DNA of 36,013 nt, from assembly GCA_035461765.1 (NCBI GenBank), contig DATHUY010000122.1, forward strand, positions 64,001 through 100,013, given 5' to 3'. Position 1 is the stretch's first letter. Each line of letters starts with the position of its first letter. Positions 1-36,013 of the stretch are shown here, one piece after another. Position numbers and translations under genes: made by a program. This DNA comes from Longimicrobiales bacterium. GTDB taxonomy: Bacteria; Gemmatimonadota; Gemmatimonadetes; Longimicrobiales; RSA9. Below the pieces are notes generated by a model, which saw nothing but the letters and a program-made list of their open reading frames with translations, made no database searches and had not been told where the DNA came from.

Positions 1-194
1 AGATAACGGATTTCCAGTTCGCGGTCGTCACCCTTCACAGCCCAGAAGCTCTTCTGGAGCGTCTCAACGGGCGGCGTCGCGGGAAACCGGACGAACTGCA
101 GCTCGGATTCATCCTTCCCCGGTTCGGGACCAGTGCTGTCCGAGCACCCGGCCCCGACCAGCGCGAGCAGAAGCCACCAGCGTGTTGCCCTCAT
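1..194 (-). CDS. Small lipoprotein, 3' end outside window (partial)
   Basis: The N-terminus is read on the minus strand from ATG at 194: a short positively charged stretch, a Trp/Leu/Ala-rich hydrophobic core and a lipobox LVGAGC with the lipidated Cys followed by SDSTGP. An ATG also occurs at 200, but the purine-rich GAGAGG lies only about 3 nt before it and about 8 nt before 194, so 194 is preferred. After the signal peptide the protein reads into a soluble region (KSFWAVKGDDRELEIRY) and leaves the window. No family is recognised. The CSDSTGP start is very like the CSDTTGPG of the lipoprotein at 1916-2707. Both genes lie beyond copies of the same palindrome, which suggests shared control by the sigma-54 activator between them. 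Predicted location is anchored to a membrane facing the periplasm or surface. Confidence 0.75.
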   Translation of the reverse strand, partial: MRATRWWLLLALVGAGCSDSTGPEPGKDESELQFVRFPATPPVETLQKSFWAVKGDDRELEIRY

Positions 195-244
195 TGCCAT
201 TCCCTCTCTTATGATTCGGATGCGTGCTGCCGGTGCGTGAGGAG

Positions 245-258
245 GCACGGCGCGTACC
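245..258 (-). promoter_or_regulatory. Candidate sigma-54 (-24/-12) promoter for the lipoprotein at 1-194
   Basis: On the minus strand the sequence reads GGTAC-N5-GTGC, giving a GG at 258-257 and a GC at 246-245 with the 10-nt spacing of -24/-12 promoters. It departs from the TGGCAC-N5-TTGC consensus at several positions. A start site near 233 would leave a leader of about 40 nt before the ATG at 194. The palindrome at 321-337 lies about 70 bp upstream of the -24 element, in the usual range for an activator site. Confidence 0.3.
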
Positions 259-320
259 CGGCCGGAGGTCGCGCGGTTACGCGGGAGCCGGCCGCACGCA
301 GTGTCATGTCTCGGGACACC

Positions 321-337
321 TGTAGCGGGACGCTACA
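321..337. promoter_or_regulatory. 17-bp palindrome TGTAGC-N5-GCTACA, candidate activator site 1
   Basis: Perfect 6-bp inverted repeat TGTAGC/GCTACA with a 5-bp centre (GGGAC). The 6-5-6 geometry is that of NtrC-class Fis-domain binding sites (NtrC itself binds TGCACC-N5-GGTGCA). The same two half-sites at the same spacing recur at 1745-1761, on the other side of the activator gene. A weaker TGT...ACA dyad of the same length (302-318) adjoins it. Confidence 0.6.
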
Positions 338-348
338 CGGCGCTCGCA

Positions 349-1716
349 TCACTCCTCCGGCTCCGCGTTCTGCCCGGCCTCCAGCAGCCTGTACAGACGA
401 GTTCGGCTGATTCCGAGCATTTCGGCCGCCGCACTCTTGTTGCCGTCGAGGCGCTCGACCATGAGCCGGGCGGCGGCTCGCTCGAGCTCGGCAATGGTGG
501 CAGGGAAAGGCAGCTCCGTCCCCGTCCGGACCGCGCCTGTGGTGGGGGCGTTGAAGAGATCGGCGACCCGCAGCTCGCCGTCACCCAGCAGGACGGCGCG
601 CTCGAGTGCGTTACGGAGCTCACGCACATTCCCGGGCCAGTCGTGGCCGAGCAGGGCGCGGCGCACGTCCTCATCGAGCGGCGGGACGGAAACACCGTAC
701 TCCTCTGCGAAAACGCTCAGGAACCGTTCGGCCAGCAGGAGGACGTCGTGGCCGCGAGCGCGCAGCGGCGGCAGATGGATGGGCACCACATTGAGCCGGA
801 AATACAGGTCTTCACGGAAGCGGCGCTCGCGTATGGCCAGCTCGAGATCCACATGCGTCGCGGCAATGATCCGGACATCGATGCGCGTCGAACGCACGCT
901 GCCGAGACGACGTACCTCCTTCTCCTGAAGCGTCCGTAGCAGCTTTGCCTGAAGCTCCAGTGGCAGGTCGCCGATCTCGTCGAGGAAGATGGTCCCGCCG
1001 TTCGCCGCCTCGAAGAGACCCGGCTTGGCGGCGCGAGCATCGGTGAACGCCCCCTTCTCGTACCCGAACAGCTCCGCCTCCAGAAGTGTCGCCGGCAGCG
1101 CTGTACAATTCACTTCGACGAAGGGCGCCTGCGCCCGCGGACCGTTGAGGTGGATCGCCTGGGCCAGCAGCTCCTTGCCGGTGCCCGTCTCACCCCGGAG
1201 CAGAACGGTGGCATTCCCGCGAGGAATGACGCGCGACGCCACCCTGAGCGCTTCCTTCAGCTCGGTGCTCTCACCGATCAGCGCCGAAAAATCGAAGCGC
1301 TCCCTCTCCTCCACCGCCAGCTCCGCGGCCGCGGTGCGAGCGCGCGCGGCCGTCACGCGATCGAGGACCCACGCACGCAGTGCCGGCAGATCGCCGGGCA
1401 GCGCGAAGTACTCGGCTGCGCCCGCCCGCAAAGCCGCCACCGCCAGTCTGTGTTCGGGCGCCGCACCTGCTACAGCTACATCGCGCGCGCCCGCGGCCTC
1501 CAGCGACCGCACACGGTCCGGCGCCTCCTCCTCCTCACCCGGCACCGCCGCCACGACTGCACACGCGAACGCGAGCGACTCCAGCCCCGCCGCTTCGCTG
1601 GCAAACTCCAGTCGCGCGCCCGCGGCTTCCGCGAGCTCGCGCCAGACAGCGGCGAAGGACTCGCCGCGCTGAAGCACGGCGAGCATCGGCGCCCCGGCAG
1701 GCCCGGGCTGCGACAT
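349..1716 (-). CDS. Sigma-54-dependent transcriptional activator (AAA+ plus Fis-type HTH)
   Basis: A 455-residue bacterial enhancer-binding protein. Residues 1-125 look like a degenerate receiver domain ([17 protein letters not shown] matches the C-terminal end of receivers), but no phosphoacceptor Asp/Lys set is evident. Input may therefore not be phosphorylation. The AAA+ domain has Walker A GETGTGKE (175-182), a sigma-54 contact loop GAFTDA in place of GAFTGA (222-227), Walker B TIFLDE (242-247) and the conserved WPGNVREL near its end. The C-terminus is a Fis-type HTH ([22 protein letters not shown]). The start at 1716 is chosen because GGGGA lies a few bases before it and the reading frame further upstream is not protein-like. 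It lies between two lipoprotein genes and is flanked by matching palindromes at 321-337 and 1745-1761; the latter is just upstream of its own start, so self-regulation is possible. Family assignment is firm; targets are inferred. Confidence 0.93.
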
Positions 1717-1744
1717 CAGGTCCCCGCTGTGAAAATGGACACGC

Positions 1745-1761
1745 TGTAGCATAGCGCTACA
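1745..1761. promoter_or_regulatory. 17-bp palindrome TGTAGC-N5-GCTACA, candidate activator site 2
   Basis: Same half-sites and spacing as at 321-337, with centre ATAGC. It lies 28 bp upstream of the activator's own start (minus strand) and about 90 bp upstream of the candidate -24 element at 1851 that precedes the lipoprotein gene at 1916. It could therefore serve both activation of that gene and autoregulation. Confidence 0.6.
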
Positions 1762-1850
1762 CGAAACCCTCCGACAGGCATACCCGTTCCGGCGTGGAAA
1801 TCCGCCGGAATGCACAGCGGCACAACGCAAATGAGCGGTCGGAGCACACC

Positions 1851-1865
1851 GGGAATGCCCGTTGC
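1851..1865 (+). promoter_or_regulatory. Candidate sigma-54 (-24/-12) promoter for the lipoprotein at 1916
   Basis: GGGAAT-N5-TTGC gives the invariant GG and GC at the correct spacing, with TTGC matching the -12 consensus. A start near 1877 would give a leader of about 40 nt. The palindrome 1745-1761 is centred about 99 bp upstream of the -24 element. Match to the -24 consensus is partial. Confidence 0.35.
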
Positions 1866-1915
1866 CCCTGCTTCGTACCAGTTCGCCACTCACTCAGAAA
1901 CCAGATGGAGGGTTC

Positions 1916-2707
1916 ATGATCGATCGCAGATTGACCGGTGCAGGCGCCGCAGCGTTGTGCGTTCTTGCGGCCAGTGCGTGCAGCGACACTACGGGACCGG
2001 GTGCCACGGATCGGGTGGCAGTACGATTCGCCGCCGTCACACCCGCTCCCGCCCAGGGCTCGGTGGAAGGAAGCTCACTGGAGCTGACAGGCAGCAACGG
2101 CACGCTGCGCATCGACGAGATGTACTTCATTGTCGCCGAGTTCGAGCTCGAGGGCGACGATGATGTGTGTGATCTCAACTTCAACGATGACGACTGCGAG
2201 GAGTTCGAGGCACCGCCCGCGTTTCTCGATGTACCACTCGACGGCTCGGGCGTGATCGCTGTACAGCACACGGTGCCTGCGGGCACGTACCACGAGCTCG
2301 ATTTCGAGATTGAGGACCTGGACGATGACGACGAGGATGACTCGGCCAAGGCTCAGCAGATCGCAGACATGCGTACGCAGATCCTTGCGCAGTTCCCCGA
2401 CTGGCCGCGCGACGCGAGCATACTCGTGGTCGGCAGCTTCACGCCCACAGGGGGTTCGCCCCTGCCGTTCCGGGTGTACTTCGAAGCGGAGATCGAGATC
2501 GAGATGGACCTGGTTCCGCCCGTCGTCATCGACGGCACGGGCAGCAGCCCTGCATTCACCGTACGCATTGATCCGGACATGCTGTTCCGCAACGGCGACG
2601 GCACCGTCCGCAACCTGGCGCCGCTCGACTTCACGCTCACCGGTCAGGTGATCGAGTTCGAGGTCGAAATCGAGAACGGCGTCAGCGAGATCGAATTCGA
2701 CGATTGA
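1916..2707 (+). CDS. Acidic lipoprotein, unknown function
   Basis: A 263-residue protein with a lipoprotein signal (Arg-rich start, Ala/Leu core, lipobox LAASAC, then SDTTGPG). The start ATG at 1916 has a strong GGAGGG 3 nt upstream. The mature part is strikingly acidic, with D/E clusters (EDLDDDDEDD, NFNDDDCEEFE, and a repeated EIEIEMD/EVEIENG pattern). The alternation of short hydrophobic and acidic strands suggests a beta-sandwich. The shape (MYFIVAEFELE ... VPAGTYHELDFEIEDL) recalls carbohydrate- or metal-interacting surface lipoproteins of the DUF4382 kind, but no family can be asserted. The acidic patches could bind divalent cations. It is divergent from the sigma-54 activator gene and preceded by a -24/-12-like element and the palindrome at 1745-1761, so it is the likeliest target of that activator. 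Confidence 0.85.
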   Translation: MIDRRLTGAGAAALCVLAASACSDTTGPGATDRVAVRFAAVTPAPAQGSVEGSSLELTGSNGTLRIDEMYFIVAEFELEGDDDVCDLNFNDDDCEEFEAPPAFLDVPLDGSGVIAVQHTVPAGTYHELDFEIEDLDDDDEDDSAKAQQIADMRTQILAQFPDWPRDASILVVGSFTPTGGSPLPFRVYFEAEIEIEMDLVPPVVIDGTGSSPAFTVRIDPDMLFRNGDGTVRNLAPLDFTLTGQVIEFEVEIENGVSEIEFDD

Positions 2708-2724
2708 TCCACGGCTGCGGTTTC

Positions 2725-2762
2725 GGAGGGGCAGGCTTCGGCGCTCGGTGCCTGCCGCCTCC
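2725..2762 (+). terminator. Hairpin downstream of the acidic lipoprotein gene
   Basis: GGAGG-GGCAGGC, 13-nt loop, GCCTGCC-g-CCTCC: a 12-bp stem with a single bulged G, starting 17 nt after the stop at 2707. No T-tract follows, so it may be a GC-rich terminator or a transcript-stabilising stem. Confidence 0.5.
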
Positions 2763-2879
2763 GGACCGTTCGCTCACTCGACTTTCCCGCTGCACGGATG
2801 TTACGCAGGACTGGCATTTCACGACCTTCGCAACCATATCTTCCTGGCGAACCCCCTGCCATTGAACGGAGGTTGCCGG

Positions 2880-3416
2880 ATGGTCGAGAGAATGATCGGC
2901 GTGACAGCGACAGGACTGGTGGTGCTGCTCGCGGCCTGCGGCCCGGTCGCGCCTGGCATGGCGTCGGGGACGCCGTCCGGCGTCACCGGCTCCGAGGTCC
3001 ATCTGGACCGGGCCGAGCCCTCCACACTCACGTTTCGCACCGCGACGGCAAACGAACTATGGCGCGTGATGCCGTCCGTGTTCCAGGGCCTGGGCATTTC
3101 TGCAGGGGTGATCGACGCGCGCTCGCGCATCTATGGCAGCCCCGACGTGAGGCTGTCGTCCATTGGCGGTCAGCGGGTGCTCTCCATGTTCCGCTGCACC
3201 AATGAAGGCACCGGCATGGCTTCGACGACGCAGTACCGTGTCGAGTTCGGTATCGCGGTGCAGCCGCGGCCGGCAGGCAGCGGTGCTGAGCTGATCGTGG
3301 ATGTGCAGGCGATGGGTCGTCTCACCGACCCGAGCCGGTCGGGCACGATCCACTGCGTGTCGAACGGCGTGCTCGAAGGGATGCTCAAGGAGCGGCTCGA
3401 CGCGGCCCTGCTGTAA
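2880..3416 (+). CDS. Small lipoprotein, unknown function
   Basis: A 178-residue protein starting at the ATG at 2880, with GGAGG 7 nt upstream. The signal peptide (MVERMIGVTATGLVVLLAAC) ends in the lipobox LLAAC. The mature part has two moieties: a region around residues 45-85 (ELWRVMPSVFQGLGISAGVID) and a C-terminal half with two Cys (FRCTNEG, IHCVSNG) that could form a disulfide in the periplasm. The pattern of a short alpha/beta domain that compares a predicted state with a stored form recalls outer-membrane assembly lipoproteins, but the match is not strong enough for a name. It is separated from the previous gene by a hairpin and 172 bp, and converges with the GWxTD gene (stop at 3505). 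The 88 bp between them holds only weak GC-rich hairpins. Confidence 0.8.
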   Translation: MVERMIGVTATGLVVLLAACGPVAPGMASGTPSGVTGSEVHLDRAEPSTLTFRTATANELWRVMPSVFQGLGISAGVIDARSRIYGSPDVRLSSIGGQRVLSMFRCTNEGTGMASTTQYRVEFGIAVQPRPAGSGAELIVDVQAMGRLTDPSRSGTIHCVSNGVLEGMLKERLDAALL

Positions 3417-3504
3417 CGTTCGGCAGCACGAATAGTGGAGCCTGGGGGGGTGGCCGAACCGCAACGGCGCCCCTCATGGCGAGACATATACGCAGCGAGG
3501 CGGT

Positions 3505-5790
3505 TCAGCCGCCGTCGACGATCACCAGGTTCGTCTCGCGCGTTGCGACTTCGCCCGTGCGCCCGTTCGTCACAGTGATCATCACCACGTACGATCCCGG
3601 CTGCAGCTCTGCTTCCACTTCACGGTCCGTCCGCACGACGCCATCGGGATCGACGACGGCGTCCTCGGTGAAATCGATGGACAGCGCACTCCGGCTCGAG
3701 ATGAGCGAGGTCAGCTGAGCCAGCAGGCCCTCATCGCGACCCGGGGCGACCAGGATCCGAACAGTCAGCGGATCGTTCGCCGTGGCGTTGTAGATCTCGT
3801 AATAGAGCCGGAACGCGGACTCCTGCAGGAAGGCGTGCCCCTGCGCGGGCGCGAGCCGCGACGCACCGCGGATCCAGGCGCCGTCGCGCGGCTGCGCGAT
3901 CACGATGTCGCTCAGGCTCAGTGCGCTGCCCGCGAACGACGGGATGTCCCGGCTCGTGGCCAGCACCTGACCCTGCTGCGAGTCGTAGCCGTTGATGACG
4001 GACAGCGTGATGCGGGCGGCATCGGCCGGCTGCAGCTTAAGCGGAACGGCGGTACCGACCACGGCATCCTCCGGCAGCGGTGTCGTCTGTGTGAACGCGA
4101 TCACCGTATCCCGCCGCGCGATCGATTCGGTCACCGGGTCGCCGGCCGCGAAGAGGATCCGGAATGCATACGCGAGCGGCACGCGTGAGCTGGCGGGGCT
4201 CAGCTCGCCGGCATGCACGCCGATGTAGGCCACCAGCTCCGTGGCGCCGGCTGCTTCGAAGGCGTACAGGTTCATCGATGCGGTGAGCGGATGACGCAGG
4301 CGCGGTGCGGCGTTCTCGCTGTTGAGCATCTCCGCGCCGTGCGCGCGTGCTTCCGCGCGCAGGTGCCCATATGCGAGCTGTGCGATATCGGGACCGCGAT
4401 CGCAGTTCCGGTAATACATGGCAAGCGATGGATCGAATGCGTGAATGCGTGTCGACCAGTCCACCATGTCGCCCGGCACGGGGTACCCGAGACCCACGGA
4501 GTCGAAGCGAATGCGTTGATTCGTGCCCACGTGCCGCCCTCGGCAGATCGGGTACGGCTCCGCCAGGAAATAGTCGGCGCGATCCGGCCCACGGTCGAAC
4601 TCGAATACGGGCTGCACGGGCCCGGGCCGCGAGTACGTCCATGCAATGCGCTGCGCCTCCACGGGGCCGAAGCTGTTGCGGACCATGCGCAGCTCGTGCG
4701 TCGGCGCGCCGTGCCGGAGATAGATCATGCCGCGATCATCCAGCAGCATCGGGTCGGGCATCAGCGAATCCGTCCACAGCGTGGTCGGCGCCGGCGCGCC
4801 GCGATAGGAGGTGCGGCGGTAATTTTTCAGCGCAACCGAGAGACGGCGCTGATTCTCCGCCAGTCGTTCCGCGACGCGGATGCCCGACAGCAGTGCGCGC
4901 CACTCCCATTTCCTGCGGATCCACTGCGCATGTCCATCCTCGAGCGCATTCCATTCCGCCAGTTCCTCATCGCTCAGCAGCAGGCGGAGATCATCGAAAT
5001 AGCGATGCAGTGCCTCGTCGGCGGCTTGCTCGAGGCCGTTCAGGTAGATGACCGCGCCCGCGGCCGGGTCGCTCTCGCTGAGCATGCGCGCGATGCCGAG
5101 CACGCGCTGCGCGCGAGGATCCTCGCGTGTCACGTGCTCGACCGCCGCGCGCGCCGCCGCTGCGTCGCCCCGGGCCAGCTCGACCTCGGCCAGCGCCATC
5201 CAGTACGAGGCATCACGCAGGTTCGCCGGCACCTCGCGCAGCGCTTCCGCACTGTTCTTCAAACTCTCCGACTTGCCCGTCGCCACGGCCACCGCCGCCA
5301 GTTCCGTCACGACCTCAGGCCATCCGGTTTCCGCAGCGACCGCCGTCAGCAGGCGCACGCCCTCTATCTCCGCGTTCGTGTGCCGGTTCACCGGCCGCAG
5401 CAGCGCGCCCTCGGCGTGCAGCACGTGCACATCCGGGCCGCGTACCAGGGCGAACCCGAGAAGCGCGCGGAGGAACGGATCGGTGGAGTTCGTGCGGCGT
5501 CGCTCATTGCGCAGCGACATCGCTGCGCGGCGCGCGGCCGTGTGATCGCACGCCGTGATCCATTCACGGATCTCCGCAACGGCTTCCTGGTGGCGGGCGC
5601 TCAGGCCCTCCGTGCGCTGAAGCAGCTGATCCAGGGTCGGCGGAGATGCGCGCCCATCCAGAAAATGCCAGCCGCACGTCGGCGCCTCCTGCGCTTGCAG
5701 CGGCAGCGCCGCAGCGGCGAGGAGAACGGCAGATGGAGCGAACAACATGACCAGTCCGGGCGGTGTTACACGGCAGATTGACCGTATCAT
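3505..5790 (-). CDS. GWxTD-type secreted protein with TPR-like N-terminal half
   Basis: A 761-residue protein starting at ATG 5790, with an AGGA about 8 nt upstream. Residues 1-33 are a signal peptide (hydrophobic VLLAAAALPLQAQ, likely cleaved after AQ). Residues 50-270 are helical and Ala/Leu/Glu-rich with TPR-like spacing (WMALAEVELARGDAAAARAAVEHV). The segment 351-361 (DDRGMIYLRHGAP) is the conserved signature of the GWxTD family found in Acidobacteria, Gemmatimonadota and relatives, where proteins of this type are secreted and of unknown role. Several Cys (about 39, 81, and in ICRGRH and YRNCDRG) suggest disulfides. The C-terminal third is beta-rich, ending in a Big/fibronectin-like fold (ELQPGSYVVMITVTNGRTGEVATRET). 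It is transcribed alone, divergent from the GDH gene across 253 bp. Function is unknown. Confidence 0.88.
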   Translation of the reverse strand: MIRSICRVTPPGLVMLFAPSAVLLAAAALPLQAQEAPTCGWHFLDGRASPPTLDQLLQRTEGLSARHQEAVAEIREWITACDHTAARRAAMSLRNERRRTNSTDPFLRALLGFALVRGPDVHVLHAEGALLRPVNRHTNAEIEGVRLLTAVAAETGWPEVVTELAAVAVATGKSESLKNSAEALREVPANLRDASYWMALAEVELARGDAAAARAAVEHVTREDPRAQRVLGIARMLSESDPAAGAVIYLNGLEQAADEALHRYFDDLRLLLSDEELAEWNALEDGHAQWIRRKWEWRALLSGIRVAERLAENQRRLSVALKNYRRTSYRGAPAPTTLWTDSLMPDPMLLDDRGMIYLRHGAPTHELRMVRNSFGPVEAQRIAWTYSRPGPVQPVFEFDRGPDRADYFLAEPYPICRGRHVGTNQRIRFDSVGLGYPVPGDMVDWSTRIHAFDPSLAMYYRNCDRGPDIAQLAYGHLRAEARAHGAEMLNSENAAPRLRHPLTASMNLYAFEAAGATELVAYIGVHAGELSPASSRVPLAYAFRILFAAGDPVTESIARRDTVIAFTQTTPLPEDAVVGTAVPLKLQPADAARITLSVINGYDSQQGQVLATSRDIPSFAGSALSLSDIVIAQPRDGAWIRGASRLAPAQGHAFLQESAFRLYYEIYNATANDPLTVRILVAPGRDEGLLAQLTSLISSRSALSIDFTEDAVVDPDGVVRTDREVEAELQPGSYVVMITVTNGRTGEVATRETNLVIVDGG

Positions 5791-6043
5791 GCGATATCCT
5801 GCTTCAGATGCATGCCTGCGCGGGTCCGCGGTGCGGCACCCGAAAGATAGCGCTCCGAGCCGGTCCGGAGAGAGGACGACGTAGCGGCGGCCTCCGTGTC
5901 GGGACCACCCTGATCCTGATGGGATACGCTGCCGGGGGATCGTCCACGCGCCCCCGTGCGGCCGCCACACCTCGCAGACTCGGCCCGCTTCAGGTAACTT
6001 CCGTCGCGTACGACAGCAGTCCAGCAATGAGGAGAAGGACCGG
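5791..6043. other. Divergent intergenic region between GWxTD and GDH genes
   Basis: A 253-bp non-coding stretch holding the start regions of both genes. The GDH ribosome-binding site is at 6031-6039. No convincing -35/-10 pair, extended palindrome or RNA gene was found. Confidence 0.6.
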
Positions 6044-9000
6044 ATGAGCACGTCCGAGAGGCGTGGGGTAGTGGACATGGAACCGATCGGCGGATCGGAA
6101 GGACCCGCCGTTTCATTGCTCGATGCAGTTGCGACGGAATTACGCGAACGTGCCGGCCCTGGTGAGGCGGCTCTGCTGGTGCGTTTCGGCGAGCTTTTTC
6201 TGGCCGACGCGACAGCGGAGTTCTTCGCCGAGCGCAGTGCCACGACGGTCGCATCGCTCGTAATGTCCGCATTCCGCCACATGCAGGCTGCGGCGCCGGC
6301 CGGGGCGCGGGTGAGCGTGTTGAGCCCGGAGCAGGAACAGGAGCCATGGAGCGCGCCCGTTACGGTGATACGGACGCACGCGGCGGAAGCACCGTTCATT
6401 GTGAGCACCATCCGGGAATACCTGCACGACCGACAGCTCCAGGTCGAGCATTTCCTGCACCCCGTATTGAAGGTGGTACGCGGCGCCGACGGCGCGATCG
6501 TTTCGATCGCGCCCGGCTCTGCGGGCGCACCGCTCGAGTCCATCGTGCACTGCGAGATCGCGCGTCTCGCCGAGACTGCGGTGAACGATGTCCGTGCAGG
6601 CCTCCAGTCCAGCCTCGATGACGTGGTGGCGGTGACGACGGATTTCCGGCCGATCATGGACGCCCTGACCCGGTCGACCACGATGCTGGAGGAATCGATC
6701 CACCGGCTGCCCGGCCGCGAGTCGGAGACGCGCGAGGCCCGTGAGTTCCTGCGCTGGCTGCGGCCCAACTTCGTGTTCCTGGCCTGTTGCGACTCGGGCA
6801 CGGTCGCCGTCGCTGGTGGCAACAGCGAGAGAGCGTCATCGAATCTGAGCCTGGGCCTGGCGCGCCAGCCGGAATGGGCGGACCGCATACGGGACGCGAC
6901 CGAACGTCCACCCCAGCCGGAAGCGTCGGCGGCCGAGGGCGCACCCATGTCGAGCGATGGCGTGCACCGCTGGCCGCCGCGCCTGCTGACCGTGACGCAG
7001 ACGGATGCCGAATCGACCGTCCACCGGCGCGTGCGCATGCATACCGTGGCGGTGCGTACGGTGGACGCGCAGAACCGCATTCTCGGCGAGCGCCATTTCC
7101 TGGGCCTGTTCCGAGCGCGGGCCTACCAGGAGGAGGCGGAGCACATCCCGATCCTCCGTCACAAGCTTGGACTCGTCCTTCATGCATCGGGCTGGCGCGA
7201 GGACTCGCACAACTATCGCGAGGCAATCAAGATCTTCAACTCGATGCCGAAGGAGGAGCTCTTCCTGGCGACGGCCGTCGACATCGGCCGCGAGATCGAA
7301 GCCATCCTGACGCAGTACTACACGCATGAAGTGAAGGTCATGCTGCGGCCTGACCCGACCGGTCGAACGGTTTCGGTCATGGTCATCATGCCCCGCGACC
7401 GCTACTCGGGACGTGCGCGGCGCGGCATTCAGACCGAGCTGATGCGCCAGCTCAACGCAACGCTCCTGAACACGAACCTGGTGATGGGCGGCGGTGAGCA
7501 GGCGCGGCTGCACTTCCAGTTCGCCGCCTCGCCCGACCGGCTGAAGGATGTGTCGCCCGCGCAGATCGAGCAGCGCGTGCGGTCCCTGATCCAGACCTGG
7601 GCGGATGTGCTCGAGGTCCGCCTCGCGCGCACTCACTCGCCGGAGGACGCACACCGCCAGGCGCAACGATGGGGTTCGGCGTTCAGTGAAGGATATCAGG
7701 CCGCCACGGAGCCGGAAGACGCGGTCGCCGATATCGAAGCGATCGAAGCCATGGAAGCCGCCGGTCGCGCGGTCGACCTGCGGCTGAGCCATGCGGAGCC
7801 CGCGGGCGGTGAGCGCGTGACACGCCTGACCGTCTACATGCGCGGCACACGCCTGGTGCTGTCCGACGTCATGCCCGGCCTCGAGAATGCCGGCCTGCGT
7901 GTCCTTTCGATGAGCCCGTTCGAAGCGACGGGCGACGGCGGCGCGACGTTCATCTATATCTTCGCGGTCCAGGACGCCGCCCGGCAGCCCATCGATCTCG
8001 ATGCGCGCGGCGCCGTCCTCGCCGAATTGCTGCTGGCCGTCGGTGCGGGCGAGACCACGAGCGACGGCCTCAATGCGCTCGTGCTTCATGCCGGCCTGGC
8101 GTGGCGTGAGGTCGACGTGCTCCGCGCGTACTGCGAGTACGCCTTCCAGCTGAAGCTGGCACCGGCGCGTGTGGCACTGTCAGGCGCGCTCCGCAAGCAT
8201 CCGCACGCGGCACGGCTGCTGGTGGCGATGTTCATCCAGAAGTTCGATCCGCACGCCTCGACGGATCCGGCCGAGCGGGAGGAACGCTTCGACTCGCTCT
8301 GCGGCGAGTTCATGGCTGCGCTCGAGAACGTGACGTCGCTTGCCGAGGACCGTGCGCTGCGGCATCTGCTCGCCCTGCTGCGCGCCACCGTGCGCACCAA
8401 CTACTTCCTGAACGGCGGCGCACACCCCACCCGCACGTCCGGCGGCGTTCCGTACATTTCCATCAAGATCATGAGCGAGCAGCTGCAGTCGCTCGTGCCA
8501 AGCCGGCTGCGTGCCGAAGTCTGGGTGCAGTCGGCCCGCATGGCCGGCGTGCACCTGCGCCGCGGCCCCGTCTCGCGCGGCGGGCTCCGCCACAGCGACC
8601 GGCCGGATGACCTGCGCACCGAAGTGCTCGGTCTCGTGCGCACCCAGTCCGTGAAGAATTGCGTGATCGTGCCGGCGGGCTCGAAGGGCGGCTTCGTCGT
8701 GCGGCGCCACCGCTCCGATCCGCAGGCGGCTGCGGCTGAAGTGGTGGCTCAGTACCGCACGCTGATCCGCGGCTTGCTCGATGTCACCGACAACCTCGGC
8801 GAGCAGGGTGTCATGCGGCCCGCCGACCTGGTCGTGCATGACGGCCCGGACCCGTATCTCGTCGTCGCTGCCGACAAGGGCACGGCAAAGTTCTCCGACG
8901 TGGCGAATGAGGTCGCGGCCGAGTACAGATTCTGGCTAGGCGATGCGTTCGCATCGGGCGGCTCCAACGGCTACGACCACAAGGGTGTGGGCATCACCGC

Positions 9001-10972
9001 CCGCGGCGCGTGGGTGTGCGTGCGTCGCCACTTCCGCGAGCTCGGTATCGATACCCAGACTGAGCCGTTCACCGTCGTCGGCATCGGTGACATGAGCGGT
9101 GATGTGTTCGGCAACGGCATGCTGCTCTCGCCCGAGATCCGGCTGATTGCCGCGTTCGACCATCGCCACATCTTCGTCGACCCGACGCCCGACGCGGCGG
9201 CGTCATTCGCCGAACGGCAGCGCCTCTTCGAGCTCGGCCGCTCGAGCTGGCTCGACTACGATGCATCGCTCCTCAGCGAGGGAGGCTTCATCGTGCCGCG
9301 CGGCATCAAGTCCATCGAGCTGCAGCCAGCCGCGGCCGCCGCACTCGGCGTGGCCGACAATGAACGCCGCATGGACGGTGAAACGCTCGTGCGCTCCGTA
9401 CTGCGCGCGCCCGTCGACCTGCTGTGGAACGGCGGCATCGGTACGTACGTGAAGGCCCCGGAGGAGCGGCACGCCGACGCGGGCGACAGTGCCAACGACG
9501 CCGTACGTATCGACGCATCGGACCTGCGCTGCCGCGTGCTCGGCGAGGGTGGCAATCTCGGGCTGACCCAGAGGGCTCGCGTCCGCTTCGCGCTGAACGG
9601 CGGCCTCTGCTATACCGATGCAATCGACAATTCCGGCGGCGTCGACATGTCCGACCGCGAAGTCAACCTGAAGATCCTGCTGAATGCAGCCATTTCGGAG
9701 GGCCGCCTCGAAGCGGACGCACGCAACCGGCTGTTGCACGAGCTCACCGATGCCGTTACCGAACGCGTGCTCGAAGACAACAGGTCGCAGAGCCTTGCGA
9801 TCTCCCTCGATGTTCGCCGTGCCGCCGAAGGATTCGAGGATTTCCACGGCCTGATGGTCGCGTTCGAGCGTAACCGCGTGATGGATCGCGCAGGCGAAGC
9901 GCTGCCGACGCTGGAGGATCTGAGTGAGCGGCGCGCCCACGGGCAGTCGCTCACCCGTCCGGAGCTGGCCGTACTGCTCGCGTACGCGAAACTCACGCTC
10001 AAGCCAGCGCTCATCGCCGGCAGCGTCCTCGACGATCCCGCCATGAACGAGTACCTGCTCAGCTACTTCCCGGCCGACGCCGTGGAAGTCGCGGGCACGG
10101 ACGCGCTCTCGGGGCACCGTCTGCGGCGTGACATCATCGCCACGCAGCTGGCGAACGAGATGATCGATCTGATGGGCGTCACGTTCCTGCATCGCCTCAC
10201 CCGCGACACGGGGCAGAGCGAAGCGGCCGCGGCGCGTGCCTGGTTCATCGCTTCACGTCTTTCGGGTGCACCGGAGCTGCGCGCACAGCTCGCCACACTC
10301 GAGGGGCGGCTGCCGGCTGACGTCATCTATCGCTGGCTGCTCGGCCTTGCCCGGGTCCTCGAACGCACCACGCGCTGGATCCTGGCCAATGTCGACGCCA
10401 GCGCACCGATCGACGATGTCATTGAGCAATATCTCGATGGTCTGCGTGAGCTGCGCGGTGACTTCCGCGCGATCGTGGTGGGAGCGGACCGGGATCTGTT
10501 CGAGGCGCGCGTTGCGGAAGCGCGCGCGCTGACGGAGCGCGACGACCTGGCAGCGTCCATCATCACGCTGCGCTTCTTCGACCAGCTCATGGAGATACTG
10601 ACCGTCGCCCGGGAGTCCGGGCGTTCCGCCGTGCGAGTCGGCCGCAGCTACTACCTCGCCTCCGAGCTCCTCGGTGTGCCGCGCCTGCGCGAGGCGATCT
10701 TCGACGCCGCCGGCGACAGCCGCTGGGACCAGCGTGTAGCGCAGTCGCTCGATGAGGACCTCGGCCGCGCACACCGTGCGCTGACCACGGCTGCGGTGAG
10801 CGCGGGCGGCGATGACGAGCCGGTCGATGACCTCATCGCCCGTGTCGCCGCCCGCAATGCGCCGATGCTCGACGCATACCGCGCACTGCTCGACGACATC
10901 GCCTCCGATGATCGGCCGTCGCTGGCCGCGCTCATCATTGCAGTGCGCGAGCTCGGAGCCTACTCGACGTAG
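6044..10972 (+). CDS. NAD-specific glutamate dehydrogenase, large (about 180 kDa) type
   Basis: At 1642 residues this has the length of the large-type NAD-GDHs, which oxidise L-glutamate to 2-oxoglutarate and ammonia in the cytoplasm. The start ATG at 6044 follows a strong GGAGAAGGA. Residues 1-700 form the family's long N-terminal region with ACT-like segments (for example RMHTVAVRTVDAQNRILGERHF). The catalytic core follows: SVKNCVIVPAGSKGGFVVRR with the substrate-binding Lys near residue 881, then DKGTAKFSDVANE, SGGSNGYDHKGVGITARGAW, and the dinucleotide-binding VVGIGDMSGDVFGNGM near residue 1013. The C-terminal helical domain (about 1200-1640) is intact. It is a lone gene with its own promoter region (5791-6043), and its stop overlaps that of the convergent lipoprotein gene by 13 bp. 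Likely role is catabolic glutamate use; the N-terminal region in relatives confers allosteric control. Confidence 0.96.
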   Translation: MSTSERRGVVDMEPIGGSEGPAVSLLDAVATELRERAGPGEAALLVRFGELFLADATAEFFAERSATTVASLVMSAFRHMQAAAPAGARVSVLSPEQEQEPWSAPVTVIRTHAAEAPFIVSTIREYLHDRQLQVEHFLHPVLKVVRGADGAIVSIAPGSAGAPLESIVHCEIARLAETAVNDVRAGLQSSLDDVVAVTTDFRPIMDALTRSTTMLEESIHRLPGRESETREAREFLRWLRPNFVFLACCDSGTVAVAGGNSERASSNLSLGLARQPEWADRIRDATERPPQPEASAAEGAPMSSDGVHRWPPRLLTVTQTDAESTVHRRVRMHTVAVRTVDAQNRILGERHFLGLFRARAYQEEAEHIPILRHKLGLVLHASGWREDSHNYREAIKIFNSMPKEELFLATAVDIGREIEAILTQYYTHEVKVMLRPDPTGRTVSVMVIMPRDRYSGRARRGIQTELMRQLNATLLNTNLVMGGGEQARLHFQFAASPDRLKDVSPAQIEQRVRSLIQTWADVLEVRLARTHSPEDAHRQAQRWGSAFSEGYQAATEPEDAVADIEAIEAMEAAGRAVDLRLSHAEPAGGERVTRLTVYMRGTRLVLSDVMPGLENAGLRVLSMSPFEATGDGGATFIYIFAVQDAARQPIDLDARGAVLAELLLAVGAGETTSDGLNALVLHAGLAWREVDVLRAYCEYAFQLKLAPARVALSGALRKHPHAARLLVAMFIQKFDPHASTDPAEREERFDSLCGEFMAALENVTSLAEDRALRHLLALLRATVRTNYFLNGGAHPTRTSGGVPYISIKIMSEQLQSLVPSRLRAEVWVQSARMAGVHLRRGPVSRGGLRHSDRPDDLRTEVLGLVRTQSVKNCVIVPAGSKGGFVVRRHRSDPQAAAAEVVAQYRTLIRGLLDVTDNLGEQGVMRPADLVVHDGPDPYLVVAADKGTAKFSDVANEVAAEYRFWLGDAFASGGSNGYDHKGVGITARGAWVCVRRHFRELGIDTQTEPFTVVGIGDMSGDVFGNGMLLSPEIRLIAAFDHRHIFVDPTPDAAASFAERQRLFELGRSSWLDYDASLLSEGGFIVPRGIKSIELQPAAAAALGVADNERRMDGETLVRSVLRAPVDLLWNGGIGTYVKAPEERHADAGDSANDAVRIDASDLRCRVLGEGGNLGLTQRARVRFALNGGLCYTDAIDNSGGVDMSDREVNLKILLNAAISEGRLEADARNRLLHELTDAVTERVLEDNRSQSLAISLDVRRAAEGFEDFHGLMVAFERNRVMDRAGEALPTLEDLSERRAHGQSLTRPELAVLLAYAKLTLKPALIAGSVLDDPAMNEYLLSYFPADAVEVAGTDALSGHRLRRDIIATQLANEMIDLMGVTFLHRLTRDTGQSEAAAARAWFIASRLSGAPELRAQLATLEGRLPADVIYRWLLGLARVLERTTRWILANVDASAPIDDVIEQYLDGLRELRGDFRAIVVGADRDLFEARVAEARALTERDDLAASIITLRFFDQLMEILTVARESGRSAVRVGRSYYLASELLGVPRLREAIFDAAGDSRWDQRVAQSLDEDLGRAHRALTTAAVSAGGDDEPVDDLIARVAARNAPMLDAYRALLDDIASDDRPSLAALIIAVRELGAYST

Positions 10973-11382
10973 ACGCGTACCGTTCTGCGCGCGATCTCGC
11001 GGCCGCGGTAATCCTCCGCGATGAAGCCGACCGTGTACGGTCCGCGGCCGCGCCAGTCCCAGTACCAGGTATCCACCACGTACGCCTTGTGCGGTGTGCG
11101 GTGGTCCCACTCATCCCACATGCGCTCCGCGCGACTGTCATCCACGTACCAGTAAATGTCGTAGTCTTCGGGATGGCGATTACGCACCCGTGCGCGCAGC
11201 ACTTCCTCGTCATACAGCGTCGCATTCCGCGCCGGCCACAGAATCTCCAGCTCGTCGTTGCCGCCAAGCACGTCCGTGCACCCCGCGGTGGACAGCGCGA
11301 GCGCCGCCACGCCGGCGAACGCCGCAATCCGCCACTGCGCCGGACGCAGCCGCTGCAGGAATCGTCGAGGTTGATCAGTCAT
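10960..11382 (-). CDS. Small lipoprotein with Ig/beta-sandwich-like mature domain
   Basis: A 140-residue protein starting at ATG 11382, with GGGGGA 5 nt upstream. The signal peptide has an unusually basic n-region (RRFLQRLRPAQWR), an Ala/Leu core and lipobox STAGC. The roughly 105-residue mature domain is rich in aromatic residues and alternates strand-like segments (ELEILWPARNATLYDEEVL, DIYWYVDDSR, GPYTVGFIAEDY, IARRTVRVYVE), typical of a single Ig-like beta-sandwich. Trp/Tyr clusters (DTWYWDWRGRGP) could form a ligand-facing patch. No family is recognised. The gene converges on the GDH gene and its last four codons overlap the GDH 3' end. A perfect palindrome (11392-11410) adjoins its ribosome-binding site, suggesting local control. 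Confidence 0.8.
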   Translation of the reverse strand: MTDQPRRFLQRLRPAQWRIAAFAGVAALALSTAGCTDVLGGNDELEILWPARNATLYDEEVLRARVRNRHPEDYDIYWYVDDSRAERMWDEWDHRTPHKAYVVDTWYWDWRGRGPYTVGFIAEDYRGREIARRTVRVYVE

Positions 11383-11697
11383 GAATTCCCCCAGGCATTG
11401 TGAATGCCTGCTCCTGATTCAGCAGACGTGCCACGCCACAGGTGGTGTGTGACGCACGATTTTTCGCGCCGTGACGCGAATCGATGGAATGACAGACGTG
11501 TCGAATGCGGCGGCCGCGTCCGCGGCGGCGGACGAATGCATGCGGCTGAAACAGGACACTGGCGCGTGCAGCGGCTGGCCCATCAGGAACTTCCGTCGTG
11601 ATTCAGGGCTAATGCTTGTACACGTCGTGACTGCCGGCTCGAACGCGCACGGTGAGGCCGCGGTCACTGACCCATCGCGATGAACAAGAGGGAGCTT
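11383..11697. other. Divergent intergenic region, lipoprotein and bactofilin genes
   Basis: 315 bp without a convincing gene. It holds the palindrome at 11392-11410, the 5' region of the lipoprotein on the minus strand, and that of the bactofilin on the plus strand. A weak reading frame (11489-11683, plus) begins with ATG after no clear ribosome-binding site and has no recognisable features, so it is not called. Confidence 0.6.
11392..11410. promoter_or_regulatory. Perfect 8-3-8 palindrome upstream of lipoprotein start
   Basis: CAGGCATT-GTG-AATGCCTG. In the minus-strand transcript it would be a tight hairpin followed directly by the GGGGGA ribosome-binding site and the ATG at 11382. It could be a DNA operator or an RNA element that affects translation initiation. 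Confidence 0.55.
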
Positions 11698-12267
11698 ATG
11701 TGGAAGAAGGATGACATGCCCGAGACGGCGTCGACCCCACGACAGGAGACACCATCGGGATACGAGCGAAGCGCGCCGCCCCGGGCCACGGGGGAACGTG
11801 CGACGATCGGCCGCTCCATCACGATCAACGGGGAAGTGAGCGGCGACGAAGACCTCCTGATCCAGGGTCGCGTGGATGGCTCGGTGAACCTCAAGCAGCA
11901 CTCCGTCACGGTCGGCCCCGAAGGCGAGGTCAAGGCGAACATTACCGCGCGCGTCGTCATGGTGGATGGACGGGTGGAAGGCAATATCAAGGCGGAGGAG
12001 CAGGTAGTACTGCGGAGTTCCGCACTCGTGGAAGGCGACATCGCCGCGCCGCGCGTCGTCCTGGAGGATGGAGCGCGCTTCCGCGGCGGCGTGGACATGG
12101 GTGAGTCGCTGGACCGCGCGCGCGCGGCGACAGCGCAGTCGAGCTCACAGGCACGCCCGGCGACCGCCGGTGAAGCACCGAAAGCAGGTACCCCGGCCGG
12201 CGGGGAGAAGTCTGCGGGTGTGACGGGCGGAGCGCCCCAGGCGGCGGCGCCCGGAGCCTCACGCTGA
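11698..12267 (+). CDS. Bactofilin family cytoskeletal protein
   Basis: A 189-residue protein. ATG 11698 is preferred over the ATG at 11680 because GAGGGAG sits about 4 nt before it. The bactofilin core runs from about residue 35 to 130 (TIGRSITINGEVSGDEDLLIQGRVDG..., then GEVKANITARVVMVDGRVEGNIKAEEQVVLRSSALVEGDIAAPRVVLEDGA), the right-handed beta-helix that polymerises without nucleotide. A Pro/Ala/Gly-rich, probably disordered C-tail follows. The short N-terminal tail is charged and could carry a membrane-targeting element. In other bacteria bactofilins scaffold cell-shape and envelope enzymes. The next gene starts 11 bp after its stop, suggesting one transcript with the methyltransferase-like and GH15 genes. 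Confidence 0.95.
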   Translation: MWKKDDMPETASTPRQETPSGYERSAPPRATGERATIGRSITINGEVSGDEDLLIQGRVDGSVNLKQHSVTVGPEGEVKANITARVVMVDGRVEGNIKAEEQVVLRSSALVEGDIAAPRVVLEDGARFRGGVDMGESLDRARAATAQSSSQARPATAGEAPKAGTPAGGEKSAGVTGGAPQAAAPGASR

Positions 12268-12278
12268 ACGGATAAACT

Positions 12279-12905
12279 GTGGACTGGCTGCGCCGGACAG
12301 GTCGCGTCTCCCCGCTCGAAACCCCGGCGCAGGCGGAGCCGAAGCAGGAGCAGACGGAAGGCGCGGCGCCGGGGGTCGCCGTGCTGCTCGGTGAATTGAG
12401 CGAGGACCGGAGTCACGCCATTGTCGACCTCGGTCCGGCGACCGCGGACAGCTTCAGCGTGTACAGCCGTTACGCCCGCTGGATTCGATTTGCCGATCTG
12501 CTCGGGGAAGCCTGGCGGCCGCGGGAGCAGCGCTCCGTCGCCGGGCTGCTCCACCAGATTCCCCCCAATCCGCATCGCCCCTACGACTTCGTCTTCGCCT
12601 GGGACATTCTGGACCGCCTCTTTGCCGGGGATCGGCCGCGGCTGGTGGAATGGGTCGGCGATGTGACCGCCCCAGGCGCCCGCCTGCACGTCCTGGTGCG
12701 AACCTCCGAGAACGCCCCCATGCAGCCGCTGCGGTTCAGCCTGCTCGGCGTCGACCGACTCCGCTTCGAGCCGACGAGTTCCGCTCGCCTGCCCCCTTCC
12801 CGGCTGCTGCCCGCCGATGTCGCAAAGCTGCTGGCCCCACTCCAGGTGGTCAGCGCGTTCACGCTCAAGACCGGCTTCCGGGAGTACGTCGCCGTCCGGC
12901 GGTAG
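12279..12905 (+). CDS. Methyltransferase-like protein (degenerate SAM fold)
   Basis: A 208-residue protein beginning at GTG 12279, only 11 bp after the bactofilin stop, with a weak ribosome-binding site, so translational coupling is likely. The order of segments resembles a class I SAM-dependent methyltransferase: VAVLLGELSEDRSHAIVDLGPATAD where motif I would be, a strand ending in IRFADLL, then YDFVFAWDILDRL where motif IV would be, and GDVTAPGARLHVLV as the later strand. The glycine-rich motif I is degenerate (DLGPAT), so catalytic activity is doubtful. Substrate is unknown. Placement between a bactofilin and a glycosidase points to envelope or polymer metabolism. Confidence in the fold is moderate. 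Confidence 0.7.
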   Translation: MDWLRRTGRVSPLETPAQAEPKQEQTEGAAPGVAVLLGELSEDRSHAIVDLGPATADSFSVYSRYARWIRFADLLGEAWRPREQRSVAGLLHQIPPNPHRPYDFVFAWDILDRLFAGDRPRLVEWVGDVTAPGARLHVLVRTSENAPMQPLRFSLLGVDRLRFEPTSSARLPPSRLLPADVAKLLAPLQVVSAFTLKTGFREYVAVRR

Positions 12906-12988
12906 ACCCGTACATCAGCAAGCGTACAGGGAACGGTACCTGCACAGGCTTGCCGCCGGATGGAACCGGCAAACGTGTGCGAGGCCCC

Positions 12989-14791
12989 ATGCGTTGGATC
13001 CGCGACAGTGTCTACAAGCCGATCTCCCGTTACGGTGTGATCGGCGATACCCGCACCGCGGCGCTCATTGGCGCTGACGGCGCGATCGACTGGTGCTGTT
13101 TTCCGCGGTTCGATTCACCGAGTGTGTTCGGCGCCATTCTCGACAACGAAAAAGGCGGCCGTTTCCGCGTGTGCCCGGTCGGCGACTACACCTCGACGCA
13201 GCGCTACTTTCCGCTCACCAACATTCTCGTAACGAGCTTTCACCTGCACGACGGCTCCGGCGCCTTCGAGGTCCTCGACGTGATGCCGTCGCCAGACGGC
13301 CACATTCCGCTCGCGGCGCCACACGAGATTAACCGGCGTGTGCGCGGGCTGCACGGGAGAGCGCGCGTCGAGGTGACGTTCGAACCGCGGTTCGATTACG
13401 CGCGCGCAGCTACGCACGTGCAGGCCTGCAACGGCGGCGTACTCGCCAGCGGCGGTTCGGAAACGCTGTCACTCACGTCGCCCGACGCACTGGACTGGAG
13501 CGTGGACGACGCTGCCGGTTCCGCGTCTGCCGAATTCGAGGTACATCCGGGCGTCGATCGCTGGCTGGTGCTTCGGTGGAATGTCGAGGGCGTACGTGCG
13601 GTGGAGGCGGCCGACTGTCAGCGCAAGCTGGAAGCGACGGCATCGTACTGGAACGAATGGGCCGGCAACCTGCGCTGCGCCGGTCTGTATCGTGCCGAAG
13701 TGGAGCGCAGCGCGCTCGCGCTCAAGCTGCTGTTCTACGAGCCGACAGGCGCCGTGGTCGCTGCGCCAACGACGGCGCTGCCGGAGGAGATCGGCGGAGT
13801 CCGCAACTGGGACTACCGGTACTGCTGGCTGCGCGACGCGGCGTTCACGCTGTCGGCATTCAACATTGTCGGCCTGCATGATGAGGCCCGCCGATTCGTG
13901 CAGTACCTGCACTGGGTCGCAGGCAAGTCGGATGGCCCGCTCCAGATCATGTACGGCATCGGCGGCGAGATGGAGCTCGACGAGCATGAGCTCACTCATC
14001 TCTCCGGCTACCGGGACTCGCGGCCGGTACGCATCGGCAATGGCGCGCACTCACAGCTGCAGCTCGACATCTACGGCGAGCTGCTCGCTGCCGTGTCCCT
14101 GTGGCACGAGCAGCACCTCGTCGATGAGGAGTTCTGGCAGCTCCTGATCACGATTGTCGACTGGGTGGCCGACAACTGGCAGCGACCGGACTCCAGCATC
14201 TGGGAGATCCGTGCAGAGCCGCGCCATTACGTCTACAGCAAGGTCATGTGCTGGGTGGCGCTGGACCGCGCCATACACATGGCGGGCGAGCTCGGCGCGC
14301 CGCCGCGGCTCGAGCACTGGCGCGCACAGCGCGCTGCGATTCACGAGCAGGTCCTCGAACGCGGCTGGGATGAGGAGCGCGGGACTTTCGTGCAGTCCTA
14401 CGGCAGCTCCGCGCTCGACGCGGCCAACCTGCTGATCGGGGTCTACGGATTCCTGCCGGGCGATGATCCGCGGATGAAGGGGACGATCGCGGCGACGCTG
14501 CGCGAGCTCACGCGCGACGGCATGCTGTACCGCTACACCTCCGAGGACGGCCTGCCGGGACAGGAGGGCGTGTTCTCGATCTGTACGTTCTGGCTGGCCG
14601 ATGCGCTCGTGCTGTCGGGCGATGTGGAGGCCGGCGAGCGTGTCTTTCGACGCATGCTCCGGTTCGCCAATCCGCTCGGCCTCTACAGCGAGCAGATCGA
14701 TCCGCGCACGGGCGACTTCCTCGGTAATTTCCCGCAGGCGTTCACCCACATCGCTCTCATCAACACGGCGCGGCTGCTCGAGCGTGGTTGA
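12989..14791 (+). CDS. Glycoside hydrolase family 15 (glucoamylase/trehalase-like)
   Basis: A 600-residue protein. Start ATG 12989 follows GAGG, and residues 1-40 (ISRYGVIGDTRTAALIGADGAIDWCCFPRFDSPSVFGAILD) are the conserved N-terminal domain of bacterial GH15 enzymes. The catalytic (alpha/alpha)6 barrel carries VRNWDYRYCWLRDAAFTLSAF, the acid-site region with Glu near residue 406 (SIWEIRAEPRHYVYSKVMCWVALDRA), and the base Glu near 568 (YSEQIDPRTGDFLGNFPQAFTH). No signal peptide is visible, so it acts in the cytoplasm. The substrate, trehalose or an alpha-glucan, cannot be told from sequence alone; this subgroup includes mycobacterial-type trehalases. It is co-directional with the bactofilin and methyltransferase-like genes and ends at a strong hairpin (14810-14840). 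Confidence 0.95.
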   Translation: MRWIRDSVYKPISRYGVIGDTRTAALIGADGAIDWCCFPRFDSPSVFGAILDNEKGGRFRVCPVGDYTSTQRYFPLTNILVTSFHLHDGSGAFEVLDVMPSPDGHIPLAAPHEINRRVRGLHGRARVEVTFEPRFDYARAATHVQACNGGVLASGGSETLSLTSPDALDWSVDDAAGSASAEFEVHPGVDRWLVLRWNVEGVRAVEAADCQRKLEATASYWNEWAGNLRCAGLYRAEVERSALALKLLFYEPTGAVVAAPTTALPEEIGGVRNWDYRYCWLRDAAFTLSAFNIVGLHDEARRFVQYLHWVAGKSDGPLQIMYGIGGEMELDEHELTHLSGYRDSRPVRIGNGAHSQLQLDIYGELLAAVSLWHEQHLVDEEFWQLLITIVDWVADNWQRPDSSIWEIRAEPRHYVYSKVMCWVALDRAIHMAGELGAPPRLEHWRAQRAAIHEQVLERGWDEERGTFVQSYGSSALDAANLLIGVYGFLPGDDPRMKGTIAATLRELTRDGMLYRYTSEDGLPGQEGVFSICTFWLADALVLSGDVEAGERVFRRMLRFANPLGLYSEQIDPRTGDFLGNFPQAFTHIALINTARLLERG

Positions 14792-14809
14792 CTGGGCACG
14801 ATGTGCGGA

Positions 14810-14840
14810 GGGCCGCACCGCAGCGACTGCGGCACGGCCC
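14810..14840. terminator. Bidirectional hairpin between convergent GH15 and metzincin genes
   Basis: GGGCCG-CA-CCGCAG, loop CGA, CTGCGG-CA-CGGCCC: two 6-bp helices with a symmetric 2x2 internal loop, extendable outward by further G-C pairs. It starts 18 nt after the GH15 stop and ends 24 nt before the metzincin stop. No T-tract on either side. Confidence 0.6.
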
Positions 14841-14864
14841 CCTGCACGTCACCGACCGGGCGAA

Positions 14865-17375
14865 TCAGCTGGACGGATCCAGGATCTCACCGATGCGGTA
14901 GATCGCACCCTGGATATGCAGCTGCGTCGGGCGATCCGTTGCCCGTGCCGCCGCGCGGCGGAGATCCTCGCGCAGCGTGACCAGCTCACCGCGCACGTGC
15001 GACTTCACGTCCTCCGACGGACCCGAAGCGCCACCGCCCGGTCCGAACGGCGATGCGTTGGGGCTCGGCGGCGGCGGGTTCAGCTTCCGGTCCATCTGAT
15101 CGAGATACCGGTTCTGAAGGCCGCGCCGGAACACATCGATCACGGGCCGTGACGCGTCGAGCTCCGACCAGATGCCGTCGCGCACATCGCCCAGCATCGC
15201 CGCCAGGGTATAGACGCTCCCGCGCGTATCGGCGACGCCCTCCCACTCGAGCAGCCGCTCCATCCGATCATCATTGAGCAGCGTGCTCAGCGGCCGCGCC
15301 TGCGCGCTGTTGATGCGGTTCACCATCCCGCCCGCCTCGATGCGCGCACCGATCTCCGGGCGGATCAGGTATTCCGGCGTATCGAAAACGTTCTCGTTCA
15401 GGAAGCGCACGGCAGCGACCTGCTCCGACCGCGGGATCGGCGTATACACCGGACCCGGCTGTCCACCTGTCTTGTACTGCACGCGCCCGCCGCCGATCAG
15501 CGTGGCCACGTGGTTCGCCTCCGTCGCCCACTGCGACACCGTGCGATTGTACAGCTCGTCCAGATCGGTGTTGTCCGACATGGGCCGGGTCGCGACGTTC
15601 TGCACGAAGTTCATCACGCGCCGGATGTTGCGGAATCCCAGCTCCGTGGACTTCACCGGATCCGCGTCGCCCACCGCCTCGCTCTGCGTGCCGGTTCCAC
15701 CGAACTCATTGTTCGACGAGAAGCGGTACCACGGGATGGTGTCCTGCATCCGCGACCACTGCTCCAGCACCCGCTTCTCCTCGTCCGGCGAGTCGGCGCC
15801 CGGGATCGGCTTGTACCCCCACATGATCGCATACTCGTCGTACGGTCCGACACGCGGCACCAGATGCTCGACCGGGATGCTGTCCTCCGGCTGCGCGACG
15901 TAGTTGAAACGCGAGTAGTCCATGATGCTCGGACTGTGGCCCATCCGCTCCACCCACGTGCGGCTGCGCACGCTGTCCGCCGGGTACGTCGAGCTGCCGA
16001 TCTGGTCGTGCTGGAGGCCGATTGTGTGGCCGATCTCGTGCGCCACCACGAACTGCACCAGCCGCCCCATCAGCGAGTCCGGGAACGGCAGACGCTGCGC
16101 CCGCGGGTCCAGTGGCGACGCCTGCGTGAAGTACCACGACCGCTGCAGATTCATGATGTTGTGGAACATGCGAACCGACCCGTTCAGGATCTCGCCCGTG
16201 CGCGGGTCATGCACGTTCGGCCCCTGCGCGTTCTCCGTCGGCGACGGCAGCCACCGGATCATCGTGTGGCGAACGTCCTCCGGCGACCAGTTCGGGTCGC
16301 CCGCCGGAACCTCACCGGCCACGATGCCATCCTTGAAGCCCGCCTCCTCGAACGCCGACTGCCACTCCACGATGCCCGCACGCACGTACGGCTTCATCCA
16401 GTCCGGCGTCGCCGGGTCCACGTAGTACGTGATCGGCTTGACCGGATAGCACAGGTCGCCCTCGCGCCGATCGCTGCACTCCAGCCGGTAACGGACGATG
16501 TAGCGACGCTCTGCCGCGCGATGGTCGGGCTGGCTGAAATCCATGCGCGTGTTCGAGAAGAAGCCGACCCGCTCATCGAACAGCCGCGGCATCATCGGGT
16601 CCTCCGGCAGGCGCACGATGCTCCAGTGCCCGAGCACGCTCATCGCCGGGCGAGCACCGCCGCCACCGCCACCGCCGCCACCACCGCCACCCTGCGGCGC
16701 GGGCTGCTGGCCCGTCTGCGTGGCTTCGATACCGATGTTGTCCGGGAATGCCAGCACCCGCTCGATGTACGAACGGTTCGAGTCCACGTTGCCCTGGATC
16801 GCCTGGAGCTCCGGAACGGCCGAAGTGAACAGCCGCGTCACGTCGATCACTGCCGCGCTGTCCGGCCCCCACGCCTCGATGTTGAACACACTGATGATCG
16901 GCGGATAGTTCGTGCTCTCCACCGCGCTGTAGATCGCCGAGTCCGGGTCGGCAATGATGCTGTAGGACGGCGTCCGCAGAATGATGCGGTTCCCGTCACG
17001 GTCCCAGCGGAGCGTCCGCGTGACGAATCGATCGCCACCGTACGCGCCGAAGCCCCCGCCCTGTCCGCCCGTCGGTGCCGCGGCACGGGCGTACCGGCCC
17101 ACCGCCAGCTGGTCCTTGCCCAGCTCGTTGCGCGGGATCTCGAACAGCAGCTTGTCGTTCACACGGTGCACGATGAACATGCCCCGCGCCGTCTCCGCGT
17201 CGTTCGTGACTACGCTGCTGTAGGGACGGATCCGCGGGGCACCGCGTCCGCCCGCCGCCGAGTCCTGTGCCTGGGCGGCTCCGCCGCGAGGGGTGGGCGC
17301 GGGCGTCTGCGCCGCGCTGGATGCGCACCCGCCGATGGCGAGTGCTCCTGCGAGTACCAGTAGGTGTGCTCTCAT
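14865..17375 (-). CDS. Zinc metalloprotease lipoprotein (metzincin, DUF5117/DUF4953 type)
   Basis: An 836-residue protein. The start ATG 17375 is set by the lipoprotein signal ([17 protein letters not shown]). The Ala/Pro/Gly-rich linker is followed by beta-rich domains of the DUF5117/5118 kind ([19 protein letters not shown] ... [15 protein letters not shown]). The protease domain has the metzincin zinc site [12 protein letters not shown] (first His 446) and the Met-turn [10 protein letters not shown]. Intervening blocks (YRLECSD...[31 protein letters not shown]) are typical of this family, and the C-terminal third is helical. The N-terminal region contains a 12-glycine run encoded by a GGN microsatellite (16656-16691). 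The product is predicted to be lipidated and act outside the cytoplasm as an endopeptidase; substrates are unknown. It is downstream of the ABC-F gene on the same strand, 112 bp away. Confidence 0.95.
16656..16691 (-). repeat. GGN microsatellite encoding 12 glycines
   Basis: Twelve consecutive Gly codons, all GGC or GGT, in a hydrophilic linker of the metzincin. Length change in steps of 3 bp would keep the frame, so it is a likely site of strain-to-strain linker-length variation. Confidence 0.85.
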
Positions 17376-17487
17376 GGCCGTGGGGTTTGTGGGAACGTTC
17401 GTTTGCGGGAGATTGGATACAGAATAGCCCGACTCGGCCGTCTGCGCCAGTTCACCGCACCTGGCACGCCGTGCGACGACTGCGGCC

Positions 17488-19104
17488 TCACCGCAGGGCC
17501 ACGTACCGGCTGATGCCGATCGCCTGGAGGAAATCGGCATCATGGCTGACGACCAGCAAGGCGCCGTCGTAGCTCCGCAGCGCGCTCTCGAGCGCTTCGA
17601 GCGCATCGAAATCCAGGTGGTTCGTCGGCTCGTCCAGCACCAGCAGCGAAGGCGGCGTGTGGCCGCCGAGCACGCACGCGAGTGAAGCGCGCAGCTGCTG
17701 CCCCCCACTCAGTGTCCCGGCCCACTGGAGCGCCGCGTCGTCCGCGAAGAGGAAGCGCGCCAGTGCGTAGCGGACTGCGGTCGGGTCCATGAGTGGATGG
17801 AGTGCGCGGAAGTTGTCGAGGACGGACAGCTGCGGGTCCAGCGCTGCGCCGTTCTGGTCGAGGAAGGCCATGTCCTCCGAAGGCAGACGACGTACGGCGC
17901 CGCGGTCCGGCTCCAGTCGGCCCAGGGCGACGCGCAGGAGGGTTGTCTTGCCGCTGCCATTGGGGCCGATGATGGCGACGCGCTCCGGACCGATGATGCG
18001 GAGCGAGACGCCGTCCAGCACAGGACCGGACGCGTCGGCAAAGCGCACTGTCACGTCCTCGATGTCCAGGACGGTGCGACCTGCGTGCAGGCCGGTCGAC
18101 GGCAGGTGGAAGCGGGGCCGTTCGCGGTCCTCAACGCGCATGCGTGCAGCTTCGGCGCGTACGCGTCGTTCCTCCACCTCGCGTTCCGTGATCGCACGGA
18201 CGCGTGCGTTCGTGCTCTGCGCCTGTGCCTTGCGTGCGTTAAGCAGGATCTTCGGCATGTTGGCCGTAGCACGATCGCGCCGACCGCGGGCCTCGCGCCG
18301 CGCCTGCCGCTGGCGCTGCGCGCGCGCTTCGCGCGTCGCGAGGCGAAGCGCGGCGCGGGCACTGTCCAGCTCCCGCGCCGCGGCCGCGTCATCCGCATCG
18401 CGGCGAGCCTGGTAGTCGTCGTAGTTGCCGCCGTACACGCGGACGCCGAGCGAGGACAACTCCACGATCCGGTCCATGCGCCGGAGCAGCGCACGGTCAT
18501 GACTCACGACCAGAAGTCCACCCGTCCACGCCTCGACGAACGCGTACAGCGCAGCGCGACTGGACGCATCGAGGTGATTCGTCGGTTCGTCGAGCAGGAG
18601 AAAGTCCGGCCGCCCGAGCGCCAGCCCCGCCAGCGCTACTCGCGTGGCCTCGCCGCCACTCACCGCGCCGACGGGGCGGTCTGGAGAAAGATGACCGAGG
18701 CCGAATCGCGACAGCACGGCCGCGGCTCGTTCCGCCAGGTCCCACTCGTCACCGACGATCACCAGGTCTGCGGGCGCGGCCTCACCCGCGGCGAGTCGAC
18801 GGAGGGCGGCCAGGCGCTCAGCGATGCCCAGAACGACGGTAAGCGGCTCCTCCGGGCGTGGCCGGAAGTCCTGGCGCAGAACCGCCACCGCACCCGTGCG
18901 GTGAACGGTGCCGGATGTCGGGATCAGCTCACCCGCCAGCAGGCGGACGAGCGTCGTCTTGCCGGACCCGTTGGGGCCGATCAGGCCCGTGCGTTCCCGG
19001 GCGAAGGAAAGTGTGACGTCGTGAAAGAGCGGGCGGCCGTCAGCCGGCGCGTACGCCAGCCGCTCGGCGACGATGCGCCCGTCGCTCCCGTGGTTCGTAG
19101 ACAT
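17488..19104 (-). CDS. ABC-F family ATPase
   Basis: A 538-residue protein with two ABC domains and no membrane segment. Start ATG 19104 has GGAGTG 8 nt upstream. ABC1 has Walker A GPNGSGKT (43-50), signature VSGGE (148-152) and Walker [12 protein letters not shown] (169-179). ABC2 has Walker A GPNGSGKT (380-387), LSGGQ (465-469) and [11 protein letters not shown] (488-498). The interdomain linker (about 230-335) is long and very Arg/Ala-rich, as expected for the ABC-F linker that reaches the ribosomal P-site tRNA. ABC-F proteins act in translation or in target-protection resistance to ribosome-targeting antibiotics. Subfamily cannot be fixed here. The mRNA leader can form a hairpin that includes the start codon, which fits an inducible member. 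Confidence 0.94.
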
Positions 19105-19166
19105 GCGGATACACTCCGGTCCAGTCGGTTCTCGTGAGGTGAACACCGATCAGGACCATCCGCATG
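19102..19166 (-). promoter_or_regulatory. Folded leader enclosing the ABC-F start codon
   Basis: Perfect 9-bp arms CATGCGGAT (19166-19158 read on minus) and ATCCGCATG (19110-19102) pair across the leader; the second arm contains the ATG start. Inside it GGTCC/GGACC adds 5 bp directly stacked on one side. The 7-nt bulge on the other side (GGAGTGT) contains the ribosome-binding site. Further CGGT-type pairings extend the stem. Folding would occlude translation start. Confidence 0.55.
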
Positions 19167-19297
19167 CGACCCCCGTGTGTCGGGTGAGGAGCTCCCCTGC
19201 CGGTCCGGCATCCCGAATGAGGGAGGCCGCCGAGGGGCGTGACAAAGGTCGCTGCGAGCGCACGGCCGGGTCAAGCCTGCCAGTCGAGGTGATCTGC

Positions 19298-19954
19298 CTA
19301 CCGGACTTTCGCGGCCTTTGCCAGGTCCTCGTCCGCGCCTGCAACGACCAGTGTGTCCGACTCCTTGAGTCTGGCGTCGGGCTCCGGCACCAGAATCATC
19401 TCATCGAGCAGCACGTCGTGGACAGCAAGCACCGAGATACGGTAGCGGCGCGGCAGTCCGAGCTCGCGCAGCGATCTTCCGATCCAGCTTTCCGGCACGG
19501 CCATTTCCTGGACACTGAACCCGGCACCGAGATGCACGTAATTGAGGATGCCGCGCGAGGACACGCGGGTAGCCAGCCTGAGTCCCGATTCCCGCTCCGG
19601 AAATATGGTCTCAGTGACACCGATCTTGTTCATGACGCGAGCGTGATCCGAGGAGATCACCTTCACATAGACCTCCCTCACGCCGTGGTCGCGCAGCGCG
19701 AGCGTCGTCAGTATGCTCGCCGTAATGTCATCGCCGGTGCTGACGACGCCTACGTCGGCATCCTTCGCGCCGGCACGCTCCAGTGCCCCCGCGCTCCTGC
19801 CGTCGCCAACTGCGGCACGGGCCACGTGCGGCGCGATGCGATCGACCGCGTCCTCGTCCACGTCCATCGCGATGACGTCGTGACCCTGCGCGTGGAGCGC
19901 TTCAGCTACGCTCGATCCGAAGTTCCCTAATCCGACGACGACGAATCTCTTCAT
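19298..19954 (-). CDS. ktrA: KtrA/TrkA-type potassium uptake regulatory subunit
   Basis: A 218-residue RCK protein: residues 1-135 are a Rossmann fold with VVGLGNFG (Gly-x-Gly-x-x-Gly, residues 8-13) for the ATP/ADP or NAD ligand; residues 140-218 are the RCK-C domain (SVQEMAVPESWIGRSLRELGLPRRYRISVLAV). It is cytoplasmic and gates the KtrB channel as an octameric ring. RCK-C is the part that binds c-di-AMP in relatives. It starts 15 bp after the ktrB stop, in an operon. This pairing supports the assignment. Confidence 0.95.
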   Translation of the reverse strand: MKRFVVVGLGNFGSSVAEALHAQGHDVIAMDVDEDAVDRIAPHVARAAVGDGRSAGALERAGAKDADVGVVSTGDDITASILTTLALRDHGVREVYVKVISSDHARVMNKIGVTETIFPERESGLRLATRVSSRGILNYVHLGAGFSVQEMAVPESWIGRSLRELGLPRRYRISVLAVHDVLLDEMILVPEPDARLKESDTLVVAGADEDLAKAAKVR

Positions 19955-19969
19955 GGCACTGATCCGCCT

Positions 19970-21391
19970 TCACCCGACGACCACGTCTTCGTACGCAAAC
20001 CGGAAAGATCCGGCTGGCGTCGGACGGGCCAGGGCAATGGCCGCGGCAAAGGTGAGGGGCCCCACACGGCCCATTAACATCAACGCAATGGTCAACCATC
20101 GGCTGGCGGAAGACAGGTCGGAGGTGACACCCATCGACAGCCCGACGGTGTTGAAGGCGCTGGCGGCCTCGAACATGTATGACAGGAAGCCATGCCCCGC
20201 GACGGAGTGCGCGCGGGCCCCCATCTCCAGCGACGCATAGCCGAGGATCGCCACGGTGACGACACCGAATCCCACCGCGAAGAGCCCCACGGCACGCTGC
20301 ACGGTTTCCTCGGGGACGGAACGGCCCCAGACACTTACGACGTCACGACCGCGGAAGCGCGACCACGCGAGCAGTCCGATCAGCACCACCGTCGTGGTCT
20401 TCATTCCGCCCGCCGCCGAACCCGGTGATCCGCCAATGGACATGAGGAGGATCGTGAGGAAGTTGCTGCCGCCGGATGCGGCGTCATAGTCCACTGTGTT
20501 GAAGCCGGCCGTACGTGCCGTGACGCTCATGAAGAGGCTGTTGAACGGCCGCGCCCAGACTGGCATGTCCGCCAGCGTAACCTGCCATTCCATCGCCGTG
20601 AATAGCGCCCAGCCGCCGAGCAGCAGCACGCACGTGGCCAGAAGGACGATGCGGGATTGAACCGACAGGCGGAAGCGCTCGCCGGATCGCAGCGCGCGAC
20701 GCCTGACATGCAGTTCTTCCAGCGTGAGGAAACCGAGCCCCCCGGTCACGATGAGCGCCATGACCGTCACGAGTGTCAGTGGTGAGTGGCGGAAGCCGAT
20801 CAAGGAGTCGGAGAAGGTGGAGAAGCCGGCATTGCAGAAGGCGCTGATGGAGTGAAACATGGCGTGCCATGCCGCACCGGACCATCCTAGGCGCGCCCCC
20901 CACAGCGCGTAGAGAACGACAGCACCAATGGCCTCGAAGAGCAGGGTGAACCGCACGATGTCACGCGCCAGCGCACGATGATCCACGTGCGGAGACAGGT
21001 CGGCTGTCCCGCTGGTAAAGATCTCGTGACGCAGAGAGAGGCGACGTCCGAGCGCCAGGATGATCACAGTGGTGAACGTGATTATGCCAAGCCCGCCGAG
21101 CTGGATGAGCAACAGGATCCAGGCCTGACCCGCTGTCGTGAAGTAGGTCGCCGTATCGACAACGATCAGGCCCGTGACGCAGACCGCACTCGTGGCTGTG
21201 AAGAGTGCATCGAGCCAGCCGAGTGGCGCACCGGTGTAGAGCCCTGGCAGCGTCTTCAGGCCAAGCGTGCCGATCAGGATGAGAAGCGCGAAGGATCCGA
21301 CGAACAGCTGTGCCGGCGTGAGTTCTCTCCAGAGCGACGCTCGCCCCTGCTGAGTCACCTCCCACCGATTGATCCAGCTGCGTGTCTGCAC
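19970..21391 (-). CDS. ktrB: KtrB-type potassium transporter subunit
   Basis: A 473-residue membrane protein of the Trk/Ktr/HKT superfamily. The start is GTG 21391, with GGTGGGA a few bases upstream; no ATG is available before the second quarter of the protein. Four pore-loop filter motifs are visible (TSAVCVTGLI, SAFCNAGFS, TARTAGFNT, SAFNTVGLS), each with the critical Gly. About ten membrane segments surround them. It should act as the K+ channel-like uptake pore, controlled by KtrA. The start is preceded by a palindrome over the probable -10 and by 11-bp-phased direct repeats, so it is likely controlled by the kinase/regulator genes just upstream. Confidence 0.95.
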   Translation of the reverse strand: MQTRSWINRWEVTQQGRASLWRELTPAQLFVGSFALLILIGTLGLKTLPGLYTGAPLGWLDALFTATSAVCVTGLIVVDTATYFTTAGQAWILLLIQLGGLGIITFTTVIILALGRRLSLRHEIFTSGTADLSPHVDHRALARDIVRFTLLFEAIGAVVLYALWGARLGWSGAAWHAMFHSISAFCNAGFSTFSDSLIGFRHSPLTLVTVMALIVTGGLGFLTLEELHVRRRALRSGERFRLSVQSRIVLLATCVLLLGGWALFTAMEWQVTLADMPVWARPFNSLFMSVTARTAGFNTVDYDAASGGSNFLTILLMSIGGSPGSAAGGMKTTTVVLIGLLAWSRFRGRDVVSVWGRSVPEETVQRAVGLFAVGFGVVTVAILGYASLEMGARAHSVAGHGFLSYMFEAASAFNTVGLSMGVTSDLSSASRWLTIALMLMGRVGPLTFAAAIALARPTPAGSFRFAYEDVVVG

Positions 21392-21444
21392 TATCCCACC
21401 CGCCAGGCCTGGTTGCAGTCGTCCGCCGGCCTGCCGCCGACGCA

Positions 21445-21480
21445 GCTGTCAAGCATAGTGTTGACAGCGTAAAGAATGCA
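21445..21480 (-). promoter_or_regulatory. Probable ktrB promoter overlapped by an 8-8-8 palindrome
   Basis: On the minus strand TGCATT (21480-21475), 17 nt, TATGCT (21457-21452) give a promoter with a fair -10 and poor -35, as activator-dependent promoters have. The perfect palindrome GCTGTCAA-N8-TTGACAGC (21445-21468) covers the -10 and would suit a repressor operator or a 5' transcript hairpin. Confidence 0.45.
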
Positions 21481-21498
21481 TCAGGAGTGGGTGAGATC

Positions 21499-21517
21499 GT
21501 ATTAAGGAAGTGTTAAG
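21499..21517 (-). promoter_or_regulatory. Direct repeats with 11-bp period, likely response-regulator site
   Basis: On the minus strand CTTAACAC-TTC-CTTAATAC: two 8-bp copies differing at one base with an 11-bp period, the spacing used by OmpR/KdpE-family dimers. The centre lies about 63 bp upstream of the start site predicted from the promoter at 21445-21480. Confidence 0.5.
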
Positions 21518-21554
21518 ACCTGCATGCGAGGTGACCCGGCCGGGCGGAGTGGTA

Positions 21555-23153
21555 TCACATGCCTGTGAGCTCGGCTGCGGGCAGGTGCAGCAGGAAGACG
21601 CTGCCACCGCCTTGCCGCGGCTCATACTCGACCTCGCCGCCCTGTGCTCGGGCGAGCTGGCGCGCGATGGCGAGGCCCAGCCCCGTGCCGGGCGAATCCG
21701 GGGGTGCACCGCGGCGACGGAAAAACGGTTCAAAGATGCGGTCGGCCTCGCCTGACGGAACGCCGGGACCCCGGTCGAGGACTGCCAGTGTCAGTCGCTC
21801 CCCGTCAGTGCGCACCTGCAGCCGCACGGGTGACGTTGACGGTGAATATTTCAGAGCGTTCTCCAGCAGGTTGACGAGAATCCGAAGAACGTGCCGAAGG
21901 TCAAACCGCCCTACTGCAATCCTGTCGCCGTTGCCCAGCGAAACCTGTATGCGGTCTGCACCGGGCACGCCCGAGAGTCTCTGTAGCGCCGCTCCGATCA
22001 CGTCCTCCGCTGCAACGATCTCGGACCGCAGGTGCAATGCGCCGGCATTGATGCTGGAGAGGTCGAGCAGATCGGCGACCAGCCGGTTCAGCCGGTCCGC
22101 CTCCTCGACGATCGTATGCGCACGTTCATCGCCGCTTTCCGTGAGCTCATGGGCGAGGGCACGGATCGTCGTGAGTGGAGTTCGGATGTCATGCGAGACC
22201 GACGCCAGAAAGGCGTCCTTGAGGCGATCGGCCTCGTGCAGTGATTCCGCGCGCTCTTCTTCGGACACCAGGCGAACACGTTCGACGCCGAGCGCTGCGT
22301 AATAGGACAGGACGGCGGCGAAGCGTTGCTGTGACGCGTCCAGAGCAATCGGCTTGTGATCGGCAATGCGCAGGACGCCTACGGCCCTGCCGCGGATCTT
22401 GAGCGGGATGATGAGCTCCGTGTCAGCGCCGGTGAGGGGGAAAAGCATGTCGCGGGCGGATGCCGCGCTGCTCTTTGCGAGGTGCGTGGTGCCGTCCGGC
22501 CATTCGAGTGCAGAGCGGCCGCTCAAATCGATTTGATTCACATCCGTCTTCAGGGTGAGGGCGGCTCCGCTCGGCGAAGCAGCGTGCGCGATTCGCTCCA
22601 GGTCGCCGGACCCGGGGTCGCGCAGATACATCTCGCACACCGCGATTCGCAGCGTCGCCTGCAGTACACGCGCAATCGCCTGAACGGCTTCGTCAGCGCG
22701 ACCGACATTGAGGGTTTCGGCGCCGAGAGTCGACAGCCGATCCAGCTCATCCGCCCGCTGCCGTGCTTCCTCGGCCTGGTGCTGCGCGCGATACAACAGC
22801 TGAGCCGCGACGCCGCCGGTCACGAGGAACGTGAGAAGCACCAGCCAGTCGAGCGGGTTCTCAACGACGAACGTATGGTAGGGTGACAACAGGAAGAAGT
22901 TGAAGCAGAGGAAGCAGAAGATAGCCAGCAGGAAACCGAACCTCCTGCCATGTCGCGCGCTTCCTCCGAGCACGATGAGCAGGTAGACGGTGACCATATG
23001 CGCCTTGTCGAGCTCTGCGCGCAGCCACCACAGGGCAGCCGTGGCTGCAGCCACGATCCCGAACCACCGGGCCAGCGACAGGGCGGGAGCACCCAGGAGA
23101 CCGCGAGTGCGGCCGCCGCTTTCAGGGATCGGCGTTGAATCGGTATCCGACAC
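21555..23153 (-). CDS. Sensor histidine kinase, truncated KdpD-like (DUF4118, GAF, HisKA, HATPase)
   Basis: A 532-residue kinase starting at GTG 23153, overlapping the response-regulator gene by 32 bp. Four membrane segments (about 27-45, 53-66, 73-92, 102-120) form the DUF4118-like unit seen in KdpD. A GAF-like domain follows (about 140-290), then HisKA with SVSHDIRTPL (His 321) and HATPase with NLLENALKYS, DRGPGVP, FEPFFR and GTGLGLAI. The N-terminal KdpD and universal-stress-protein domains of full KdpD are absent, so any ligand or K+ sensing must come through the membrane unit or GAF domain. It is upstream of ktrB and ktrA rather than kdpFABC. Confidence 0.92.
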   Translation of the reverse strand: MSDTDSTPIPESGGRTRGLLGAPALSLARWFGIVAAATAALWWLRAELDKAHMVTVYLLIVLGGSARHGRRFGFLLAIFCFLCFNFFLLSPYHTFVVENPLDWLVLLTFLVTGGVAAQLLYRAQHQAEEARQRADELDRLSTLGAETLNVGRADEAVQAIARVLQATLRIAVCEMYLRDPGSGDLERIAHAASPSGAALTLKTDVNQIDLSGRSALEWPDGTTHLAKSSAASARDMLFPLTGADTELIIPLKIRGRAVGVLRIADHKPIALDASQQRFAAVLSYYAALGVERVRLVSEEERAESLHEADRLKDAFLASVSHDIRTPLTTIRALAHELTESGDERAHTIVEEADRLNRLVADLLDLSSINAGALHLRSEIVAAEDVIGAALQRLSGVPGADRIQVSLGNGDRIAVGRFDLRHVLRILVNLLENALKYSPSTSPVRLQVRTDGERLTLAVLDRGPGVPSGEADRIFEPFFRRRGAPPDSPGTGLGLAIARQLARAQGGEVEYEPRQGGGSVFLLHLPAAELTGM

Positions 23154-23832
23154 CGGGCTCCGTGATGATCAGGGCGGGTCTGAGCGAGTCTTCCTCGATC
23201 TTTCGTCGCAGGTTGGCGATGTGGACACGCAGATACGACTGAGCGTCGCCTGCCGCATGGCCCCATACTTCACGGAAGATCTGCGGGTGGGTGAGTGTTC
23301 GACCGGCATGCTTCACGAAAGCGCGCAGCAGGTCCCACTCGGTGGGTGTGAGATGAATCGGCTGCCCGCCGCGACTCACCGTTCTGCGCGCTGTGTCGAT
23401 CAGGAGAGTGCCGATGGCGACCGGGGCGCGGCTCGGCTGCGACTCGCCCATCCGCGTGCGCCTGAGCTGAGCGCGCACGCGCGCCTGGAACTCCACGGTG
23501 CTGAAGGGCTTCGTCACGTAATCGTCAGCCCCCGCATCGAGCAGGGCCACCTTTTCGCTGTCGGAATGGCGCGCAGACAGGACGATGATCGGCGCGGTCG
23601 ACCAGCGGCGGATCTCGCGACAGACGCTCACACCGGGTATATCGGGAAGCCCGAGATCGAGCACAATGAGCCCCGGACGCTGCGCGGCCGCGACGTCGAT
23701 GCCCTCGTGGCCGGTGGTGGCCTCCAGCACCCTCGCGTCCGCCGCCAATGCGTTCTTCACCACCCGCCGGATCTGCGGCTCGTCATCGATGACCAGGATG
23801 GTGGCGCGCATCGGCTCGGCATTCGAGGGCAT
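23122..23832 (-). CDS. KdpE-like OmpR-family response regulator
   Basis: A 236-residue regulator: receiver domain with acidic pocket IDDE (15-18), phosphoacceptor Asp 59 in VLDLGLPD, Lys 108 in YVTKPF; then an OmpR-type winged helix (LTPTEWDLLRAFVKHAGRTLTHPQIFREVWG, SYLRVHIANLRRKIEED, TEPGVGYRF). The C-terminal block closely follows KdpE. The start ATG 23832 has only a modest AGG upstream; the ATG at 23811 is a weaker alternative. Its stop overlaps the kinase start, giving translational coupling. Probable target: the ktrB promoter repeats at 21499-21517. Confidence 0.95.
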   Translation of the reverse strand: MPSNAEPMRATILVIDDEPQIRRVVKNALAADARVLEATTGHEGIDVAAAQRPGLIVLDLGLPDIPGVSVCREIRRWSTAPIIVLSARHSDSEKVALLDAGADDYVTKPFSTVEFQARVRAQLRRTRMGESQPSRAPVAIGTLLIDTARRTVSRGGQPIHLTPTEWDLLRAFVKHAGRTLTHPQIFREVWGHAAGDAQSYLRVHIANLRRKIEEDSLRPALIITEPGVGYRFNADP

Positions 23833-23915
23833 GACGCGGAACCTAGCGTCATCCGTGCGCGCGGCAACGTCTACGCGGCGGGATCAGGCGGGGCAGGCGG
23901 AGGGACGGTGCCCGC

Positions 23916-25619
23916 TCACCTCACATCGAACCCGTCGTTCATGATGAACGTGCCGCCGCCCGGCGGCGGATTCGACACGGTGATGTGGCGGGTACCCTTC
24001 GCGGCGTTCGGTGCGATCGTGATGTTGGCAATGAGCGACGTCCAGAAGACGACGTTGACCGAGTTGACGGTAATATCCGGCCCGAAGCTCACGCTCGTCA
24101 GACCCTGAACGAAACCGGATCCTGTCAGCAACACGTTCGTGGTGACGCCCGCAGCAGCGAAGTCGGGCAGCGCCAGCGTTACACCGGGCGCAGGGTTCTC
24201 CTGGAGAACCGTGAACCCGCCGGCGAGCACGGCTGTGCCGCCGCCGGGCGCAGGATTGGCGACGGATACGTCGCGCGCGCCGAGCGTTGCCGCGCCACCG
24301 ATACGGATGTTCGCCGTGAGCGAGGTCGGGCTGTTGACCTGAACTGAGTTGATCGTGACATCCGGACCGAACGACACCGTTGTGAGGTTTGGAACGAAGC
24401 CGGACCCGCCGAGCGTCACGTCCAGATTGTCCCGGCGCTGGCCGGAGCCGGGACTTGCACTCGCGATGGCGGGCACAGGGTTCTCCGCCAGCACCGTGAA
24501 TCCGCTGGCCAGCGTGAAGCTGCCGCCGCCCGGCGCCGGGTTCGTCACCGATATGGCGCGCGGCCCGAGCGCGGCCGCCGCGGCGATGGTGACCGTGGCA
24601 GTGAGCGCCGTGGAGCTCTGTACCGCGACCGTGTTCACGGTGACATCCGGACCGAATGACACCGCGGTCAATCCGCTGAGGAATCCCGAACCCGTCAGGG
24701 TTACGCCCAGGGTCGTCCGTCGCTGCGCCTGGTTCGGACTCGCGCCTGTCACCGCGGGAACGGGGTTGGCGGGCTGGACCGTGAACCCTCCCGGCAACGA
24801 TGCCGTGCCTCCGCCTGGCGCGCCGTTGCTGGCGGACACAGCGCGCGCGCCGAGCGCTGCGGCGGCGCCGATACTGATGTTCGCCTTGAGTGAAGTGGGG
24901 CTGTTGACCTGCACGGTGTTGACCGTGATGTCCGGACCGAACGACACCGTCGTGAGATTCGGCACGAATCCCGACCCCGTGAGTGTCACGTCCAGATTGG
25001 CCCGGCGCTGGCCGGAGCCCGGACTTGCACTCGCAAGGGTCGGCACGGGGTTCTCCGCCAGCACCGTGAATCCGCCGGCGAGCACGGCTGTACCGCCCCC
25101 GGGCGCAGGATTGGTGACGGATACAGCGCGCGCGCCGAGCGGAGCACCGGCATCGATGCGAACGGTCACGGAAAGCGATGTCGGGCTCGCGACATCGATC
25201 GTTTCGACGCTGATGCCGGTACCAAAGCTGACCGACGTGAGGCCCTGGTCGAAGCCGGACCCGCCGAGCGTCACCTGAATCGCCTGGTCGCGTTGTGCGG
25301 CCGCCGGGCTGACGCTGGTGAGCGTCGGAGCCGGGTGCTCCGCCAGTACCGTGAATCCACTTCGGAGCGTGGCCGTACCGCCGCCCGGCGACGGTGTGCT
25401 TACGGAGACGTCCCGTGCACCCAGCATGGCTCCGGCCGGGATCGTAACCCGGACGGTGATCGACTCCGGCCCGGTCACGTCGACGTCATCGATCGCGATG
25501 TCGGGGCCGAGATCCACGATCGTGACGTTGTCCTGAAAGTTCGAGCCTGTCAGGGCAAGGTCGAGGGTCTGCTGGCGCCGCCCGGATGTCGGCTGTGCCG
25601 AAACCAGTGTCGGCGCCGG
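23916..25619 (-). repeat. Six tandem 285-bp coding repeats
   Basis: Units of 95 codons encode the IPT/TIG-like domains. Units 3 and 5, counted from the N-terminus, are more alike than neighbours: a block near 24415-24470 recurs exactly 570 bp away at 24985-25040 with only a few base changes. Another block (ccgccggcgagcacggct) is shared by units 5 and 2. This mosaic pattern suggests duplication in steps of two units or gene conversion. Confidence 0.85.
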
Positions 25620-26048
25620 TCGGTTGACCGTGACCTCGGCCGTGGCCTGCCATGGCCCGCTGGCGGCCGTCAGCATGGCATGACCGGGTGCCATGCCGCG
25701 CACCAGGCCGGTCGGGTCAACCGACGCCCGGGCCGGATCGCTGCTGGACCACTCGATGTCGCGGCCGCTCAGGAGGTTGTTGTACTGGTCCAGCACGCGC
25801 GCCTGGATGCGTACGGAATCCCCGAGCAGGATCGAGGCACTCGGCGGATCCAGCTCAATGGAGGCGATCTCTACCGTAACGATCTCGACGTCGGAGCAGG
25901 CAGCGGCGACACAGAGGATCGATACCCAGAGCCGGGCAGAACGCCGCGGCAATACCGGACCAGGGCGCGCGTCCGGCCGGGCGCGGCCATCTGGAACCAA
26001 TCGGCGGTTGGAATGAGGATACAGCAGCGGATCGGCGTGAATCACCAC
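23916..26048 (-). CDS. Surface lipoprotein with Big-type domain and six IPT/TIG-like repeats
   Basis: A 710-residue protein. The start is GTG 26048 (AAGG 7 nt upstream); a second GTG at 26045 is possible. Residues 34-51 hold the lipoprotein signal (RRSARLWVSILCVAAAC), unusually far from the start. A Big_2-like Ig domain follows (about 62-143, SIELDPPSASILLGDSVRI ... IEWSSSDPARASVDPTGLV). Then come six repeats of 95 residues (144-710), each with P-x-P-x(6)-P, TLTGSGF, TxVSFGPDI and NPAPGGG motifs; these look like IPT/TIG-type beta-sandwich units. There is no catalytic domain, so adhesion or scaffolding is inferred. An inverted repeat precedes the gene at 26063-26108. Confidence 0.88.
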   Translation of the reverse strand: MVIHADPLLYPHSNRRLVPDGRARPDARPGPVLPRRSARLWVSILCVAAACSDVEIVTVEIASIELDPPSASILLGDSVRIQARVLDQYNNLLSGRDIEWSSSDPARASVDPTGLVRGMAPGHAMLTAASGPWQATAEVTVNRPAPTLVSAQPTSGRRQQTLDLALTGSNFQDNVTIVDLGPDIAIDDVDVTGPESITVRVTIPAGAMLGARDVSVSTPSPGGGTATLRSGFTVLAEHPAPTLTSVSPAAAQRDQAIQVTLGGSGFDQGLTSVSFGTGISVETIDVASPTSLSVTVRIDAGAPLGARAVSVTNPAPGGGTAVLAGGFTVLAENPVPTLASASPGSGQRRANLDVTLTGSGFVPNLTTVSFGPDITVNTVQVNSPTSLKANISIGAAAALGARAVSASNGAPGGGTASLPGGFTVQPANPVPAVTGASPNQAQRRTTLGVTLTGSGFLSGLTAVSFGPDVTVNTVAVQSSTALTATVTIAAAAALGPRAISVTNPAPGGGSFTLASGFTVLAENPVPAIASASPGSGQRRDNLDVTLGGSGFVPNLTTVSFGPDVTINSVQVNSPTSLTANIRIGGAATLGARDVSVANPAPGGGTAVLAGGFTVLQENPAPGVTLALPDFAAAGVTTNVLLTGSGFVQGLTSVSFGPDITVNSVNVVFWTSLIANITIAPNAAKGTRHITVSNPPPGGGTFIMNDGFDVR

Positions 26049-26062
26049 GCACCGACCTTGTG

Positions 26063-26108
26063 GGTACCGGGTCCCGTAATATACACAGGCGCGCACCAAC
26101 CCGGTACC
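26063..26108. promoter_or_regulatory. Long 10-bp inverted repeat ahead of the repeat-lipoprotein gene
   Basis: GGTACCGGGT, 26 nt, ACCCGGTACC, perfect arms. It lies between the flavodoxin-like stop (26134) and the lipoprotein start (26048), both on minus. It could be a terminator stem for the upstream operon or paired operators around the lipoprotein promoter; an AT-rich TATATT lies in the loop. Confidence 0.45.
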
Positions 26109-26133
26109 GTGACGCCCGGATTCGGGGCCTTTT

Positions 26134-26748
26134 CTAGGTCGCTTGCGGGGTCGCCGGCCCGGCCCGCTCGATCGAGGCGAATCTGAGAAGCTCACGTACC
26201 ATGCGGTCCGCCGTCCCCGCGTAGTCCGCTTCGTATTTCCGGAGCAGTTCATCCTTCGAGGGTTCCGAGCCCTTGCTCTGGCGTTCCCAGAGGACCGACA
26301 GCGTGGCATAGGGTGGTATCAGCAGGCCGATGCCGTTGAAGAAGTTGCACAGGGCGCCAATGATGGTCTGTGCGCCATCCGAATCGCCCGTGATCACGAT
26401 CCCACCGACCTTCCCCTCGAGCGGCGATGGCTTTCCGGCCATGACGTCATCGTGCAGCTCGTCGAGCCGTTCAATGATGCGCTGGATCAGCGACGAGTGG
26501 TTATTCCACCAGATCGGTGTAGCGACAATGATGATGTCGCTTGCAACCACTCCCTGGAGAATGTCCGGCCACTCGTCGCCCTCTCCCACGTCCGAGCAGG
26601 TACCGGCCGGTATCGCGCGATCGACCAGTCGCACCGTCCTGCACTCCACCCCCTTCTGCTCCAGACGCCGGGAGAGGAACTCGCTCAGCGTAGCCGTGTT
26701 GGACAGACCGGTCTTCTTGAGCGTGCCGACCAGGATTGTTGCTCTCAC
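26134..26748 (-). CDS. Flavodoxin-like NADPH-dependent FMN reductase family protein
   Basis: A 204-residue protein starting at GTG 26748 with a strong AGGGAGAGGA. The flavodoxin fold is clear: ILVGTLKKTGLSNT (phosphate loop for FMN), IIIVATPIWWNNHSSLIQRIIERLDEL (the TPIWW-N...RLD motif of FMN reductases), and a later strand-turn GGIVITGDSDGAQT. Cytoplasmic oxidoreductase or quinone/azo-type reductase; exact substrate unknown. It is 36 bp downstream of the membrane-protein gene, likely the second gene of an operon reading from the minus-strand GGAACC-N16-GGTTCGTCC element at 27304-27334. That links it to the ECF sigma unit and a redox-stress role. Confidence 0.9.
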   Translation of the reverse strand: MRATILVGTLKKTGLSNTATLSEFLSRRLEQKGVECRTVRLVDRAIPAGTCSDVGEGDEWPDILQGVVASDIIIVATPIWWNNHSSLIQRIIERLDELHDDVMAGKPSPLEGKVGGIVITGDSDGAQTIIGALCNFFNGIGLLIPPYATLSVLWERQSKGSEPSKDELLRKYEADYAGTADRMVRELLRFASIERAGPATPQAT

Positions 26749-26784
26749 GTTCCTCTCCCTTCGTATTGGCGCTTCTTTACCGTC

Positions 26785-27234
26785 TCACCGCACCGCTGCC
26801 GCGTGGCGCGGGGCGGTGATGTCGCGCGTGGGGACCGGGCCATAGACGAGGGCCAGAACCGCGCCGTAGGCGAGGTGGCCAATGAGACTGCCCATCGCCA
26901 GTGCCGCCGAGCCCGATAGCACCGGCATTCCCATCATGGGCATCACGACGAACTGCGCCGCGAGGAATGGTGCGATACCATAGAGCGCGCCGCGCAGCGC
27001 CAGCGGACCGGGGATCCAGGGCGCGATGACCGCATAGCCCACGGCGAGGATCGTTCCAATCATGAGATGGGCGGCCCACCCGAGCAGGATGTTTCCGCCC
27101 ATGGCACCGGCGAGCATCACAGCCGGGTTCATGGAGGGTATCCCCATCATGGGCGCGGCCCAGAGACCGATTGCGGTCATGACCAGCGTTGCGATGATGC
27201 CCGCTGCGGCGGCTTTCGAGAAGTTGATTCTCAT
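26785..27234 (-). CDS. Small integral membrane protein (DUF6789-like)
   Basis: A 149-residue protein with ATG 27234 preceded by GGAGAACACC. Four hydrophobic helices are visible (about 10-30, 38-72, 80-102, 108-130) with many Gly/Ala/Met residues and few charges. The Met-rich segments (AAPMMGIPSMNPAVMLAGAM, VVMPMMGMPV) might touch metal ions, but no such role is established. The pattern fits the DUF6789 class of small membrane proteins. It is the first gene of the operon with the FMN-reductase-like gene and is divergent from the ECF sigma gene, with copies of the same promoter-like motif pointing each way. Confidence 0.82.
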   Translation of the reverse strand: MRINFSKAAAAGIIATLVMTAIGLWAAPMMGIPSMNPAVMLAGAMGGNILLGWAAHLMIGTILAVGYAVIAPWIPGPLALRGALYGIAPFLAAQFVVMPMMGMPVLSGSAALAMGSLIGHLAYGAVLALVYGPVPTRDITAPRHAAAVR

Positions 27235-27303
27235 GGTGTTCTCCGGCTGGAGGTTCACGCCGGCGGAACGGCCCGGCGCCGCGGCTGAGCCGCGCTGGTT
27301 CCG

Positions 27304-27334
27304 GGACGAACCGTGTTGCTGAGAGGAAGGTTCC
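27304..27334 (-). promoter_or_regulatory. GGAACC-N16-GGTTCGTCC element, minus copy (ECF-type promoter?)
   Basis: Read on the minus strand: GGAACC, 16 nt, GGTTCGTCC, ending 69 bp before the membrane-protein ATG. GGAAC at -35 and GGTT about 17 bp later fit ECF/EcfG-type promoters. The identical element occurs on the other strand at 27371-27401. Confidence 0.65.
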
Positions 27335-27370
27335 AGCACGGTACGGGGCCACCTTCGAAAACCGGGGCCG

Positions 27371-27401
27371 GGAACCGATCGGCGGGGCTGCCGGTTCGTC
27401 C
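27371..27401 (+). promoter_or_regulatory. GGAACC-N16-GGTTCGTCC element, plus copy
   Basis: Same 15 conserved bases and same 16-nt spacer as the minus copy, 36 bp apart from it, 59 bp before the sigma-gene ATG. This would place the ECF gene under its own type of promoter. Confidence 0.65.
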
Positions 27402-27460
27402 AGGGTAACCGCAACGGGAGCACATGTGGGCCTGACATCGGAAGCCGACGTGCAGACGCA

Positions 27461-28225
27461 GTGAGCATGGACCGCATTCGTGCCACGATGATGAAGGCTT
27501 GGGCGCATTTGAACGGCAGTGCTGTCCGGCAGCGCAGTGATCCGCCCCGTGCCGGTCGGCCGCGCGATCCTGGCGTTACTGTGCAGCCTGCCGAGACACG
27601 GCCGCTCGGCAAGCCGGGCTTCGCCGAGGAGGCGCTGCCGTGGATGGACGCAGTGCACCGCTTCGCGCTGCGCCTGACACGCGGCGGCGCGGAGGCCGAG
27701 GACCTCGTGCAGGAGACGTATCTGCGCGCGTTCAGGTCGTGGGATCAGTTCGAGCGCGGCACCAACTGTCGCTCATGGCTCTTCACTATCTGCAGGAACA
27801 CCCATCTGCACGAACGCGAACGGGCCAGCTCCCGCTACGAGATTACCGAAACGGATGCGGGGGGCGCTGACAACGCGACCCGCTCACTGGTGGATCAGCG
27901 GGCGCTTGCCGCGCAGTCGCCCGACGATTTCTTCGAACAGATCGTGGATGAACGGTTGCTGGAGGCCGTTGATGCGCTGCCGGAGGAGTTCCGGGAGACG
28001 TCGATCCATCTCATAGTCCACCTCCGTAGCCGGCGTGCAGGTCCTGTGAACCTCTGGTCATGGAGCCGAACCGGAGAGTTGCCGCAGCGGTTCCTCCATA
28101 CGGGCGGCCGGCGTCGGGCTCTTCCGGCACGTGGCCGCGGTATTGCTGGTCTGGTGCTGACGGGTGTCGACAAGTACCGCGAATCCTCGCCGTGGATCCG
28201 GTCACGGCCGGGGTGCACACTGTAG
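27461..28225 (+). CDS. ECF sigma factor gene lacking region 4.2 (likely disrupted)
   Basis: A reading frame of 254 codons. Sigma region 2 is intact (about 60-125: [33 protein letters not shown], then [11 protein letters not shown]), which binds core polymerase and the -10. The linker and start of region 4 follow ([24 protein letters not shown]), a typical ECF sequence. After codon 185 or so the frame continues with no homology to sigma: instead of the expected HTH there is an Arg/Leu/Trp-rich tail ([15 protein letters not shown]...). Neither other plus frame nor the reverse strand restores an HTH. The break suggests a deletion that removed region 4.2, which reads the -35. The start is uncertain (ATG 27461 has a weak ribosome-binding site). 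The element at 28067-28097 sits in this tail. It could be a pseudogene or an altered protein. Confidence 0.75.
28067..28097 (+). promoter_or_regulatory. GAACC-N16-GGTTCCTCC element ahead of the hydrolase-OsmC gene
   Basis: CGAACC, 16 nt, GGTTCCTCC: same GAACC, spacer length, GGTTC and final TCC as the two upstream copies. It lies 149 bp before the ATG at 28246 and inside the tail of the sigma frame. The dyad shape also fits, less well, on the other strand. Confidence 0.55.
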
Positions 28226-28245
28226 TCGGACGACGGAGCAACGTC

Positions 28246-29520
28246 ATGGTCGATCAGAGAATCACGTTCCCCGGCGCCAGCGGGGCGGAACTCGCCGCCC
28301 GCCTGAGTCTGCCGCCTGACGGCATCGTTCGGGCGTGCGCCCTGTTCGCGCACTGCTTCACGTGCTCGAAGGATCTGAAGCCGATTGTGAACATCAGCCG
28401 TGCGATGACGCAGCAGGGGATGGCGGTCATGCGGTTCGACTTCACCGGCCTCGGTGAAAGTGAAGGCGATTTTGCCGGCACCACGTTCTCGTCGAACATC
28501 GAGGACCTGGTCGCAGCGGCCGAGTTCATGGAACGTGAGTTCGAAGCGCCCGCCATTCTCGTGGGTCATTCTCTCGGCGGTGCGGCGGTGCTTCAGGCCG
28601 CGACACGCCTGCCATCGGTACGCGCCGTCGCCACCATCGCCGCGCCGTTCGACCCGGCGCACGTAACGAACCTGTTCGTGGACGCTCTCCCGGATATCGA
28701 CGCCAGCGGCTCCGCCGACGTCGTGCTCGCCGGACGTCGGTTCACGCTGAGCCGCGACTTCGTGCGTGACCTCGACCAGCACAACGTGGAGCAAACGCTG
28801 GAATCACTGGGGCGCCCTCTTCTGATCCTCCATTCGCCTGTCGACAATATCGTCGGTATCGAGAATGCGGCGCTGATCTACAAGGCTGCGCGGCATCCGA
28901 AGAGCTTCATCTCCCTCGACGATGCGGATCATCTGCTGATGAAGGAGTCCGATTCGCTGTATGTCGGGACGCTGCTGGCAGCGTGGGCCGCACGGTACAT
29001 CGACGCCCCGCCCCAGCCTGACACCGTAGAGAAGCTGCGCGCCGATAATCGCGTCGCCGTTCGTACCGCGGCCGGCGCTTTCAGAACCGAGATTCTCGCC
29101 CGCGGACACGCGCTCATCGCAGACGAGCCGAAGGCAGTTGGCGGCGATGACCTCGGACCGACGCCCTACGATCTGCTGGCGGCTGCACTGGGGGCGTGCA
29201 CCACCATGACTCTGCGGATGTATGCCGATCGCAAGGAGTGGCCGCTGGAAGAAGCAGTGGTACAGCTCAGGCATTCGCGCGTGCATGCGGAGGATGAGGA
29301 GCGCTGTGAAGACGGCGCGGACGCGCGGATGGATCGGCTCGACCGCGAGCTGACGCTCGTCGGTCCCCTGACTGCTGATCAGCGAGAGCGACTGCTGGAG
29401 ATCGCAGACCGCTGTCCGGTGCACCGCACGCTCAGCGCCGGCGTACGGATCTCGACGCAGCTGCACGATGCTGCTGCAGGCGAGGAGGCAGAGCCGGCGA
29501 TCCCACGTTCAGAATCCTGA
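28246..29520 (+). CDS. Bifunctional alpha/beta hydrolase-OsmC family protein
   Basis: A 424-residue fusion starting at ATG 28246 (GGAGC 8 nt upstream). Residues 1-255 are an alpha/beta hydrolase with nucleophile Ser109 in GHSLGG, Asp200 in SPVDNIV and His229 in DADHLL. Residues 265-410 are an OsmC-like domain with redox Cys318 in GACTTMT and Cys390 in CPVHRTL, the pair that reduces organic hydroperoxides in the Ohr/OsmC family. Known hydrolase-OsmC fusions occur in diverse bacteria; the combined role is not settled. No signal peptide, so cytoplasmic. It is downstream of the GAACC-N16-GGTTC element and followed by a hairpin. Confidence 0.95.
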
Positions 29521-29540
29521 CCGAGCGAGTTCATGCTCGG
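29521..29540. terminator. Short hairpin between convergent genes
   Basis: CCGAGC-N8-GCTCGG begins directly after the hydrolase-OsmC stop and overlaps the stop of the convergent Cys-rich gene. There is no T-tract. Confidence 0.4.
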
Positions 29541-29737
29541 CCCTGCTCGGCCAGTTCGCGAGCCCGCGGAGGGCACGGCCTGTCTCCGAACGAACAGAAC
29601 ACACAGCAGCTGCCGGGATCCGGCCGCAATCGCGTGGCACAGCCGGGGCAGACGAAGAAGTGTACGCAGGCGTCCTCCGGCATTTCTTCCTCCGTCTTCA
29701 GGCCACACTCCGGACAGGTCAGCGTTCCCGACTGCAT
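29531..29737 (-). CDS. GDCCVxC-type Cys-rich miniprotein
   Basis: A 68-residue protein. ATG 29737 is the third of three consecutive ATGs after AAGGGG; its spacing of about 6 nt is best. It has a zinc-ribbon-like Cys set (CPECG, CPGCA) with MPEDACVHFFVC between, and a C-terminal PGSCCVFCSFGDRPCPP. This is the pattern of the GDCCVxC family, in which some members carry selenocysteine; here the Asp of GDCC is Ser and all sites are Cys. Function is unknown, possibly metal or redox related. It is divergent from the macro-domain gene with only about 24 bp between starts. Confidence 0.85.
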   Translation of the reverse strand: MQSGTLTCPECGLKTEEEMPEDACVHFFVCPGCATRLRPDPGSCCVFCSFGDRPCPPRARELAEQGRA

Positions 29738-29767
29738 CATCATCCCCTTTCTGTTGAGCCGATCGGC

Positions 29768-30307
29768 ATGAACCAGGTTCAGGTGGCTGACACCACGATC
29801 GAACTGGCGACGGGCGACATAGCCAGCCAGCAGGGTTTCGACGCTGTTGTAAACGCCGCAAACGCGGAACTGCGGACGGGCGGCGGTGTGGCTGGCGCGC
29901 TGCATCGCGCCGCGGGGCCCGGACTGGAACGGGAGGGCCGACAGTTTGCGCCCATTCGTCCGGGCACGGCCGTCATCACGTCCGGTCACGCGCTTCCGAA
30001 TGCGCACGTGATTCACTGCCTGGGACCAGTGTACGGCAGGGACGAACCGTCAGACGAGCTCCTGGCGTCGTGCTACCGTGAAGCACTTCGTCTCGCCGAA
30101 GCACACCATCTCAACTCGATTGCCTTCCCTGCCCTCTCGACCGGCGTTTTCGGCTACCCGATGGAGGACGCGGCAGAGATCGCACTGCGGACCGTCCTGG
30201 ATGAAGCTGAGCGCCTGACATCGGTCCGGCGGATCAGGTTCGTGCTCCATGATGAGGACGCGCTGACCGCGCACGTCCGGGTATTGAGCCGCCTGCACGG
30301 CGGCTGA
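29768..30307 (+). CDS. Macro-domain protein (O-acetyl-ADP-ribose deacetylase-like)
   Basis: A 179-residue protein from ATG 29768. The macro signatures are present: GDIASQQGFDAVVNAANAELRTGGGVAGALHRAAG (residues 16-50), with the catalytic-loop NAAN and GGGVAGAL, HCLGPVYG, and FPALSTGVFGYPMEDAAE for the ADP-ribose diphosphate. Members of the YmdB/MacroD class remove ADP-ribose or hydrolyse O-acetyl-ADP-ribose in the cytoplasm. The ribosome-binding site is weak. It shares a very short divergent gap with the Cys-rich miniprotein. Confidence 0.93.
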   Translation: MNQVQVADTTIELATGDIASQQGFDAVVNAANAELRTGGGVAGALHRAAGPGLEREGRQFAPIRPGTAVITSGHALPNAHVIHCLGPVYGRDEPSDELLASCYREALRLAEAHHLNSIAFPALSTGVFGYPMEDAAEIALRTVLDEAERLTSVRRIRFVLHDEDALTAHVRVLSRLHGG

Positions 30308-30349
30308 TACCCCCGCCGTGTAGCTCTGCTCGGCGAGCGTTGCTCTGTG

Positions 30350-31765
30350 TCACGGCCGTATCCGTGCGATACGCGCAGCGCTGCCTGGTGACGCCCCATA
30401 CGCCAGCCACACCTCGCCCGACGCATCGTCGATGTCCATGTGCCGCACGAGCGCGCCGCGACTCGGCAGCGGGTACGTCGTGAACTGACCGGTCACCGGA
30501 TCAAACAGGAACGCCGCGTCAGCCGTACCCGTGCCCACCCAGATCCTGTCGCGTCGGCGATCCACGCGGACCACGTAGGGCGCCGCGTCGGCGATGGGGA
30601 GCGGATGGCGCTCGAAGGTCTCCGCGGCCGCGTCGAAGCGCGTCAGCGCGCCGCCGGCATACTCGGGAATCCAGAGGCTGCCGCTCGCATCGAAGTCCGG
30701 CCGACGCGGACCGCTGACGCTGAGGGGCATGTCGTAGCTCGTCACGCTCCCGGTCTCAGGGTCGACACGGACGATGCGGTTGCCGCGCAGCTCGGTCAGC
30801 CACGCCGCGCCATCGGGCGCGATCCGCAGGCCATAGGGAATCGGCGTGCCTCCATCAGTGGCAGCGAGGGGCGTCGGGATGTCGAACGTGCGGATCGTGC
30901 CGGTCCGCGCATCCACATAGCCGACCACGCCCGGGTCCTTCGTGAAGTGGCTGTTGAACCACACGCGTCCCGCCGCGTCAGGGATGATGCTGTGGCCGTA
31001 CAACCCGATGTCGAACGTGCGCCACTCGCCTGTTTCGCCGTCGCGATGTGCCACCAGGTGCGGGTTCCCGAGCAGCACCCACCAGTCCGTGACTCCGTTC
31101 GCGCCACGCATCAGGTCCACGGCGCGCGGATTCGCAGCCGGTACCGGAATGCGTTCGGTGGACCAGGTACCATCCCGCGGATCCAGCAACCACATCTGAT
31201 GGGTGAACATCCCGGTCACGAGGATGCGGCCGTCCTCGAGGACCGCTACGTCGTGCGGCAGATCCTCGGCGACGGGCAGCAGGAATTCATCGATTCGTGC
31301 ACCCTCCGGGAGGATGCGCGACCCCGCGGCCGGACGGGGCGCGTGCGTGATGTGTCGCGACATCCATTCCGCCGTCGCCGCAGCAGATCGGCCGGGCGTC
31401 ATGACCGGAAAGTCGGTATCCGCTCCCGCATAGCCCAGCATGCGCGCGACTGTTTCCTCCCACTGCGCCTGGCTCCGGATGACGCCGTCGATCAGAACCG
31501 ACGCCGAATCCATCACGTGGCAGTTGGTGCAGTCGATAATGAAGCGTCGCTTCTCCTCACCGTCCGGCAACATGGCGAGGACATCGGCCGACGTCGCCTG
31601 ACGAACGGCATCGGCTGCGTCGAGCCGTGCAGCGACGGCGGTGGGCCGTGCATCGTCCCCGGCCGGCGAGTCGGCGCGGATCGCGTCACATGAGCAGAGT
31701 GCACACGTCAGCACAAGCAGTCTGCCGAACATCCGCGTGCGATGAGTCGAGCTCCCTGTTTGCAT
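30350..31765 (-). CDS. Lipoprotein with CxxCH site and Vgb-like beta-propeller
   Basis: A 471-residue protein. ATG 31765 is chosen because GGAAGC lies about 8 nt upstream; other in-frame ATGs exist at 31804 and 31732. The signal peptide ends in a lipobox-like ALCSC. A short domain with a heme-binding site CTNCH (79-83) and a Met-bearing helix (DFPVMTPGRSAAATAEWMSRH) fits a single-heme c-type cytochrome. Residues about 150-470 form a seven-blade propeller of the SMP-30/virginiamycin B lyase (Vgb) type, with repeats such as HDVAVLEDGRILVTGMFTHQMW and YGLRIAPDGAAWLTELRGNRIVRV. Such proteins are usually not antibiotic lyases but envelope redox or dehydrogenase-like proteins. Confidence 0.85.
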   Translation of the reverse strand: MQTGSSTHRTRMFGRLLVLTCALCSCDAIRADSPAGDDARPTAVAARLDAADAVRQATSADVLAMLPDGEEKRRFIIDCTNCHVMDSASVLIDGVIRSQAQWEETVARMLGYAGADTDFPVMTPGRSAAATAEWMSRHITHAPRPAAGSRILPEGARIDEFLLPVAEDLPHDVAVLEDGRILVTGMFTHQMWLLDPRDGTWSTERIPVPAANPRAVDLMRGANGVTDWWVLLGNPHLVAHRDGETGEWRTFDIGLYGHSIIPDAAGRVWFNSHFTKDPGVVGYVDARTGTIRTFDIPTPLAATDGGTPIPYGLRIAPDGAAWLTELRGNRIVRVDPETGSVTSYDMPLSVSGPRRPDFDASGSLWIPEYAGGALTRFDAAAETFERHPLPIADAAPYVVRVDRRRDRIWVGTGTADAAFLFDPVTGQFTTYPLPSRGALVRHMDIDDASGEVWLAYGASPGSAARIARIRP

Positions 31766-32001
31766 CGCGTGGCTTCCGGGATTGGGTGAGGGTCCGTCAC
31801 TCATGGGGTGGCCGCAAGATGGGAGGGATCGCCGGGTCCGCGAAGCTTCGTGGGGCGGATCGCGACCGCCGAGGGACCAGCCGCGATCTCCGCCTTATGC
31901 CGCGCCGTTTCGGGGCCGTGAGGGAAAGTCCGCGTGTTTTCGGCATTACCTCCTGACGCACCACCTGATGCAACGAACAGTTAATGAAAAGGACGGGGGC
32001 A
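31766..32001. other. Divergent intergenic region, Vgb-like and lipoprotein genes
   Basis: 236 bp with several small palindromes, including CGAAGCTTCG and a GATCGCG/CGCGATC pair around a 17-nt loop. No gene or clear promoter is seen. Confidence 0.5.
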
Positions 32002-32598
32002 ATGAAAATCCACGCACGCATGTTCATCGGAATCACCCTGATCGCCCAGGTCACGGCCGGCTGTGATTCTCCTGCAGGCCCTGACCTGGAGCACGCTGCA
32101 CCGGGGCCCATGCAGGTCGGCGAGTCGGCGGCGCACGCCGCCTCGCTCGCAGCGCCGGCCCCAGGGAGCGAACGCTCCGTCTCAGAGGCGCTGTACGACC
32201 TCACGGATGTGCACTTCGTGTTCTCGTGCAGCGAGGATGGCGACGTACTCGATCCCGGGGAAGGTGAGCTCGTCCGGATGGAAGGAAGCATCTACGAGCG
32301 CATGACCCTGCTTCGTGACGCCTCCGGCGGACACCACATGACGGCGCACAGCATGCCGGTCGGGCTGCGGGGCGAAGGCGTGATATCGGGCGAAGAGTTC
32401 AGGGTTGCAGAACGGGAGCACAGCACCGCCAATGTGACCGCGCGGCGGTTCACCGGCACCTACCGGCAGGAGCTGAAGCTGGTCGGTCAGGACACACGTC
32501 GCACCTTCTGGATCGTCTGGAGCGGCCATTACACCGTCACGGCGGATGACAGGATCATCGTTCAGCGCGACAGCGAACACGTGCAGTGCAGGATGTAG
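32002..32598 (+). CDS. Small lipoprotein, unknown function
   Basis: A 198-residue protein. ATG 32002 has GGACGGGGG upstream, better than the ATG at 31984. The signal (MKIHARMFIGITLIAQVTAGC) ends in lipobox VTAGC, followed by DSPAGPD, the Ser/Pro/Gly style of the other lipoproteins here. The mature part after a Pro/Ala-rich linker is a beta-rich domain (LYDLTDVHFVFSCSEDGDVLDPGEGELVRMEGSIYERMTLL). Cys near residues 76 and 196 may pair. No family recognised. It is followed 64 bp later by the exported hydrolase gene on the same strand. Confidence 0.8.
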   Translation: MKIHARMFIGITLIAQVTAGCDSPAGPDLEHAAPGPMQVGESAAHAASLAAPAPGSERSVSEALYDLTDVHFVFSCSEDGDVLDPGEGELVRMEGSIYERMTLLRDASGGHHMTAHSMPVGLRGEGVISGEEFRVAEREHSTANVTARRFTGTYRQELKLVGQDTRRTFWIVWSGHYTVTADDRIIVQRDSEHVQCRM

Positions 32599-32662
32599 GG
32601 CCAGTCAATCAGAACACGATGTAAACGCTCATTCACTCAACAGAGAAGACAGTGAGGATTTC

Positions 32663-33616
32663 ATGATAAAGAGATCATTGATAATCGCGGCGCTCGCGCT
32701 GGCTGGTACGCACGCAGGGGCAGCACCGCAGCAGCAGGCGCATCCGGTTCGCAGGGCTCCGGCCAGCGCGTCGAGCGAAGTGGAAGTCAGCCGCATCAAG
32801 CTGCGCACCGGCGTTGAACTGACGGTGGCACAGGCAGGTCCGCGGGACGGCATGCCCGTCCTGTTCCTGCATGGTTACACGGACTCATGGCACTCGTACG
32901 AGCTGGTGCTCGATCGGCTGCCACCGGGGGTGCGGGCGATCGTGCCGACGCAGCGCGGCCACGGCGACTCGGAGCAGCCGGCCTGCTGTTACGGCATTCC
33001 GGAGCTGGCCGCCGATGGCGTCGCACTGCTCGATGCGCTCGGTGTGGACCGGGCGGTTGTCGTCGGTCACTCGATGGGCAGCTTCGTCGCGCAGCGGATT
33101 GCCGCCGAGCACCCGAAGCGGGTGACGAAACTCGTGCTTATCGGTTCGGGAAATACGCTGAAGACGCCGGTTGTCGCCGAACTGAACGACGCCATACAGA
33201 CGCTGACGGATCCGGTGATGCCGCCGGACTTCGTGCGTGATTTCCAGACGAGCATGGTCCGACAGATGCCGCCGGCGTCGTTCATGGCTCTGGTCATCGA
33301 GGAGAGCGGCAGGATGCCGGCCCGGGTCTGGCGCGCGATGCTGGCCGCGCTGCTCAGGTCGGACGCAGACACACCCGGCGAACGAATCACTGCGCCGGTG
33401 CTCGTGGTATGGGGTGATCGAGACGAGGTGTTCCCGCGTTCGAGTCAGGACTCGCTGCTCGCGAGCCTCCGAGAGGGGCGTCTCATCGTATACGAGGATA
33501 CCGGCCACTCGCCCCATTGGGAGTATCCGGCGCGGTTTGTCGAAGAACTGGCTGCATTCATCGACGACAAGCCTTACGCCGCGAAACCCGATGCCGGGAC
33601 GACAGCCCGGCAGTAA
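32663..33616 (+). CDS. Exported alpha/beta hydrolase
   Basis: A 317-residue protein from ATG 32663 (GAGGA 5 nt upstream). A signal peptide (residues 1-20, MIKRSLIIAALALAGTHAGA) precedes a complete alpha/beta hydrolase fold: oxyanion region FLHGYTDSWHS, nucleophile Ser137 in GHSMGS, Asp254 in WGDRDEVFP and His282 in GHSPHWEYP. The pattern is like esterases and epoxide or haloalkane hydrolases, but the substrate is unknown. It acts in the periplasm or outside. It converges with the kinase gene, 8 bp between stops. Confidence 0.92.
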   Translation: MIKRSLIIAALALAGTHAGAAPQQQAHPVRRAPASASSEVEVSRIKLRTGVELTVAQAGPRDGMPVLFLHGYTDSWHSYELVLDRLPPGVRAIVPTQRGHGDSEQPACCYGIPELAADGVALLDALGVDRAVVVGHSMGSFVAQRIAAEHPKRVTKLVLIGSGNTLKTPVVAELNDAIQTLTDPVMPPDFVRDFQTSMVRQMPPASFMALVIEESGRMPARVWRAMLAALLRSDADTPGERITAPVLVVWGDRDEVFPRSSQDSLLASLREGRLIVYEDTGHSPHWEYPARFVEELAAFIDDKPYAAKPDAGTTARQ

Positions 33617-33624
33617 TCGGCGAC

Positions 33625-36013
33625 TCAGCGATCAGGCGTGCGTGCGACGCCGAAACGACCCAGCGTCGCACGCACTGCTGCATTGTGACCGCGGAGTTGC
33701 GGGTCCGGATCGAAGCGGAGCGCGAGAAAGTGCGCGCACGCGCGTCGGCCGGCATCGCTGTCACGTGCGATGTCGGCGAGCCGACACTCTTCGCGAAGTG
33801 ACGCAGCTAGGTAGGGTTGCCAGCCAATGAAGTACAGGCGACGCCGGATGGCCTCGAGTGCGCCGGCCGGATCGCCCGTCTGTTCCCGCAGCCGCGCGAG
33901 CGCGATATGCGCGTATTCGGTATGGCCGTCGATGACCGGCCCGGTGACCAGCCCCGAGCGTAGCAGGCGATCCAGCGTGTCCACTGCGGGCCCCGCCCGA
34001 CTCGTTCGGCGTACTTCATCGGTGGCTTCCGCGACTGCGCGGCACACTGTGAATCCGGTGCTTTCAACCGACGTGTCCGCGCCGGCGACGTGCGGAGCCG
34101 GCGGTTCGTTGCCGGCCGTACGGGAGTTCAGCGACCACAGCAGCATCACACAGCGGTCCAGGTCATTGGCGGCCTGACGGGCCAGCGCGGCGACGGACTG
34201 CGCGGCCGCGTCGGCGTCTCCATCACCGTAAATCGCGCTGAGGATGTGGAGGCGGTGCACAAAGCCCGGCTCCGGCTGGATGTCGCGCATGGCATCGGCA
34301 GTCCTGCGGGCGCGGGCGCGCCGGCCGGCGCTCAGGAGTGCGCTGTAGAGGCCCATGCGCCGTTCGAATTCCTGCGCGTTCGTGCCTGACCGCGCCGCGA
34401 GGAGCTCCGCTGCGCGCAGGCCCTGGTCGACCGCGAACCCCTCATCGAACGTGTTCATGGCGATCCAGCCGAGCGTCTCGCTGTTCAGGGAATCCAGCAC
34501 GACGTGTGCAGCGCCGGCGGGCTGAGCCGCGGCGGTACGCCAGCGAATGTAGTCTGCCGTGGCGCCAACGGAGTCCGCGATCTCGTACGCTCCTGCCGCC
34601 GCACGCAGCTCGGCGCTGCGGCCTCCGGCGGCGTAGAGCGCGACCAGATGGTGCATTGCGGGCGCGAAAACCGGATCGAGCTCGATGGCACGGCGCAGCG
34701 CGCCCTCGGCCTTGCGCGGCCATTCGGCACTGGCAACGACCCGGCCGAAGTGGAAGTGCAGGTCGCCGAGCTCGTGCCACAGCTCTGCGCGGTCGGGAGC
34801 GATGCCCAGCGCGTGCTCGATGGCCTGCAGAAGCTGCTCGACAGTGGGTGACCGGGGATAGTCCGGCCCGACGTTGGCGACGAGCAGCGCACGATCGCGC
34901 GTGCTCAGACGCTCCCGGTTACGCCACGCGATTGCGTGCCCGCGCTCGCGCATGCCATCGGCGCCGCTGACCCAGCCGGCCGCCATACCGAGTCCCATCC
35001 CCGCGAGCGCAAACGTGGTGTCGTACTGAAGCGCCTCGCTGTACCGCAGCAATGCTTCCTCGTATCGACCGTTGCGGTACTCCGCCTGGCCGGCGAGATA
35101 GGCCCTCAACGCCGGCAGCGATGTGCTCGCCAGCGCGGCCAGGCGGTGCGGATCCTCGCCCGCACCGAGGCTGAGGAGCTGTCCTACCAGACGGTCCACC
35201 AGCTCCGGCAATGCGTCGCTCGGACCCTGCACGCCGGCGCGGCTCACCGTGCCACCGTTCTCGTCGAGCAACGTCGCGTTCACGCTCATGCTGCCCGCAG
35301 CAGCGACGACATCGCCGAGCAGCACCCGTGCGACGCCGAGCTCGCGTGCGAACCGGACGGCCGAGTCGATCGGCAGGTCCTGTGTGCGCCCGCCGTATAA
35401 GCGTCGCCAGGCACTGTGGACGGTGCCCGGGTCGGCCGCCCGCAGGCCGGTTTCACCCGTCAGCCGCGCCGCGAGCAGATCCGGCATGCCCTCCCGGAGA
35501 TAGGCCAGTGAGGCGTCGCCACTGACGCGGAACGGCAGGATCACCACGGCTTCGTGGTCGAGCCCTTCGACCGCACGGTCGCGATCCGGGCGGTTCAACA
35601 GCAGAGCGGTCGCGAGCACCACGACGGCGGCGGCAATGGGGCCACCCCGGCGACGCAGCAGCGTACGACGCCCCGCCGACGCTTCCGCCTTGCGCAGCGC
35701 GAGCTGAAAGTCGCGTGCGGTCGCAAAGCGATCGGCGGGATTCGGCCGGAGCGCACGGGCCACTACGCGGGCTATCCCGCGCGGCACGCCCGGTGCGCGC
35801 GAGCGGACATCCGGCGTCTCGTCAGCGGCGTTGGAACTCACCAGTGCGCCCGTGTCTCCGGCTGCAAAGGGCCTGCTCCCGGCCAGCATCTCGAACAGCA
35901 GGACTCCCAGCGCCCACACGTCGGTGCGTCGATCGACCCGCTCGCCGCGCGCCTGTTCGGGCGCCATGTACGCCGGCGTCCCGCCGGTACTGTCAACGGC
36001 ATTGCCGGAATCC
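33625..36013 (-). CDS. Membrane Ser/Thr protein kinase, N-terminus outside window (partial)
   Basis: The C-terminal 796 or so residues are visible; the ATP-binding lobe and catalytic loop are past the right edge. The visible kinase part begins in the activation loop ([10 protein letters not shown]), continues with [19 protein letters not shown] and the last helix [17 protein letters not shown]. Then comes one membrane segment ([16 protein letters not shown]), a TolB-like/FlgO-like domain ([40 protein letters not shown]) and TPR-like repeats ([33 protein letters not shown]...). This is the PknB-type kinase with a sensor-like extracytoplasmic TPR region common in this phylum. Targets cannot be inferred. 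Confidence 0.93.

Follow-up and report, generated by a model that had tools for sequence, protein, structure and literature searches.

We consider it likely that a second SigR/RsrA-like module has decayed at the locus described here, leaving behind SigR/SigH-type promoters that are probably served by an intact sigma/anti-sigma pair encoded on another contig (C52) of the same genome, within a thiol/oxidative-stress regulon. The sites with their conservation and orientation, the truncation of the sigma gene and the intact paralogous pair can all be read directly in the DNA. The system is of a known kind and apparently unstudied in its phylum, Gemmatimonadota; it is accompanied by a decayed paralogue. 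Table 1 lists the features of the locus in the coordinates of the window, by which we mean the whole 36,013-nt stretch that was analysed.

Table 1. Features of the locus in window coordinates
Feature	Position	Strand	Description
Copy 1	27307..27334	-	GGAACC-N16-GGTTCG (GTCC); predicted SigR/SigH-type promoter, toward DUF6789/FMN-reductase genes
Copy 2	27371..27398	+	GGAACC-N16-GGTTCG (TCC); predicted SigR/SigH-type promoter, toward sigma gene
Copy 3	28067..28094	-	perfect minus-strand site GGAACCGCTGCGGCAACTCTCCGGTTCG, antisense to sigma remnant
ECF sigma gene remnant	27467..28007	+	N-terminal extension, region 2, linker; homologous to 1306-1849 of the L063 orthologue
Open frame past break	28008..28225	+	no region 4, flat codon-position GC, unmatched elsewhere in genome
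DUF6789 membrane protein	26785..27234	-	PF20587; first gene of divergent unit
NADPH-dependent FMN reductase family protein	26134..26748	-	PF03358
Alpha/beta hydrolase-OsmC fusion	28246..29520	+	PF12146, PF02566; downstream of copy 3

Three clustered sites and their promoter class

The motif GAACC-N16-GGTTC occurs exactly three times in the window, at 27308-27333, 27372-27397 and 28068-28093. A scan with spacers of 14-18 gave no further match, 0.14 matches being expected from shuffled sequences, and none of 100 shuffles reached three. This confirms the original prediction of three exact copies with a 16-nt spacer in 0.8 kb of a window otherwise empty of them. The genome-wide scan that it had called for was run as a pattern search of the 4.68-Mb genome and returned five matches to GGAAY-N17-GGTTSG, three of them inside this 0.8 kb, and two exact matches to the full 31-mer GGAACC-N16-GGTTCSTCC, namely copies 1 (-) and 2 (+). 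A Poisson estimate puts the probability of three sites within 788 bp at about 1e-10 to 1e-11, which rules out a chance origin of the cluster. The motif is rare genome-wide, with few strong extra sites, so the regulon is small or degenerate. Raw genome counts of GGAAC-N(12-24)-GTTCG were set aside, since GGAAC is common in genes and coding background dominates them; the reversed control for these counts differs in composition from the real pattern. Counts of one-mismatch sites were left out for the same coding background, nearly all of the examined sites falling within genes, and one exact site (C141:4058) was discounted as intragenic.

Written as GGAAC-N18-GTTC, the motif has the core and spacing of SigR/SigH-type promoters, and the window sites all fit the general pattern GGAA(T/C)-N18(17-19)-GTT. 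The SigR consensus of Streptomyces coelicolor is GGAAT-N18-GTT (PMC2375139), also given as GGAAT-N18-19-GTT, with hrdD and hrdB as SigR targets (PMC9205884); for SigH/SigE of Corynebacterium glutamicum it is GGAAC-N18-19-GTT, and the targets include sigB (PMC10012870). The S. coelicolor SigR-RsrA system resembles the present one in spacing, in the GTT of the -10 element, in its zinc anti-sigma, in its redox-type targets and in the control of primary-like sigma genes. However, its -35 element ends in T and ours in C, the phylum is another, and here one copy of the module lacks region 4 and the anti-sigma. The -35 element, spacer and -10 core of C. glutamicum SigH/SigE are identical to ours (e.g. 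GGAACC-N16-CGTT there), and the sigB target is a further likeness; differences lie in the -10, CGTT in C. glutamicum against GGTT(C) in our sites, and in the organism and accessory targets. EcfG promoters (GGAAC-N16/17-CGTT), at first taken as the closest type, share the GGAAC -35 and a GTT-type -10, but the sigma and anti-sigma relatives here are SigH/RsrA-like; no PhyR/NepR-type context was seen in the gene neighbourhood, and SigR/SigH (GGAAC/T-N18-GTT) is the nearer type. The assignment of the copies to ECF promoters of the SigR/SigH thiol/oxidative-stress type is well supported by spacing and sequence, by sites beside the closest homologues and by recurrence before a group-2 sigma gene (see below), in line with the redox-type regulon first proposed.

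Copies 1 and 2 lie on opposite strands and are divergent, as predicted. With its flanks, copy 1 reads GGAACCTTCCTCTCAGCAACACGGTTCGTCC on the minus strand, with about 73 nt separating its -10 end and the ATG at 27234; the FMN reductase gene follows the DUF6789 gene by 36 nt and probably shares its operon. Copy 2, GGAACCGATCGGCGGGGCTGCCGGTTCGTCC with flanks on the plus strand, has its GTT at 27394, and the ATG of the sigma gene is at 27467. These two copies stand upstream of genes, face them and are conserved with orthologues, while copy 3 is ambiguous in this respect. A weight matrix trained solely on sites outside this locus ranked the three copies highest in the window, at 17.4 bits each. For copy 3 this score belongs to the minus strand, the only one on which it matches GGAAY-N17-GGTTSG. 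On the plus strand, toward the hydrolase-OsmC gene, the site is CGAACC-N16-GGTTCC (CGAACC...GGTTCCTCC), without the GG, and scores 13.2 bits, a value that copy 2 also gives when read in its unused reverse direction. The 'S-TCC' alignment, from which a forward orientation had been proposed for copy 3, is thus the weaker one. Because the minus strand fits better, a role of copy 3 in hydrolase-OsmC expression is plausible, though weaker.

Elsewhere in the window, at 1763-1790 (-), there is one more promoter-like sequence (GGAACGGGTATGCCTGTCGGAGGGTTTC, 16.9 bits); it is possibly intergenic and close to where a sigma-54-type regulator gene (ORF 349-1893, -) begins. A DUF4118 (KdpD-like) sensor kinase and an OmpR-type regulator are encoded upstream of the locus, at 21555-23832 (-).

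The truncated sigma gene and the intact pair

The ECF sigma gene announced by the original prediction is one in part: its region 2 is intact, but the gene is truncated, which that prediction had no means of seeing. Nucleotide homology to the nearest sigma orthologue, L063 (JACQPS010000251.1, Gemmatimonadetes, 64% identity), ends at 28007, and codon-position GC is flat after 28009. In the window ORF Pfam recognises only Sigma70_r2, and the L063 and C52 sigmas have both regions 2 and 4; no remnant of region 4 was found after 28007 in other frames, by translation or tblastn. The best model for the remnant is TIGR02947 (SigH type), and the best solved relative of the L063 orthologue is M. tuberculosis SigH. 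The L063 sigma is followed by an RsrA-like anti-sigma, whereas the window sigma has no adjacent zinc-binding RsrA-like anti-sigma, so that the window copy lacks both the region 2 plus region 4 architecture and the anti-sigma of a SigR-RsrA module. Region 4 of sigma factors contacts the -35 element, and the window protein should therefore be unable to use these promoters: copy 2 precedes a sigma gene, yet the encoded sigma is without the region that reads the -35. With region 4 and the RsrA-like anti-sigma both missing, autoregulation by the adjacent sigma, held to be probable in the original prediction, seems unlikely.

An intact SigH-like sigma and RsrA-family anti-sigma, outside Actinobacteria, are encoded at 8876-9744 (-) of contig C52 (L077, G000:C52). 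This sigma has regions 2 and 4 and, over the part that both proteins have, shows 51% identity to the window sigma; its best model is TIGR02947, at 138 bits, under the actinobacterial cut-off of 251.55. The anti-sigma reaches 74.6 bits against TIGR03988 (NCBIfam 'mycothiol system anti-sigma-R'), passing the cut-off of 62.5. The pair thus has what defines a SigR-RsrA module, a sigma with regions 2 and 4 and an RsrA-family anti-sigma. Judging from these sequences, the C52 pair probably drives the surviving promoters. A point against this is the site upstream of the C52 sigma itself, GGAAT-N17-GTTCG, whose spacer is one base shorter. In one survey, the ECF12-type anti-sigma group was found only in Actinobacteria (PMC7406223).

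The break in the window sigma is abrupt, the genome is in 171 contigs and the L063 orthologue is intact with its anti-sigma. One could imagine, then, that the gene is whole in the organism, that its truncation is a metagenome assembly error and that the locus is a normal autoregulated SigR/RsrA-like operon. We think this unlikely: the assembly is 99.3% complete and its sole RsrA-like anti-sigma is that of C52, a relative of the downstream gene is preceded by such a promoter of its own, and the sequence after the junction, searched in the genome as a repeat or mobile element, is unique, with no repeat prone to misjoining. The remnant also retains 180 open codons, coding composition over region 2, an intact copy 2 promoter and, over the retained part, a dN/dS of 0.23 versus L063. 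The truncated protein might on these grounds still act as the region-2-only half of a split sigma, as in SigO-RsoA, or as an RNA polymerase competitor; this is quite improbable, however, as the dN/dS mostly records the time preceding the truncation, the sequence past 28009 does not look coding and no gene for a region-4-only partner was identified nearby.

Conservation in relatives and the dyad symmetry

Conservation next to orthologous ECF genes had been named as a check of the prediction, and L063 keeps both divergent sites at the same positions. The first (1098-1132), GGAACC-N16-GGTTCG toward a DsrE-like gene, matches copy 1 in its divergent position, and the second (1191-1225), GGAACT-N16-GGTTCG toward the sigma gene, is orthologous to copy 2. 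Both are retained although blastn of the window against the L063 intergenic DNA gave no alignment. Among the DUF6789 homologues found, the closest (69%, L150) has GGAACC-N16-GGTTCG immediately upstream, at 1464-1493, facing the gene; among those of the hydrolase-OsmC gene, the closest (66%, L085) has GGAACT-N16-GGTTG immediately upstream in forward orientation. The motif is absent from most of the more distant homologues of both. Moreover, GGAACC-N16-GGTTC lies upstream of a group-2 (primary-like) sigma gene of this genome (G000:C112:26290-26316, L003). GGAACY-N17/18-GTT precedes the group-2 sigma gene in 10 of the 11 family genomes, and exact GGAAC-N18-GTT occurs in 8 of 24 loci versus 0.1 in shuffles. 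This promoter mirrors the control of hrdD by SigR in Streptomyces and of sigB by SigH/SigE in Corynebacterium. Immediately upstream of the family's core SigR/RsrA-like sigmas the motif is mostly missing, some of these genes apparently lying inside operons, and they were not used as evidence. A site on contig C41 of the same genome (L022, 1501-1527), GGAACC-N16-GGATTC, lies within a methylmalonyl-CoA epimerase-like gene, some 140 nt ahead of thioredoxin; it was left uncounted, its -10 being mutated (GGATTC) and off consensus.

In one relative (L109, G117:C235, 2269-2300), a perfect GGAAC-N18-GTTCC palindrome separates an orthologous ECF gene from a gene divergent to it. This palindrome, and the near-perfect dyad form of all three window copies, with 21 bp between half-site centres, would suit an operator for a dimeric repressor or activator rather than a promoter, the alternative left open at the outset. 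We judge it quite unlikely: the conserved flanks have a direction, with GGAAC on the left and GTTCG on the right, and are aimed at genes both for copies 1 and 2 and for the L063 sites, the dyad is broken with GGAAC-N18-GTT kept in the L063 (+), L085 and group-2 sigma sites, and no repressor was recognised among the genes in 26.1-30.3 kb. The symmetry itself is explained by the promoter class, which is inherently near-palindromic since GGAAC and GTTCC are reverse complements. As the -35 (GGAAC) and the -10 (GTTCC/G) are reverse complements at N18, it is conceivable, if doubtful, that palindromic sites such as copy 3 and that of G117 fire both ways, one ECF sigma using two opposed promoters within 28 bp. 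Copy 3 would then yield OsmC mRNA in one direction and antisense RNA to the sigma remnant in the other.

A proposed decayed module and its meaning

We propose that copies 1 and 2 once worked as divergent promoters within an ancestral SigR/RsrA-like module, with one driving the sigma-anti-sigma operon and the other a redox-related gene set. A deletion would have taken sigma region 4 and the RsrA-like anti-sigma, bringing the truncated gene beside the hydrolase-OsmC gene. The remaining sites would most likely be served by the C52 sigma, released on oxidation of its zinc anti-sigma. Copy 1 would then direct transcription of the DUF6789 and FMN reductase-like genes, copy 2 that of the sigma remnant, and copy 3 that of the hydrolase-OsmC gene, as in L085, or an antisense RNA, or both; elsewhere in the genome the regulon would include the group-2 sigma factor. 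From the arrangement of these sequences we infer that transcription occurs at the sites, that the C52 sigma recognises them, that the trigger is oxidative and that the break is a true deletion and not a misassembly.

Two points are less ordinary here: region 4 has been lost next to promoters that are conserved, and palindromic sites may be used in both directions. The naive reading, in which a sigma gene next to a motif means autoregulation, is corrected here: the locus offers a concrete case in which promoters have outlasted the sigma factor that belonged to them and a paralogue has probably taken them over. More broadly, our analysis would extend to Gemmatimonadota both the SigR/SigH-type thiol-stress promoter code and its connection with a primary-like sigma gene.
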